Shown here: positions 1 to 64,000 of the stretch, one piece after another
Numbering within the stretch: the stretch's first letter is position 1
Layout: every line of letters begins with the position of its first letter
Source of the DNA: Rhodococcus sp. HM1
GTDB lineage: Bacteria > Actinomycetota > Actinomycetes > Mycobacteriales > Mycobacteriaceae
NCBI RefSeq assembly: GCF_023218075.1
Contig: NZ_JALPTB010000004.1
Span: forward strand, 1-64,000
Length of the DNA: 64,000 nucleotides
Reading direction: 5' to 3'
The notes under the pieces: model-generated
Told to the model about the DNA's origin: nothing
Seen by the model: only the letters and a program-made list of their open reading frames with translations
The model's database searches: none
Position numbers and translations under genes: made by a program

Positions 1-29
1 GGTGGGGGGCCGGTGGCCGGATCGCGCGG

Positions 30-878
30 TCAGGCGATGCTTGCGGGGCGCGTCGTCGAATCACGGTCTTCATCCTGCCTGACGGCATCGGCGTCGGGCC
101 CCACGGCACCGGCGTCACGCCCTACAGCACCGGCTGCCGGACGGTCGGTGGAACGCTCGACGAGCGGTAGCGTGCGCAGCCGCCGTTCGAGGTGCCACTG
201 CAGGTGCGCGGCGATCAGGCCGCTGGCCTGGCTGCGCACCGCCGGGTCGGCGGTCTCGGTGCCGTCCCACCGCCCGTGGTTCAGGGCGTCCATCAGGGCG
301 AGGACACCCGGTGCCGGGGTAGCCGCGCCGGGCGGCCGGCAATGCACGCAGACCGCTCCCCCGGCGGCGACGTGGAACGCGGTGTGCGGACCGGGCCGGT
401 CGCAGCGGGCGCAACGGCCGATCGCGGGCGCCCAACCGGCGTAGGTCATGGCTCGCAGCAGGTAGGCGTCGAGGATCAGCTCCGGTGGGCGGATCCGGTC
501 GCACAGGGCACGCAGCGCACCGACGGTCAGCGCGTGCAGGCGCGGCGCCGGGGCACGTTCCTCGCCGGCGAGCCGCTCGGCGGTTTCGAGGATCGCGCAG
601 GCGGTCGTGTACCGGCTGTAGTCGTCGACGATGTCGGCCGCGAAGGCGTCGAGAGTCTGTACCTGCGTGACGATGTCGAGCGAGCGGCCGGGATGCAGCT
701 GAACGTCGATGTGCGCGAACGGTTCGAGCCGGGCACCGAACTTCGATCGGGTGCGGCGCACGCCCTTCGCGACGGCTCGCACCAGCCCGTGACGGCGGGT
801 GAGCAGGGTGACGATGCGATCCGCCTCACCCAATTTGTGCTGGCGGAGCACCACCGCGTTGTCCCGATACAACCTCAC
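30..878 (-). CDS. recO: DNA repair protein RecO
   Basis: RecO works with RecF and RecR to load RecA on SSB-coated single-stranded DNA during recombinational repair in the cytoplasm. The 282-residue product has the N-terminal OB fold (about 1-80) and a helical domain, with a zinc-binding set C156/C159 and C177/C180 typical of actinobacterial RecO. The start is GTG. The last ~37 residues are an unusual acidic/Ala-Gly tail with repeated Gly-Ala-Val-Gly units, encoded by an imperfect 21-bp tandem repeat. In mycobacteria recO lies beside era and an amidase gene, as here; uppS is expected just outside the window. Family assignment is firm; the tail has no known role. Confidence 0.93.
   Translation of the reverse strand: MRLYRDNAVVLRQHKLGEADRIVTLLTRRHGLVRAVAKGVRRTRSKFGARLEPFAHIDVQLHPGRSLDIVTQVQTLDAFAADIVDDYSRYTTACAILETAERLAGEERAPAPRLHALTVGALRALCDRIRPPELILDAYLLRAMTYAGWAPAIGRCARCDRPGPHTAFHVAAGGAVCVHCRPPGAATPAPGVLALMDALNHGRWDGTETADPAVRSQASGLIAAHLQWHLERRLRTLPLVERSTDRPAAGAVGRDAGAVGPDADAVRQDEDRDSTTRPASIA
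84..135. repeat. imperfect 21-bp tandem repeat in the recO 3' end
   Basis: About 2.4 copies of a 21-bp unit (84-104, 105-125, then a partial copy) encode repeated Gly-Ala-Val-Gly-like segments in the RecO tail. The repeat is read directly from the sequence; it may vary in copy number between strains. Confidence 0.6.
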
Positions 879-965
879 TCCGTGAGTCTTTCATGCTGGG
901 CGGACAGGCGAGGGGTCGTGCGCCTTTCCGGCGCCCGGGACCGCCACAAAGGCACACGGGCGGGC

Positions 966-994
966 TTGCCCGCACAACTGGAACGCGTTATTGT
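966..994 (+). promoter_or_regulatory. candidate sigma70-type promoter of the amidase-tetR unit
   Basis: TTGCCC at 966-971 and TATTGT at 989-994 are separated by 17 bases, placing a transcription start near 1001, about 20 bases before the amidase ATG. The palindromic operator at 992-1009 overlaps the -10 box and start point. Assigned from spacing and hexamer match only. Confidence 0.5.
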
Positions 995-1009
995 TCGTTC
1001 GAACGAACA
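992..1009. promoter_or_regulatory. 18-bp perfect palindrome, probable TetR operator
   Basis: The half-site TGTTCGTTC is followed immediately by its exact reverse complement. It sits over the predicted -10/start of the amidase gene and between amidase and recO starts. Size and position fit an operator for the TetR regulator encoded as the second gene of the same unit (2436-3020), which would give negative autoregulation. The regulator-site link is inference. Confidence 0.6.
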
Positions 1010-1020
1010 GGGGGCGTTCG

Positions 1021-2439
1021 ATGACCACTTCCAGGGAAGACACCCGCGCGGCCGGACTCGCCGCCGAAGCCGCCGCGCTCGCGGACGGCACCGTCACGTC
1101 GGTGCACCTGACCCGGGCCGCGCTCGAGCGGATCGAGGCCACGCAGGGCACGCTCAACGCGTTCCGGGTGGTCCGACGCGAAGCCGCGCTCGCCGAGGCC
1201 GCCGAGGCCGACCGCCGACGTGCGTGCGGCGACCGTCACCCGCTGCTCGGCGTGCCGATCGCAGTCAAGGACGACACCGACATCGCCGGCGAACCCACGG
1301 CCTTCGGCTGCGCCGGCGAATTCCCGCCCCAGGACTACGACGCCGAGGTCGTACGACGCCTGCGCGAAGCCGGGGCCGTCATCGTCGGCAAGACCCACTC
1401 GCCCGAACTGGGCCAGTGGCCGCTCACCGGCGGCATCGCGTTCGGGCACACCCGCAACCCGTGGTCGCGCGAGCACACGCCGGGCGGGTCCTCCGGAGGC
1501 AGCGCCGCCGCGGTGGCCGCCGGGCTCGTCTCGGCCGCCCTCGGCTCCGACGGCGCCGGTTCCGTCCGCATCCCCGCCGCGTGGAGCCACCTGGTCGGCA
1601 TCAAACCGCAACGCGGGCGGATCTCGATGTGGCCCGACCCCGAGGCGTTCAACGGGCTGACCACCCACGGCGTCCTCGCGCGCACCGTCGCCGACGCCGC
1701 CCTGCTGCTCGACGCGGTGTCCGGCAACCACCCCGGCGACCGCCACCACGTCGATCCGGTCACCGTCACCGACGCCGTCCGTCAGGACCCCGGACGTCTG
1801 CGCATCGCGCTGGCGCTGCGCACCCCGTTCACCGCGACACGAACCCGCCTCACCCCCGAGGTCCGCGCCGGCGTCGATTCGATCGCCCGGGCCCTCCGCG
1901 ACCTCGGCCACGAGGTCACCGTCGCCGACCCCGACTACGGCATCACGTTCGGCCTGAACTTCCTGCCCCGCTCGATGGCCGGTCTCGACGACTGGCTGCA
2001 CCGGCTTCCCGACCCGTCCCTCGCCGACGTCCGCACCCGCGCGAACGCCCGCACCGGACACCTGCTCGGCGGTGCACCGCTGCGCGCGGCACGCGCCTAC
2101 GAACCGCGGTTGCGACGGCGGGTCGGCGCGATCTTCGACCGGTTCGACGTGGTCCTGGCCCCCACCACGGCGATGCCCCCGCTCCCGATCGACGCGATCG
2201 ACGACATCGGCGGCTGGCAGACCGACAAGGTCATCACCGCCGCATGCCCCTATGCGTGGCCGTGGAACGTGCTCGGCTGGCCGGGGATCAACGTGCCGGC
2301 CGGTTTCACCGACGCGGGCCTGCCCATCGGCGCCCAGCTGCTCGGTCCCGCAAACTCCGAACCGCTGCTGATTTCCCTTGCCGCCCAATTGGAGTCGTCG
2401 CTGTGCTGGCACGAGGCGATCCCGGAACGCTGGTGGTGA
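1021..2439 (+). CDS. amiA2: amidase (AmiA2-like, amidase-signature family)
   Basis: Amidase-signature hydrolase, 472 residues, closely resembling mycobacterial AmiA2, which occupies the same place between era and recO. The Ser-cisSer-Lys triad is visible: K83 in AVKDD, S157 in the GGSSGGS segment and nucleophile S181 in GAGSVRIP. The natural amide substrate is unknown; family members hydrolyse aliphatic or aromatic amides to acid and ammonia. The ATG at 1021 is preferred over an upstream in-frame TTG at 991, because it follows an AGGGGG ribosome site and the TTG lies inside the operator palindrome. The next gene, tetR, overlaps its stop codon. Confidence 0.9.
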   Translation: MTTSREDTRAAGLAAEAAALADGTVTSVHLTRAALERIEATQGTLNAFRVVRREAALAEAAEADRRRACGDRHPLLGVPIAVKDDTDIAGEPTAFGCAGEFPPQDYDAEVVRRLREAGAVIVGKTHSPELGQWPLTGGIAFGHTRNPWSREHTPGGSSGGSAAAVAAGLVSAALGSDGAGSVRIPAAWSHLVGIKPQRGRISMWPDPEAFNGLTTHGVLARTVADAALLLDAVSGNHPGDRHHVDPVTVTDAVRQDPGRLRIALALRTPFTATRTRLTPEVRAGVDSIARALRDLGHEVTVADPDYGITFGLNFLPRSMAGLDDWLHRLPDPSLADVRTRANARTGHLLGGAPLRAARAYEPRLRRRVGAIFDRFDVVLAPTTAMPPLPIDAIDDIGGWQTDKVITAACPYAWPWNVLGWPGINVPAGFTDAGLPIGAQLLGPANSEPLLISLAAQLESSLCWHEAIPERWW

Positions 2440-3020
2440 CGGTGTCCACGTCCGTCCGCGACCGTATCGTCGCCTCGACCCTGCATCTGATCGGAACCGA
2501 CGGCGTCGCCGGAGTCACCAACCGGCGCATCGCCGCGCACGCGAACGTCTCGCTCGGCTCGATCACCTACCACTTCCCGAGCCAGCCCGACCTGCTGCGG
2601 GCGGCGCTCGAGACGTTCGTCGCCGAGGAGACGACCCGGCTGCGCGAGATCGCCGAATCCCATCGCAATCAAGGTGTTTCGCTCGCCGAGGCCGCCGGAC
2701 TCGCCGAACGCGTCGCCGAGGACCTCGCGTTCTCCGCCGAGCGGATCGCGCCGTTCGAGTTGTACGTCCAGGCCGGCCGCGACCCCGAACTCCGCGCCGC
2801 CGCGGACCGCTGCTGGGCGGCGTACGACGAGCTGACGGTCGCGATCCTCACCGAACTCGGGCTGCCGGATCCCGTGGCGGTCGCGCCGACCCTGGTCGCG
2901 ACCGTCGCCGGACTTCAGTTGCGGCGCTTGTCGACCGGCGGTGGCAGCGACCTGTCGACGTCGGTGTTGTTGCTGCTGCAGGGCGCCGTCCTCACCGGCG
3001 GGGCTCACCCGCAGTCGTAG
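2436..3020 (+). CDS. TetR-family transcriptional regulator
   Basis: A 194-residue TetR-type repressor. The helix-turn-helix lies at about residues 25-50 (VTNRRIAAHANVSLGSITYH) followed by the usual FPSQPDLLRAAL helix; the rest is a helical ligand-binding domain. The GTG at 2436 is chosen because it overlaps the amidase stop (GTGA) and has GGA nine bases upstream; GTGs at 2433 and 2442 are alternatives. Cotranscription with the amidase suggests it senses the amide substrate or product and represses through the 992-1009 palindrome. Ligand unknown. Confidence 0.85.
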   Translation: MTVSTSVRDRIVASTLHLIGTDGVAGVTNRRIAAHANVSLGSITYHFPSQPDLLRAALETFVAEETTRLREIAESHRNQGVSLAEAAGLAERVAEDLAFSAERIAPFELYVQAGRDPELRAAADRCWAAYDELTVAILTELGLPDPVAVAPTLVATVAGLQLRRLSTGGGSDLSTSVLLLLQGAVLTGGAHPQS

Positions 3021-3051
3021 CCCGCTGTCGCGCCGGCGCGGCCGTAGATCG

Positions 3052-4479
3052 CTAAAACGCCGACGCGGTCGCGGGAACGGCCGACCACAGGCGGTCGAAG
3101 GCACCCTCCAGCAGATGCTCGTACGCCTCGGGGTCCGGCATCACCGCCTGCTTCGTCGAGAAGGTCAGGTCGAGTGCGTCACCGAGCGTCACGACCGAGT
3201 GCATCAGGCCGACGAGCCGGTTGAGGCAGGGCACGCTGAATCCGCCCACGGCGGGACTGTCCCCGAACCGCAGGGCCTCGGCGGAGCCGCGTGGCACGTT
3301 CGAGAGGCCGGTGTTCGTCGCCCCGGCACGGCCGCAGGTCGACACGACCGCCTTGCGCACGGCCCGCCACAGCGAGTACCGCATGCACAGGGACGGCACC
3401 GCGTCGAGTGACGATTCGACGGCGATCCACTCCGGTCGCCACACCCGGCCCTTCTCGCGGGCCACCGACTCGTGGATCAGATGCAGCCGCGTCAGCGGAT
3501 CGGTCCGGTGGGTGTGCAGATCGACGTGCAGATCGCTGATCTTGTTCTCGGCCACCAGACCGGACCTGGCCCCGACCGAGATCGGAACATGGGCGGCCAG
3601 CGAGGCCGCCGGCGTCTCACCCCGCTCCGCGAGGTAGGTGCCCACCGCGTCCGAGACCACCGCCAGTATCACGTCGTTGACGGTCGTCCCGGTGGCATGC
3701 CCGAGGGCCCGGACGTCCCGCAGCTCGAACCGGACCCGGCCGAACAGGCGGGTGCTGTCGTCCACGACGTTGAACCGGGTGCGCGGGCGTGGGGTCCCGG
3801 GCTGGGCGATCTCACCGGAGGCGACCAGCGCACGGAGCGACCGCCGGCCCCTCATCCACCGGCGAACGGCCCCCGCGTAGCGCACGTAGTCGCCGGGCAG
3901 TTTCCGGACCGCCGCGACCGGGCCGGGAACCGGGACCGGGGTGCCGCCCCGGGAGGGTTCCGCAGCCGGGTCGTCGAACAGAGCGCGCGCGATCTGCACC
4001 GCGCCCTTTCCGTCGGCTATCGAGTGGTGGACCCGCAGCACGACGACGGTCGCGTGGTCCGGGAGGTCGCCGACACCCCGCACGTCGGACAGCACGTGGA
4101 GTTTCCAGAGTGGGCGGCCGAAGTCGAGGGGCTGTTCCGCGAGCGAGGCGAACAGCCGGTGCAGGTGGGGGCGGGTCGTGTGCCCGATCCGCCGGAAGTC
4201 GATGTGGTGATCCGGGTCGACGGCGGCCTCGACCCAGTACGGATAGCCGAGGTCCCACGGCACCCGCTGCAGGCGCCTGCGCAGCGCGGGGGTCCGGTGG
4301 GTGCGCCCGAGAATCCAGTCGACGGCCTCGGCGTGGGTCGCGATCGGCGCACTCCCCTGCCGTGTGTCGAAGACGTAGAAATGCGTCATGACGCTGGGAG
4401 TGTCTCCCCGGTTCGCGCGGTCCCCGTAGACATACACGGCGTCACGCGCCGCGAGCTCGGTTCCCGATTTCCTGCCCAT
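3052..4479 (-). CDS. wax ester synthase/diacylglycerol acyltransferase (WS/DGAT)
   Basis: Transfers acyl groups from acyl-CoA to diacylglycerol or fatty alcohol, making the triacylglycerol and wax esters that rhodococci and mycobacteria store. The 475-residue protein has the condensation-fold catalytic motif HHSIADG (H151, H152, D156, G157; HHxxxDG) and the C-terminal WS/DGAT domain with the NVPRG segment. It is a single-gene unit with its own upstream inverted repeat at 4530-4551, convergent with the TetR gene. Such genomes usually carry several paralogues, so a specific symbol is not assigned. Confidence 0.9.
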   Translation of the reverse strand: MGRKSGTELAARDAVYVYGDRANRGDTPSVMTHFYVFDTRQGSAPIATHAEAVDWILGRTHRTPALRRRLQRVPWDLGYPYWVEAAVDPDHHIDFRRIGHTTRPHLHRLFASLAEQPLDFGRPLWKLHVLSDVRGVGDLPDHATVVVLRVHHSIADGKGAVQIARALFDDPAAEPSRGGTPVPVPGPVAAVRKLPGDYVRYAGAVRRWMRGRRSLRALVASGEIAQPGTPRPRTRFNVVDDSTRLFGRVRFELRDVRALGHATGTTVNDVILAVVSDAVGTYLAERGETPAASLAAHVPISVGARSGLVAENKISDLHVDLHTHRTDPLTRLHLIHESVAREKGRVWRPEWIAVESSLDAVPSLCMRYSLWRAVRKAVVSTCGRAGATNTGLSNVPRGSAEALRFGDSPAVGGFSVPCLNRLVGLMHSVVTLGDALDLTFSTKQAVMPDPEAYEHLLEGAFDRLWSAVPATASAF

Positions 4480-4529
4480 GTCTCTTCCCCCGTGAAGCGA
4501 CTTCGGTCACTGATCGGTGTTCTCTCGGA

Positions 4530-4551
4530 TGCGTCAAAATTTAGTGACGCA
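4530..4551. promoter_or_regulatory. inverted repeat upstream of WS/DGAT, operator candidate
   Basis: TGCGTCA, eight AT-rich bases, then TGACGCA: perfect 7-bp arms. It is 51 bases upstream of the acyltransferase ATG, and the spacer includes TAAATT on the minus strand, a plausible -10. It could be a repressor site for storage-lipid synthesis. No regulator is identifiable from the sequence. Confidence 0.45.
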
Positions 4552-4610
4552 CCCGAACGACCGTACCTTCTCGGGGTTCGAGCGGGCGGGGCGGAGCCGG
4601 ACCGGGCGTG

Positions 4611-5528
4611 TCAGAAGCCGAGCCGCCCGAGCTGCTTGGGGTCGCGCTGCCAGTCCTTGGCGACCTTCACGTGCAGGTCGAGATAGATCTTCACGCCGAG
4701 AAGCTTCTCGATCTGCTTGCGGGCCGCGGTACCGACCTCGCGCAGTCGCGCGCCGCCCTTGCCGATGACGATGCCCTTCTGGCTCGGCCGCTCCACGTAC
4801 AGCAGGGCGTGCACGTCGAGCATCTCGCCCTGCTTCTCGGTGCGGCCTTCACGTTCGACCACCTCTTCGATGACCACGGCCAGCGAGTGCGGAAGTTCGT
4901 CGCCGAGGCCCTCGAGCGCGGCCTCGCGGATGAGCTCGGCCATGAGGGTTTCCTCGGGCTCGTCGGTGAGCTCGCCGTCCGGGTAGAAGGCCGGACCGGG
5001 TTCCATGTGCGAGGCGAGCACGTCGACGAGCACCTCGACCTGTTCCCCGGACGCCGCCGACACCGGCACGACCTCGGCGTCGGGACCGAGCAGCTTCGAC
5101 ACCGCCAGCAACTGCGCGGCGACCTGTTCCTTACCGACCTTGTCGATCTTGGTGACGACGCCGATGAGCGTCGTGCGCGGCGCGACGTTGCGCACCTGAT
5201 CGAGGATCCACCGGTCACCGGGGCCGATCTTCTCGTCGGCGGGAATGCACAGGCAGATCGCGTCGACCTCCGAATAGGTATCGCGCACAAGGTCGTTGAG
5301 CCGCTGCCCGAGCAGCGTGCGAGGCCGGTGCAGACCCGGAGTGTCGACGAGGATCAGCTGTGCGTGGTCGCGGTGCACGATCCCGCGGATGGTGTGCCGG
5401 GTGGTCTGCGGCCGCGACGAGGTGATGGCGATCTTGCTGCCGACCAGAGCGTTGGTGAGCGTGGACTTACCGGTGTTCGGACGGCCCACGAAACACACGA
5501 AGCCGGAACGGAAGTCGGTGTCGGTCAT
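4611..5528 (-). CDS. era: GTPase Era
   Basis: Era binds 16S rRNA and assists 30S ribosomal subunit maturation. The 305-residue protein shows G1 GRPNTGKST (15-23), G3 DTPG (62-65), a G4 variant TKID (126-129, instead of NKxD, common in actinobacteria) and a C-terminal KH RNA-binding domain ending in KDWQRDPKQLG. It is the last gene of phoH-ybeY-corC-era, with 19 bases between corC and era. Confidence 0.95.
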   Translation of the reverse strand: MTDTDFRSGFVCFVGRPNTGKSTLTNALVGSKIAITSSRPQTTRHTIRGIVHRDHAQLILVDTPGLHRPRTLLGQRLNDLVRDTYSEVDAICLCIPADEKIGPGDRWILDQVRNVAPRTTLIGVVTKIDKVGKEQVAAQLLAVSKLLGPDAEVVPVSAASGEQVEVLVDVLASHMEPGPAFYPDGELTDEPEETLMAELIREAALEGLGDELPHSLAVVIEEVVEREGRTEKQGEMLDVHALLYVERPSQKGIVIGKGGARLREVGTAARKQIEKLLGVKIYLDLHVKVAKDWQRDPKQLGRLGF

Positions 5529-5547
5529 GCAAGCTCCTGGGTGTGGG

Positions 5548-6855
5548 TCATCGTTCGGATTCCTCGGCGGGTTCGGGCTCGGGCTCGTCGGCCGGGGCGC
5601 GCTGGACGTGCACGGTGTTGATCCGCACCCGACCGCGCGCGTTCGGACCGCCTTCGCCGCGCAGGATCAGCCCGCGGGTGGTGACCTCCGAACCCGGCAG
5701 CGGCACCCGGCCGAGTTCGAAGCCGAGGAGACCACCGACGGTGTCGACCTCGTCATCGTCGATTTCGATGTCGAACAGTTCACCGAGGTCCTCGACGGGC
5801 AGACGCGCGGACACCCGGTAGGTGCCGTCGCCGAGGTCCTCGACATCGGGGGTCTCGTCGGCGTCGTATTCGTCGGCGATCTCCCCGACGATCTCCTCGA
5901 TGACGTCCTCGATGGTGACCAGTCCCGCGATGCCGCCGTATTCGTCGACGAGCACCGCCATGTGGTTGCGGTCGCGCTGCATCTCCGCGAGCAGGTCGTC
6001 GAGCCGTTTCGAATCCGGGACGAAGACCGCAGGCCGCATCACGTCGGCGACCTTAACGCTGCGTCCGCCGTCGCGCGAGTAGTAGGTCTGCTGGACGAGG
6101 TCCTTGAGGTAGACGACGCCACGGATGTCGTCGACGTTCTCGCCGATGACCGGGATCCGGGAGTGACCGCTGCGCACGGCGAGCGAGGTCGCCTGCCCCG
6201 CCGTCTTGTCCTCCTCGATCCACACCATCTCCGGGCGCGGCACCATCACTTCGCGGGCGGTGGTGTCGCCGAGATCGAACACCGACTGGATCATGCGGCG
6301 TTCGTCGTCGGCGACGACGCCGCGTTCCTGCGCCAGGTCGACGAGCTCGCGCAGTTCGATCTCGTTGGCGAACGGGCCGTTCCGGAAGCCGCGGCCCGGG
6401 GTGAGGGCATTACCGACGAGAATGAGCAGCCGGCCGATCGGGCCGAACAGCACGCCGAGGAACCGCAGCGGGATCGTCGCGGCCAGTGCGATCGGATAGG
6501 CGTGCTGGCGGCCGAGCGTGCGCGGCCCGACCCCGATGACGACGTAGTCGACGACCACCATCACCGCGGCGCTCACGACCAGCGCCCACGTCCGGTCCAG
6601 GACCTCGAGCAGCGCCCCGGCGAGCACCACGGCCGCGGTGATCTCGCACAGGATCCGAAGCAGGACCATGAGATTCACGTAGCGGGGGCGATCCTCGAGG
6701 ATCTGCCTCAGCCGCTGTGCTCCCGGCCGTTCGTCCTTCGCGAGTTCGTCGACGCGGGCAGCGGAGACGGTGTTCAGCGCGGAATCGACGGCGGCGAACA
6801 TGCCGCCGAGCGGCACCAGGACGACCGCTATCGCCACGAGTGCGAGGGCGCTCAT
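5548..6855 (-). CDS. CorC/HlyC-family membrane protein (DUF21 and CBS domains)
   Basis: A 435-residue inner-membrane protein with an N-terminal DUF21 transmembrane domain (about 1-150, four hydrophobic segments), a CBS-domain pair (about 205-325) and a C-terminal CorC_HlyC domain (about 345-420). Related proteins are linked to magnesium/cobalt export or tolerance; this protein's substrate is not shown. It corresponds to the corC-like gene between ybeY and era in mycobacteria (Rv2366c). The C-terminus is a Glu/Pro-rich tail. The start is 24 bases after ybeY. Confidence 0.9.
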
Positions 6856-6879
6856 GCGTTTGCTCCCACGACGGCCCCG

Positions 6880-7422
6880 CTACTGCTCGGGATTGTCGGA
6901 CAGACCGACCTTGCCGAGCAGCTGCTGGTCGCGGGCGGCGAGCCGGGCCTCGTGTTCGGCGCGGCGCAGCTCCTCGTACCACTCCTCGAGGAGCTGGTTC
7001 TGGAGACCGAACATCTCCTTCTCCTCCTCGGGTTCGGCGTGGTCGTAGCCGAGCAGGTGCAGCATGCCGTGCACGGTGAGCAGGGCGAGTTCGTGGTCGA
7101 GGGAATGCCCGGCCTTGGCGGCCTGATCCGCCGCGAACGACGGGCACAGCACGATGTCACCGAGCATCGACGGACCCGGTTCGGGTGCGTCCGGGCGACC
7201 GCCCGGTTCGAGTTCGTCCATCGGGAACGACATCACGTCGGTGGGACCCGGCAGGTCCATCCACCGCATGTGCAGATCGGCCATGGCATCGGAGTCGACG
7301 AGCACCATCGACAGCTCCGCCGCGGGGTGCACGTCCATCCGCGCGATCACGAAGCGGGCGACGTCGAGCAGATTCTCCTCGACGACGTCCATCCCGGATT
7401 CGTTGGAGATCTCGATGCTCAT
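6880..7422 (-). CDS. ybeY: endoribonuclease YbeY (rRNA maturation factor)
   Basis: Metal-dependent single-strand endoribonuclease needed for 16S rRNA 3'-end maturation and ribosome quality control. The 180-residue protein contains the zinc motif [11 protein letters not shown] with H118, H122 and H128 (H-x3-H-x5-H). The reading frame extends further upstream, but the ATG at 7422 is chosen because it is preceded by GAAGGAA at good spacing and gives the family's usual length. It lies 49 bases after phoH and next to era, a conserved ribosome-assembly grouping. Confidence 0.94.
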
Positions 7423-7471
7423 CGGTGTCGTTCCTTCTGCACTGCTGACGGGATTCGGAAGTGGGGGTGGC

Positions 7472-9481
7472 TCATCGGCGCTGCACCCGGTGCTGCGTGG
7501 CGCGCCGCTGTGCCCGGTTGCCGAGGGCGACCTCGCCGGAACGCTGGGCTTCGTAGCGGCCGTAGGCGTCGACGATGTCGGACACGAGCTTGTGTCGCAC
7601 CACGTCGCTGCTGTCGAGCGTCGCGAAGTGGATTCCGTCGATGTCGTCGAGGATCTCGGTGGCGGCGCGCAGGCCCGAACGGGCACCACCGGGCAGGTCG
7701 ACCTGGGTGATGTCGCCGGTGACAACGATTTTCGAGCCGAAGCCGAGGCGGGTCAGGAACATCTTCATCTGCTCGGCGGTGGTGTTCTGGGCCTCGTCGA
7801 GGATGATGAAGGCGTCGTTCAGGGTGTTGTGCGTCAGTAGGAAATCCTCTGTGACGTACAGCGAGTCGGCAGCGGCGACCCTGATGCAGACCGCCTCCTC
7901 GGTACCGGCGGATTCGATGCTCTCGATGTACCGCCGAGGTGTCTTGGGGCTGTTCTCCGCGTACTTCTCTGCTTTCCTTCGGAGCCGGAACGGCACGCAT
8001 CCTTCGGGCAGACGGATGTCGACGATGTGCCCGTCGTGCCGGTACTCGACGTCGCGGCCGCGGGCGTTTCCGGGCTTCCGACCTTCGGCAGGCCGGGTGC
8101 GGCTGTATGCGACGCCGCCCAACGACTGCACGAGGAAGAGGACGTCGTCGCGCAGTTGATCCGACACAGTCGCGTACTGCACTCGGCACGTCCGACCGGT
8201 CTGAATGACCGGTCCACCATCGGAGTCGAGAAGACCCTGTAAGACGGCGAGGCGCACGTCGGCCGAATTGTGCAGGTACTCCTTCGGCACGAACTTGGTC
8301 GGCGACTTCGTGCCCCAGACTGCCTCGACCAGTTCCGGGTCGGCTGTGCTGAAGCTCGGCGTCGCCACGCCGGCCATGCAGCCGTCACCGAGCATCAGTC
8401 CCAGCGCATACGGATCCATCGGCACCGGCACGGGAGCGAACTCGACCGGCTCGGCGAGCATCGGAATCTCGTAGCGGTGGTAGTGCGCGGCACGGAGATT
8501 GCCGATCATCTCTTTGGCCTCGAGCACCCGCGGCCCCTTGCCGCGCCTGCGATCGCTGCGGGTGTAGACCGACCACAGGTGATCGGTCGAGCAGAGGGTG
8601 GACGCCCCGTCCTGGGTAGTCACCCGCACGATGTCCTTGAATCCCTGCGGGTAGACGCCGAGCACTTCGGTCGGCCGACCGTCCGAACCGATCACCTCGT
8701 CGCCGACCTTCACGTCGCCGATCGGACGGAACCCCTCGGGCGTGAGGACCTTGGTGGACAACGGCTGCGCCCGGCCACGCATATACGCCAGGGGCGCGAC
8801 CTCGATGACGCCGGCCTGCATGAGCTTCGGGATCGCCTCCGGATCCATCATGTCGTGCAGCGCGTCGTGCAGCGGACGGAGGTAAGGATCGATCTTCTCG
8901 TGCAGGGTGCCCGGCAGGAATCCGAGACGTTCGCCGGCCTCGACGGCCGGGCGGGTCAGGATGATGCGGGTGACCTGCTTGGTCTGCAAGGCCTGCACGG
9001 CCTTCGCCATCGCGAGATAGGTCTTGCCGGTACCGGCGGGGCCGACGCCGAAGACGATGGTGTTGGCATCGATCGCGTCGACGTATCGCTTCTGATTGAG
9101 CGTCTTGGGCCGGATCGTCTTGCCGCGCCGCGACAGGATGTCCAGGCTCAGCACGTCGGCCGGCGATTCGGACAGCCCCTGGGTGAGCATGCCCACGGTG
9201 CGGCGCACGGCGTCGGGGGTCAGCGGCTGGCCACGGCCGACGATCGTGACGAGTTCGCCGAGGACCCGTTCCGCGAGCGCGACCTCGGCGGGAGTCCCGG
9301 TGAGGGTGACGGAATTGCCGCGCACGTGGATGTCCGCATCGAGCACGCGCTCGAGCGCGACGAGATTCTCGTCGGCCGCCCCGAGCAGCGGAGCCGCCGC
9401 TTCCGGCGGCAGGTCGAGACTGGATCGGACGATGGTCCGTTCAGGTTCCGCGGAGTCGCGGATGTCGTCTGATTCACTCAC
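7472..9481 (-). CDS. phoH: PhoH-family ATPase interrupted by an intein
   Basis: PhoH-type ATP-binding protein (helicase-like P-loop fold), probably acting in RNA metabolism with YbeY. From the GTG at 9481 the precursor is 669 residues: N-extein 1-237 with Walker A GPAGTGKT (147-154), an intein (238-552), and C-extein 553-669 with Walker B IILDEAQ (559-565). Removing the intein restores an uninterrupted 354-residue PhoH matching mycobacterial PhoH1 (about 352). The insertion point, between YMRGR and TLNDAF, is a few residues before Walker B, so activity should depend on splicing. An alternative GTG at 9517 would add 12 residues. TAGACT at 9541-9546 (minus) is a likely -10 box. Confidence 0.94.
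7826..8770 (-). mobile_element. class-3 intein with reduced LAGLIDADG homing endonuclease, in PhoH
   Basis: A 315-residue protein-splicing element. It starts with Ala instead of Cys/Ser and ends LTHN followed by Thr as the +1 extein residue. The class-3 triad is present in intein numbering: W66 (STDHLW, block B), C295 (AVCIRV, block F) and T313 (THN, block G); terminal N315 and penultimate H314 are intact. Class-3 inteins splice by attack of the block F Cys, so the absent first nucleophile is expected. Two dodecapeptide motifs remain, LGLMLGDG (D129) and LQGLLDSDG (D184), only 55 residues apart, suggesting an internally deleted homing endonuclease. Base composition looks slightly less GC-rich than the exteins. 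Confidence 0.9.
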
Positions 9482-9574
9482 GTGGACGGTACGGCCTGCT
9501 TTCCGTTCGGCTCCCACACGACGGTCGTCGTGATCGTGCCAGTCTAGCCCTGGGCAGTACCGACATTCACCGCA

Positions 9575-10240
9575 TTACCCCCGGGCCTGGTCGGGGGCGT
9601 GCTCGTGCAGCCACCGGCGGGCCTGTTCGACGACCCGGGCGGCCCGTTCCGGGGAAACCCCGGCCAGCACCAGCACACCCAGCGCGATGCTCTCGCCCGA
9701 GTCGCGGACCAGGCCCAGATTGGCCTGTTCGAGGGTCGCCATCGTGAGGCCTTCCATCATCCCGACCAGCACCACCGACGGCAGATAGTCGGAGAAGATC
9801 CCCGCGGCGCGTCCGCGTTCGACGATGTCGAGCGTGCGAGTGCGCAGGGGCGCGACGAGGTCGGCGATACATTGTTCGCCCACTTCCTTGCGGGCGAAGG
9901 ACAGCAGCAACCGGTACCGGTCCCCGACCGGCCAGGTCCGGAGCGCACCGACCGCCAGCGCCACGTCGGGATCCTCGGGTTCGGCGAGGTCGACCGCGGC
10001 GGCCAGTTCCGCGGCGGCGTCGGCGGCGATGCCGTCGACGAGGGCATCGCGGTTCGGGAAGTGCGCGTAGACCGTGCGCCGGACGACGCCGGCGGCACGG
10101 GCGACGTCGTCCATGCTCGCGTCGGGATCGGCTGCGAAGGACTCCATCGCGGCGTCGAGGATGCGGCGCCGGTTGGCGTTCGTCCGGGTCCGTGCCGGTG
10201 GCGTGTGCGAATTCGCCTGTCGCGCGACGGGTTCCTGCAC
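9575..10240 (-). CDS. TetR/AcrR-family regulator divergent from MFS exporter
   Basis: A 221-residue TetR-type repressor. The N-terminal helix-turn-helix (MDDVARAAGVVRRTVYAHF) is followed by a helical ligand domain. Three in-frame GTGs lie close together (10258, 10249, 10240); 10240 is preferred because GGAAGAGG sits eight bases upstream. It is divergent from the MFS gene, with two palindromes in between, the standard layout for a drug-responsive repressor controlling an efflux pump. This pair is absent from the corresponding mycobacterial segment between rsmE and phoH, so it may be an insertion. Confidence 0.85.
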   Translation of the reverse strand: MQEPVARQANSHTPPARTRTNANRRRILDAAMESFAADPDASMDDVARAAGVVRRTVYAHFPNRDALVDGIAADAAAELAAAVDLAEPEDPDVALAVGALRTWPVGDRYRLLLSFARKEVGEQCIADLVAPLRTRTLDIVERGRAAGIFSDYLPSVVLVGMMEGLTMATLEQANLGLVRDSGESIALGVLVLAGVSPERAARVVEQARRWLHEHAPDQARG

Positions 10241-10287
10241 GTTGCACACCTCTTCCACCGAACATCTGTGACCTCGATCAAGTTTAG

Positions 10288-10316
10288 TTGCACACCCGTG
10301 TGCAGAAATCTAGGTT
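10288..10316 (+). promoter_or_regulatory. candidate promoter of the MFS gene
   Basis: TTGCAC (10288-10293) and TAGGTT (10311-10316) are separated by 17 bases. The first operator palindrome overlaps the -35 and spacer and the second begins in the -10, so bound repressor would block this promoter. Confidence 0.5.
10289..10304. promoter_or_regulatory. operator-like palindrome 1 (TetR/MFS intergenic)
   Basis: TGCACAC, two bases, GTGTGCA: perfect 7-bp arms. It shares the GCACA core with the second palindrome 10 bases away, so the two probably bind the same divergent TetR protein. Confidence 0.6.
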
Positions 10317-10332
10317 GCACACAGTTGTGCAA
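10315..10332. promoter_or_regulatory. operator-like palindrome 2 (TetR/MFS intergenic)
   Basis: TTGCACA, four bases, TGTGCAA: perfect 7-bp arms. The centre lies about 27 bp from the centre of palindrome 1, roughly 2.5 helical turns. Confidence 0.6.
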
Positions 10333-10364
10333 TTGGTGTTCGAGATCACCCTGAGGAGAGGTCC

Positions 10365-11960
10365 ATGACGACAGTCACCGGTCACGCGGCGTCCACACCC
10401 GCACCGCCTTATCCACGCCGCTGGGCCGGGTTGGCGGTGCTGTGCCTGAGCCTGCTGATCGTCGTCATGGCCAACACCGCGCTCATCGTCGCGGCGCCGA
10501 GCATGCTCCGCGAACTCGCCCTCACCAGCGCCGACATGCAGTGGATCATCGACGGCTACACCGTCCCCTACGCGGCGCTGATGCTGCTGTGCGGCGTGCT
10601 CGGCGACCGCTACGGCCGCCGGGCCGCGCTCCTGACCGGCCTGGCGATCTTCGCGGCCGGCGCGATCGCAGGCAGCCTCGCCGACAGCGCGACCGCGGTG
10701 ATCGTCGCGCGCATCGTCATGGGCACCGGCGCCGCCGTGATCATGCCCGCGACCCTGTCGCTGCTGGTGGCCATGTTCCCGGCTTCCGAGCGGGCACGCG
10801 CGATCGCCGCATGGGCCGCGACGTCCGGTCTCGCCATCGCACTCGGGCCGCTGCTGGCCGGGTGGCTCCTCGAGAGCCATTCGTGGGGATCGACGTTCCT
10901 GATCAACGTTCCCATCGCCGCGTTCGCCGCGGTCGCATCCCTCGCGCTGGTTCCGGCCTCGAAGGCCGACGGCCTCACCCGCGTCGACTGGATCGGCGGC
11001 GCCCTGTCCGTGGTCGCCGTCGGTGGCGTCGTCTACGCGATCATCGACGGCTTCCACTTCGGCTGGAGCCTCTCCGCACTCGGGGCGCTCGGGGCATCGG
11101 TCGTCGCGGCGGTCGCATTCGTCGCGTGGGAGCTGCGACACCCGCAGCCACTGCTGGACCTGCGGCGGGTCGCCGACCGCGCGGTCGGCGGCGCGTGCAT
11201 CTCGGTGCTGCTGCTGTTCTTTGCGACCTTCGGGCTCATCTACTTCGTCGCCCAGCAGTTCCAGTTCGTGCTCGGCTACGGACCGCTCGAGACGGGTCTG
11301 CATCTGCTTCCGCTCGCGGGGTCGGTGTCGGCCGGCGCCGCGCTGGGCGGTCGCCTCGTTCCGCGGTTCGGTGCCCGCATCCTCGTGGCATGCGGAATGG
11401 CCGCGACCTCCGCCGGAGTGTTGCTGCTCGCCGCGCTCGAACCGACCTCCGGCTACGACATCTTCCTGGCGTCGCTGCTGCTCGTCGGTCTCGGCATCGG
11501 CCTGGCGACCCCGCCCGCGACCGACCTGATCATGGGCGGATTCCCCGACACCGATCTGGGCGCGGCCGGCGGCCTCAACGACACCGCCGTCGAGTTCGGT
11601 GGATCCGTCGGCATCGCACTGCTCGGGTCGGTGCTCGCGACGTCGTACCACGACGAGATCGCCGGATTCCTGTCCGGTCTGCCGCTGAACAACCTCACCG
11701 GCGACCTGGCCGACAAGGCGGCACTCGCGCTCGAAGCGGCCGGTGATTCGGTCGGTGGCGCCGCGATCGTCGCGGAGGAACTGGCCGCGAATCCGTTCGC
11801 GAAGTCCTACGCGCAGCCGTTGCTCGATGCGTCGAGCGCGGCGTTCGCCCACGCGATCGTCGACGCCGCGCTGGTCGGGGGCATCGCGCTGGCGGTCGGC
11901 ACCGTCGTCGTCACGGTGATCCTGCCCGGGCGGGTGCCCGTCGGAACCGGTCAGGCCTGA
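10365..11960 (+). CDS. MFS multidrug efflux transporter (DHA2, 14 TM)
   Basis: A 531-residue drug:proton antiporter of the major facilitator superfamily. It has about 14 hydrophobic segments, the motif-A-like loop GVLGDRYGRR after TM2, and the DHA2 C-terminal extension. The start follows GAGGAGAGG. It is controlled presumably by the divergent TetR. Its stop overlaps the convergent hydrolase gene by 10 bases. The substrate cannot be deduced; relatives export antiseptics, dyes or antibiotics. Confidence 0.9.
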   Translation: MTTVTGHAASTPAPPYPRRWAGLAVLCLSLLIVVMANTALIVAAPSMLRELALTSADMQWIIDGYTVPYAALMLLCGVLGDRYGRRAALLTGLAIFAAGAIAGSLADSATAVIVARIVMGTGAAVIMPATLSLLVAMFPASERARAIAAWAATSGLAIALGPLLAGWLLESHSWGSTFLINVPIAAFAAVASLALVPASKADGLTRVDWIGGALSVVAVGGVVYAIIDGFHFGWSLSALGALGASVVAAVAFVAWELRHPQPLLDLRRVADRAVGGACISVLLLFFATFGLIYFVAQQFQFVLGYGPLETGLHLLPLAGSVSAGAALGGRLVPRFGARILVACGMAATSAGVLLLAALEPTSGYDIFLASLLLVGLGIGLATPPATDLIMGGFPDTDLGAAGGLNDTAVEFGGSVGIALLGSVLATSYHDEIAGFLSGLPLNNLTGDLADKAALALEAAGDSVGGAAIVAEELAANPFAKSYAQPLLDASSAAFAHAIVDAALVGGIALAVGTVVVTVILPGRVPVGTGQA

Positions 11961-12712
11961 TCGAGCAGCAGGTCCAGCGACAGCTTCCAGCAGACGCTGT
12001 CCTTGTTCAGGAACGCGAAGTGGTCCTCCCCGTCGACGACGTGCAGGGCCACTTCGTCACCGGCCTCGCGGGCAGCGTCGGCGTAACGCGCCGCGACCTT
12101 CGCGGGCACCTGCTCGTCCTCGGATCCGTGGACCAGCACGATCGGCCGGCCGATCGGCACGCGATGCCGCGGCGACGCCGATCGGTACACGTGCGGGTTG
12201 TCCTCGAACGGCTCGCCGAACAGGTCCTCGAGATAGTCGACGCGCCGGCCCCGCTCCCCCGCCGACGCCAGGTCCAGGGCCGCGGCCTGACCGACCACCA
12301 GCGACGGCCGCACCGCCGTGTCCTCACCCGCGAGCCACACCGCGAGCTGGCCGCCGGCCGAGTGCCCGACGACCCGCACCTGCGTCGGGTCGAGTTCGAT
12401 GCCCGCGGCGCGGGCGTGGTCCGCCACGAGCGTCGCGGTCGCGTCGAGCGCGGCGACGACGTCGGCGGACATCTCCGGCCACCGTCCACCCGCGCCGAGA
12501 CGGCGGTATTCGATGTTCCACGCGGCGACGCCGCGCCGGGCCAGTTCCGTCGCGAGGGGCGTGCCCAGGTTGAGGTGGTAGTTGCCGTTCCAGTACCCGC
12601 CGTGGATCACCATCACGACCGGCACCGGCCCGTTCCCGGCCGCACCGTCCGGGAGGTAGAGATGACCGAACTGCTGGGGTTCCGAGCCGTAGGCGATGCG
12701 GGTACGCGACAT
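11951..12712 (-). CDS. alpha/beta hydrolase (kynurenine formamidase-like)
   Basis: A 253-residue serine hydrolase with the oxyanion motif HGGYW (37-41), nucleophile elbow GHSAGG (S118), an acidic residue near D199 and catalytic His H231. HGGYW is typical of the kynurenine formamidase/carboxylesterase branch, but no tryptophan-catabolism genes are adjacent, so the substrate is open. It is the last gene after hrcA-dnaJ2-rsmE, 10 bases downstream of rsmE. Confidence 0.85.
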   Translation of the reverse strand: MSRTRIAYGSEPQQFGHLYLPDGAAGNGPVPVVMVIHGGYWNGNYHLNLGTPLATELARRGVAAWNIEYRRLGAGGRWPEMSADVVAALDATATLVADHARAAGIELDPTQVRVVGHSAGGQLAVWLAGEDTAVRPSLVVGQAAALDLASAGERGRRVDYLEDLFGEPFEDNPHVYRSASPRHRVPIGRPIVLVHGSEDEQVPAKVAARYADAAREAGDEVALHVVDGEDHFAFLNKDSVCWKLSLDLLLDQA

Positions 12713-12722
12713 GGCCGAAACG

Positions 12723-13484
12723 CTAGTCGAGCGGGCGTGCGCCCCAGCGACCGGACAGCACTCCGATCGCTCCGAGCGCCACCGCGGCGGCCGTGGACGT
12801 GCGCAGCACCGTCGGGCCGAGCAGCACGGGCGTCGCCCCCGCCTCCGTCAACGTGGCGACCTCGTTGTCGTCGAGACCTCCTTCGGGCCCGACGACGAGC
12901 ACCAGCTCGGACGCGTCCGCGAGCGGCAGCGACGCGAACGGTGCGGTCGCCGACTCGTGCAGCACCGCGACGACTCCGCCGCGCGCGACCGTCTCGCGGA
13001 CGAGCGCCACGACTCCGGCGGTGCGGGTGACCGGCGCGACGGGCGGAATGTGTGCCCGGCGGGACTGCTTGGCCGCCGCGACCGCGACGGCCTGCCAGCG
13101 GGCCACCCCCTTGTCGGCCTTGGGTCCGTCCCAGCGCGCGACGCACCGCGCGGCCTGCCACGGCACGAACGCGTCCGCGCCCGCTTCGGTGGCGAGTTCG
13201 ACGGCCAGCTCCGACCGCTCCGACTTGGGCAGCGCCTGCACGACGGTGACCGACGGGGACGGTGCGGCCAGCTCCCGGCGATCCAGGACGGTCGCCTCGA
13301 GCCGGTCCTTCGCCACGGCACTCACCTCGACGTCGGCGACACCGCCGCGGCCGTCGGAGAGCACGAGCCGCTCCCCGACCGCGATGCGCCGGACCGTCGC
13401 CGCGTGCCGGCCTTCCTTGCCGTCGAGCACGGCGACCTCACCGGTGCCGGGCAGGGGGTCCAGATAGAACAGGGTCGCGGCCAC
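12723..13484 (-). CDS. rsmE: 16S rRNA (uracil1498-N3)-methyltransferase RsmE
   Basis: SPOUT-class methyltransferase that methylates U1498 of 16S rRNA using SAM. The 253-residue protein has an N-terminal PUA-like domain and the knotted SAM site, with [12 protein letters not shown] (about 211-222) and LRTSTAA (about 236) near the C-terminus. GTG start, nine bases after dnaJ2; the same gene pair occurs in mycobacteria. Confidence 0.94.
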
Positions 13485-13493
13485 CGCCGTCGC

Positions 13494-14645
13494 CTAGCGG
13501 GCGCTGAACGCGTCGCGCAGCCGGGAGAACAGGCCCCCGGAGTGCTGCGAGCTGTTGGACACGACCTCGGCGCGGTCGCGGTCGTTGTGGCGACGCAGGT
13601 CCTCGAGCAGCTTGGTCGTCTTGTGGTCCAGCTTGGTCGGCACGACGACCTCGAGGTGGGCGTGCAGATCGCCGCGGGTGCCCGACCGCAGCTTCGGCAT
13701 GCCGTGTCCGCGCAGCACCGCGACCGAGCCGGGCTGTGTGCCGGCGTCCACCGTGATCTCGGTGGGGCCGTCGAGGATCGTGTCGACGGTGACGGTGGTG
13801 CCCAGCGCCGCGTCGATCATCGGCACCCGGATCGTGCAGTGCAGATCGTCGCCGTCACGGACGAACACGTCGTGCTGCTGCTCGATCACCTCGACGTACA
13901 GGTCGCCGGCGGGGCCGCCACCGGGACCGACCTCACCCTGCGCGGCGAGGCGGATGCGCATGCCGTTGCCGACACCGGCGGGCACCTTGACGGTGATGTC
14001 GCGGCGCGACCGCACGCGGCCGTCGCCGCCGCACTTGCGGCACGGGTCCGGGATGGTCTCGCCTGCACCGCGGCAGGTCGGGCACGGACGGGACGTCATG
14101 ACCTGGCCGAGGAACGAACGCTGCACGGACTGGACCTCGCCGGCGCCGCCACAGGTCGCGCAGACGACCGGCTTCGAATCGCCGTTGGTGCCCGATCCGG
14201 CGCAGCCGTCGCACAGGATCGCGGTGTCGACGGTGATGGTCTTGGTGACACCGGTCGCGCATTCCTCGAGCGTCAGGCGCGTGCGCAGCAGCGAATCGGC
14301 ACCGGGCTGCACGCGACCGCGAGGCCCGCGCGCGGCGCCGCCGGCGCCGCCACCGAAGAACGCCTCGAACACGTCGCCGAGACCACCGAACCCGGCGCCG
14401 GCGAAGCCGCCCGCACCGCCGCCACCGGACGCCAGCGGATCGCCGCCGAGGTCGACGATGCGCCGCTTCTCCGGATCCGACAGCACCTCGTAGGCCGCGG
14501 AGATCTCCTGGAAGCGCTTCTGCGCCGACTCGTCCGGGTTCACATCCGGGTGATGCTCACGCGCCAGCTTGCGGTACGCGCGCTTGATCTCCTGGTCGGT
14601 CGCGTTCTTCGACACGCCGAGCGTCGCGTAGTAGTCCCGTGCCAC
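13494..14645 (-). CDS. dnaJ2: chaperone DnaJ2
   Basis: Type-I Hsp40 co-chaperone that stimulates DnaK. The 383-residue protein has a J-domain with HPD (32-34), a Gly/Phe-rich region (about 75-110), four zinc-binding CxxCxGxG repeats ([32 protein letters not shown]) and the C-terminal substrate-binding domain. GTG start preceded by AAGGAC. Linkage to hrcA identifies it as the second actinobacterial DnaJ, not the one in the dnaK operon. Confidence 0.95.
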
Positions 14646-14687
14646 GTTAGGTTCTCGTCCTTACTTCTCTACACACATGAACGGTGC

Positions 14688-15731
14688 TCAGCGTTCGCCG
14701 AGCACCTCACCGATGTATCGCGCAACGGCCGCAACCGACGCGATGGTTCCCGGATAGTCCATCCGAGTGGGGCCCAGCACACCGAGGCCGCCGAATACGG
14801 TACCGGCGGCGCCGTAACCGGTGGACACCACCGACGTCCCGCGCATCTCCGCGACCTGCGTCTCCTCGCCGATCCGGACGGTCACCCGACCCGCGTCCTG
14901 GCTGGCCGCGAGCAGCTTGAGCACCACGACCTGCTCCTCGAGGGCCTCGAGGACGGCACGGAGCGACCCGGGCACCCCCGCGTGACCGTCGAAGTCGGCG
15001 GCGTTGCGGGTCAGGTTGGCGGTGCCGCCGAGCACCAGTCGCTCCTCGGGATGCTCGACGAGCGTCTCGACGAGGACGGTCGCGCAGCGGATCACCGCGT
15101 CGCGCAGATCGTCGGGGGCCTCCTCGGCCAGTTCCGACACGGCGATCGACGCCGCGGCGAGCCGCTTGCCGCACAGCGCCGAGCCGAGCAGCTCGCGCAG
15201 TCGGGACAGGTCCTCGTCGTCGACGACATCGCCGAGTTCGACGATGCGCTGATCGACCCGGCCCGAATCGGTGATGAGCACCAGCAGCAGCCGGGCCGGG
15301 GTCAGTGCGACGACCTCGAGGTGACGCACCGACGATGCCGACAGCGTCGGGTACTGCACGACCGCGACCTGCCGGGTCAGCTGTGCGAGCAACCGCACCC
15401 CGCGGCGCAGCACGTCGTCGAGATCGACACCGGATTCGAGGAACTGGAGGATCGCGCGGCGTTCGGCTGCCGAGAGCGGTTTGACGTCGGCGATCCGATC
15501 GACGAACTGGCGGTATCCCTTGTCGGTGGGCACGCGTCCCGAGCTCGTGTGCGGCTGGGTGATGTATCCCTCGGCCTCGAGTACGGCCATGTCGTTGCGG
15601 ACGGTCGCGCTGGACACGCCGAGGTTGTGCCGCTCGACGAGCGTCTTCGATCCGATGGGTTCCTTGGTGGCGACATAGTCCGCAACGATCGCGCGCAACA
15701 CCTGGAATCGCCGTTCCTCGGTGCTCGACAT
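14688..15731 (-). CDS. hrcA: heat-inducible transcription repressor HrcA
   Basis: Represses chaperonin genes by binding CIRCE elements. The 347-residue protein has the N-terminal winged helix ([20 protein letters not shown], about 25-44) and a GAF-like HrcA domain. The frame is open further upstream, but the ATG at 15731 follows GGAGG at nine bases and matches the mycobacterial N-terminus. No CIRCE inverted repeat is visible upstream of hrcA, so autoregulation by that element is not supported here. Confidence 0.95.
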
Positions 15732-15880
15732 CCCCGCCCACCTCCGTATCTGTCGCCACACTTCACGGTTCGGGCCCACGCGCGACCCGCACGCGGCGCC
15801 GCGCGCAGTGTGCCTCGTCGTTCCAGTCTAGTCGCCGCGGCGCACTGTCCCGAGGCGACGGCGGTGCCGTGGGTCCGTCG

Positions 15881-15886
15881 TACTGT
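15881..15886 (+). promoter_or_regulatory. -10 box for a leaderless transcript
   Basis: TACTGT ends six bases before the ATG at 15893, the spacing of leaderless mycobacterial-type promoters. No Shine-Dalgarno sequence is present. Confidence 0.5.
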
Positions 15887-15892
15887 GGATTC

Positions 15893-16306
15893 ATGATTTT
15901 CAAGGGTGTCCGGGACGGCAAACCGTATCCCGATCACGGCCTGTCGCTGCGCGACTGGTCTCGGATCCCACCTCGGCAGGTTCGGCTCGACGAGATCGTC
16001 ACCACCACGAAGGTCCTCGAACTCGATCGGCTGCTGTCGGAGGATTCCACCTTCTACGGCGATCTGTTCCCGCATGCCGTGCAGTGGCAGGGCGTCCTGT
16101 ATCTCGAGGACGGCCTGCATCGCGCGGTGCGGTCGGCGCTGCGCAACCGCACCGTCATGCACGCGCGGGTGTTCGACTACGACGCGCTGACTCCGGGCGG
16201 TTCGCTCGGTCCGGGTGCCGAGATCCCGGGCACGGGGGTTCCGAGCACCGAGGCGAGCTGGATCGACCTCGACACCGGCCTGCCCGACGGGCGAAACGGC
16301 AGCTAG
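15893..16306 (+). CDS. conserved actinobacterial protein (Rv2375-like)
   Basis: 137-residue conserved protein of unknown function; the first ~100 residues resemble the mycobacterial protein encoded beside hrcA. It contains a PYPDHGLSLRDWSRIPPRQ opening, SEDSTFYGDLFPHAV and YLEDGLHRAVR segments. No signal peptide or membrane segment. Probably translated from a leaderless mRNA. The C-terminal ~35 residues are low-complexity. Its stop overlaps the convergent hemW stop by four bases. Confidence 0.8.
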   Translation: MIFKGVRDGKPYPDHGLSLRDWSRIPPRQVRLDEIVTTTKVLELDRLLSEDSTFYGDLFPHAVQWQGVLYLEDGLHRAVRSALRNRTVMHARVFDYDALTPGGSLGPGAEIPGTGVPSTEASWIDLDTGLPDGRNGS

Positions 16307-17517
16307 ACGAGGATCGAGCGGACCACCGCGTCGGCGAGGAGCCGGCCCCGGTCGGTGAGCACCAGGTGATCGCCGCGCAGATCGGCGAGCCCGTCCGCGA
16401 CGACCGTCCGTGCGGCCTCCCGTTCCGACGCGCCCAGTGCCGCCCACGGCAGGCCGGTGCGCAGCCGGACGGTGAGCATGACGAGTTCGGTGTGGGTGTC
16501 GTCGGCGGTGAGCTGCTCGCTGCCGCCGACCGGTAGCCGTCCCTGGGCGAGGGTGTCGGCGTAGCGGGCGGGATGTTTGACGTTCCACCAGCGCACCCCA
16601 CCGACGTGGCTGTGCGCGCCGGGGCCCGCGCCCCACCAGTCGCCGCCGTCCCAGTACCCGAGATTGTGCGCGCACCGCGCGGACGGCTCGTCGGCTCGCG
16701 CCCAGTTGGACACTTCGTACCAGGTCAGCCCGGCTTCCTCGAGCCGCGAATCGATGCGTTCGTAGCGGGCCGCGAGGACGTCGTCGTCGGGTGCGGGCAG
16801 TTCCCCGCGGCGCACCTTCCGCGCGAGGGCGGTGCCGTCCTCGACGATCAGCGCGTACGCGGACACATGGTCGACGCCGGCCTCGAGCACGGCGTCGAGG
16901 GAGCGGTCGAGGTCCTCGTCGCGTTCGCCGGGGGTGCCGTAGATGAGGTCGAGGTTGACGTGCTCGAACCCGGCGGCGCGGGCCTCCCGGGCCGCCGCGA
17001 CGGGCCGTCCCGGGGTGTGGGTGCGGTCGAGCACGGCCAGCACGTGCGAGGCGGCGGATTGCATGCCCAGCGACACGCGGGTGTAGCCGGCGTCGCGGAT
17101 CCGGGCGAAGAACTCGGGTCCGGTCGATTCGGGGTTGGATTCGGTGGTCACCTCGGCGCCCGGGGCGAGCCCGAAGCTGGATCGGACGGCGCCGAGCACG
17201 TCGGCGAGGCCGTCCGCGCCGAGCAGCGACGGGGTGCCGCCACCGACGAACACGGTGTTTGCGGCGGGTGCGCCGAGCATGTCCGCGGCGATGTCGAGTT
17301 CACGCCGCAGGCCCGCGAGCCAGGACTGCGGGGACGCCGACGACCCCAGCTCTCCCGCGGTGTACGTGTTGAAGTCGCAGTAGCCGCAGCGGGTCGCGCA
17401 GAAGGGCACGTGCACGTACACCCCGAACGGCCGGCTGCCGACTCCGGCGCGGGCCGCGGCCGGGAGTTCGAATCCGTCGTCGGTCGCGGTTGCGTTGCCC
17501 GTTCTCGTCTCGCTCAC
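16303..17517 (-). CDS. hemW: radical SAM HemW (HemN-like heme chaperone)
   Basis: Radical-SAM protein related to coproporphyrinogen dehydrogenase but of the HemW group, thought to insert heme into respiratory proteins. The [4Fe-4S]/SAM motif HVPFCATRCGYCDF has the CxxxCxxC cysteines, followed by GGGTPS and the HemW-specific HNLGYW and GAGPGAHS motifs. The GTG at 17517 gives 404 residues, close to mycobacterial length; the frame stays open to 17688, so the true start is uncertain. It is divergent from the sirA leader. Confidence 0.88.
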   Translation of the reverse strand: MSETRTGNATATDDGFELPAAARAGVGSRPFGVYVHVPFCATRCGYCDFNTYTAGELGSSASPQSWLAGLRRELDIAADMLGAPAANTVFVGGGTPSLLGADGLADVLGAVRSSFGLAPGAEVTTESNPESTGPEFFARIRDAGYTRVSLGMQSAASHVLAVLDRTHTPGRPVAAAREARAAGFEHVNLDLIYGTPGERDEDLDRSLDAVLEAGVDHVSAYALIVEDGTALARKVRRGELPAPDDDVLAARYERIDSRLEEAGLTWYEVSNWARADEPSARCAHNLGYWDGGDWWGAGPGAHSHVGGVRWWNVKHPARYADTLAQGRLPVGGSEQLTADDTHTELVMLTVRLRTGLPWAALGASEREAARTVVADGLADLRGDHLVLTDRGRLLADAVVRSILV

Positions 17518-17636
17518 GGCTTCCAGTGTTCCAGAGCCGGGAGGGGCGCCGACCGGCCGCGGTGCGGTGACCTCGGTATTTCCCGCGATTTGGGTGGAAA
17601 TGTCGTCCAGGATTCGGCTTCGCCCCCGTGACATGG

Positions 17637-17642
17637 CACAAT
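17637..17642 (+). promoter_or_regulatory. -10 box of the leaderless sirA-operon transcript
   Basis: CACAAT with an upstream TGG (extended -10) ends seven bases before the ATG at 17650. This spacing puts the transcription start at or next to the A of that ATG, predicting leaderless translation of the Cys-rich leader frame. Confidence 0.5.
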
Positions 17643-17649
17643 GGTCGCC

Positions 17650-17760
17650 ATGACCGGACTCGGAGTGCGACTCGTGGCTCGCCGCCACGTCGACTTCAAG
17701 CGCGTCTGCGCGTCCTGCTGTCAGCCTTGTGCCGTCTGTTCCTGCGCCGACTGTCGGTAG
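17650..17760 (+). CDS. Cys-rich leader peptide of the sirA-cysHDN-sirB operon
   Basis: A 36-codon frame too short for routine gene calling. It carries seven Cys codons (20, 23, 24, 27, 30, 32, 35) in its last 17 codons, including a Cys-Cys pair, and ends Cys-Arg-stop. The N-terminal half is Arg-rich. An in-frame ATG at 17641 also exists, but 17650 fits a leaderless start. It lies 136 bases before sirA, with inverted repeats between. A leaderless polycysteine sORF acting as a cysteine-responsive attenuator upstream of sulfite reductase genes is known in Mycobacterium smegmatis; position and composition here match. The peptide is probably only a sensor. Confidence 0.8.
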   Translation: MTGLGVRLVARRHVDFKRVCASCCQPCAVCSCADCR

Positions 17761-17772
17761 TCAGTCACCTAC

Positions 17773-17818
17773 TGCCGCCGGCCGGCACCACCCCGGCAAG
17801 CCCTCAGTTCCTGCCGGG
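17773..17818 (+). promoter_or_regulatory. candidate attenuator: competing stem-loops before sirA
   Basis: A first hairpin is TGCCG/CGGCA within 17773-17787. A second pairs CCCGGCA (17792-17798) with TGCCGGG (17812-17818) around a 13-base loop. The hexamer CCGGCA occurs twice (17782-17787 and 17793-17798) and both copies can pair with TGCCGG at 17812-17817, so alternative structures exclude each other. It starts 12 bases after the leader stop, within reach of a ribosome stalled at the late Cys codons. There is no U-tract, so a terminator is not evident; control may be Rho-dependent or translational. Confidence 0.5.
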
Positions 17819-17896
17819 TCGAGGCATGTCTGCGCGAAGTACAGCCCACAGCGACGTCCCCGACCCGGTCCCTCGCCAAATCCCAGGAGTCCCTGC

Positions 17897-19618
17897 ATGT
17901 CGTCGACCACCGACGTCTCCCCCGCCGGAGATCCCGCCGCTCCCGCACGGCCGCGGGCGGCACGCCCGGCCAAGCGCCGGGCCGAAGGCCAGTGGGCTCT
18001 CGGTTACCGCGAGCCGCTCAACGCCAACGAGCAGACCAAGAAGGACGACAATCCGCTCAACGTGCGCCGCCGGATCGAGGAGATCTACGCGCACCAGGGT
18101 TTCGACAGCATCGACAAGTCCGATCTGCGCGGCCGGTTCCGATGGTGGGGTCTCTACACCCAGCGCGAGCAGGGCTACGACGGCACCTACACCGGTGACG
18201 AGAACATCGATCTGCTCGAGGCCAAGTACTTCATGATGCGGGTGCGCTGCGACGGCGGCGCGCTCAACGTCGAGCAGGTGCGCACCATCGGCGGCATCTC
18301 CACCGAGTTCGGCCGCGACACCGCCGACCTGTCCGACCGGCAGAACGTCCAGTACCACTGGATCGAGGTCGAGAACGTCCCGGAGATCTGGCGGCGCCTC
18401 GAGTCGGTGGGTCTGAAGACCACCGAGGCGTGCGGCGACTGCCCGCGCGTGGTGCTCGGTTCCCCTCTCGCCGGTGAGTCCCTCGACGAGATCATCGACG
18501 GCACCCCGGCGATCGACGAGATCGTCCGTCGCTACATCGGCGACCCGCAGTACTCGAACCTGCCGCGCAAGTTCAAGACCGCGATCTCCGGACAGCAGGA
18601 CGTCGTGCACGAGATCAACGACGTCGCGTTCATCGGCGTCGAGCACCCCGAGCACGGTCCCGGCTTCGACCTGTGGGTCGGCGGCGGTCTGTCCACGAAC
18701 CCGATGCTCGCGCAGCGGGTCGGCGCCTGGATCCCGCTCGACGAGGTTCCGGACGTGTGGGAAGGCGTCGTCGCGGTGTTCCGCGACTACGGCTACCGCC
18801 GGCTGCGGTCCAAGGCCCGCCTGAAGTTCCTCATCAAGGACTGGGGCATCGAGAAGTTCCGCGAAGTTCTCGAGACGGAGTACCTGAAGCGTCCGCTCAT
18901 CGACGGTCCCGCACCGGAACAGCCCGCGCGCCCCATCGATCACGTCGGCGTGCAGAAGCTGCGCAACGGCCTCAACGCCGTCGGGTTCTCCCCCATCGCG
19001 GGCCGCGTGTCCGGCACCATCCTGACGAAGGTCGCCGACGCGGTCGAGCGGATCGGCTCGGACCGGATCCGTTTCACCCCGTACCAGAAGCTGATCGTCC
19101 TCGACGTGCCCGACGACAAGGTCGACGAGCTCATCGCCGAGCTCGAACCGCTCGGCCTGCAGGCCCGTCCGTCCGCGTGGCGGCGGAATCTGCTGGCGTG
19201 CAGCGGCATCGAGTTCTGCAAGCTGTCGTTCGTCGAGACGCGCAAGCGTTCCCAGGTGCTCGCACCGGAGCTCGAGGAGCGGCTCGCGGACATCAACGCG
19301 CAGCTCGACGTCCCGATCACCATCAACATCAACGGCTGCCCGAACTCGTGCGGCCGGTCGCAGATCGCGGACATCGGGTTCAAGGGCCAGCTCGTCGACG
19401 ACGGCGAGGGCAACCAGGTCGAGGGCTACCAGGTGCATCTCGGCGGCAGCCTCGGCCTGGACAGCGGTTTCGGCCGGAAACTGCGGCAGCACAAGGTGAA
19501 CAGCACCGAGCTCGGCGACTACATCGAGCGAGTGGTGCGCAACTTCGTCAAACAGCGGTCCGAGGGCGAGCGGTTCGCTCAGTGGGCTGTGCGCGCAGAG
19601 GAGGCGGACCTTCGATGA
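17897..19618 (+). CDS. sirA: ferredoxin-dependent sulfite reductase (SirA/NirA)
   Basis: Reduces sulfite to sulfide with six electrons from ferredoxin, using siroheme and a [4Fe-4S] cluster. The 573-residue protein is near-identical in plan to M. tuberculosis NirA: cluster/siroheme cysteines C435, C441, C481 and C485, and Y87 and C179 at the positions of NirA's Tyr69-Cys161 crosslink. The ATG at 17897 is set by AGGAG seven bases upstream; the open frame continues upstream without support. It is the first structural gene after the Cys-rich leader and overlaps cysH by ATGA. Called nirA in mycobacteria although sulfite is the substrate. Confidence 0.96.
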   Translation: MSSTTDVSPAGDPAAPARPRAARPAKRRAEGQWALGYREPLNANEQTKKDDNPLNVRRRIEEIYAHQGFDSIDKSDLRGRFRWWGLYTQREQGYDGTYTGDENIDLLEAKYFMMRVRCDGGALNVEQVRTIGGISTEFGRDTADLSDRQNVQYHWIEVENVPEIWRRLESVGLKTTEACGDCPRVVLGSPLAGESLDEIIDGTPAIDEIVRRYIGDPQYSNLPRKFKTAISGQQDVVHEINDVAFIGVEHPEHGPGFDLWVGGGLSTNPMLAQRVGAWIPLDEVPDVWEGVVAVFRDYGYRRLRSKARLKFLIKDWGIEKFREVLETEYLKRPLIDGPAPEQPARPIDHVGVQKLRNGLNAVGFSPIAGRVSGTILTKVADAVERIGSDRIRFTPYQKLIVLDVPDDKVDELIAELEPLGLQARPSAWRRNLLACSGIEFCKLSFVETRKRSQVLAPELEERLADINAQLDVPITININGCPNSCGRSQIADIGFKGQLVDDGEGNQVEGYQVHLGGSLGLDSGFGRKLRQHKVNSTELGDYIERVVRNFVKQRSEGERFAQWAVRAEEADLR

Positions 19619-20340
19619 CCACCACAGAGACCACCGAGGACCTTCGAATTCTCGCCGCGCAGGGGGCAGCGAGCCTCGAAGGCGCCTCGGCACTGGAATT
19701 GCTGCAATGGACCGAGGAGACCTTCGGTTCCGCAGTGAGCGGCGACCGCAGCGGCTACGTCGTCGCGTCGAACATGCAGGACGGGGTGCTCGTGCATCTC
19801 GCCGCGCAGGTGCGGCCGGGCGTGGACGTGCTGTTCCTCGACACCGGGTACCACTTCGCCGAGACGCTCGGCACCCGGGACGCCGTCACCCAGGTGTACG
19901 GGGTGAATCTCGTCGAGGCGAAGGCGGCGCACTCGGTGGCCGAGCAGGACGAGTTGCTCGGCAAGGATCTGTTCGCGCGTGATCCGAACGAGTGCTGCCG
20001 GTTGCGGAAGGTGGTGCCGCTGAAGGAAACCCTGAAGGGTTACCGCGCGTGGGTCACCGGCATCCGCCGGGTCGAGGCCCCGACTCGGGCCAACGCGCCG
20101 CTCGTCTCGTTCGACGAGGCGTTCGGGTTGGTGAAGATCAACCCGATCGCCGCGTGGTCGGACGAGGACATGCAGAACTACATCGACGAGCACGGGATTC
20201 TCGTCAATCCCCTGGTCGACGAGGGCTATCCGTCCATCGGATGCGCCCCCTGCACCGTCAAACCACTTCCCGGAGCCGATCCGCGCAGCGGACGGTGGGC
20301 CGGCCGAGCCAAGACCGAATGCGGGTTGCACTCCTCATGA
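19615..20340 (+). CDS. cysH: adenylyl-sulfate (APS) reductase CysH
   Basis: Reduces APS to sulfite and AMP with thioredoxin. The 241-residue protein has the iron-sulfur cysteines C127-C128 and C210/C213, diagnostic of the [4Fe-4S] APS-reducing type, and the catalytic ECGLH C-terminus (C236). The absence of an APS kinase domain in the downstream cysN agrees with direct APS reduction. It overlaps sirA and cysD by ATGA, implying translational coupling. Confidence 0.96.
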   Translation: MTTTETTEDLRILAAQGAASLEGASALELLQWTEETFGSAVSGDRSGYVVASNMQDGVLVHLAAQVRPGVDVLFLDTGYHFAETLGTRDAVTQVYGVNLVEAKAAHSVAEQDELLGKDLFARDPNECCRLRKVVPLKETLKGYRAWVTGIRRVEAPTRANAPLVSFDEAFGLVKINPIAAWSDEDMQNYIDEHGILVNPLVDEGYPSIGCAPCTVKPLPGADPRSGRWAGRAKTECGLHSS

Positions 20341-21281
20341 CACTCATCGACACGAACCTTTCGGAATCCCGAATCAAGTTGGACGGCAACAAGTTCGACA
20401 CTCTCGACGCGCTCGAGTCGGAGGCGATCCACGTCTTCCGTGAGGTCGCCGGCGAGTTCGAACGTCCAGTGATCCTGTTCTCCGGCGGCAAGGACTCGAC
20501 GGTGCTGCTGCACCTCGCGCTCAAGGCCTTCTGGCCCGCGCCGCTGCCGTTCGCGCTGCTGCACGTCGACACGGGACACAACCTGCCCGAGGTTCTGGCC
20601 TTCCGCGACCACGTCGTCGAGAAGTACAACCTGCGCCTGCACGTCGCGAAGGTCGAGGACTACCTCGCCGACGGCCGCCTCACCGAGCGGCCCGACGGCA
20701 TCCGCAACCCGCTGCAGACCGTTCCGCTGCTCGACGCCATCTCCGAGAACCGCTTCGACGCGGTGTTCGGCGGCGGCCGCCGCGACGAGGAACGCGCCCG
20801 CGCCAAGGAGCGGATCTTCTCGCTGCGCAACGCATTCGGGCAGTGGGATCCGAAGCGTCAGCGTCCCGAGCTGTGGAACCTGTACAACGGCAAACACGCC
20901 CCCGGCGAGCACGTCCGGGTGTTCCCGCTCAGCAACTTCACCGAACTCGACATCTGGCGGTACATCGCCCGCGACGACGTCGAGCTCGCGAGCATCTACT
21001 ACGCGCACCAGCGTCCGGTGTACCGGCGCGACGGCATGTGGATGACCCCCGGCGTGTGGGGCGGCCCCGCCGAGGGCGAGGAACTCGAGACCCGTTCGGT
21101 GCGGTACCGCACCGTCGGCGACGGTTCCACCACCGGCGCGATCCTGTCCGAGGCCTCGACCAACGAGGAGATCCTCGCCGAGGTCGCCGCCTCCCGCCTG
21201 ACCGAGCGCGGTGCGACCCGCGGTGACGACCGAGTTTCCGAAGCGGCCATGGAAGACCGCAAGCGAGAGGGCTATTTCTGA
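20337..21281 (+). CDS. cysD: sulfate adenylyltransferase subunit 2 CysD
   Basis: Catalytic subunit of ATP sulfurylase, forming APS from ATP and sulfate. The 314-residue protein has the PP-loop SGGKDS (49-54) and conserved GGGRRDEERARAKER and GKHAPGEHVRVFPLSNFTELD segments. ATG at 20337 overlaps the cysH stop. Works as a heterodimer with CysN, encoded two bases downstream. Confidence 0.96.
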   Translation: MTLIDTNLSESRIKLDGNKFDTLDALESEAIHVFREVAGEFERPVILFSGGKDSTVLLHLALKAFWPAPLPFALLHVDTGHNLPEVLAFRDHVVEKYNLRLHVAKVEDYLADGRLTERPDGIRNPLQTVPLLDAISENRFDAVFGGGRRDEERARAKERIFSLRNAFGQWDPKRQRPELWNLYNGKHAPGEHVRVFPLSNFTELDIWRYIARDDVELASIYYAHQRPVYRRDGMWMTPGVWGGPAEGEELETRSVRYRTVGDGSTTGAILSEASTNEEILAEVAASRLTERGATRGDDRVSEAAMEDRKREGYF

Positions 21282-21283
21282 TC

Positions 21284-22585
21284 ATGAGCGACCTGCTTCG
21301 ACTCGCTACCGCGGGCAGCGTCGACGACGGCAAGTCCACCCTGGTGGGCCGCCTGCTGTACGACACCAAGTCCGTCCTGGCCGACCAGATCGACGCGGTC
21401 ACCCGCGCGTCGGTCGACAAGGGCCTCGACACCCCCGACCTGTCTCTGCTCGTCGACGGCCTGCGCGCCGAACGCGAACAGGGCATCACCATCGACGTCG
21501 CCTACCGGTACTTCGCGACCCCGAAGCGCAGCTTCGTGCTCGCGGACACCCCGGGCCACGTCCAGTACACCCGCAACACCGTCTCCGGCGCGTCCACCGC
21601 GCAGCTCGTGGTGCTGCTCGTCGACGCCCGCAAGGGTGTGATCTCGCAGACCCGCAAGCACGCCGCCGTCCTCGCGCTGCTCGGTGTGCCGAAGCTGGTG
21701 CTCGCGGTGAACAAGATCGACCTCGTCGAGGATCCGGCGACGGTGTTCGCGCAGATCTCCGCCGAGTTCAACGAGCTGACCTCGTCGCTGGGCTGGGCGC
21801 CCGAGGACGTGCAGGAGATCCCGGTCTCCGCACTGCACGGCGACAACGTCGCGACCCGCTCGGAGAACACCCCGTACTACGACGGCCCGACGCTCATCGA
21901 GCACCTCGAGTCCGTCCCCGTCGACGCCGACGTGCACGGCCGTCACGAGTCCGGCCTGCGCTTCGCGGTCCAGTACGTGATCCGCCCCCGCACCGCCGAG
22001 TACCCCGACTACCGCGGCTACGCCGGGCAGATCGCGTCCGGTTCGGTGCGTCCCGGCGACGAGGTCGTCGTGCTGCCCTCGGGCATCCGCACCACCGTCG
22101 AGCGCATCGATACCGCGGACGGCGAACTCGACGTCGCGTACGCGGGTCGCTCGGTCACGCTGATCCTGGCCGACGACGTCGACATCTCCCGCGGTGACCT
22201 CATCGCGTCTCCCGAGAAGGCACCCGAGCCGCTCGGCGAGTTCGAGGCGACCGTGTGCTGGCTCGCCGAGAAGCCGCTGCGCCCCGGCGCCCGGCTGCTG
22301 CTCAAGCACGGCACCCGCACGACCCAGGCCATCGTCGGCGCGCTCGAGGAGCGTTTCGACGAGCAGAACCTGACGTCGATCCCCCACCCGGACACGGTGG
22401 AGCTCAACGAGATCGCCCGCATCTCGGTGCGCGTCGCGGAGCCGATCCCGGCCGACGACTACACCGTGAACCGCCGCACCGGCAGCTTCCTGCTCATCGA
22501 TCCGGCGGGTGGCAACACGCTCGCCGCCGGCCTGGTGGGCAACGGTCTGGCTCAGATCGAGCTCGGGGAATCCGTCCCGGCATGA
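21284..22585 (+). CDS. cysN: sulfate adenylyltransferase subunit 1 CysN (GTPase)
   Basis: Elongation-factor-like GTPase that drives APS synthesis by CysD. The 433-residue protein has G1 GSVDDGKST (11-19), DTPGH and NKID motifs and EF-Tu-like domains 2 and 3. It ends without the C-terminal APS kinase (CysC) found in mycobacterial CysNC fusions, so PAPS is not made by this operon. Its stop overlaps the sirB ATG (ATGA). Confidence 0.96.
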   Translation: MSDLLRLATAGSVDDGKSTLVGRLLYDTKSVLADQIDAVTRASVDKGLDTPDLSLLVDGLRAEREQGITIDVAYRYFATPKRSFVLADTPGHVQYTRNTVSGASTAQLVVLLVDARKGVISQTRKHAAVLALLGVPKLVLAVNKIDLVEDPATVFAQISAEFNELTSSLGWAPEDVQEIPVSALHGDNVATRSENTPYYDGPTLIEHLESVPVDADVHGRHESGLRFAVQYVIRPRTAEYPDYRGYAGQIASGSVRPGDEVVVLPSGIRTTVERIDTADGELDVAYAGRSVTLILADDVDISRGDLIASPEKAPEPLGEFEATVCWLAEKPLRPGARLLLKHGTRTTQAIVGALEERFDEQNLTSIPHPDTVELNEIARISVRVAEPIPADDYTVNRRTGSFLLIDPAGGNTLAAGLVGNGLAQIELGESVPA

Positions 22586-23337
22586 TCCCGGTGATCGCCG
22601 TCGCGCACGGCAGCCGTGACCCGCGCTCCGCGCAGGCCATGGCTGCCGCGCTCACGGCGTTGCGGGCGCGACGACCCGGCTGGTCCGTGCGCCTGGCGTT
22701 CCTGGATCTCAACGCGCCCTCGGTGCGGCAGGCCCTCGACGCCGTCGCCGCCGAGGGGCATCGGCGCGTGGTCGTCGTTCCGCTGTTGCTGGGCAGCGCA
22801 TTCCACGCGCGCGTGGATCTGCCCGGTATCCTCGCCGACGCCCGCGTCCGGCACCCCCGTCTCGATGTGGTGTGCACCGACGTCCTCGGCGCCGACCGTC
22901 TGCTGACCGCGGCGGCACGGGACCACGTGGCCGCGACCGGCGTCTCGCGCCTCGACCCGTCCGTGGGAATCGCGATGTGCGCGGTCGGTTCCCGGCGACC
23001 CGGCGCCGACGCGGCAACCGCCGCCGTCGCGCCACGACTGCTCGACGGCACCTCGTGGACCCACGTGCGCGCATGCTTCGCGACGTCGGCCCCCGGTGTC
23101 GTCGACGCGCTCGCCGAACTCCGCGAGGCCGGTGCCCGCCGGCTGGTCGTCGCGCCGTGGCTGCTCGCTCCCGGTCTCCTGTGGGACCGCGCCTGCGACG
23201 CCGCGCGGTCCGTCTTCCCCGACGTCCGGTTCGCCGCTCCCCTCGCCACCGGCGACGCCGTCGGATTCCTCGTCGAGCGCCGGTACTACGAGGCCCTCGC
23301 GGACACCGAGCGCACCCGGGTGCTGCGCAGCGCCTGA
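22582..23337 (+). CDS. sirB: sirohydrochlorin ferrochelatase (SirB/CbiX family)
   Basis: A 251-residue CbiX-type chelatase with two half-domains. The metal-binding/catalytic histidines are H9 (VAHGSRDP) and H75 (GSAFHARVD). Placed at the end of the sulfite reductase operon, it most likely inserts iron into sirohydrochlorin to make the siroheme needed by SirA; the mycobacterial counterpart (Rv2393) has the same context. Family members can also act in cobalamin synthesis, which this context does not favour. Confidence 0.9.
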   Translation: MIPVIAVAHGSRDPRSAQAMAAALTALRARRPGWSVRLAFLDLNAPSVRQALDAVAAEGHRRVVVVPLLLGSAFHARVDLPGILADARVRHPRLDVVCTDVLGADRLLTAAARDHVAATGVSRLDPSVGIAMCAVGSRRPGADAATAAVAPRLLDGTSWTHVRACFATSAPGVVDALAELREAGARRLVVAPWLLAPGLLWDRACDAARSVFPDVRFAAPLATGDAVGFLVERRYYEALADTERTRVLRSA

Positions 23338-23429
23338 GCCCGCGCGGCAGCGTGTCGTTCTACCCTGGTTCATCTGCAACGGTTACAACGGATGCCGTTC
23401 CCCGTTGCACCGAGGACCAGGAGACTCCC

Positions 23430-24320
23430 GTGCAGAGCGAATTGCGCCACTACATCGACCGGCTCCGCACCGAGGGGTTCTCCGTGCGCGACGACCACGG
23501 CGAAGACCCCGATCTCATCGACATCGACGGCCGCGCCGTCGACACCTGGCGGGAGAACTACCCGTACGACCACCGCATGGACCGCGCGACGTACGAGGTC
23601 GAGAAGTACCTGCTGCAGATCGAGCTGCTGAAGTTCCAGTCCTGGGCGCTCGAGAACGGTTCCAAGCACATCATCGTGTTCGAAGGTCGTGACGCCGCCG
23701 GCAAGGGCGGCACGATCAAACGGTTCCAGGAGTACATCAACGTGCGGCACGCCCGGGTGGTCGCGCTGAGCAAACCGTCCGAACGCGAGAGCGGACAGTG
23801 GTACCTGCAGCGGTACATCGAGCACTTCCCCACGGCCGGTGAGCTGGTGATGTTCGACCGGTCCTGGTACAACCGCGCGGGTGTGGAACGGGTGATGGGC
23901 TTCTGCACCGACGACGAGTACGAGCGCTTCATGACGCAGGTGCCGCTCTTCGAGCAGCTGATCATCGACGCCGGGATCTCCCTGACCAAGTTCTGGTTCT
24001 CGGTGACCCGCAACGAGCAGCGCACCCGGTTCGCAATCCGCCAGCTCGATCCGGTCCGCCGCTGGAAGCTGTCGAACATGGACCTCGAGTCACTGGACAA
24101 GTGGGACAGGTACACCGCGGCGAAGGAGGAGATGTTCCGCCGGACGGACACCGACCACGCGCCGTGGACCACGATCAAATCCAACGACAAGAAGCGCGCC
24201 CGCATCAACGCGATGCGGCACTTCCTGAACAGGTTCGACTACGACGACAAGGACCGGCAGGTGGTGTTTGACCCCGACCCGAAGATCGTGCAACGCGGAA
24301 AGCACGCCGTCGGAGACTGA
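23430..24320 (+). CDS. ppk2: polyphosphate kinase 2
   Basis: Uses polyphosphate to phosphorylate nucleotides (or the reverse). The 296-residue protein has Walker A GRDAAGKGG (86-94), Walker B FDRSWYNR (142-149) and the class-I PPK2 lid region. The start is GTG at 23430, with AGGAG six bases upstream; no ATG is suitable. It is separated from sirB by 92 bases containing TACCCT near 23361 as a possible -10, so it may be a separate unit. The following stress-protein gene has its own ribosome site. Confidence 0.93.
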   Translation: MQSELRHYIDRLRTEGFSVRDDHGEDPDLIDIDGRAVDTWRENYPYDHRMDRATYEVEKYLLQIELLKFQSWALENGSKHIIVFEGRDAAGKGGTIKRFQEYINVRHARVVALSKPSERESGQWYLQRYIEHFPTAGELVMFDRSWYNRAGVERVMGFCTDDEYERFMTQVPLFEQLIIDAGISLTKFWFSVTRNEQRTRFAIRQLDPVRRWKLSNMDLESLDKWDRYTAAKEEMFRRTDTDHAPWTTIKSNDKKRARINAMRHFLNRFDYDDKDRQVVFDPDPKIVQRGKHAVGD

Positions 24321-24396
24321 TCCGCCTCGCGTGCGGAATGCTGACAAGATCGTGCGATCTGGCTCACACTGGATGGGAGTCCAAGGAGTCACCACC

Positions 24397-25245
24397 ATGA
24401 GCACAGCATCGATCAGACGCGGAATCGTGGCGGGCATCGACGGATCGGACAGCGCGCTGGGTGCCGCGCGCTGGGCGGCGTCCGTCGCGCAACGGTTCGG
24501 CGAGCCTCTCCACCTGCTCCATGTGCAACCGAACGGATCCGGGGGCGACTACGGCGACCCCGAAGGACTCCTCGACGCCGCCGAGACCGCGGTGCGGGCC
24601 GGACCGGGTGGGGTCGAGATCGAACGCGACATCGAACACGGCACACCGCAGAAGGTGCTGGTCGAGAAGTCCGGAACGGCCCGGATGCTCGTGCTCGGTC
24701 ACCTGACTACCACCGAGTGGCAGTCGATGTTCCACGGCTCCGACGTCGTGTACACGACCAATCACGCGAAGTGCCCGGTTGTGTCGTGGCGGGGCGAACC
24801 GCCCCCCGAGGCGGTCAACGGCCGTCCGGTGGCCGTCGGGGTCGACGGCAGTGAACTCAGCGCGAAGGCGATCGAGCACGCCTTCGAGTTCGCGGCGTTC
24901 GTCGGCGCCCCTCTGGTCGCCGTCCACAGCTGGACCGAGCAGTCGACCCTCACCTACGGGGAGGGTTCCCGGTTCATCGACTGGGACGACTACGTGAAAC
25001 AGCAGACCGCGCTGGTGGCCGAGAGCCTCGCCGGATGGCGGAGCCGCTATCCGGACGTCGAGGTCACGCACAGCGTCGAGCGCGGCAAGCCGGAGGAGGC
25101 GCTGCTCGAGCATTCCGCGCGGTCGCAGCTGGTCGTCGTCGGCAGCCACGGCCGCAGCCCGATGACCGCCGCGGTGCTCGGATCCACCAGCCAGTCGCTG
25201 CTGCATCACGCCCGGTGCCCGGTCCTGGTCGCCCGCGAGAACTGA
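24397..25245 (+). CDS. tandem universal stress protein
   Basis: A 282-residue protein with two UspA domains (about 8-130 and 144-280). The second has an intact ATP-binding motif G249-xx-G252-x9-G262-S263; the first is degenerate at the corresponding place (GHLTTTEWQSMFHGS), so only one nucleotide site is likely. Start chosen for AAGGAG eight bases upstream. Neighbouring ppk2 suggests a common role in stress or dormancy; that is inference. Convergent with cysA, 19 bases apart, with no visible terminator. Confidence 0.9.
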   Translation: MSTASIRRGIVAGIDGSDSALGAARWAASVAQRFGEPLHLLHVQPNGSGGDYGDPEGLLDAAETAVRAGPGGVEIERDIEHGTPQKVLVEKSGTARMLVLGHLTTTEWQSMFHGSDVVYTTNHAKCPVVSWRGEPPPEAVNGRPVAVGVDGSELSAKAIEHAFEFAAFVGAPLVAVHSWTEQSTLTYGEGSRFIDWDDYVKQQTALVAESLAGWRSRYPDVEVTHSVERGKPEEALLEHSARSQLVVVGSHGRSPMTAAVLGSTSQSLLHHARCPVLVAREN

Positions 25246-25264
25246 CCGGACCGGGCGGCGATCG

Positions 25265-26275
25265 TCAGACGCCGGTCACCACGACCTCGTCGAGGGCGGG
25301 CGGCCGGGTGGCGCGGGCGTAGACGGTCTCCCCCGGACGCAGCCCCAGGGCCTGCGCGTCGCCGCGCGTGACCTGCGCGGTGAACGATTCGCCGGTGGCT
25401 TCGTTGTGCAGCTCCACCCGCACCTCGAATCCGAGGTGCACGACCCGTTCGACAGTCGCGCGGGTGATCCCCAGCGACTCGGCGGTGCCCTCGCTCCGAG
25501 CCTCGGCGAGTTCCGGGGTGCGACCGAGCCGGATGTCGTGCGGCCGCACCAGCTGCCCGTTGAGCTTGGAGACGCTGCCGAGGAACGACATCACGAAGTC
25601 GTTGTCGGGGCGATCGTAGAGATCCTCGGGCGTCCCGACCTGCTCGATCCGGCCACGGTTGAGGACCGCGATCCGGTCGGCGATGTCGAGCGCTTCCTCC
25701 TGGTCGTGGGTGACCAGCACGGTCGTCACGTGCACCTCGTCGTGCAGCCGGCGCAGCCAGGTGCGCAGATCGGCGCGGACCTTCGCGTCCAGCGCGCCGA
25801 ACGGCTCGTCGAGCAGCAGCACCTGCGGGTCGACGGCGAGCGCGCGGGCCAGGGCCATACGCTGACGCTGACCACCGGACAGCTGCGCCGGGTAGCGCTG
25901 CTGGAATCCGTCGAGCCCGACGATTTCGAGCAGCTCCCCCACCTTCTTGTCGATCTCGGCCTTCGGGCGCTTGCGGATCTTCAGGCCGAACGCGACGTTC
26001 TCCCGCACGGTCATGTGCTTGAACGCGGCGTAGTGCTGGAACACGAACCCGATGTCGCGCTTCTGCGGCGTCACGTCGGTGACGTCCTTGCCCGCGATGT
26101 GCACGGTGCCGGAGTCGAGGGTCTCGAGACCCGCGATCGACCGCAGCAACGTCGACTTGCCGGAGCCGGACGGGCCGAGCAGCGCGGTCAGCGAACCGGA
26201 GGGAATCTCGATGTCGACGTTGTCGAGCGCCGCGAAATCCCCGTAGTTCTTGCGGGCCCCGGTGACGGTGATCAT
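25265..26275 (-). CDS. cysA: sulfate/thiosulfate ABC transporter ATP-binding protein CysA
   Basis: ATPase that powers sulfate import. The 336-residue protein has Walker [10 protein letters not shown] (34-42), signature LSGGQ (132-136), Walker B VLLLDEP (152-158), and a C-terminal TOBE-like domain. Its ATG overlaps the cysW stop (ATGA). Last gene of subI-cysT-cysW-cysA, the same order as in M. tuberculosis. Confidence 0.95.
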
Positions 26276-27081
26276 TTGTCGGCACTCCTCTTGCGGTCGA
26301 GCAGGGTCATCAGCAGCAGCACGAGCACGGCGATGGCCATGAGCAGGGTCGCGGCACTGTAGGCACCGAAGGTGTTGTGGTCATCGATGTACCGGGCGTG
26401 CACCAGCAGCGTCAACGTCTGGGAGACACCGGGGAACCCGGACGACACCATGATGACCGCACCGAATTCGCCGAGTGCGCGGGCGACGGTGAGCACGATG
26501 CCGTAGGTCAGGCCCCAGCGGATGGCCGGCAGCGTGATCCGCCAGAACGTCTGCCACGCGTTCGCACCGAGGGTGGCGGCGGCCTGTTCCTGTTCCTCGC
26601 CGATCTCGTGCAGGACCGGTTCGACCTCCCGCACCACGAACGGCAACGTCACGAAGATCGTGGCGATCACCATGCCGGGCAGGCCGAAGATCACCTTGAG
26701 TCCGAGGGACTCGAGGCCGCCGAACCAGCCGCCGGCGCCCCACAACATGATCAGGGCGACACCGACCACGATCGGTGACACCGCGAACGGCAGGTCCACG
26801 ACCGACTGCAGCAGACCGCGACCCGGGAAGCGGCCGCGCACGAGCGCGAGCGCGACGACGATGCCGAAGACGACGTTGAGCGGCACCACGATCGCGACGA
26901 TGAGCAGCGACAGGTTCAGTGCCGAGATCGCGGCCGGCGTGCTGATCGACTCGACGAACGCCATGATGCCGTTCTCGAACGTGCGGTACAGGATGACGCC
27001 GATCGGCACGAGCAACAGGAAGAAGAGGTAACCCAGCGCGACGGTGCGCAGGGAGATCCGGGTGAACGCGGAGAGTTTCAC
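26272..27081 (-). CDS. cysW: sulfate ABC transporter permease CysW
   Basis: A 269-residue inner-membrane permease with six predicted transmembrane segments and the EAA loop ([17 protein letters not shown]) that contacts CysA. GTG start overlapping the cysT stop (GTGA); the open frame upstream of it belongs to cysT sequence read in another frame. Pairs with CysT to form the channel. Confidence 0.94.
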
Positions 27082-27953
27082 GCGTCGTTCTCCTCTCGGC
27101 GCCGGCCGCGGTTCGCGACGACCCGCAGCACGAACAGCGCGACGAACGCGATGAACAGCAGAGCGACCGACACGGCGGCGGCGTTGACCGGCCGGTCGAT
27201 CTCGATCTGCTGCTGGATGTACTGCGACGCCATCTGCGTCTTGTACGGGATGTTGCCGCCGATGAGCACGATCGAGCCGTATTCGCCGATGGCGCGGGCG
27301 AATGCGAGACCGGCACCGCCGAGGATGGCGGGCCCGAGGGTCGGCAGGACGACGGAACGGAAGATGGTGAAGTTGTCGGCACCGAGCGACGCCGCCGCCT
27401 CCTCGACCTCCCGATCGGTTTCGAGCAGCACCGGTTGCACGGCCCGGACCACGAACGGCAGCGTCACGAACGCGAGCGCGATGATCAGACCGGGCTGGGT
27501 TGCGTTCAGGTGCAGGCCGATCGGGCTCATCGGCCCGTACAGCGACAGCAGCACGATGCTGGCGACGATCGTGGGCAGCGCGAACGGCAGGTCGATCAGC
27601 GCGTTGACGACCTTCTTGCCCGGGAACTCGTCGCGCACCAGCACCCAGGCGATGAGGGTTCCCATCACCGCGTTGATCAACGCGACGATCACCGACACGA
27701 CGACGGTGATCCGCAGCGTGGCCAGCGCGGCCGGGGCGGTGAGAGCGTCGACGAAGCCGGACAGCCCGTCGGCGAACGCGTGGGTGGTCAGTGCCGCGAG
27801 CGGCAGCAGGACGATGATGCTCAGCCACAGGGTGGCGACGCCGACGCCGAGTGGGCCGACCGTTCCGGTGAAGGCGAACAGCGGCTTCCGGCGGCGCGCC
27901 ACCGGGGCGGGAGCTGCTGCTCCCGCCCCGGGGCGTGTCTCGGTGGTACTCAC
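27078..27953 (-). CDS. cysT: sulfate ABC transporter permease CysT
   Basis: A 291-residue permease with six transmembrane segments after a cytoplasmic Pro/Ala-rich N-terminus, and the EAA motif EVEEAAASLGADNFTIF. It begins nine bases after the subI stop and overlaps cysW. Confidence 0.94.
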   Translation of the reverse strand: MSTTETRPGAGAAAPAPVARRRKPLFAFTGTVGPLGVGVATLWLSIIVLLPLAALTTHAFADGLSGFVDALTAPAALATLRITVVVSVIVALINAVMGTLIAWVLVRDEFPGKKVVNALIDLPFALPTIVASIVLLSLYGPMSPIGLHLNATQPGLIIALAFVTLPFVVRAVQPVLLETDREVEEAAASLGADNFTIFRSVVLPTLGPAILGGAGLAFARAIGEYGSIVLIGGNIPYKTQMASQYIQQQIEIDRPVNAAAVSVALLFIAFVALFVLRVVANRGRRREENDA

Positions 27954-27962
27954 GGAACGGGC

Positions 27963-28991
27963 CTACTTCGTGGCGTTGTCGTAGATCACGGCGATCGAGC
28001 CGGTGCCCTGCTTGAACAGGTCGGCGTCGACGGCAGACCAGCCGCCGAGGTCTGCGATGGTCCACAGCTTCTGCGGCTGCGGGAAGTCGGCCGCAAACTC
28101 CTCGGCGACGGCCGGGTCGACCGGACGGAATCCGGCCTGCGCCCACAGGCGCTGCGCCTCGGTGGTGTACAGGTAGTCGTTGAACGCCTGGGCCTTGTCC
28201 GCGTTCGGGGAGTTCGTCAGCACCGCGGCCGGGTTCTCGATCTTGAACGTGACCGGCGGGGTGACGTGCTCGACGGGGTCCCCGTTGCGTTCGGCGAACA
28301 GGGCCTCGTTCTCGTAGCTGAGCAGAACGTCACCGGAGCCCTGCAGGAACGCCTCGGTCGCTTCGCGGCCGGACTTCGGCTGGATCTTGACGTGCTCGGT
28401 CACGAGCTGGTTGACGAAGTCCAGGCCGGCCTGGGGGTTGGCCCCGCCCTCGCTCTTCGCGGCGTACGGCGCGAGCAGGTTCCACTTGGCCGATCCCGAG
28501 CTGAACGGATTGGGGGTCACGACCTCGAGACCCGGCTGGAGCAGGTCGTCCCAGTCCTGGATGTTCTTCGGGTTGCCCTCGCGGACCACGATCGTCACGA
28601 CGGAGCCGAAGGGAATGCCGTTGTAGGCACCGGTGTTCCAGTCCGCGTCGACGAGACCCGCGTCGACGAGGCGGGTGATGTCGGGTTCGACGGAGAAGTT
28701 GACGAAGTCGGCGGCCGCACCGTCCTTGACCTTGCGCGACTGGTCGCCGGAGGCGCCGTAGGACTGCTGGAAGGCAACGCCCTCGCCCTCTTCGGTGGCG
28801 TTGAATGCGGGGATGATCAGGTCGAAGCCGGGCTTCGGGACCGCGTAGGCGTACAGGTTGACGGTGCCGCCGGAGCCGTCCGCCACGCTGTCCTCACCGA
28901 CGGTGTCGCTCGCGCCGCCCGCGCAAGCGGACAGCGCGGTCGCGGTGGCTGCCGCGAGGGCCGCGAACACGAGGGCAGAACGTTTCTTCAT
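27963..28991 (-). CDS. subI: sulfate-binding lipoprotein SubI
   Basis: Extracytoplasmic sulfate receptor of the CysTWA importer. The 342-residue precursor has a lipoprotein signal with lipobox LSAC (C23), followed by the sulfate/thiosulfate-binding domain with QQSYGASGDQSR and GSAKWNLLAPY segments that line the anion pocket in this family. It is the first structural gene of the operon, preceded by a 179-base leader and the Cys-Cys-ending reading frame at 29171-29263. Confidence 0.95.
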   Translation of the reverse strand: MKKRSALVFAALAAATATALSACAGGASDTVGEDSVADGSGGTVNLYAYAVPKPGFDLIIPAFNATEEGEGVAFQQSYGASGDQSRKVKDGAAADFVNFSVEPDITRLVDAGLVDADWNTGAYNGIPFGSVVTIVVREGNPKNIQDWDDLLQPGLEVVTPNPFSSGSAKWNLLAPYAAKSEGGANPQAGLDFVNQLVTEHVKIQPKSGREATEAFLQGSGDVLLSYENEALFAERNGDPVEHVTPPVTFKIENPAAVLTNSPNADKAQAFNDYLYTTEAQRLWAQAGFRPVDPAVAEEFAADFPQPQKLWTIADLGGWSAVDADLFKQGTGSIAVIYDNATK

Positions 28992-29112
28992 GGAACAGGG
29001 GCCTTCCTACAGGAGCGGTGTACGGAGGTGGTGACCCGCAGAAATCGGCACCGGAAGGCTCCGTGCGCACTGCCCGAGGCGTCCGGCGGATACCGGGGAT
29101 CGGCACACGGAA

Positions 29113-29172
29113 GATCGATCGAGATTGCCCGGAAGCCGGTGCGGCAATGCCGCGGGTCGGGAAGGATCGATC
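29113..29172 (-). promoter_or_regulatory. candidate attenuator stem-loop before subI
   Basis: Two copies of the self-complementary octamer GATCGATC (29165-29172 and 29113-29120) can pair as the outer stem. Inside, ATTGCC (29143-29148, minus strand) pairs with GGCAAT (29124-29129) around a 13-base loop. The first octamer begins within the stop codon of the leader frame, so a ribosome held at its Cys-Cys codons would cover that arm and prevent the stem. Mechanism is inference from geometry; no U-tract is present. Confidence 0.5.
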
Positions 29173-29263
29173 AGCGACAACAGCTGACGTCGGCAACCGA
29201 CAAGCTGCCGACAGCGATCAGCGCCAGCTCGTGGCGCACGCGGGGCAGTGTGGTTACGGACAC
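29171..29263 (-). CDS. short leader peptide ending Cys-Cys-Arg, subI operon
   Basis: A 30-codon GTG-initiated frame, too short for routine calling. Codons 28 and 29 are both TGT (Cys), followed by Arg and TGA. TAGAGT (29271-29276) ends exactly seven bases before the GTG, the spacing of a leaderless mRNA. Its place before a sulfate importer operon, tandem Cys codons at the very end, and stem-forming sequence starting at its stop parallel the Cys-rich leader before sirA. It is probably a cysteine sensor rather than a functional peptide. Translation has not been shown; the terminal Cys pair could be chance. Confidence 0.65.
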   Translation of the reverse strand: MSVTTLPRVRHELALIAVGSLSVADVSCCR

Positions 29264-29270
29264 GCCGGAG

Positions 29271-29276
29271 ACTCTA
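29271..29276 (-). promoter_or_regulatory. -10 box of the leaderless subI-operon transcript
   Basis: TAGAGT (minus strand) fits the TANNNT consensus, seven bases upstream of the GTG at 29263. The -35 region is weak (TCGGGC), as is common in actinobacteria. Confidence 0.55.
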
Positions 29277-29307
29277 GCAGAGCCGCCGATCATGCCCGAC
29301 CGCGCGG

Positions 29308-29385
29308 TCAGCGGGTGAGAAACCAGGCGACGACGACGATGGCGAGCAGCGCGATCAGCGCCAGGGTCACGCGTGAGCGCGGCAT
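29308..29385 (-). CDS. 25-residue single-pass membrane peptide
   Basis: ATG frame of 25 residues: a short basic N-terminus (MPRSRV), a strongly hydrophobic stretch of about 17 residues and a C-terminal Arg. It starts one base after the stop of the upstream small membrane protein gene, implying coupled translation. Unknown function; too short for homology judgement, so it may be spurious. Confidence 0.4.
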   Translation of the reverse strand: MPRSRVTLALIALLAIVVVAWFLTR

Positions 29386-29386
29386 G

Positions 29387-29608
29387 TCAGCGGTCCTTCG
29401 TCGTCGGTTCGGTCGTGGCGGGGACGGGCACATCGTGTTCGCGGCGTCCGACGGCCGCGAACACCCCTGCGAGAACGCGGTCGAGCAGCCAGGCCGCGCC
29501 GGCGCACAGCGGCACCATCACGAGCAGTACCAGTGCGGCCTGCGGCACGAAGGACAGTCCGGCGAGCCACAGCTCGAATCCGTCCCACCACGATGCCACC
29601 CGGTCCAC
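29387..29608 (-). CDS. small membrane protein (73 aa)
   Basis: 73 residues with a Trp-rich amphipathic N-terminus (WWDGFELWLAG), one or two hydrophobic segments (about 17-50) and a charged C-terminal tail. A small membrane protein gene (Rv2401A) lies in the same place between subI and trehalase in M. tuberculosis, so it is probably the counterpart. No function known. GTG start; divergent from the trehalase gene. Confidence 0.6.
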   Translation of the reverse strand: MDRVASWWDGFELWLAGLSFVPQAALVLLVMVPLCAGAAWLLDRVLAGVFAAVGRREHDVPVPATTEPTTKDR

Positions 29609-29695
29609 GCACCCACCTTAGACGGCGGGTCCACGACCACCGAATCGTCGGCCGTTCCCCGTGCAGGCGGAGCGCGCCGGACCGAGAATTGGGTG

Positions 29696-31663
29696 ATGGG
29701 AGCCACGATCGACTTCGACGACCCCGATCCCGACGACCGGCCGCCGCCGATACTCCACCGGAGCCCGTATCCGCCGATCGACGACTACGCGTTCCTGTCG
29801 GACTGCGAGACGACCTGCCTGGTCGCCCGCAACGGCGCCGTCGAGTGGATGTGCCTGCCCCGGCCGGATTCGCCGAGCGTGTTCGGTTCGATTCTCGACC
29901 GCAGCGCGGGGCATTTCCGGATCGGCCCGCACGGACACACCGTGCCCGCCGCGCGCCGCTACCTTCCCGGTGGGCTGATTCTCGAGACCACCTGGCAGAC
30001 CGAGACCGGCTGGATCGTGGTGCGCGACGCGCTGGTGATGGGTCCGTGGCACGCGGTCGACGACCGGTCGCGCACGCATCGCCGGACGCCGCCGGACTGG
30101 GATGCCGAGCACGTGTTGCTGCGCACGATCCGCTGCGTGAGCGGCACCGTGGAGTTCGAGATGAGCTGCGAGCCTGCGTTCGACTACAACCGGGAGTCCA
30201 CGGTGTGGGAGTACACCGGCAAGGTGTACGAGGAGGCGACCGCGCGCTGCCGCCCGGAAACGGCCGGTTCGCATCCGGAACTTCGCCTGACGACCGATAT
30301 GCGTCTGGGTCTCGAAGGACGTGAGGCGCGCGCTCGCACCCGGATGTACAAGGGTGACAGTGTGTTCGTGGCCCTGTCGTGGTCCGACCACCCGGCTCCG
30401 AAGACGTTCGCGGAGGCTGCCGCGAAAATGGCTGCCACCGCAGACTTCTGGCGCGAGTGGATCACCACGGGCCGATTCCCTGATCATCCGTGGCGCAGCT
30501 ATCTGCAGCGCAGTGCGCTGACGTTGAAGGGCCTGACCTACGCGCCGACCGGGGCGCTGCTCGCGGCGTCGACCACCTCGCTGCCGGAAACTCCCGGCGG
30601 TGAACGCAACTGGGACTACCGCTACGCGTGGGTGCGTGATTCGACGTTCGCTCTGTGGGGCCTGTACACGCTGGGACTCGACCGGGAGGCCGACGACTTC
30701 TTCTCGTTCATCTCCGACGCGAGTCGTGACCAGCACGGCGTTCCCCGTCCGCTCCAGGTGATGTACGGGGTCGGCGGGGAACGTACCCTCGAGGAATCCG
30801 AACTCAACCATATGTGCGGCTACGACGAGGCCAGGCCGGTGCGGATCGGCAACGGCGCCTATCACCAGTCGCAGCACGACATCTGGGGCACCATGCTCGA
30901 TTCGGTCTACCTCCACGTCAAATCCCGTGAGCACGTGCCCGATTCGCTGTGGCCGTTGCTGAAACTCCAGGTCGAGGAGGCGCTGAAACACTGGCGGGAA
31001 CCCGACCGCGGAATCTGGGAGGTCCGCGGCGAACCCCAGCACTTCGTCTCGTCGAAGGTGATGTGCTGGGTCGCCCTCGACCGCGGCGCGAAACTCGCTG
31101 CGATGCAGGGTGAGAAGAGCTACGCGATGCAGTGGCAGAAGATGGCCGACGAGATCAAGGCCGATGTCCTCGCGCACGGCGTCGACGAACGCGGGGTGTT
31201 CACCCAGCGGTACGGGCATCCGTCTCTGGATGCGTCGGCGCTGCTGATTCCACTGCTACGGTTCCTGCCCGCCGACGATCCGCGGGTCCGCGCGACGGTG
31301 CTCGCCATCGCCGACGAACTCACCGAACACGGCCTGGTGCTGCGCTACCGGGTCGAGACCACCGACGACGGTCTTGCCGGCGAGGAGGGCACCTTCACGA
31401 TCTGTTCGTTCTGGCTGGTGTCGGCACTGGTCGAGATCGGCGAGGTGGAGCGGGCCCGCGCGCTGTGCGAGCGGTTGCTCGGCTTCGCCAGCCCGCTCGA
31501 GCTCTATGCCGAGGAGATCGATCCGCACACCGGCCGTCACCTGGGCAATTTCCCGCAGGCGTTCACCCACCTGGCGCAGATCAACGCGGTGGTGCACGTC
31601 ATCCGCGCGGAGGAGCAGATCCAGACCGGCGCGTTCCACCCCGCCCATCTCCACCCGTCCTGA
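29696..31663 (+). CDS. GH15 trehalase
   Basis: Glycoside hydrolase family 15 protein, 655 residues, of the mycobacterial-type trehalase group (Rv2402-like), splitting trehalose into glucose. An N-terminal beta-rich domain (about 20-250) precedes the (alpha/alpha)6 barrel. Substrate motif NWDYRYAWVRD is present; probable catalytic acid is E442 (GIWEVRG) and base E606 or E607 (YAEEIDP). ATG at 29696; GAGAAT six bases after a plausible start region suggests possible leaderless expression. Trehalase rather than glucoamylase is inferred from synteny. Confidence 0.85.
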   Translation: MGATIDFDDPDPDDRPPPILHRSPYPPIDDYAFLSDCETTCLVARNGAVEWMCLPRPDSPSVFGSILDRSAGHFRIGPHGHTVPAARRYLPGGLILETTWQTETGWIVVRDALVMGPWHAVDDRSRTHRRTPPDWDAEHVLLRTIRCVSGTVEFEMSCEPAFDYNRESTVWEYTGKVYEEATARCRPETAGSHPELRLTTDMRLGLEGREARARTRMYKGDSVFVALSWSDHPAPKTFAEAAAKMAATADFWREWITTGRFPDHPWRSYLQRSALTLKGLTYAPTGALLAASTTSLPETPGGERNWDYRYAWVRDSTFALWGLYTLGLDREADDFFSFISDASRDQHGVPRPLQVMYGVGGERTLEESELNHMCGYDEARPVRIGNGAYHQSQHDIWGTMLDSVYLHVKSREHVPDSLWPLLKLQVEEALKHWREPDRGIWEVRGEPQHFVSSKVMCWVALDRGAKLAAMQGEKSYAMQWQKMADEIKADVLAHGVDERGVFTQRYGHPSLDASALLIPLLRFLPADDPRVRATVLAIADELTEHGLVLRYRVETTDDGLAGEEGTFTICSFWLVSALVEIGEVERARALCERLLGFASPLELYAEEIDPHTGRHLGNFPQAFTHLAQINAVVHVIRAEEQIQTGAFHPAHLHPS

Positions 31664-31665
31664 TC

Positions 31666-32094
31666 TCAGACGCCGGCGATCGCCTCGAGCTGCGGCCGGA
31701 TCGTGTCGAGCGCGTAGCCGATGGACAGCGACGAGGGCGTGTTGAACGCGGCGACGGTCGGGTAGTCGACGACGGCGAACTGTCCCTGCCCGACCACATA
31801 CTGGGACAGCACTCCGGTCCGGCCCGCGAGCCCCGGCAGTGCGGCCTCCGCGATCTCGGCCTCACGATCGGAGATGATCTTCTCCGCGTCGTCGCTGCGC
31901 CCGAGGATCTCGCCGAGCACGCGGACCTGCTCGTCCCAGCGGTCGACACCGGTGTCGCCGAGCGGCGCGACCGTCGGCGCGACGGCGGACAGCGTGTCGA
32001 AATCCGTCTCGGGATCGACGAGCCACGATCCGAGTACGAGATCGGGTTGCAGCGAAGCGATCTGCTCGGCGGTGAAGGCTACCTTACATAGCGC
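31666..32094 (-). pseudogene. relic of an iron-siderophore substrate-binding protein
   Basis: Open frame resembling the C-terminal half of FecB/FepB-type periplasmic binding proteins (QIASLQPDLVLGSW, TDFDTLSAVAPTVAPLG, AAFNTPSSLSIGYALD). The N-terminal half, signal peptide and start codon are missing: the frame is closed upstream by TAA at 32095-32097. The mid-domain segment ending GQGQFAVV runs straight into the C-terminal DYPTVAAFNTPSS, skipping roughly 80-90 residues usual between them (near 31770-31780). Both losses point to a decaying gene. A GTG at 31920 could start an 84-residue product, but it would not be a binding protein. Confidence 0.75.
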
Positions 32095-32105
32095 TTACAT
32101 AGCGC
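32084..32105. repeat. 11-bp tandem duplication at the relic boundary
   Basis: TTACATAGCGC occurs twice in direct succession (32084-32094 and 32095-32105), exactly where recognisable binding-protein sequence ends and just past the nitronate monooxygenase stop. It may mark the deletion junction or replication slippage. Confidence 0.7.
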
Positions 32106-32113
32106 GGATGCGG

Positions 32114-33052
32114 TTATTGCTTGCCGAACCGGGCGAGCAGCGCCTCCGCCTGCGTCGCGATATCCCGGACGACGTCCCCGGCCGGCCTCTGCTCCCGAAC
32201 GAGACCGGCCGCCTCTCCCGCGTACACGACCCCGACGTTTGGATCGTCGGCGACGTACGCGTCGGCGAGGGTCTGCTCGTCCACGCCGCGACCGTGCCAG
32301 TTCGCGGTGAAGTCGTTGGTGAGCGCACGCCCGCCCCACCGCTCCGGCCACGGCATGTGCCGCGCCTTGTCGAAGATGTCGGTGTAGACGGTGTCGCCAC
32401 TGCCGGCGTCGACCAACTTCTGCCGGGCATAGGCCGGCCCGACGGTCTCCGGGCTCGCCAGCAGGGCCGTACCGACGTACGCTCCCTCGGCGCCGGCCGC
32501 GAGCACCGCCGCCAGACCGCGGCCCGATGCGATCCCGCCCGCCGCGAGCACCGGCAGCGACGTCGACTCGAGAACCTCCTGCAGCAGCGGCAGCGTGCCG
32601 ACCCGGCCGGTGTGTCCGCCCGCCTCGTGGCCCTGCGCGACGACCGCGTCGACTCCCGCCGCCTCGACGACCCGCAGATCGTCGATCGAGTTGATCTGCG
32701 AGATGGCCAGTGCCCCTGCGTCGTGCACGCGTTGCACGTAGGGCGCGGGATCGCCGAACGACAGCGACACCACCCGCGGCCGCAGGTCGAGCACCGTACC
32801 GAGGAGCGTGGCGTCGTCGGCCAGGGCCCAGGTCATCAGGCCGAACCCGAGCAGTCCCCCACCGATCTCCCGTGCCGTCTGTGCCTCGGCCTCGAGCCAC
32901 TCGGCGGTGTGGAAGCGGGCCGCGCCGATCAGGCCGATGCCGCCGGCGCGGGTGACCGCCCCGGCGAGGGCCCCACCGGCCCGCCCCACCATCGGCGCCC
33001 CGACGAGCGGAACGGTGATTCCCAGTTCACGGGTGAGCCAGGTGTCGAGCAC
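32114..33052 (-). CDS. nitronate monooxygenase family FMN protein
   Basis: A 312-residue TIM-barrel flavoprotein of the NMO/2-nitropropane dioxygenase-like family. Conserved FMN-contact segments are GAPM near the N-terminus, AQGHEAGGHTG (139-149) and AAGGIASG (170-177). Such enzymes oxidise alkyl nitronates such as propionate-3-nitronate; some relatives are enoyl reductases, so the exact reaction is unproven. GTG start, 27 bases after lepA, with which it may be cotranscribed. Confidence 0.87.
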   Translation of the reverse strand: MLDTWLTRELGITVPLVGAPMVGRAGGALAGAVTRAGGIGLIGAARFHTAEWLEAEAQTAREIGGGLLGFGLMTWALADDATLLGTVLDLRPRVVSLSFGDPAPYVQRVHDAGALAISQINSIDDLRVVEAAGVDAVVAQGHEAGGHTGRVGTLPLLQEVLESTSLPVLAAGGIASGRGLAAVLAAGAEGAYVGTALLASPETVGPAYARQKLVDAGSGDTVYTDIFDKARHMPWPERWGGRALTNDFTANWHGRGVDEQTLADAYVADDPNVGVVYAGEAAGLVREQRPAGDVVRDIATQAEALLARFGKQ

Positions 33053-33079
33053 GGCGGGATCCTTCCGGTGGAGTGGCGC

Positions 33080-34924
<1,845 letters not shown>

Positions 34925-35040
34925 GCCTTGTTCCCTCGTCTCACTCGCACACCGACACCGACCGGGTCGTCGCGACCGGTCCCGTTCTCGTCCCGCTACA
35001 GGATCGCATCAGCCACGATCCGCGCCTTCCCATCATCCCC

Positions 35041-35084
35041 CGGACCCCGCCCGGCAGGCACATCCAGGGTCGCGGCGGGGTCCG
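35041..35084 (-). terminator. 11-bp perfect inverted repeat after the HxlR gene
   Basis: CGGACCCCGCC (35041-35051) and its exact complement (35074-35084) enclose a 22-base loop, starting 26 bases past the HxlR stop. No U-run follows, so it may be a Rho-assisted or processing structure. It also lies upstream of lepA and could separate the two units. Confidence 0.45.
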
Positions 35085-35109
35085 CCCGAGACTCTGCTCG
35101 GTACTTCGC

Positions 35110-35619
35110 TCAGGACGCAGACGGCTTCGGGGCGTCCCGTTTGCCGTGGCGGTTGATGCGCACGCGCAGATCGTCGAGCCCGACCTCGGTGCCGTCCTCG
35201 CTGCGGATCTGCACCCGGACCGGCGCGCTCGTGGCGTCCTCGACGAGCTGCAGCGGTCCGCCGTCGTCGTGCAGATACTTGTCGCCCCACTGCATGAGCG
35301 CGAGCACCGCGGGCAGCAGATCACGGCCCATGTCGGTGAGCACGTATTCGTAGCGCGTGCGCTGCCCCGGTTCCCGGTACGGGCTCTTGGCGAGCAATCC
35401 GGCTTCGACGAGTTCCTTCAGCCGCGCCGAGGCGACGGCCTCGGTGATGCCCACCCGCTGCGCGAAGTCGTCGAACCGGGTGGTGCCGTAGTACGCCTCC
35501 CGCAGCAGCAGCATCGCGGATCGCGTTCCGACGATCCGCATGGCGCGGCTGATCGAGCAGTGCTCACCGGTTTCCCACGCCGACCGGTCCGCGAGGGGTC
35601 CTTCGAGCTTCATCGCCAT
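35110..35619 (-). CDS. HxlR-family transcriptional regulator
   Basis: Winged-helix HxlR-type regulator, 169 residues, with the family pattern C-SISRAM-IVG--W/A-LLLREA, FDDFAQRVGIT and TRYEYVLTDMGRDL; C21 is the conserved N-terminal Cys that is redox- or ligand-sensitive in some members. The C-terminus is extended by a ~50-residue unusual segment after residue 118. TATTCT ends six bases before the ATG at 35619, suggesting leaderless expression; the ATG at 35613 has GAGGG at seven bases as an alternative. Divergent from the thiolase gene, which it may regulate. Confidence 0.88.
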   Translation of the reverse strand: MAMKLEGPLADRSAWETGEHCSISRAMRIVGTRSAMLLLREAYYGTTRFDDFAQRVGITEAVASARLKELVEAGLLAKSPYREPGQRTRYEYVLTDMGRDLLPAVLALMQWGDKYLHDDGGPLQLVEDATSAPVRVQIRSEDGTEVGLDDLRVRINRHGKRDAPKPSAS

Positions 35620-35631
35620 GCCCTCAGAATA

Positions 35632-35655
35632 CTGACTTTTGGCCGCTATAGTCAG
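35632..35655. promoter_or_regulatory. inverted repeat in HxlR/thiolase intergenic region
   Basis: CTGACT, 12 bases, AGTCAG. It overlaps TATAGT (35647-35652), a good -10 for the thiolase gene, and lies in the -35 zone for hxlR (CTGACT, 18 bases, TATTCT on the minus strand). Position fits an HxlR operator controlling both genes; the regulator-site link is inference. Confidence 0.45.
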
Positions 35656-35710
35656 ATCCGTCGTTGCTGGGTATGGTTTTGCATAGCTAGATGGTTGCAG
35701 TCAGCAGACC

Positions 35711-35737
35711 GAGCGTCCGGGATCCGACCCGGCGCTC
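35711..35737 (+). promoter_or_regulatory. hairpin in the thiolase 5' leader
   Basis: GAGCG-T-CCGGG pairs with CCCGG-CGCTC (10 bp with one bulged T, 6-base loop). It ends seven bases before the AGAAGG ribosome site. It may affect translation or mRNA stability; no known riboswitch class is recognised. Confidence 0.35.
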
Positions 35738-35756
35738 ACGAACGAGAAGGACTCCG

Positions 35757-36926
35757 ATGAGAGACGCAGTGATCGTCGAGGCCGTCCGCACTCCCCTGGG
35801 CCGGGGCCGGGAAACCGGTGCGCTGCACGACGTCCACCCAGTGGATCTGATGGCCCACAGCCTCCGCGCCGTCGTCGACCGCAGTGGCGTCGACCCGAAC
35901 CTGATCGACGACGTGATCGGCGGCGTCGTCAGCACCGTCGGCGAGCAGGGCGCCAACGTCACCCGGCGCGCGGCACTCGCCGCCGGGTATCCGGAATCGG
36001 TGCCGGCCACCACCGTCGACCGGCAGTGCGGCAGCAGCCAACAGGCGTTGCACTTCGCGGCACAGGGAGTGATCGCCGGCGCATACGACATCGCCGTTGC
36101 GGCCGGGGTCGAGTCGATGAGCCGGGTGCCGATGGGATCGAGCATGCTCGGGACGACCGATCCGAGCGGCGTCGCGTTCGCCGAATGCTACCCCGACGGC
36201 CTGGTGCCCCAGGGCATCAGCGCCGAGCTGATCGCCGCGCGCTGGGGCATCTCCCGCACGCAGATGGACGAGTTCGCGCTCGGCAGCCACGCGAGGGCGG
36301 CGACCGCCACGAAGAACGGGCTGTTCGACGCGGAGATCAGCCCCGTCGGCGAGGTTCGCACCGACGAAGGCATCCGCGTCGGCAGCACCCTGGAAACCCT
36401 GGCCGGGTTGCGTCCCGCCTACTTCGACGAGGCGATGGCGCGCAGGTTCCCGCAGATCGAGTGGAACGTGACGGCCGCCAACGCCAGTCAGGTCACCGAC
36501 GGCAGCGCGGCGCTGCTGGTCACCACGAGCGAGCGGGCCGCACAGCTCGGGCTGACGCCGCTCGCCCGGGTGCACAGCGTCGCGGTCGCCGGGGACGATC
36601 CGCTGCTGATGCTGACCGCCGTCGTTCCCGCCACCCGCAAGGTGCTGGCGCGCGCCGGACTGACCCTCGACGACATCGACCTGTTCGAGGTCAACGAGGC
36701 GTTCGCGTCGGTGGTGCTCGCCTGGGCGCAGGAGACCGGCGCAGACCTGAACAAGGTGAACGTCCACGGCGGTGCCATCGCGCTCGGGCACCCGCTCGGG
36801 GCCAGCGGCGCCCGCCTGACGACCACGCTGATTCACGCACTGCATGAGCGCGGCGGCCGCTTCGGACTCCAGACGATGTGCGAGGCAGGCGGATTGGCGA
36901 ACGCCACCGTCATCGAACGGCTCTGA
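35757..36926 (+). CDS. thiolase (acetyl-CoA acyltransferase family)
   Basis: A 389-residue thiolase that cleaves 3-ketoacyl-CoA with CoA, or condenses in reverse. The catalytic residues are C91 (RQCGSSQQ), H345 (GHPLGASG) and C375 (MCEAGG). ATG chosen for AGAAGG six bases upstream; the frame extends to 35691 without support. It forms a unit with the SDR gene 19 bases downstream, suggesting beta-oxidation or degradation of a particular acyl or alcohol substrate, perhaps controlled by the divergent HxlR protein. Confidence 0.92.
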   Translation: MRDAVIVEAVRTPLGRGRETGALHDVHPVDLMAHSLRAVVDRSGVDPNLIDDVIGGVVSTVGEQGANVTRRAALAAGYPESVPATTVDRQCGSSQQALHFAAQGVIAGAYDIAVAAGVESMSRVPMGSSMLGTTDPSGVAFAECYPDGLVPQGISAELIAARWGISRTQMDEFALGSHARAATATKNGLFDAEISPVGEVRTDEGIRVGSTLETLAGLRPAYFDEAMARRFPQIEWNVTAANASQVTDGSAALLVTTSERAAQLGLTPLARVHSVAVAGDDPLLMLTAVVPATRKVLARAGLTLDDIDLFEVNEAFASVVLAWAQETGADLNKVNVHGGAIALGHPLGASGARLTTTLIHALHERGGRFGLQTMCEAGGLANATVIERL

Positions 36927-36945
36927 CCCACCGAAGGAACGAATC

Positions 36946-37641
36946 ATGAACATCCAAGGACGCACCGTGCTCGTCACGGGCGCAACCGGAGGGCTGGGCC
37001 GGGAGTTCGTCCGCCAGTTCCTCGCTCGCGGGGCTCACCGCGTGTACGCCGCAGCGCGGCGCGATCACGACTGGCACGACGAACGCGTCGTCCCGATCCA
37101 CCTCGACGTCACCGACCCCGATTCGATCCGGGCGGCGGCCGCCGCGGCGACCGATGTGGATGTGGTCGTGAACAACGCCGGGATCACCGGTGCACCCTCG
37201 CTGCTCACCTCCCCGATCGACGAGATCCGGGCCACGTTCGAGACCAATGTCTTCGGGCCGCTCGAACTCGTCCGCGCCGTCGCGCCCACCCTGGCGCGGC
37301 GCGGCGGCGGCGCCGTGATCGACGTGCACTCGGTGCTGAGCTGGCTGGCGGCGCCCGGGGCGTACAGCCCGTCCAAGGCCGCGTTCTGGGGTCTGACGAA
37401 CGCGCTGCGGCTCGAGTTGGCTGGACAGGGAACCCAGGTGGTCGGCGCTCATCTCGCCTACACCGACACCCCGATGATCGCGCACCTCGACGTCCCCAAG
37501 TCCGACCCCGCCGTCGTCGTCTCCCGCATCCTCGACGCTCTCGAGGACGGCGTGGACGAGGCGCTCGCCGACGAGGTGACGAGCGGGTTCAGGGCAGTGC
37601 TCTCGACCGCCACCACCGGCCGGGTCCCGACCCGCGCCTGA
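36946..37641 (+). CDS. short-chain dehydrogenase/reductase
   Basis: A 231-residue classical SDR: cofactor motif TGATGGLG (11-18), NNAG (76-79), and catalytic S129, Y140 and K144 (YSPSK). NAD(P)-dependent oxidation or reduction of an unknown hydroxyl/keto substrate. GAAGGAAC ribosome site; linked to the thiolase. Confidence 0.92.
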   Translation: MNIQGRTVLVTGATGGLGREFVRQFLARGAHRVYAAARRDHDWHDERVVPIHLDVTDPDSIRAAAAAATDVDVVVNNAGITGAPSLLTSPIDEIRATFETNVFGPLELVRAVAPTLARRGGGAVIDVHSVLSWLAAPGAYSPSKAAFWGLTNALRLELAGQGTQVVGAHLAYTDTPMIAHLDVPKSDPAVVVSRILDALEDGVDEALADEVTSGFRAVLSTATTGRVPTRA

Positions 37642-37675
37642 CGAGCCGTCCCGCTCTGTCGATTCACCCCGAAAC

Positions 37676-37713
37676 GACGGTTGGTGTACCGGTATTTCGA
37701 TGCACCAACCGTC
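37676..37713. terminator. bidirectional terminator-like hairpin between convergent genes
   Basis: GACGGTTGGTG (37676-37686) and its perfect complement (37703-37713) make an 11-bp stem with a 16-base loop. It lies between the SDR stop and the convergent ABM-domain gene stop, so it could end both transcripts. Confidence 0.6.
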
Positions 37714-37731
37714 ATGACGGGCACCTCTGTG

Positions 37732-38025
37732 TCAGGCGTCGACCTGCTCGTAGTGTTCGACGGTCGGGAACGGGTCGTAGAAGTGGTGCAGCAGCCGACG
37801 CCACTGCTGGTAGTCCGCCGATCCGCGGAATCCCTCGGTGTGGTCCTCGAGGGTGTCCCATTCGACGAGCAGCAGGTAGGCGTCGGGCCGTTCGATGCAG
37901 CGGGACAGGCTCAGCCGGCGGAACCCGGGCATCCGGGCGATGATCTGCCGGGCCTGAGCGAAGGCTGCTTCGAACTCGGTGGACATGCCCGGTTTCACCT
38001 GCAGCGGTGCGTGTTCGAGGATCAC
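37732..38025 (-). CDS. antibiotic biosynthesis monooxygenase (ABM) domain protein
   Basis: 97-residue single-domain ferredoxin-like protein of the ABM family (QARQIIARMPGFRRLSLSR, YLLLVEWDTLEDHTEGFR). Relatives are small cofactor-free or heme-degrading monooxygenases, though many have no known reaction. A much longer frame is open upstream, but it lies over the divergent gene; the GTG at 38025 has TACGCT six bases before it, indicating a leaderless start. Confidence 0.8.
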   Translation of the reverse strand: MILEHAPLQVKPGMSTEFEAAFAQARQIIARMPGFRRLSLSRCIERPDAYLLLVEWDTLEDHTEGFRGSADYQQWRRLLHHFYDPFPTVEHYEQVDA

Positions 38026-38031
38026 CTGCGC

Positions 38032-38037
38032 AGCGTA
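38032..38037 (-). promoter_or_regulatory. -10 box (TACGCT) for leaderless ABM gene
   Basis: TACGCT on the minus strand ends six bases before the GTG at 38025. Confidence 0.45.
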
Positions 38038-38090
38038 GTGCTCCCGACCGCGCCGGGCGTGTGCAACGACCGTCGGCCCGCTCCGGGCCC

Positions 38091-38096
38091 TACGCT
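38091..38096 (+). promoter_or_regulatory. -10 box (TACGCT) for leaderless hypothetical gene
   Basis: The same hexamer TACGCT, on the plus strand, ends seven bases before the GTG at 38104. The two divergent genes thus use identical -10 sequences and no Shine-Dalgarno. Confidence 0.45.
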
Positions 38097-38103
38097 CGAG
38101 GCC

Positions 38104-38448
38104 GTGTACAGCGACGACACCCCCGCCTTCGACCGCCTCCTCGCCGGCCTGCGCGCCCGCCGCGACCTCGCGGCCCACCGCGCCACCGACGCCGGTCTCG
38201 GGGAGCTTGCCGAGTTCGGCACCGTCGAGATCACCGTCGCCGAGCTCGACCAGCTCCTCGCCAAGATCGACGACCTCGACACCCAACTCATGACCCACGA
38301 ATTCGTCGCCGGCCAACACCTCAAACAGACCCGAGTCACGGCCGCCATGATCGAGGACCTCGAGCAGGCCGTCGCCGGCCAGGACGGCCCCCTCGCCGAC
38401 GCCATCATCGGCATCCTCGAGGCCCGTACGCGCCGTAAGGGCCGTTGA
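38104..38448 (+). CDS. hypothetical protein, predicted helical (114 aa)
   Basis: Not recognised. 114 residues, acidic in the middle and basic at the C-terminus (EARTRRKGR), with a heptad-like helical stretch (ELDQLLAKIDDLDTQL) and no signal or membrane segment. GTG start from a leaderless-type promoter. It ends 48 bases before the PemK-like gene; the two have separate promoter-like sequences, so a functional link is not established. Confidence 0.65.
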   Translation: MYSDDTPAFDRLLAGLRARRDLAAHRATDAGLGELAEFGTVEITVAELDQLLAKIDDLDTQLMTHEFVAGQHLKQTRVTAAMIEDLEQAVAGQDGPLADAIIGILEARTRRKGR

Positions 38449-38496
38449 CCTGCCGCCACGGACGTTGTCGCCTCGTCGCCGCTAAGCTCGGCGACC

Positions 38497-39087
38497 GTGG
38501 CTGGTACGTGGAAGAAACTGGGCAAGCAACTGGGCAAGCTGGCGGTCGAGCAGGGTCCTCGGCTGCTCGAGCAACTGCAGCGATCCGGTGCCTTGGACAA
38601 GGCCCGCATCGTGGCCGAGGGCAGAGCACGCACCGCCCTCGGCGGCTCGACGCAGACCCGTCGGCCCGCCCCCACACCCGGCCGGCCGGTGACCTCGCGC
38701 AGCGCACCCACCGCGCACCGGGCGCGGCGCATCGACTATGCGCCCGACCTCGACGGTCGCGCCGATCCCGGTGAGATCGTGTGGACGTGGGTCGCCTACG
38801 AGGAGGACGCGAGCCAGGGCAAGGACCGGCCCGTTCTCGTCGTCGGCCGCAACGGCTCGACGCTCCTCGGCCTGATGCTCTCGTCGAACAGCGACCGCGA
38901 CGGGCACCGCGACTGGCTCGCGCTGGGACCGGGCGCCTGGGACGCCGAGAACCGGCCGAGCTGGGTTCGGCTCGACCGGGTTCTCGATGTCCCCGAGGAA
39001 GGCATCCGGCGCGAAGGCGCGATCCTGGACCGCAAGCGGTTCGACGCGGTCGCCACCCGCCTGCGCTCCGACTTCGGCTGGCAGTGA
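38497..39087 (+). CDS. PemK/MazF-like domain protein (Rv2405-like)
   Basis: 196 residues: a basic N-terminus (AGTWKKLGKQLGKLA), a Pro/Thr-rich linker and a C-terminal PemK/MazF-type SH3-like barrel (about 90-196; GEIVWTWVAYEED, GKDRPVLVVGR, LMLSS). It resembles M. tuberculosis Rv2405 in the same neighbourhood. Typical MazF toxins are ~110 residues with a paired antitoxin; neither is clear here, so a toxin role is unproven. TAAGCT (38483-38488) eight bases before the GTG suggests leaderless translation. Confidence 0.8.
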   Translation: MAGTWKKLGKQLGKLAVEQGPRLLEQLQRSGALDKARIVAEGRARTALGGSTQTRRPAPTPGRPVTSRSAPTAHRARRIDYAPDLDGRADPGEIVWTWVAYEEDASQGKDRPVLVVGRNGSTLLGLMLSSNSDRDGHRDWLALGPGAWDAENRPSWVRLDRVLDVPEEGIRREGAILDRKRFDAVATRLRSDFGWQ

Positions 39088-39118
39088 AGCCGGAGCGCAG
39101 CGAGACAGCGGTCGCGCG

Positions 39119-39901
39119 TTACGCGCGCAGGCCGCGGGTGTTGCCGAACAGCAGCCGGTAGACCAGCGCGCCCAGCGCACCGCCGATCAGCGGGAACACG
39201 ATGAACACCCACAACTGGCCGAGCGCACCGACCTGGTAGGGCGCGACCGCGAGGCTGCGCGCCGGGTTGACCGAGGTGTTGTCGATCGGGATCGCGATCA
39301 GGTGGATCACCGCGAGGGTGAAACCGATCGCGACACCGGCCATGAGCACGTCCGACACCTGATCGGTGGCCGAGAGCACCACGAACACCAGCAGCGCGGT
39401 GAGCAGCACCTCGATCAGGATCGTGGCGCCGAGGCCGTAACCCTCCTCCAGCACCCCACCGAGCGGGCCGGTGATCGCCGACGGACTGTGCGCACCCCAG
39501 CCGTTGGCACCGAGACCGTCCACGGTCCGGTCGTAGGACGGAAGCGACTGCGCGATCGTGTAGATCACCACACCGGCGAGCAGACCGCCGATGAACTGCG
39601 CGACCCAGTAGCCGACGGCACGCGCCGCGGTGATGTGGCCGACGATCAACTGGCCGACGGTGACTGCGGGATTGACGTGGCAGCCCGAGATCGGGCCGAT
39701 CGTGTAGACGAGGAACAGCAGCGTGAGGCCGAATGCCAGCGCGACACCGAGATTGCCGACCTTCGCCCCGGCGAACACCGCCGTGCCGACGGCGGAGAAC
39801 ACCAGCACGAACGTGCCGATCCCTTCCGCCACGAACTTCTTGACATCCGAGAACGGTTCCGTCTCGACGTATTCCTGGGCTGTCTCGTGTTGGGACGTCA
39901 T
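39119..39901 (-). CDS. aqpZ: aquaporin Z
   Basis: A 260-residue MIP-family water channel. Both NPA boxes are present (77-79 in CHVNPAVT, 212-214 in TSVNPARS), with H200, T209 and R215 at the selectivity-filter positions of water-selective AqpZ. Six transmembrane segments. The loop around residues 120-150 is longer than in E. coli AqpZ. Single-gene unit convergent with the PemK-like gene. Confidence 0.93.
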   Translation of the reverse strand: MTSQHETAQEYVETEPFSDVKKFVAEGIGTFVLVFSAVGTAVFAGAKVGNLGVALAFGLTLLFLVYTIGPISGCHVNPAVTVGQLIVGHITAARAVGYWVAQFIGGLLAGVVIYTIAQSLPSYDRTVDGLGANGWGAHSPSAITGPLGGVLEEGYGLGATILIEVLLTALLVFVVLSATDQVSDVLMAGVAIGFTLAVIHLIAIPIDNTSVNPARSLAVAPYQVGALGQLWVFIVFPLIGGALGALVYRLLFGNTRGLRA

Positions 39902-39920
39902 GGGACCACCTAGAGGTTCG

Positions 39921-39936
39921 CGGCCCCGTGGGGCCG
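39921..39936 (-). terminator. GC-rich hairpin between transglutaminase and aqpZ genes
   Basis: CGGCCC, four bases, GGGCCG. It follows the transglutaminase stop on the minus strand and precedes aqpZ; it could end the upstream operon or be part of the aqpZ leader. No U-tract. Confidence 0.35.
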
Positions 39937-39973
39937 ATCCGAGTCGGTTCGACTTCCCCCTGCGTCCGGCACA

Positions 39974-40816
39974 TTACGCAAGCCGGGTGACCTCGACAAC
40001 AACCTCGTGCGCCGTGGCGCCACCGCCGGTGTAGATGCCCTTGAGCGGCGGCACGTCCGCGTAATCCCGTCCTACCCCGACCGAAACATGCTGTTCACCG
40101 ATGAACGACAGGTTGGTCGGGTCGTAACCCCACCACGCCCCGGTCCACGCCTCGATCCACGCGTGGGACTCTCCTGCGGCGGTCACCCCGATCTCGGCGT
40201 CGACCTGCGGATGCAGGTATCCCGACACGTACCGCGCGGGAATGTCCATGGCGCGCAGCAACAACAGCGTCAGGTGCGCATAGTCCTGGCACACGCCGCT
40301 GCGGTCCGCGTACGCCTCGACGGCCGAGGTGTGTACCCCGGTCGAGCCCGGCACGTAGTTCATCTCCTCGTGCACCCACCGCGCGGCGGCGAACACCGCC
40401 GAGACCGGGTCGAGTCCGCGGGCCAGGCCGCGCGCGACCTTGGCGAGGTTCTTGTCCGCGGGCACGAACACCGTCGGCACCAGCAGTTCGTCGAACCGGT
40501 CGCGGATCGGTTCCGAACGCAGTTCGTCCCAATCGACCACGGTGTCGGGCGGTCCCGACACCGTGGTTTCGACGACGGACAGGCCGGTGACGTCGAGCGA
40601 GGTGTGCGGGGCGTGCAGGTCGAAGGCGGTGACCCCGCTGCCCCAGTAGTCGGTGTAGCGGTAGGCCCGTGTCGCCGGCGTGGTGTCGACGCGGGACAAG
40701 ATCACCGTCTGCCGGCCGTCCGACCGCGGCGTGAGACGAGCCTCGTTGTAGGACGAGGTCACCGGCCCGTCGTAGCCGTATCCCGTGGTGTGCACCACGC
40801 GCATCCGCCAGCTCAC
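39974..40816 (-). CDS. transglutaminase-like cysteine peptidase family protein
   Basis: A 280-residue protein with an N-terminal bacterial transglutaminase-like beta domain and a transglutaminase core. The triad is C176 (SGVCQDYAH), H218 (ESHAWIEAW) and D232 (GYDPT). The GTG at 40816 overlaps the alpha-E stop (GTGA). It is the third gene of the ATP-grasp/alpha-E/transglutaminase trio, conserved in actinobacteria (Rv2411c-Rv2409c) and proposed to make or process a peptide; the product is unknown. Confidence 0.9.
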   Translation of the reverse strand: MSWRMRVVHTTGYGYDGPVTSSYNEARLTPRSDGRQTVILSRVDTTPATRAYRYTDYWGSGVTAFDLHAPHTSLDVTGLSVVETTVSGPPDTVVDWDELRSEPIRDRFDELLVPTVFVPADKNLAKVARGLARGLDPVSAVFAAARWVHEEMNYVPGSTGVHTSAVEAYADRSGVCQDYAHLTLLLLRAMDIPARYVSGYLHPQVDAEIGVTAAGESHAWIEAWTGAWWGYDPTNLSFIGEQHVSVGVGRDYADVPPLKGIYTGGGATAHEVVVEVTRLA

Positions 40817-41784
40817 AGTTCTCCTTCCACCGGCACGCGGTCGAGTTCCACGGCCCTCGCATCGATCCACGCCACCCACGGGGCGGAGTGGAAGAACTGA
40901 CGCGCAATCGCGTCACCGACCTGCCGGCACATGTCCTGCAGCATCAGCAGACGCTCGGCGAGTTCCTCCACGAGCACCCCCGGCTCGAGGAATTCGAGTT
41001 CGCTGCGGGCCCGCCCGAGCAGGCGCTGCGCCGCGTTCCCGGCTCCGAGCCGGTTGTCGGAGGAGTCGAGTTCGGCCAGGCAGCGTTCGGCCTCCTGGAT
41101 CGCGCTGAACACCGAGCGCGGGAACAGCCGGTCGAGCAGCATGAACTCGACGATGCGGCCCGCGTCGAGCGCCCCCCGATAGGTGCGCAGGTAGGTGTCG
41201 TGCCCGCCCGCCGAACGCAGCACCGTCGCCCAGGTCGGGGAGGTCGGACGGTCGCCGGCCCGCGACAGCAGCAGGCGCACGGTCATGTCGACGCGTTCGA
41301 TGGACCGGCCCAGCAGCAGGAATCGGTAGCCGTCGTCGCGGCACAGGGTGCTGTCGGCCAGGCCCGCGAACATCGCGGCACGTTCTTCGATGTAGCGGAA
41401 GAACTCGTGCGGGCCGAGGCGTTTCGACGCGCGTTCACGTTCGGCGAGACCGTTGTAGGTGGTGTTGAGACACTGCCACATCTCCGTGGACGTGACCTCA
41501 CGGGCGCCGCGGGCGTTTTCCCGGGCGGCGGCGATCGTCGACGCGATCGACGTGCCGCCGTCGCGCCCGAACGCCACGAGGTCGACGACGGACTGCACGT
41601 CCAGGGCACCGGCAGGCTCGTCGAACCCGAGAACACGCAGCAACCGGCGGCACGTCTTGTCGGGATCGACCGTCGAGTCCTCGAGAAGCTGGTGGACCGC
41701 GACGTCCATGATCCGGGCCGTGTCGTCGGCCCGCTCGACGTAGCGGCCGATCCAGAACAGCGATTCCGCGTTGCGCGCCAGCAT
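40813..41784 (-). CDS. alpha-E domain protein
   Basis: A 323-residue all-helical alpha-E protein ([20 protein letters not shown] opening, typical of the family). Unknown biochemical role; always associated with circularly permuted ATP-grasp and transglutaminase genes. ATG overlaps the ATP-grasp stop (TGATG), and its ribosome site GGGAGGGGG lies within the last codons of that gene. Confidence 0.9.
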   Translation of the reverse strand: MLARNAESLFWIGRYVERADDTARIMDVAVHQLLEDSTVDPDKTCRRLLRVLGFDEPAGALDVQSVVDLVAFGRDGGTSIASTIAAARENARGAREVTSTEMWQCLNTTYNGLAERERASKRLGPHEFFRYIEERAAMFAGLADSTLCRDDGYRFLLLGRSIERVDMTVRLLLSRAGDRPTSPTWATVLRSAGGHDTYLRTYRGALDAGRIVEFMLLDRLFPRSVFSAIQEAERCLAELDSSDNRLGAGNAAQRLLGRARSELEFLEPGVLVEELAERLLMLQDMCRQVGDAIARQFFHSAPWVAWIDARAVELDRVPVEGEL

Positions 41785-43430
41785 CACTGCCCCCTCCCGT
41801 TCTGCTGTTGCTGCTGTTGTTGTTGCTGCTGGGTGTCGCTCAGTTCCGGCCCGCGATCGACGGATCCGACCTGCAACGGTTCCGCGACGACCCGGTCGCC
41901 GCCGAGTTCGCTCTCCTCGCCCGAGCTGCGGGGCGCGAGCACCCACGTGTCCTTGCTGCCGCCGCCCTGGCTGGAGTTGACCACCAGCGACCCTTCGGGC
42001 AAGGCGACCCGGGTCAGGCCGCCCGGCAGAACCCACACGTCCTCACCGTCGTTGACCGCGAAGGGCCGCAGATCCACGTGCCGCGGCGCGAGCGCCTCGC
42101 CTGCCCGGGTGGGGACGGTCGACAGCTGCACGACGGGCTGCGCGATCCAGCTGCGCGGGTCGGCCCGGATCTTGCGGGCCATGGTCTTCAGTTCCGCGGC
42201 GGAGGCATCGGGGCCGAACACGATGCCGTATCCGCCGGAGCCCTCGACCGGTTTGATCACCAGTTCGTCGATGCGGTCGAGGACCTCCTCACGTTCCTCG
42301 TCCAGCCAGCACCGCAGGGTGTCGACGTTCGGGAGCAGCGGTTTCTCGCCGAGGTAGTAGTCGATGATGTCCGGCACATAGGTGTAGACCAGCTTGTCGT
42401 CGCCGACGCCGTTGCCGACAGCGCTCGAGATGACGACGTTGCCCGCGCGGGCGGCATTGAGGATGCCGGCGACACCGAGCACCGAGTCGGGCCGGAACTG
42501 CATCGGGTCGAGGAAGTCGTCGTCGATGCGGCGGTAGACGACGTCGACCTGCTGCTCACCTTCGGTGGTGCGCATGTAAACGATGTTGTCGCGGCAGAAC
42601 AGGTCGCGGCCTTCGACGAGTTCGACGCCCATCTGCCGGGCGAGGAGGGAGTGTTCGAAGTAGGCGGAGTTCGCGACACCGGGGGTGAGCACCACGACGG
42701 TGGGGTCGGCGGCGTTGGGGGCCGCGGCGGCACGCAGTGCGCGCAGCAGGCGCAGTGCGTACTCGCCGACGGGCCGGACCCTGTGTTCGAGAAACAGGTC
42801 GGGAGCGACCCGGGCCATCGCGCGACGGTTCTCCATGACGTAGGACACGCCCGACGGGGACCGCAGGTTGTCCTCGAGGACCCGGAAGGTTCCGGTCTCG
42901 TCGCGGATGAGGTCGATCCCGGCGACGTGGATGCGCACCCCGTTCGGCGGCACGATGCCGGCCGCTTCGCGGTGGAAGTGCTCACACGAGGTCACCAGCC
43001 GTTTGGGCACGATGCGGTCGCGGAGGATGTGCTGCTCGCCGTACACGTCGTGGAGGAACATCTCGAGCGCCCGCACCCGCTGGGTGACGCCTCGCTCGAT
43101 CTTGGTCCATTCGGCGGCGGCGATCACCCGCGGCACGAGGTCGAGCGGGAACGGTCGTTCCTGCCCGGACAGGGAGAAGGTCACGCCTTGGTCGGTGAAC
43201 GCCCGGCCGAGCGCCTCGGTGCGGGCGGTGAGGTCCTCCGGTCCCTTCGCTTCGAGGATCTTCGCGAGGCGCCGGTACGGGGCTCGCACGCGGCCGTCCG
43301 CGTCGAACATCTCGTCGTACGCCGCTCCGGCGGCGGCCGCGTCCGGGTAGCCGTCGAAGACGTCGGTGGTCGTCGATCGACGTCGTTTCCCGGTTCTGGC
43401 AGCGTCGAGGGTGGAGTTGCGGCGGCTCAT
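41784..43430 (-). CDS. circularly permuted ATP-grasp protein
   Basis: A 548-residue CP-ATP-grasp ligase-like protein (Rv2411c family). Conserved elements are [49 protein letters not shown] and the Mg/ATP-site region [14 protein letters not shown]. The frame is open to 43598, but the ATG at 43430 gives the family N-terminus. The C-terminus is unusual: ten consecutive Gln residues before NGRGQ. Heads the trio that may build a peptide bond-containing compound; substrate unknown. Confidence 0.9.
41802..41831. repeat. CAG/CAA repeat encoding a polyglutamine tail
   Basis: Ten consecutive Gln codons (mixed CAG and CAA) at the 3' end of the ATP-grasp gene, immediately before the ribosome site of the alpha-E gene. 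Likely prone to slippage. Confidence 0.85.
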
Positions 43431-43544
43431 GTCCGAAATGTTCGTACACGTCCGGCCCGGGTGCGGAATCGGAAACAAACTTGTCACGCCTGCGAAACAT
43501 TTGGAACGGGAACGAAATATTCGGGCCTCGAACGCGACCGCTTT

Positions 43545-43573
43545 TTGGCATTGCGGCGGCCCGCTGGTATCGT
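43545..43573 (+). promoter_or_regulatory. rpsT promoter
   Basis: TTGGCA (43545-43550) and TATCGT (43568-43573) with a 17-base spacer; transcription would start near 43580, leaving a leader of about 65 bases before the rpsT GTG. Confidence 0.6.
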
Positions 43574-43645
43574 CGTACGTCGGTGCGCATTGGTGCACCC
43601 AGAGCTTTCCGACCAGCTACCCAGCAAAACGACAGGATTTTACGC

Positions 43646-43906
43646 GTGGCCAACATCAAGTCCCAGGTGAAGCGGATCCGCACCAACGAGCGCAACCGAC
43701 TCCGCAACCAGTCGGTCAAGTCCTCGCTGCGCACGGCGATCCGTTCGTTCCGCGAGGCCGCGGCCGCCGGCGACAAGGACAAGGCCGTCGAACTCCTCGT
43801 CTCCACCAGCCGCAAGCTCGACAAGGCCGCCAGCAAGGGTGTCATCCACCCGAACCAGGCCGCCAACAAGAAGTCGGCTCTGGCGAAGGTTGCCAACCAG
43901 CTCTGA
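43646..43906 (+). CDS. rpsT: 30S ribosomal protein S20
   Basis: 86-residue basic helical protein of the 30S subunit that binds 16S rRNA. Opens [18 protein letters not shown] and ends [14 protein letters not shown], characteristic of S20. GTG start (43646) after ACAGGA. Single gene flanked by a clear promoter and terminator; same position as in mycobacteria, convergent with holA. Confidence 0.96.
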
Positions 43907-43932
43907 GGTAGAACGCAAGCTCTGGCTCCGAC

Positions 43933-43961
43933 AAGACCGCCCTCCTCGTGAGGGCGGTCTT
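43933..43961 (+). terminator. rpsT intrinsic terminator
   Basis: AAGACCGCCCTC and its perfect complement (12-bp stem) enclose a 5-base loop, followed by T. The A-rich 5' arm also gives a T-run in the reverse direction, so it may work for holA as well. Confidence 0.8.
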
Positions 43962-44000
43962 TCGTCGTCCGGACCCCGGACCCCGGACCGGGAGCGGTGA

Positions 44001-44963
44001 TCAGCGGCCGGCCAGGGCGGCGATCCGCCGGACCGCTCGCTCGACCGCGTAGTCGGCGTCGGCGGCGATGCCCTTGACCTCACCGTTGAGGGCCGCCACG
44101 ATCGCCAGTCCGGACGCGACCGAGTCCGGATTCCACGCGCGGGCCTGCGCCTGCGCCTTCTTCACCTTCCACGGCGGCATACCCAGATCCGACGCCATCT
44201 TGAACGGATCACCGCGCCCGGCGGACCCGACCCGCGCGATGGTGTGCACCGCGTCGGCCAGCGCGTCGGCCAGCAGCACGTGCGCGACACCGCGGTGCAT
44301 CGCCCAGCGCAACGCCTCGAGCGCGCCGGCCGTGTCCCCCGCGACGGCCTTCTCGGCCACCTCGAACCCGGTGACCTCCGCCTTGCCGGAGTAGTACCGA
44401 TTCACCGCGGTCACATCGACCTTCCCGCCGGTGTCCGCGCACAACTGGCTGCACGCGGCGGCGAGCTCCCGCAGATCCGAGCCCACCGCGTCGATCACCA
44501 TCTGCACGACGTCGGGCGCCACGCGCACCCCGGCGGCCCGGAACTCGGCGCGCACGAAGTCGACACGTTCGCTCGCCTTGGTGACCTTCGCGCATTCGTG
44601 GACCTCGGCGCCGCACTTCTGCAGCGACCCCACCATCGCCTTGGCCCGGCCGCCGCCGCTGTGCAGGATCACCAGCGTGACGCCCTCGGGTGGCGCGGCC
44701 GCCGCGTCGAGGATCAACGCGACCGCGTCCTTGCCGGCCTCGGCGGCGGCTTCGAGCACCACCACGCGGTCCTCGGCGAACAGCGACGGACTCAGCAGTT
44801 CCGCGAGTTCGGCGGCACCGGCATCGCCCGCACGCAGCCGGGACACCGGCAACTGGGCGCCCGCGCCGCTGGTTTCGCGTACTCCGGCGACGATCCCGGC
44901 GACCGCGCGTTCGACGAGCAGTTCTTCGTCGCCCAGGACCAGGTGCAGTTGCGTCGCGCTCAC
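44001..44963 (-). CDS. holA: DNA polymerase III delta subunit
   Basis: Clamp-loader delta subunit, which opens the sliding clamp. 320 residues, with the family N-terminal [10 protein letters not shown], an AAA+-like but ATPase-inactive core and a C-terminal collar domain ([21 protein letters not shown]). ATG overlaps the comEC stop (ATGA). The comEA-comEC-holA order is conserved in actinobacteria. Confidence 0.94.
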
Positions 44964-47308
44964 GGACCGATCGTGCCACGGTGGTCGGACACGACGGCAA
45001 GGGCCCCGGACCCGGCCCGTACCACCGCGATGTCCCCCAGCGCGCCGGTGGTCAGTACGCGTGTGCCCAGTTCCTGCAGACTCGACAGAATCTCCGGGTG
45101 CGGGTGCCCGAACGGGTTGTCGCGTCCGGCCCCGACCAACGCGACGCGGGGACGCACCTCCGCAAGGAACCGCGACGACGACGTCCGCGAACCGTGATGC
45201 GGAACCTTGAGCACGTCGGCCCGCACCTCGGCGCCCGAGCGGAGGAGTGCCTCCTGCGCACCCGCTTCGGCATCGCCGGTCAGCAGCACCGACCCGATCG
45301 GGGTGTCGGCCCGCGCGACCAGCGACCGGTCGTTCTCCTCACCACCGCCCGGGCCGTCGCCGAGCACCCGGAGGGTGATCGTCCCGATCGTGAACACCTC
45401 CCCCCGATGGATTTCCCGGGTCTGCACCGAGAACCGCCGCGCGGTCGCGACCAGGTCGGCACCGCCGGGGCGCGAGGTCGCGCCCGGACCCGTGACGACG
45501 ACCGCCACCGACCGATCCGCGAGCACACCGTCGAGACCGCCGACGTGATCGGCATGCAGATGGGTGATCATCAGCATCGGGATGCGAGTCACCCGCAGCC
45601 GGCGCAGGCACCTGTCCACGGCCGTCGCGTCCGGTCCGGTGTCCACGACGATCGCGCCGCCGTCGCCGGTGGACAGCACGAAACTGTCACCCTGTCCCAC
45701 ATCGCACGCGACGAGCACCCACCCCGTCCCGGGCCAGCCCGGCCGGCCGATCCACACCGGCACACACACGGCCGCCGCGGCCAGTGCCGCGACCGCGACG
45801 ATCCTCCTCAGCCGGCGGTGCCGTGCCACCACCCAACCGCACACGATGGCCGCAACGACGGTCACGGCACCGGCCGCACCCGCCGGCACCGTCAGTTCGG
45901 CGGTGGGCAACGCGGCCGCGCGGTCGGCCACTTCGAGCAGCCACCACAACATCGGGGCGGCGCCGCGCGCGAGCAGTTCCGCCCCCGGCGACCACACCGC
46001 GCCGCACAGGACGACCAGGGACCCGAGCACGGTGAGCGGCGGAAGCACCGGCGCCACCAGCACATTCGCGACGACCGCCACCACGCTCACCGAGCCGGAC
46101 AGGGCCGCGACGATCGGGGCGGTGACGACGAACGCCGCCGCGGACACCGCACACACCTCTGCGAGGGCCCGCGGGATGCCGCGGGCCCGCATGCGCGTCA
46201 CCCATCCCGGCGCCACCGCGATCAGTCCGGCCGTCGCGACGACCGACAGCGCGAAACCGGCGTCGGCTGCGAGCTCCGGTGCGACGATCAGCAACATCCC
46301 GATGGACGCGGCGAGCGCCGGCATCGCCTGCCTGCGTCGTCCCACCACCAGTGCGAGCAGCGCGACCGATCCCATCGCGGCGGCGCGCAGCACACTCGGT
46401 GACGGCCGTACCACGACGACGAACGCGACGAGTGCCAGGGCGGCGAGGACGGTACCCGTGCGCGGTCCGATTCCGAGTGCCCGCACGAGCAGCAGCACCG
46501 CGCCGAGCACGATGCTCACGTTCGCCCCGGACACCGCGGTCAGATGGGTCAGACCCGCGACCCGGAACTCCTCGCGCACGTCGTCCGGCAGGTTCGAGGT
46601 GTCCCCGACGATCAGTCCCGGCAGCAGCCCGGCGGCATCGGGTGACAGCACGGCCTGCGCCGCGGACGCGAGCCCTTCCCGGACGGTCGCGGCCCACCGC
46701 TGATGCAGCGGCGGCGGCGCGACCGCGCGCGGTGGTCCCTGGGCCCGCAGCAGCGCGGCCACGAGTCCCGGCCCGTCCGCGACGGCGAGCGTGCCGCGCA
46801 CCGTGATGCGTTGTCCCGGAACCAGTTCCGACCAGGTTTCGGCCGCCGCGAACAGCACGACCGAGCCGCCCGCCTCGACGCGCTCGCGTCCGATCTGTGC
46901 GGACCGCAACGACGCCGGGATACGCACCTGCGGCTCCCCGCCGAAAGCGTTCTGCCGCATCGATTTCGGATCGTCGTCGACCACCACCTCGGCGGTGATG
47001 CTCGCTCCGCGCGGCGCCGCGGTCGCGAGCGGATGCGTCTCGGCGGCTGCGGCACGCACCCCGACGGCGACGCCGTAGCCGGCGCCGATCAGCAACGCTG
47101 CCAGGAGCGGTCCCGCGACCACGCGGACCCGTCTCGATCCGCGTGCGCGGGCGAACGCGGCGACCCCGGCGAGCAGCACGGCGATCACGGTGCCGGCCAG
47201 GGCCGCCCGGCTACCCGCGTACAGACCGAGCAGCGTGACGGCCCATGCCGCGGCCGCGCACGGAACGAGCCGGGCATCGAGCCGCGTAGCGGTCCGGTCG
47301 CTGTTCAC
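44960..47308 (-). CDS. comEC: ComEC/Rec2-family competence membrane protein
   Basis: 782-residue polytopic membrane protein; in transformable bacteria ComEC is the DNA-uptake channel. N-terminal membrane segments and an OB-like domain, a central competence domain ([14 protein letters not shown]) with many hydrophobic segments, and a C-terminal metallo-beta-lactamase domain with HLHADHVG (583-590) and PHHGS. GTG start overlapping comEA. Whether the organism is naturally competent cannot be judged here; no pilus or comF genes are nearby. Confidence 0.92.
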
Positions 47309-48165
47309 ACCGTGACCAGCGTGCGCAGTCGCGCGAGCCGGGACGGGCCGATGCCGTCGACCTCGCCGAGTTGCTCGACATCCGTGAACGGCCCGTTCTC
47401 GTCGCGCCAGGCGATGATGGCCGCGGCGGTCACCGGACCCACCCCGGGCAACGCGTCGAGCAGCGCTTCGTCGGCGGTGTTCAGATTCACCGGTCCCGCC
47501 GCACCTCCCGATGCCGTGCCTCCCGATGCCGCGCCTCCCGGTGCCGAGGCCCGTGATCCCGCACCGGTTCCGACGCTCGACACGCTGCTCGCGGGAGGCG
47601 GCGGATCCGGCGGCGCGGCACCGACGACGATCTGGTCGCCGTCGGCGACGCGCTGCGCCAGATTGATGCCCGTAAGATCGGCGCCCGGCAACGCTCCCCC
47701 GGCGGCAGTCAGCGCATCCGCGACCCGCGTACCGGGCGCCAACGTCACGAGCCCCGGTGCGGCGACCAACCCGACGACGCTGACGACGAGTTCTTCGGGC
47801 TCGGCCGTGTCCGGCGCCGCTGCCGCGCCGCTCGGCGCGGAAACGAGCGGCTCGGACGCGGTCGACACCGAAGGAAGCGGTGGAACCGCTTGCGGCACAG
47901 GCTGATCACGCCACACAACGACGAACGCGACGAGTGCCGCGACGATGCCGACCACGCCGAGCGCCGCGGTCCCGCCGTTGCCCGTCTGCCAGCGTGCCGC
48001 GCGCAATCGGTCGATCAGCCGCAGCGGTTCCGACTCGCCGACCGGTGACTCTTCCCCATCGTCACCGGCAGCCCTGTAATCACCGTCGGCCCCGTAGTCA
48101 CCGGCGGCACGGGCGATCGCGTCCAGCCGGGACCGGACCCGTTCCCCCTCGTCGCCGCTCCCCAT
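47305..48165 (-). CDS. comEA: ComEA-like helix-hairpin-helix DNA-binding protein
   Basis: 286 residues: an acidic cytoplasmic N-terminus with Asp-Tyr/Asp-Gly repeats, one transmembrane helix (about 66-87), a Pro/Ala linker, an SLBB-like domain (about 128-185), a Gly/Ser/Ala linker encoded by 15-bp repeats, and two C-terminal helix-hairpin-helix motifs (NLNTADEALLDALPGVG, LGEVDGIGPSRLARL). In competence systems ComEA binds incoming DNA. First gene of comEA-comEC-holA. Confidence 0.92.
   Translation of the reverse strand: MGSGDEGERVRSRLDAIARAAGDYGADGDYRAAGDDGEESPVGESEPLRLIDRLRAARWQTGNGGTAALGVVGIVAALVAFVVVWRDQPVPQAVPPLPSVSTASEPLVSAPSGAAAAPDTAEPEELVVSVVGLVAAPGLVTLAPGTRVADALTAAGGALPGADLTGINLAQRVADGDQIVVGAAPPDPPPPASSVSSVGTGAGSRASAPGGAASGGTASGGAAGPVNLNTADEALLDALPGVGPVTAAAIIAWRDENGPFTDVEQLGEVDGIGPSRLARLRTLVTV
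47501..47545. repeat. three 15-bp tandem repeats in comEA
   Basis: Units at 47501-47515, 47516-47530 and 47531-47545 differ by one to three bases and encode a Gly-Gly-x-Ala-Ser linker between the SLBB and HhH parts. Confidence 0.8.
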
Positions 48166-48226
48166 GCCGCGACGGTAACCATCCGGGGATCGACGCGAGA
48201 CCCGCCGACGCAGGATCCGGCGAATC

Positions 48227-48254
48227 TGTGGATGAATCCGGCGCCTGTGGACAA
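48227..48254 (-). promoter_or_regulatory. two DnaA-box-like nonamers upstream of comEA
   Basis: On the minus strand, TTGTCCACA (48246-48254) matches the actinobacterial DnaA box exactly; TCATCCACA (48227-48235) resembles it imperfectly. Same orientation, 19 bp apart, 62-89 bases before the comEA ATG. May be chance or DnaA-dependent regulation. Confidence 0.35.
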
Positions 48255-48262
48255 CCCCGCGC

Positions 48263-49843
48263 TCACTGGAAGAACACAGCCGCCCGGTCCGCGAGATCCA
48301 GCACCGGCTGCGGCGCGATCCCGAGCACGATGGTCACCAACGCGGACACCGCCACGACCGTCGCGGTCACCGCACCCGGCGCGACGACCGTCACCGCGTC
48401 GTCGCCGGGTTCGGTGAAGAACATCAGCACGATGACCCGCACATAGAAGTAGGCGGCGATCGCACTGCACACGACACCGACGACGACGAGCGGCGCGGCC
48501 CCGCCCTCGATCGCGGCACCGAACACCGCGAACTTGCTGACGAAACCACTGGTCAGCGGGATCCCGGCGAACGCGAGCAGGAACAGCGCGAATGCCGCTG
48601 CGGCGACCGGGGATCGACGGCCCAGCCCCGACCACGCGGACAGATCTCCGGCTTCCCCGGTGCGGTCGCGGACGAGCCCGACGATCGCGAACGCCCCGAC
48701 GGTGCTGATCCCGTAGGCGAGCAGGTAGAACATCGTCGACGCGACGCCCGCGTGGTTGGCCGCGACCAGGCCGGTGAGAACGAAACCGACGTGAGCGACG
48801 GACGAGTACGCGAGCATTCTCTTGACATCGCGCTGGGTCACCGCGATCACCGACGCGGCCACCATCGTCAGGACGGCGACGGCCCCGAGCACCGGCTGCC
48901 AGTTCGCGCTCAGCTCGGGCACCGCGACGTAGAACACCCGCAGCAGCGCCCCGAAGGCCGCGATCTTCGTCGCCGACGCCATGAACGCGGTGACCGAGGT
49001 GGGGGCGCCCTGATAGACGTCGGGGATCCACGACTGGAACGGCACCGCACCGACTTTGAACAGCAACCCGACCGCCAGCAGCGCCACGCCGATCAGGGCG
49101 AGGGTGTCGTCGCCGGACCCGCCGGCGACGGCCGCCGCGATCCCGGACAACCGCACCGTGCCCGCGTACCCGTACAACATGGCCATGCCGTAGAGGAAGA
49201 ACGCCGACGAGAAGGCGCCGAGGAGAAAGTATTTCAGCGCCGCTTCCTGCGAGAGCAGGCGCCGGTGCCGCGCGAGGCCGCACAGCAGATACAGCGGCAG
49301 CGACAGCACCTCGAGGGCCACGAACATGCTGAGCAGGTCGTCGGATGCGGGAAACAGCAGCATCCCGCCGACCGCGAACATCGCGAGCGGGAACACCTCG
49401 GACGTGGTGATTCCTTGGCCTGCCGCCGTGCGCTCGGCGGCGCTTCCCGGCGGCACGGCGGGTTGCGGCGCGAAGTCGTCGACGGCGAACCGGGCCCCGG
49501 CCGTGACCGTCTCGGCCCCGACCGCCTCCGCCACTGCCACACGGCGTTGCGCGATCAATCCGACCGCAAGGATCGAGGCCAGCAGGATCGCGCCCTGCAG
49601 GAACAGGGCCGGGCCGTCGATCACGACCGCGCCGAGCACCGCCGAACTGCTGGTTCCGGCGAGCGAGACGACCGCGACGAAGGCCGCGACGAGACCGGCG
49701 ATCGCGAGCACGAACTGCGTCGTGTGCCGGACCCGGCGGGGCACGAATGCCTCGACGAGCACTCCCACGACCGCGACACCGAGCACGATGAGCATCGGCG
49801 AGAGCAGACCGTATTCGATCGACGGAGCGCTGATCTCGTTCAC
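48263..49843 (-). CDS. nuoN: NADH-quinone oxidoreductase subunit N
   Basis: Proton-pumping antiporter-like membrane subunit of complex I, 526 residues with about 14 transmembrane segments and the conserved Lys/His-bearing helices of the family. An inserted cytoplasmic/periplasmic loop (about residues 105-145) is Ala/Pro-rich. GTG start overlaps nuoM (GTGA). Last gene of the operon; 97 bases separate it from comEA. Confidence 0.95.
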   Translation of the reverse strand: MNEISAPSIEYGLLSPMLIVLGVAVVGVLVEAFVPRRVRHTTQFVLAIAGLVAAFVAVVSLAGTSSSAVLGAVVIDGPALFLQGAILLASILAVGLIAQRRVAVAEAVGAETVTAGARFAVDDFAPQPAVPPGSAAERTAAGQGITTSEVFPLAMFAVGGMLLFPASDDLLSMFVALEVLSLPLYLLCGLARHRRLLSQEAALKYFLLGAFSSAFFLYGMAMLYGYAGTVRLSGIAAAVAGGSGDDTLALIGVALLAVGLLFKVGAVPFQSWIPDVYQGAPTSVTAFMASATKIAAFGALLRVFYVAVPELSANWQPVLGAVAVLTMVAASVIAVTQRDVKRMLAYSSVAHVGFVLTGLVAANHAGVASTMFYLLAYGISTVGAFAIVGLVRDRTGEAGDLSAWSGLGRRSPVAAAAFALFLLAFAGIPLTSGFVSKFAVFGAAIEGGAAPLVVVGVVCSAIAAYFYVRVIVLMFFTEPGDDAVTVVAPGAVTATVVAVSALVTIVLGIAPQPVLDLADRAAVFFQ

Positions 49844-51477
49844 TCGGATTCACCTCCCTGCTCGGGCGTATCGGTTTCCGGATCGGCGCCCACCACCGCC
49901 CCGGTCAGCACCGGGCCGGGCACGGTGGGCGCCGGGTCGGTCTGCCCGATCGTGGTCATCGTGTGGTTCACGGCCGGGTCGATCACATCGAGCGCGGGTT
50001 TCGGGAACAGGCCGAGCACGATGAGCAGCGCGACGAGCGGTGCGACGACGACCAGTTCGCGTGGCACCAGGTCGCGGACCTCCTCGTTGCCGGAGGCGAG
50101 CGGACCGGTCATCATCCGCTGGTACAGCCACAGCACGTAGATCGCGGAGAGCACGAGCGCGCCGGTGGCGAACACCGCGGCGACGCCGTAGCGCGGGAAT
50201 GTGCCGATCAGGACCAGGAATTCGCTGATGAACGGGGCGAGCCCGGGCAGCGACAGCGTCGCCAGACCGGCGACGAGGAACGTGCCGGCCGCGATCGGGG
50301 CGACATTGCGGACCCCTCCGAACGAGGCGATCAGGCGAGAACCCCTGCGGGAGACGAGGAATCCCGCGATGAGGAACAACGCCGCGGTCGAGAGCCCGTG
50401 GTTGACCATGTACAGCGTCGATCCGGTCTGGGATTGGCTGGTCATCGCGAAGATGCCCAGCACGATGAACCCGAAGTGCGAGATCGACGTGTAGGCGATC
50501 AGCCGCATCACGTCGGTCTGCCCGATGGCGGCGATCGCGCCGTACAGGATGCCGATCACCGACAGGGTGACGATCAGCGGCGCGAACGTCGCCGACGCCT
50601 CGGGAAACAGCTGCAGGCAGTACCGGATCATCGCGAACGTGCCGACCTTGTCGACGATCGCCATCATCAGCACGGCGTTCGTCGGTGTCGCTTCGACGGC
50701 GGCGCCGGGCAGCCAGCTGTGGAACGGCCACAGCGGCGCCTTGACCGCGAACGCGAACATGAATCCGAGGAACAGCGCGTTCAGCAGCCCCGGGGAGGCA
50801 CCGAGTTCGCCGGCCGTCGCCAGCGCGACAACCTCCCGGAAGTCGAACGTCCCCACTTCCTGGTCGACGGTCAGGATGTACAGACCGATGACCGCGGCGA
50901 GCATCATGAGGCCGCCGAACAGGTTGTAGAGCAGGAACTTCACCGCCGCGGCGGAGCGGGCGGCCCGGTCCTGCGCCCGGCCGAACCCGCCGATGAGGAA
51001 GTACATCGGGATGAGCATCGCCTCGAAGAACACGTAGAACAGCAGGATGTCGAGTGCGGTGAAGGCCAGCAGCACCATCGCCTCGACCACCAGGATCAGC
51101 GCGACGTACGCGTGCGGCCGCTTGCCCCCGATGCCGTTCCGCACCACGGCGTCCCGGGTGTCGTTCCATCCGGCCAGCAGCAGCAACGGCACCAGCACCG
51201 CGGTGAGCAGGACCAGCACCAGCGCGATGCCGTCGACCCCGAGCGTGTATCCGGCACCGAAAGACGGGATCCACCGGTGCGATTCCACGAACTGGTACTG
51301 CGCTCCCCCGGGTTCGAACCGCACCGCCACGACGATCGCGAGCACCGCGACCACCAGCGACACGACGAGGGCACCGGCCTTGGCAAGGTCGGGCCGGCGC
51401 GCCGGCACCGTCCACACGAGCAGCGCGCCGATCGCCGGCACCAGCCACAACGCGCTCAGCCACGGGAACTGGTTCAT
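49840..51477 (-). CDS. nuoM: NADH-quinone oxidoreductase subunit M
   Basis: Antiporter-like proton-pumping subunit, 545 residues, 14 transmembrane segments, with YVFFEAMLIPMYFLIG and SWLPGAAVEATP motifs characteristic of NuoM. Starts seven bases after nuoL. Confidence 0.95.
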   Translation of the reverse strand: MNQFPWLSALWLVPAIGALLVWTVPARRPDLAKAGALVVSLVVAVLAIVVAVRFEPGGAQYQFVESHRWIPSFGAGYTLGVDGIALVLVLLTAVLVPLLLLAGWNDTRDAVVRNGIGGKRPHAYVALILVVEAMVLLAFTALDILLFYVFFEAMLIPMYFLIGGFGRAQDRAARSAAAVKFLLYNLFGGLMMLAAVIGLYILTVDQEVGTFDFREVVALATAGELGASPGLLNALFLGFMFAFAVKAPLWPFHSWLPGAAVEATPTNAVLMMAIVDKVGTFAMIRYCLQLFPEASATFAPLIVTLSVIGILYGAIAAIGQTDVMRLIAYTSISHFGFIVLGIFAMTSQSQTGSTLYMVNHGLSTAALFLIAGFLVSRRGSRLIASFGGVRNVAPIAAGTFLVAGLATLSLPGLAPFISEFLVLIGTFPRYGVAAVFATGALVLSAIYVLWLYQRMMTGPLASGNEEVRDLVPRELVVVAPLVALLIVLGLFPKPALDVIDPAVNHTMTTIGQTDPAPTVPGPVLTGAVVGADPETDTPEQGGESE

Positions 51478-51484
51478 CGCATCC

Positions 51485-53398
51485 TCACCAGAGCACCATC
51501 GTGGCGACCACGAGGGCCGCGCCTACCAGCATGGACAGGGCATAGGACCGGGAGAATCCGGTCTGCAGCGTGCGCAGCCGCGCCGACGCGGCCCCGATCA
51601 GCACGGCGACCCCACCGACGGCACCGTCGACGGCACGGTCGTCGACCTCGACGAGGGCGCGGGTCGCGTGCTGTCCGGGTCGCATGAACACCGCTTCGTT
51701 GACCGCGTCCCCGTACAGGTCGCGGCGCGCGGCACGGGTCAGGGCGGACACCTCGTCCGGTGCATCGACCGGGATCTCGCGGATCGCATACTGCCGGTAG
51801 GCGATCGCGACACCGACGAGCACCACCGCGAGGGTCACGACGGTGAGCACCCACACCGGGACCGGCAGTTCACCGTGCTCTTCCCCCACGACCGGTTCGA
51901 GCCAGTTCACCAGCGCCCCACCGTAGGCCAGCAGCGCGCCCCCGGCGACCGAGCCGATCGCCAGCACCACCATCGGCACGGTCATCACCCCGGGTGATTC
52001 GTGCGGATGCGCGTCCTCCGCCCACCGCCGCCGCCCGAAGAACGTCATGAGCATCACGCGGGTCATGTAGAACGCGGTGATGCCGGCGCCGAGCAGCGCG
52101 GCCGCGCCGAGGACGAATCCTTCGGCGCCGCCGGATCCGAACGCCGCCTCGATGATCAGATCCTTGGAGAAGAAGCCCGCGAACGGCGGGATCCCGATGA
52201 TCGCCAGATACGCGAGACCGAACGTGACGTAGGTGATCGGCATGACCGTGCGCAGGCCGCCGAAGCGGCGCATGTCGGTCTCGTCGTTCATGCCGTGCAT
52301 CACCGAACCGGCGCCGAGGAACAACCCGGCCTTGAAGAAACCGTGCGTGAGCAGGTGCATGATCGCGAACGCGTAACCGGCCGGACCGAGGCCCGCGGCG
52401 AGCACCATGTAGCCGATCTGGCTCATCGTCGACGCCGCCAGCGCCTTCTTGATGTCGTCCTTCGCGCAGCCGATGATCGCGCCGAACAGCAGGGTCACGG
52501 CCCCGACGATCACCACGCCCAGTTGCGCGCCCGGCGCGACGTCGAAGATCGGGCCGGACCGCACGATGAGGTAGACACCGGCGGTGACCATCGTCGCCGC
52601 GTGGATCAGTGCGGACACCGGGGTCGGGCCTTCCATCGCGTCCCCGAGCCACGCCTGCAACGGCACCTGCGCGGACTTGCCGCATGCCGCCAGGAGCAAG
52701 GTCAGGCCGATCGCGGTCGAGACCGTTTCGCTCGCACCCGGAACCGCGGCGAAGACGTCGGCGAACCCGATCGAGCCGAACGAGGAGAACATGATCATCA
52801 TGGCGACGGCCAGGCCCGTGTCACCGACCCGGTTGACGACGAACGCCTTCTTCGCCGCGGTCGCCGCGGTCGGCTTGTACTGCCAGAACCCGATGAGCAG
52901 ATACGACGCGAGACCGACACCCTCCCATCCGAGGTACAGGCCGAGATAGTTGTCGGCAAGCACCAGCACCAGCATCGCCGCGAGGAACAGGTTGAGGTAC
53001 GCGAAGAACAACCGCCGTCCGGGTGCCCGTCCCGCGGTGTTGCCCGACGGGTCCGGGCCGTGCGCCATGTACCCGACCGAATAGATGTGGATCAACGACC
53101 CGACACCGGTGATGAGCAGCACGAAGCACATCGACAACTGGTCCAGTTGCAGGCCGAAGTCGATCTGCAGCTCGCCGACGGGTACCCACGAGAACAGGTC
53201 CTGCTGCACGGCCCGGTCGTCGGCGGCGCGCCCGAGCATCTGCACGAACAGCACCACTGCCAGCCCGAACGAGACCAGCGCGGTCGCGCATCCGACCAGA
53301 TGTCCCCACGTGTCGCTGCGCCGGCCGGTCAGCAGCAGTACCGCGGCGCCGGCGAGCGGCAACGCCGGCAGAAGCCACACGGCCGAGGTTCCGCCCAT
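51485..53398 (-). CDS. nuoL: NADH-quinone oxidoreductase subunit L
   Basis: Largest antiporter-like subunit, 637 residues, with [15 protein letters not shown] and [23 protein letters not shown]-type motifs (second shown in part) and the C-terminal segment that forms the lateral helix. Starts 48 bases after nuoK, the only sizeable gap in the nuoI-N part of the operon. Confidence 0.95.
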
Positions 53399-53446
53399 CC
53401 CGGTCTCCTCCCAGTGCTCTCGGAAAACTCAGTTCTCTCGGCAGGC

Positions 53447-53746
53447 TCAGTGCTTGAGCAGGTTGTTGTCGTCGACCGACACCGAACGGCGGGTGCGGAA
53501 GATCGTCATGATGATCGCGAGGCCGACCACCACCTCGGCGGCGGCGACGACCATCGTGAAGAACGCGAACACCTGCCCGTCGAGATTTCCGTGCATCCGC
53601 GCGAACGTCACGAACGACAGGTTCACGGCGTTGAGCATGAGCTCGACGCACATGAACACGATCAGGGCGTTGCGCCGCACGAGAACACCCGCGGCGCCGA
53701 TGGTGAACAGCAATGCGGAAAGGTACAGGTAGTTCGCCGGATTCAT
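53447..53746 (-). CDS. nuoK: NADH-quinone oxidoreductase subunit K
   Basis: Small 99-residue membrane subunit with three transmembrane helices and the conserved Glu in [11 protein letters not shown] used for proton transfer. ATG at 53746 overlaps the nuoJ stop. Confidence 0.95.
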
Positions 53747-54528
53747 CGGGTCTCCTCCTCGTCCGGCCTCTCGACGATCGCGCCCCGGGCCTCGAGTACC
53801 CGGCTCACCGACAGTGGCGAATAGCTGCCGTCCGGCAGTCGGGCCGGAACGTCGACGGCGTTGCGCCGCGCGTACACCCCGGGACTCGGCAGCGGCGTCA
53901 CCCGCACCTCCGACTCCCCCGCTGCACCCCACTCCCGGAACCGCCTGCGGGCCAGTTCCTTCTGACCGAGACGCTCACCGGTCCGTTCGCGATGCGTGAG
54001 CACCATCGCACCGATGGTCGCGGTGACGAGCAGCGCTCCGGTGAGTTCGAACGCCCACACGTACCGCACGAACAGCAGTTCCGCGAGACCCGCGACGTGC
54101 CCGTCACCGGCGTCCACCAGACCCGCGAACGGCGGCAGCTCGGAGTCGGCGAGGAACCCGATGATCAGCACCCCGAACCCGATTCCCGCCACGACCGCCG
54201 CGATGCGGTGCCCGCGAAGGGTTTCGGTGAACGATTCGGACGCGTCGACGCCGACGAGCATCACCACGAACAGGAACAGCATCATGACGGCGCCGGTGTA
54301 CACGACGATCTGGACGACACCGAGGAACTGGGCGTCCTGGGCGATGTAGAAGGCGGCCAGCACGATCATGGTCAGCGCCAGGAAGATCGCCGAGTACACA
54401 GCCTTGCTCGAGACGACCACCCCGATCGCACCGATCACCGCGACGACGGCGAGAATCCAGAACTGCACCGCTTCACCGGTGGACGTGCGCTCGACGACGT
54501 CCTGGGCCAGGACCGTGAGGGTGTTCAT
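53743..54528 (-). CDS. nuoJ: NADH-quinone oxidoreductase subunit J
   Basis: Membrane subunit with five transmembrane helices ([19 protein letters not shown] and [19 protein letters not shown]). 261 residues, longer than proteobacterial NuoJ owing to an ~80-residue hydrophilic C-terminal extension seen in actinobacteria. ATG overlaps the nuoI stop. Confidence 0.94.
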
Positions 54529-55058
54529 TGTTCCGACCCCTCTTTCGGCGCAGCACCCGGCACGAGGCCCCGGTAGTAGTCCTCCTCGGTGGCGCCCGGA
54601 TACATCGCGTGCGGCGGCGCTTCCATCCCGGGTTGCAGCGGCGCCAGCAGCCGCGACCGGTCGTAGATGAGATCGGCCCGGTTGTCGTCGGCCATCTCGT
54701 ATTCGGCGGTCATCGTCAGCGCGCGCGTCGGGCACGCCTCGACGCACAGTCCACAGCCGATGCAGCGCAGATAGTTGATCTGGTAGACCCGGCCGTACCG
54801 CTCTCCCGGCGAATACCGTTCGGCCTCGGTGTTGTCCGCCGCTTCCACGTAGATCGCGTCGGCCGGGCACGCCCACGCGCACAGTTCGCAGCCGATGCAC
54901 TTCTCGAGGCCGTCTGGATGCCGGTTCAGCTGGTGGCGGCCGTGATACCCGGGCGCCGGCGGCCGTTTCTGCTCGGGATACTGCTCGGTGATCGGCTTCT
55001 TGAACATCGCCGCGAAGGTGGTGCCGAAACCGGCGATGGGATCGAGGAATTCGGGCAT
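54525..55058 (-). CDS. nuoI: NADH-quinone oxidoreductase subunit I
   Basis: Peripheral-arm ferredoxin-like subunit carrying clusters N6a and N6b. 177 residues with two CxxCxxCxxxCP motifs: C54/57/60/64 and C99/102/105/109. The ATG at 55058 is preferred over 55064 because GGAGG is then seven bases away; the latter would overlap the nuoH stop. Confidence 0.95.
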
Positions 55059-55060
55059 CG

Positions 55061-56323
55061 TCATCCCTCCGCGGGGGTGCGCTGCGCGGGCACGGGACCC
55101 GGCATCGGTGGGACCGGGAAGCCCCCGGCCCCAGGGTCGAACGGTTCGGCCGCCTCCGGTGCGGCCCGGGCGGGTTCGCCGCCCCCGGACGTGCGCCGCA
55201 ACCGGGTGAACACCAGGAACGCCAGGACGCACACCACCCCGACGGCGGCGAGTGTGCCCTGCCCGGCCACGTATCCCTCGTTGCCGAGCGCCCGGATCAC
55301 GGCGACGACCACGACCCACAGCAGCGACGCCGGAATGAGGACCTTCCAGCCGAGATTCATGAACTGGTCGTAGCGGAGCCGGGGCAGGGTGGCGCGCAGC
55401 CACACGAACAGGAACAGGAATGCCCACACCTTGGCGACGAACCACAGCACCGGCCACCAGCCGGAGTTGGCACCGTCCCATATGTTCAGCGGCCACGGAG
55501 CGCGCCAGCCGCCGAGGAACAGCGTGGTGGCCAGCGCGGACACGGTCGTCATGTTCACGTATTCGGCGAGCATGAACATCGCGAAGCGCAGCGACGAGTA
55601 CTCGGTGTGGAATCCGCCGACGAGTTCGCCCTCGGCTTCGGGCAGGTCGAACGGGGCGCGGTTGGTCTCGCCGACCATGGCCGTGACGTAGATGAGGAAC
55701 GACGGCAGCAGCAGGAAGACGTACCACGTCCCGACCTGCCCGGACACGATCCCGGATGTGGACATCGTGCCGGAGAGCAGGAACACCGCGGCGAACGCCA
55801 ATCCCATCGCGATCTCGTACGAGATCACCTGCGCGGTCGAACGCAGACCGCCGAGCAGCGGGTACGTCGAGCCGGACGACCAGCCGGCGAGCACGATGCC
55901 GTACACACCGACGGAGGTGACCGCCAGGATGTACAGCACCGCGACCGGAAGATCGGTGAGCTGCAACGGCGTCCGCTGCCCGAATGCCGAAACCACCGGC
56001 CCGAACGGGATCACCGCGAACGCCATGAAGGCCGGGACCGTCGCGATGATCGGGGCGAGCAGATAGACGGGCCGGTCCACCCCGGACGGGACGATGCCCT
56101 CCTTCAGCGCCAGTTTGATGCCGTCGGCGAGGCTCTGCAGAATCCCCTGCGGTCCCAGCCGATTCGGTCCGATCCGCATCTGCATGCGGGCCAGGACCCG
56201 TCGTTCCGCGTAGATCGCCACGAGCACGGTCAGCACCAGGAACGCGAACACCGCCACGGCCTTGACCAGGATCAGCCACCACGGATCGTGTCCGAACGCC
56301 GACAGGTCTGCATACCCGTCCAT
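55061..56323 (-). CDS. nuoH: NADH-quinone oxidoreductase subunit H
   Basis: Membrane subunit forming the quinone chamber at the arm junction; 420 residues, eight transmembrane helices, with [31 protein letters not shown] and TEYSS motifs. The ~60-residue Pro-rich C-terminal tail is an actinobacterial feature. ATG overlaps the nuoG stop (TGATG), with GGAGG seven bases upstream. Confidence 0.95.
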
Positions 56324-58737
56324 CACTGCACCTCCCCCGCCCTGATCCGTACGAGCCCGCCGGATCCGACGCCCAGTTGCCGGTGGACGGCGGAGCCGGG
56401 TGAGTTCAGCGGCAGCCACACCACGCGATCGGGCATCTCGGTGATCGCGAGCGGCAGCGTCACGGCGCCGCGGTCGGTGGACACCGTCACCGCATCCCCG
56501 TCGGAGGCGCCGATCTCGGCGGCGGTCGCGGCGGACAGCCGGACCACCGGCGGTCGAGCGGTACCGGCGAGGTACGGTTCCCCGTCCTGCATCCGCCCGG
56601 CATCGAGTAGCATCCGCCAGCCGGTCAGGACCGCCTCTCCGGGACCGGCGCGGGGTGGCTCGACCGTCTCCGTCGCCGGATCGGCCGGCCGCTGCCCCTC
56701 CCACGGACCGAGCAGGTCCAGTTCGCGGCGCGCGGACTCCGCGTCGGGCACACCGAGCCGGGTCCCCATCTGGGCGGCGAGCGCGTCGAGGACCCGTCGG
56801 TCCGGCAGGGTACCGGGGCCGCGCAGCGCGATCCCGAACTCACGGACCCGGCCCTCCCAGTCGAGGAAGGCACCGGACTTCTCGGCGACGGCGGCCACCG
56901 GGAACACCACGTCCGCGAGGTCGGTGACGGTGCTGCGGCGCAGTTCCAGGCTCACAACGAATCCGGCCGATTCCACCGCCGAGCGTGCGGACTGCGGGTC
57001 GGAGAGGTCGTCGAGGTCGACTCCGCCGATCATCAGGGCACCGAGGTCGCCGGCCGCGGCCGCGGCGAGGATGCCCGCGGTGTCGCGTCCGGGATTCGCG
57101 GGCAGTTCGACGGTGCCGCCGACGCTGTCGGACCACACCTGCGCAACCCGGCTGCGCGCCTGCGGATCGCTGACGTCCCGGCCACCGGGCAGCAGCGTCG
57201 GCAGCGCCCCGGCCTCGAGGGCGCCGCGTTCACCGGCCCGGCGCGGCACCCACGCGAGCCGGGCACCGGTGTCGTCGGCGAGCCGGATCGCCGCCGACAG
57301 CGCGCCGGGCATCGTCGCGCACCGTTCCCCGACGATGATCACCGCGCCGGGACGGCGCAGCAGGTCGGAGACGTCGCCGCCCTGCTCCCCCGACCGGATC
57401 CCGTCCAGCACCGCGGCTTCGGAACCCGGCACGGCCTGCACCACCCGGCCCGACATCTTCGTCAGGCCCCGGCTCGCGAACGCCGCGATCGACCGGATCG
57501 CGGCGCCGCCGCGCGCCGCCAGACGCAGCCGCAGGAAGACGATCGGCGATTCCTCCTCGGGTTCGAATCCGACGAGCAGCACCGCCGGCGCACGATCCAG
57601 ATCCGCATACGTCACGGAGAGCAGCCGGCCGGCGATGCGGGCCGCGAGGAACTGCGCCTCCTCACCGGAGTGCTCCCGCGCACGGAAGTCGATGTCGTTG
57701 GTGCCCAGCACGATCCGCGCGAACTTCGCGTAGGCGTAGGCGTCCTCGACGGTGACGCGTCCGCCGACGAGCACGCCCGCGCCGCGCGCCGCGGCCAGTC
57801 CCCGGGCGGCGATCGCGAGGGCGGCGGGCCAGGATCTCGGGACGAGTGTGCCGTCGTCGTCGCGGACCAGCGGGGTGGTGATCCGGTCGGGTTCGGTGGC
57901 GTAGGTGAACGCCCATCTGCCCTTGTCGCAGTTCCATTCGGCGTTGACCTGCGGGGCGTTGCCCGCGAGGCGTCGCAACACGACGCCGCGCCGGTGGTCG
58001 GTGCGTTGCGCGCAGCCGCTGGCGCAGTGTTCGCAGACGCTCGAGCTGGACACCAGATCGAACGGGCGCGCCCGGAAGCGGTAGGCCGTTCCGGTCAGCG
58101 CACCGACCGGGCAGATCTGCACGGTGTTGCCGGAGAAATAGGAATCGAACGGTTCCTCGGCGTAGATGCCGACCTGCTGGCCGGCCCCGCGTTCGAGCAG
58201 ATCGATGAACGGGTCACCGGCGATCTGCTGCGAGAAGCGGGTGCAGCGGGCGCAGTTCACGCACCGCTCCCGGTCCAGCAGCACCTGCGAGGAGATCGCG
58301 ATCGGCTTCGGGAAGGTCCGTTTGACGCCCTCGAAGCGAGAATCGCCACGGCCGTTGGACATCGCCTGGTTCTGCAGCGGGCATTCCCCGCCCTTGTCGC
58401 ACACCGGGCAGTCCAGGGGGTGATTGATGAGCAGCAGCTCCATCACACCCTGCTGCGCCTTGTCCGCCACCGGGGACGTGAACTGGGTGCGGACGACCAT
58501 GCCGTCGGTGACCGTGGTGGTGCACGAGGCGAGAGGTTTGCGCTGGCCTTCGACCTCGACGAGGCACTGGCGGCATGCCCCGACCGGGTCGAGCAGCGGG
58601 TGATCGCAGAACCGCGGGATGCGGATGCCGAGTTGCTCGGCGGCGCGGATGACGAGAGTTCCCGGGGGAACGCTGATCTCGATGCCGTCGATGGTGACGA
58701 CCGGGTCCTTGGCCGTCGCGGGCCGGTCTGCGGTCAT
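56323..58737 (-). CDS. nuoG: NADH-quinone oxidoreductase subunit G
   Basis: Iron-sulfur subunit of the NADH arm, 804 residues. Ligands visible for N1b (C44, C55, C58, C72), N5 (H106, C110, C113, C119), N4 (C159, C162, C165, C209) and the extra cluster N7 (C235, C238, C242, C270), followed by a molybdopterin-oxidoreductase-like domain. ATG at 58737 overlaps nuoF; the frame extends far upstream only as a shadow of nuoF. Confidence 0.95.
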
Positions 58738-60047
58738 GACACTCCCCCTGCCGTGAGGGTGGACAGGCGCGGATCGAACGGGCATCCGCCGTGGGTGAGA
58801 TGCGCGATGTACTCGTCGCGGAACAGTGCGATCGACGACGTGATGGGGCTGGTCGCGGCGTCGCCGAGCGCACAGAACGCGCGCCCGAGGATGTTGTCGG
58901 AGATGTCGAGCAGCTTCTCGAGGTCGGCCTCGGTGCCGGTGCCGGCTTCTAGACGTTCGAGGATCTGCACGAGCCACCAGGTGCCTTCGCGGCAGGGGGT
59001 GCACTTCCCGCACGATTCGTGCTTGTAGAACTGCGACCAGCGCAGCACCGCGCGCACCACGCAGGTCGTCTCGTCGAAGATCTGCAGCGCCTTGGTGCCG
59101 AGCATCGACCCGGCGGCCCCGACCCCTTCGTAGTCGAGGGGCACGTCGAGGTGTGCGGCGGTGAACAGCGGCGTCGACGACCCGCCGGGTGTCCAGAACT
59201 TGAGCCGGTGCCCGGCGCGGATGCCGCCGGCGTAGTCGAGGAGTTCGCGCAGGGTGATGCCGAGCGGTGCCTCGTACTGGCCCGGCCGGGTGACGTGCCC
59301 GGACAGCGAGTACAGCGTGAAACCCGGGGATTTCTCGGTGCCCATCGAGTGGAACCAGTCGACGCCGTTGAGCAGGATCGACGGCACGCTCGCGATGGAT
59401 TCGACGTTGTTGACGACGGTCGGGCACGCGTAGAGCCCGGCGACCGCCGGGAACGGCGGCCGCAGCCGCGGCTGTCCGCGTCGCCCTTCGAGCGAGTCGA
59501 GCAGCGCGGTCTCCTCGCCGCAGATGTAGGCGCCGGCACCGGCGTGGACGACGACGTCCAGGTCGAAGCCGGAGCCGAGGATGTCGCGGCCGAGGTATCC
59601 GGCGTCGTACGCCTCGGCGACCGCGTGCTGCAGCCGGCGCAGCACGGGGACGACCTCGCCGCGCACGTAGATGAACGCGTGCGAGGCCCGGATGGCGTAG
59701 GCCGCGATGACGACACCTTCGACGAGCGTGTGCGGCGATGCCAGCATCAGCGGCATGTCCTTGCAGGTGCCGGGTTCGGATTCGTCGGCGTTGACGACGA
59801 GATAGTGCGGCTTGGCACCGGCGGGCGTGGTCGGATCCTGCGGGATGAACGACCATTTCGTGCCGGTCGGGAATCCTGCGCCGCCGCGGCCGCGCAGACC
59901 GGAGTCCTTGACGGTGGCGATGACCTCGTCCGGGTCGGTGCGCAGGGCGCGTTCGAGCGCCTTGTAGCCGTCGTGGCTCCGGTAGGTGTCGAGCGTCCAC
60001 GACCGGGGTTCGTCCCAGTACCGGCTCAGGACCGGACTCAGCGGCAT
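58734..60047 (-). CDS. nuoF: NADH-quinone oxidoreductase subunit F
   Basis: Binds NADH and FMN and carries cluster N3. 437 residues with the glycine-rich NADH/FMN motif [10 protein letters not shown] (53-62) and cluster ligands C346, C349, C352 and C392. Starts one base after nuoE. Confidence 0.96.
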
Positions 60048-60048
60048 G

Positions 60049-60855
60049 TCACTTCCCTTCCGTTCCGGTCGCCTCGGGTGCCCGCATGTTCCGTTCGCGG
60101 GCGACCCGCAGCCCGGCGAGGGTCGCGTCGCCCGACGCCGCGCTGTCGTTCGCGCCGGGACGTTCGTCGGGGAATCCGGCCAGGATGCGGGCGGTTTCGC
60201 GGAATGTGCACAGCGACGCGCCGCGGGTCGGCGTGATGCGTTTGCCGGCCCACAGGGCGTCGACGAGCGCGGTCGCCGAGTCCGGGGTCTGGTTGTCGAA
60301 GAATTCCCAGTTGACCATCACCACGGGCGCGAAGTCGCAGGCCGCGTTGCATTCGATGTGATCGAGGGTGATCTTCCCGTCCGGGGTGGTGTCGTCCGCC
60401 GAGCCGGGGTCGACACCGAGATGCTCTGCGAGGGCCTCGAGGATCGCGTCCCCTCCCATGATCGCGCACAGGGTGTTGGTGCAGACCCCGACGTGGTAGT
60501 CGCCGGTCGGGCGGCGGCGGTACATCGAGTAGAAGGTGGCCACGGCCGCGACCTCGGCACCGGTGAGCGCGAGTTGCGCTGCGCAGAACTCGATTCCGGC
60601 GGGGGTGATGTAGCCGTCCTCGGCCTGGACGAGGTGCAGCAGCGGGATCAGGGCGGACCGCGTCACCGGGTAGCGGGCGATGATCGCGGCGGCGTCGGCC
60701 TCGAGACGCTCCCGCACGTCCGGCGGGTACGTCCGGGGTGCGCCGGGGTGTTCGATGCGCTCGGTTTCGGCTGCCGTGCGGCCCAATTCGACGAAGACCG
60801 GCTCCGGCCGGTTCGCCGGGACCGCGGATTCGCCGGTCGTGTGTGCCCGGGTCAT
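60049..60855 (-). CDS. nuoE: NADH-quinone oxidoreductase subunit E
   Basis: Thioredoxin-like [2Fe-2S] subunit (N1a) with ligands C125, C130, C169 and C173. 268 residues, longer than the ~160-residue E. coli protein because of N- and C-terminal extensions also present in mycobacteria. ATG overlaps nuoD (ATGA). Confidence 0.95.
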
Positions 60856-62192
60856 CGGTCCACACCTCCCATCACCGGATCGATGCTGGCGACCGCGGCG
60901 ATGACGTCGGCGACCATGCCGCCCTCGCACATCGCCGCGACCGCCTGCAGGTTCGTGAACGACGGGTCCCGGTAGTGCACCCGGTACGGGCGGGTGCCGC
61001 CGTCGCTGACCATGTGCACTCCGAGTTCGCCGCGGGGCGATTCGACGGCCACGTACACCTGTCCGGCCGGGACCCGGAATCCCTCGGTGACCAGCTTGAA
61101 ATGGTGGATGAGCGCTTCCATGGAAGTGCCCATGATCTTGCCGATGTACTCCGGCGAGTTGCCGAGTCCGTCCTCGCGCACCGCCAGGTCGGCCGGCCAC
61201 CCGACCTTCGGGTCCTCGACCATCACCGGTCCGGGCCGCAGCCGATCGAGGCACTGCTCGACGATCTTCAGCGATTCCTTCATCTCCCCGACCCGGATGA
61301 GGTAGCGGCCGTAGCAGTCGCAGCCGGTGTCGGTGACGACGTCGAATTCGTACGTGTCGTAACCGCAATAGGGTTGCGACTTGCGCAGATCGTGCGGCAG
61401 TCCCGTCGATCGCAGGACCGGGCCGGTGACGCCGAGCGCCATGCAGCCCATCAGGTCCAGGTAGCCGACGTCCTTCGTGCGGGCCTTCCAGATGGCGTTC
61501 TCGTCGAGGAGGTCCTCGAGATCGCGCAGGCGGCGCGGGACGACGTCGAGGACCTCGCGGATCTTGTCGAGCGAACCGTCCGGCAGGTCCTGCGCCAGCC
61601 CACCGGGCCGGATGTAGCCGTGGTTCATGCGCAGCCCGGTGACGGCCTCGAACACGTCGAGGATCAGTTCGCGTTCGCGGAACCCGAGGAACATCGACGT
61701 CATGGCCCCGAGTTCCATCCCGCCGGTGGCCAGTGCCACCAGGTGCGAGGAGACGCGGTTGAGTTCCATGAGCATCACCCGCACGACGGTGGCGCGTTCG
61801 GGCACGAGATCGGTGATGCCGAGCAGTTTCTCGACGCCCAGGCAGTAGGCGGTCTCGTTGAAGAACGAGGACAGGTAGTCCATCCGGGTGACGAACGTGA
61901 CGCCCTGTGTCCACGTGCGGAATTCGAGGTTCTTCTCGATTCCGGTGTGCAGGTAGCCGATACCGCAACGGGCCTCGGTGACGGTTTCGCCGTCCATCTC
62001 GAGGATGAGCCGCAGCACGCCGTGCGTGGACGGGTGCTGCGGACCCATGTTGACGACGATGCGTTCCTCGGCCAGTTCGGCGTCCGGTCCGCCCGAGGCG
62101 CGGACCGCGTCGACGATCTCGTCCCAGTCCTGGCCGGCGACGGTGTAGACGGTGCCCTCGGCGTTCCCGCCGGTCGAATACGGATCGCTCAT
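60852..62192 (-). CDS. nuoD: NADH-quinone oxidoreductase subunit D
   Basis: Quinone-site 49-kDa subunit, 446 residues, related to NiFe-hydrogenase large subunits ([39 protein letters not shown]). Separate from nuoC, unlike the fused NuoCD of enterobacteria. ATG overlaps the nuoC stop (TGATG). Confidence 0.96.
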
Positions 62193-62890
62193 CAGTGGTA
62201 CGCCCTCCGTTCGTCGGGTGGCGGTGTCCGCGCACCCTTGTATTCGACGGGGATTCCTCCGAGGGGGTAGTCCTTGCGCTGCGGATGTCCCACCCAGTCG
62301 TCGGGCATCTCGATGCGGGTGAGCGCCGGATGCCCGTCGAACACGATCCCGAAGAAGTCGTAGGTTTCCCGCTCGTGCCAGTCGACGGTCGGGTACACCG
62401 CGTACAGCGACGGAATGTGCGGGTGGGCATCGGGAACCGACACCTCGAGCCGGATCCGTCTGTTGTGGGTGATCGACATCAGGTGGTAGACCGCGTGCAG
62501 CTCGCGCCCGTTCTCGTGCGGGAAGTGCACCCCGCTGACGCCGAGGCACAGTTCGAACCGCAGGCCGGGTTCGTCCCGCAGGCACCGCGCGACCCGGGGC
62601 AGGTGCTCGGCGCGGACGTGGACGGTCATCTCGTCGCGGTCGACGACGACACGTTCGATCGCCTCCCCCGGGTTCACCGACGCCTGCGTCAGCGCCGCTT
62701 CGAGACCGTCGGCGACCTCGTCGAACCACCCGCCGTACGGACGGGGTGTGGCACCGGGCAACGCGATCGGCCGGACGAGCCCGCCGTATCCGGACGTGTC
62801 ACCGGTGTCGGGCGGACCGAACATTCCGCGGCGCACGTCGATGACCTCGGGTTCGCCCGGTTCCCGCCCGACCGGCTCCCGCCCGGTCAT
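62192..62890 (-). CDS. nuoC: NADH-quinone oxidoreductase subunit C
   Basis: 30-kDa-type subunit of the connecting module; 232 residues with the signature [20 protein letters not shown] and [16 protein letters not shown]. The first ~50 residues are a Gly/Pro-rich extension. ATG overlaps nuoB (ATGA). Confidence 0.95.
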
Positions 62891-63441
62891 CGCAGCAGGC
62901 CTTTCAGTTCGAGGGTGGTCGGGGACGCGAGCGCCGCCTTCTCGGCTTCGCGGATCACCTCTTCGCGGTTGACGCCCAACGGCATCTGCTGGATCTTCTC
63001 GTGCAGCTTCAGGATCGCGTGGAGCAGCATCTCCGGCCGGGGCGGGCAGCCGGGCAGGTAGATGTCGACGGGCACCACGTGGTCGACGCCCTGCACGATC
63101 GCGTAGTTGTTGAACATGCCGCCGGACGAGGCGCACACCCCCATCGCGAGCACCCATTTCGGTTCGACCATCTGGTCGTAGACCTGCCGCAGCACCGGCG
63201 CCATCTTCTGGCTCACCCGGCCGGCGACGATCATCAGGTCGGCCTGCCGGGGCGAGGCGCGGAACGCCTCCATCCCGAAGCGAGCGATGTCGAAACGCCC
63301 CGACACGGTGGTCATCATCTCGATCGCGCAACACGCCAGGCCGAAGGTCGCGGGCCACAACGAGCCCTTGCGGGCGTACCCGGCCGCGGCCTCGACCGTG
63401 CTCAGCAGGAAACCGCTCGGTACCTTCTCCTCGATTCCCAT
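62887..63441 (-). CDS. nuoB: NADH-quinone oxidoreductase subunit B
   Basis: Holds cluster N2, the last electron carrier before quinone. 184 residues with the unusual tandem cysteines C37-C38 plus C103 (GVCASSGG) and C132 (LPGCPPRPE). 81 bases separate it from nuoA, the longest gap in the operon; that gap contains degenerate repeats of GTGG-rich sequence but no gene. Confidence 0.96.
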
Positions 63442-63522
63442 CTCCGACTCATCTCGCTTCCGGTGTCGCTGTCGTCCCGCGTGGCGGTGTGGTCTGGGGT
63501 GGCGCTGTGGTCCCGCGCCGGT

Positions 63523-63882
63523 TCAGTCCCATCCGAGACCACCGCGCCGCCACTCGTAGACGTAGGCCACGGACACGTTGAACAGGAACAACGCCATGGC
63601 GGCGAGACCGAACAGGCCGAGGCTGTCGAAGTGCACCGCCCACGGGTAGAGGAAGACGATCTCGATGTCGAAGATGATGAACAGCATCGCCGTCAGGTAG
63701 TACTTGACCGGGAACCGCCCGCCACCCGTGGGCGGCGGCGTCGGGTCGATCCCGCATTCGTAGGCCTCGAGTTTCGCCCGGTTGTATCGCCGGGGACCGA
63801 CCAGTCCGGCCACCCCCACGGAGAACAGCGCGAAGACGACCGCGATCGCCCCGAGCACGAGGATCGGCACATAGAGGTTCAT
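63523..63882 (-). CDS. nuoA: NADH-quinone oxidoreductase subunit A
   Basis: Small membrane subunit with three transmembrane helices; 119 residues with YECGIDP and FPVKYYLTAMLFIIFDIEI (quinone-cavity loop and helix). The frame continues to 63942, but the ATG at 63882 gives the family N-terminus and has AAGGGGG upstream. First gene of nuoA-N. The promoter is probably within 63883-64000; no confident -10/-35 pair was found. Confidence 0.94.
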   Translation of the reverse strand: MNLYVPILVLGAIAVVFALFSVGVAGLVGPRRYNRAKLEAYECGIDPTPPPTGGGRFPVKYYLTAMLFIIFDIEIVFLYPWAVHFDSLGLFGLAAMALFLFNVSVAYVYEWRRGGLGWD

Positions 63883-64000
63883 GTCCGCTGATCCCCCTTC
63901 TCGTGACCCCGGTGTGCTCGGCACGAAACCGACCGGTCTCACCGATCGCCTCGGCTCGATGCGTAACCGGAATCACTCCTTCGGCCTGGGTGTGATATGT

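Follow-up and report, generated by a model that had tools for sequence, protein, structure and literature searches.

What is the short reading frame that precedes the sulfate-importer operon of Rhodococcus sp. HM1, and how might it sense cysteine? We analysed the surrounding 64,000 nucleotides of the genome (the window), in which a first-pass annotation had picked out a GTG-initiated frame ahead of subI-cysTWA as a candidate cysteine sensor.

The frame and its promoter-like element are present letter for letter as that annotation described them, with TAGAGT seven bases ahead of the GTG and a 30-codon frame whose codons 28 and 29 are both TGT just before the stop (Table 1). TAGAGT is the core of an extended -10 element, TGCTAGAGT (29271..29279, minus strand), that lies 5' of the GTG in the sequence. 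The frame (29263-29171) is translated as MSVTTLPRVRHELALIAVGSLSVADVSCCR followed by a stop, ending Cys-Cys-Arg, and is 179 nt from subI, with cysT, cysW and cysA directly downstream. This arrangement is more than chance in the window. Any TANNNT 5-8 nt upstream was found for 13 of 3721 ATG or GTG codons in the 64-kb window. When both strands were scanned for -10-preceded frames of 10-59 aa whose last eight residues include a Cys, this leader alone emerged; the scan is blind to leaders with a different -10, such as the one near position 17650. A 41-codon frame with a hydrophobic stretch at its end (29308-29433, minus strand) lies immediately upstream of the leader promoter.

Table 1. Window positions of the leader, the spacer segments and the operon downstream
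Feature	Positions	Strand	Basis or remark
-10 core, TAGAGT	29276-29271	minus	7-nt spacer to GTG
GTG start codon	29263-29261	minus	opens 30-codon frame
Putatively leaderless GTG sORF, 30 codons, Ms4533A family Cys-rich leader peptide	29171..29263	minus	NF042937.1 match
Frame end, TGT TGT CGC TGA	29182-29171	minus	codons 28 and 29 are TGT
Sensor codon 28, TGT	29180..29182	minus	Cys TGT in 77/77 aligned leaders
Second Cys codon (codon 29), TGT	29177..29179	minus	not general; adjacent Cys in 12/77
GATCGATC octamer, two copies	29172-29165 and 29120-29113	minus	first begins in stop codon
Stem arms, ATTGCC / GGCAAT	29148-29143 / 29129-29124	minus	between octamers
Octamer-framed region	29113..29172	minus	not a conserved element
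Candidate segment A, GACCCGC	29152..29158	minus	could pair with B; same in R. zopfii (L002) and R. phenolicus (L012)
Candidate segment B, GCGGGTC	29033..29039	minus	could pair with A; A:B would cross C:Shine-Dalgarno
Candidate anti-Shine-Dalgarno segment C, GCCTTCC	29053..29059	minus	could form 7 bp with GGAAGGC
subI Shine-Dalgarno region, GGAAGGC	29001..29007	minus	sequence
subI, sulfate-binding lipoprotein	27963..28991	minus	TIGR00971 over cut-off (NCBIfam)
cysT, sulfate permease	27078..27953	minus	TIGR02139 over cut-off (NCBIfam)
cysW, sulfate permease	26272..27099	minus	TIGR02140 over cut-off (NCBIfam)
cysA, sulfate ABC ATPase	25265..26275	minus	TIGR00968 over cut-off (NCBIfam)

Judged by profile score, the leader belongs to a family that is already catalogued and is not new. 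It scored 51.2 bits against NCBIfam profile NF042937, 'Ms4533A family Cys-rich leader peptide' (cut-off 31), and a Nocardia version of the leader scored 55. We take Ms4533A to be the frame preceding MSMEG_4533, subI of M. smegmatis. The window leader resembles NF042937 members over nearly the full length of the peptide and in having Cys close to the stop, and differs in ending Cys-Cys-Arg and in a spacer RNA unlike that of genus g2, which belongs to the same family as the window organism.

The kind of mechanism has been described as well. According to the accessible parts of two papers (PMC13236596, PMC9031893, citing Canestrari 2020), Cys-codon leaders in M. smegmatis attenuate translation of downstream cysteine genes, and an excerpt of a third (PMC9094748, citing the same work) gives six Cys-codon leader frames predicted for M. 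tuberculosis. The available text of Shell et al. 2015 (PMC4633059) includes earlier examples before cysA2, Rv0485 and nirA, and that of a 2005 paper (PMC1262725) predicts Cys leaders ahead of a mycobacterial cys operon. Because NF042937 is catalogued and such a mechanism is described in these excerpts, we reject the earlier suggestion that a leader of this type may be new for subI-cysTWA. Our literature search found no paper naming Ms4533A, Ms5788A or Ms4527A, and none on a leaderless cysteine sORF before subI.

The leader frame is conserved upstream of subI in relatives. Among the best 80 of 227 loci encoding SubI relatives, alignment upstream of subI found the short frame with terminal Cys, as the first-pass annotation had anticipated, in 76; the four without it are from Phycicoccus, Ornithinibacter, Tetrasphaera and Intrasporangium. 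The nearest named relatives by SubI in these 80 loci are R. phenolicus (95%) and R. zopfii (94%); the leader also occurs in a strain of R. jostii (L008). Together with the window, the 76 loci gave 77 aligned frames, which start with GTG in 76 cases and ATG in one, and in all 77 the motif TGNTANNNT ends 6-8 nt ahead of the start. An extended -10 so placed in every leader implies that transcription would start at or adjoining 29263.

Matches extend beyond these loci. A wider family sample of 29 genomes with SubI gave a leader in 14 and none in 15 (E up to 0.01), using a profile of 29 positions that is short enough to have possibly missed some. Low-scoring matches inside long frames (e.g., L104-L108) were treated as chance. 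Matches were found in 40 of 78 genomes of genus g2 and in 57 of 121 genomes of f18/g78, a genus with large genomes. The position ahead of a sulfate-binding protein gene, which holds for the window leader, fails in the Ms4533A-family locus L102, the only f18/g78 locus scanned downstream, where the next gene encodes a family 5 solute-binding protein (PF00496) and is not subI. By eye, the gene downstream of another f18/g78 leader (L103) resembles that of L102 and is not subI. Based on the NF042937 match, the frequency of the frame and the universal extended -10, we conclude that the leader is very probably what had been proposed, a leaderless cysteine-sensing leader for subI-cysTWA and, among the Ms4533A leader peptides, the Rhodococcus-type member.

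The body of the peptide, VRHELALIAVGxLAVADIxC, is constrained in these alignments about as strongly as SubI. The pN/pS of the leader was 0.25 over codons 9-27 and 0.50 over codons 2-8 (69 distinct frames); for subI in the same loci it was 0.120/0.383. The N-terminus is the variable portion, and after the start A14, L15, I16, V18, V23, A24, D25 and C28 were invariant, and L13 nearly so, in 16 peptides selected to represent three sets, each at genus level, of which g2 is the second and f18/g78 the third. We also noticed that Leu15 is TTG in 64 of 69 distinct frames, versus 67 of 1618 subI Leu codons, and that His11 is CAT in 64 of 69 (both counts from loci L002-L081). The window departs from its relatives at both positions, with CAC at codon 11 (29233-29231) and CTG at codon 15 (29221-29219, minus strand).

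The Cys-rich end is less uniform. The 77 frames end in CR (63), CC (8), CCR (3), CRR (2) or CCCR (1), with a single Cys in 52 and adjacent Cys in 12. The pair of Cys codons had been proposed as the sensor; the pair is confined to those 12 frames, and what is conserved as the sensor is one UGU, present in all 77. The 52 single-Cys frames hint at a poor fit to a simple poly-Cys model. They also set the leader apart from the mycobacterial polycysteine leaderless attenuators, as far as these are covered in papers citing Canestrari et al. 2020 and in the accessible text of Shell et al. 2015: the short frame, the putatively leaderless start, the Cys codons ahead of the stop and the sulfur gene downstream are shared, whereas the window leader has only two Cys codons, the two TGT that form its run near the stop.

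By analogy with the leader family, the leader probably works as follows. Transcription would begin at the GTG; with no Shine-Dalgarno sequence to guide them, ribosomes would initiate at the 5' end and translate 27 codons before reaching UGU at codon 28. With Cys-tRNA plentiful, ribosomes would pass and leave, and a fold in the spacer would keep translation of subI, or transcription into it, low. With Cys-tRNA scarce, a stall on UGU would change the fold and raise subI-cysTWA, so that more sulfate would be imported for cysteine synthesis. We infer from the leader family that stalling at codon 28 raises subI-cysTWA.

Three short segments in the spacer could form such a switch: a candidate anti-Shine-Dalgarno segment, C, and two further segments, A and B, whose pairing would cross that of C (Table 1). 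All three are identical in the window, R. zopfii and R. phenolicus, and because they do not vary among these three close species there is no covariation for either A:B or C:Shine-Dalgarno. The spacer as a whole varies in length and sequence among relatives. An Rfam scan of 20000-31000 gave no match at E up to 1. For the aligned g2 leaders, RNAalifold yielded no consensus fold of use.

Simulated blocking of the sensor codon by a ribosome did not expose the subI start. We assigned subI start codons in 70 of 99 loci, removed L081 together with duplicate loci and frames that lack the motif, and folded 67 leaders. Exposure of the Shine-Dalgarno and start was unchanged by the block (mean -0.003, p 0.75), rising in 9 leaders and falling in 13, and a control block placed 70 nt downstream of it produced a larger change (+0.021, p 0.02), in statistics that, like those of the shuffle and swap tests below, ignore kinship among loci. 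Exposure rose from 0.40 to 0.49 in the window and fell in both R. zopfii and R. phenolicus. This null result is either a strike against the simple model or a limit of a crude method.

Some pairings were favoured in genus g2. Compared with shuffled spacers, pairing of the frame tail with the spacer was clear in g2 (z -2.03, n=29), where the partner segment lies some 20 nt beyond the stop. The signal was weak in f18 (-0.61, n=28) and in Nocardia (-0.50, n=35), and absent in a set of 20 from Rhodococcus and neighbouring genera (+0.51). Shine-Dalgarno-to-spacer pairing was weak or absent relative to shuffles in the three testable sets (g2 -0.50, Nocardia -0.31, Rhodococcus set +0.06). We also swapped segments among 27 of the 29 g2 leaders, leaving out the divergent L166 and L176, for ten segment pairs and without correction for multiple tests. 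These tests favoured the g2 equivalent of C:Shine-Dalgarno (long segment, none of 5000 permutations; core, p 0.007) and A:B (p 0.0036); the seven other pairs, including the C:B and A:E hairpins, were not favoured.

The spacer results also bear on whether a stalled or departing ribosome acts on transcription, through Rho-dependent termination in the spacer, and not on translation of subI. A consensus scan of 28900-29400 found no intrinsic terminator, which sets the locus apart from a trp-type attenuator, with its terminator between leader and operon, and leaves room for Rho, as does the variable spacer. An excerpt of the 2005 paper (PMC1262725) makes a weak prediction of this kind for mycobacterial cys leaders, in which no terminator hairpins are conserved. 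Against it stand the g2 anti-Shine-Dalgarno segment, which pairs more strongly in cognate than in swapped combinations, and the translational control described for M. smegmatis in the available parts of PMC13236596 and PMC9031893. We consider control through Rho unlikely.

Another proposed switch, in which a ribosome on the Cys pair would mask the first of two GATCGATC octamers that flank an ATTGCC/GGCAAT stem, is extremely improbable. Octamers and stem are all present in the window as described. However, GATCGATC occurs four times in the window versus 3.73 expected, and R. zopfii and R. phenolicus each keep a single octamer and, by eye, have lost the stem. We rejected the octamer pair and stem as a functional structure.

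The genome of the window organism probably runs a network of cysteine leaders. A search of it with the NF042934 profile found seven places on other contigs (L109-L115), four of them over the cut-off. Downstream of the six places that were scanned, open frames encode a rhodanese (L110), a flavin reductase-like protein (L112), an ABC permease (L113), a pyridine nucleotide oxidoreductase (L114), a luciferase-like monooxygenase (L115) and an SCO4226-like protein (L109). Leaders of NF042934 (annotated as a putative leader peptide), NF042933 (Ms5788A) and NF042936 (Ms4527A), several of which this genome carries, represent a sensor of the same kind, but differ in the peptide body (HVDLxRV...C) and in the genes that follow. 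Within the window, NF042936 matches 17665-17727 on the plus strand at 42.9 bits, just under its cut-off of 45. The Ms4527A-type Cys-rich leader there, MTGLGVRLVARRHVDFKRVCASCCQPCAVCSCADCR (17650-17760, plus strand), precedes a nitrite/sulfite reductase gene and is probably the first candidate cysteine sensor of the earlier annotation.

The sensor codon is fixed as UGU in the Ms4533A-family leaders read. Codon 28 was TGT in 77/77 aligned frames, 29/29 from g2 and 28/28 from f18, a total of 134/134 in best-scoring loci of related genomes, which are not independent; the motif search missed 1 of 30 g2 and 2 of 30 f18 loci. Cys codons upstream of the sensor were mostly TGC (12 TGC and 1 TGT in Nocardiaceae-type frames; 25 and 3 in f18; 12 and 1 in g2, leaving out the codon immediately before the sensor, which was TGT in 13 and TGC in 1). 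Cys codons adjoining the sensor also tended towards TGT: after it, the TGT and TGC counts were 28 and 8 in g2, 0 and 6 in f18, and, by subtraction, 10 and 3 in Nocardiaceae-type frames. The lipobox Cys of SubI was TGC in 74 of the 75 loci where it was found (of 77). Baseline TGT among Cys codons was 33/116 in f18 and 41/163 in g2, taken from the longest open frames that the f18 and g2 loci contain, some of which may not be genes. Seven genes of the window have 31 TGC and 19 TGT; TGT is thus no rarity in this genome, and the contrast is sharper across the whole set than in the window's genome.

The preference for UGU is shared by NF042934. Its aligned sensor Cys (D+9) was TGT in 60 of 61 loci, the sole exception being L197; these loci, again the best-scoring ones, comprise 29 from 11 families of the order, seven from the window's genome (three of them under the family cut-off) and 25 from seven f18/g78 genomes. 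Cys at D+2 was TGC in 23/25 and at D+7 in 15/19, and Cys at D+10 was TGT in four and TGC in one of the first 36 loci. The codons flanking this sensor vary, so no longer motif obviously accounts for its U. In the available text on the alphaproteobacterial cysS leader of Rhodobacterales, uORFC-8-2 (PMC8632094), a short frame with tandem Cys codons and predicted ribosome-mediated attenuation is described, as here, but UGC is dominant and a likely intrinsic terminator closes the consensus. We found no statement of a UGU rule in the accessible portions of the literature on cysteine leaders, attenuation and regulatory codons, including PMC13236596, PMC8632094, PMC1262725 and PMC1183508; Canestrari 2020, the main paper on these leaders, may say more.

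The fixed third base would not be expected if the peptide were itself the product, a membrane-active or protein-binding microprotein made before the sulfate importer without attenuation. Such a product would account for a peptide body constrained about like SubI, for the hydrophobic stretch LALIAVGxLAVAD and for frames with only one Cys. We nevertheless judge it improbable, given also that the frame heads the operon beside a promoter element and that its mycobacterial relatives have a reported attenuator role (accessible parts of PMC13236596 and PMC9031893). The constraint on the peptide can also be read within a cysteine-sensing leader. When codon 28 occupies the A site, the residues that stay constant would lie 3 to 15 positions back, presumably within the exit tunnel.

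We found 51 tRNA genes in the genome (assembly of 247 contigs); ARAGORN gives one tRNA-Cys, with anticodon GCA. An excerpt of PMC1183508 describes selective charging of isoacceptors as an established explanation for the choice of a regulatory codon. Such charging has no effect where both codons are read by one tRNA, and we set it aside for UGU in view of the single tRNA-Cys identified in the 247-contig assembly. A fixed UGU with a single tRNA-Cys calls for another reason: wobble kinetics, an RNA constraint or the nascent peptide. Tentatively, and with less than even confidence, we suggest that in actinobacterial cysteine leaders the sensor is fixed as UGU, read only through G-U wobble by tRNA-Cys(GCA), behind a conserved, tunnel-filling peptide, making the leader a hybrid of attenuator and arrest peptide. 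With the same reserve, the nascent peptide (about residues -18 to -3) might prime the ribosome so that one slow codon suffices as a cysteine sensor. The UGU rule is a count in two leader families; wobble and peptide arrest are causes that we infer for it.

The leader itself is a case of cysteine control that is already catalogued, here in a Rhodococcus-type genome; what could matter is the rule for a synonymous codon at the sensor.
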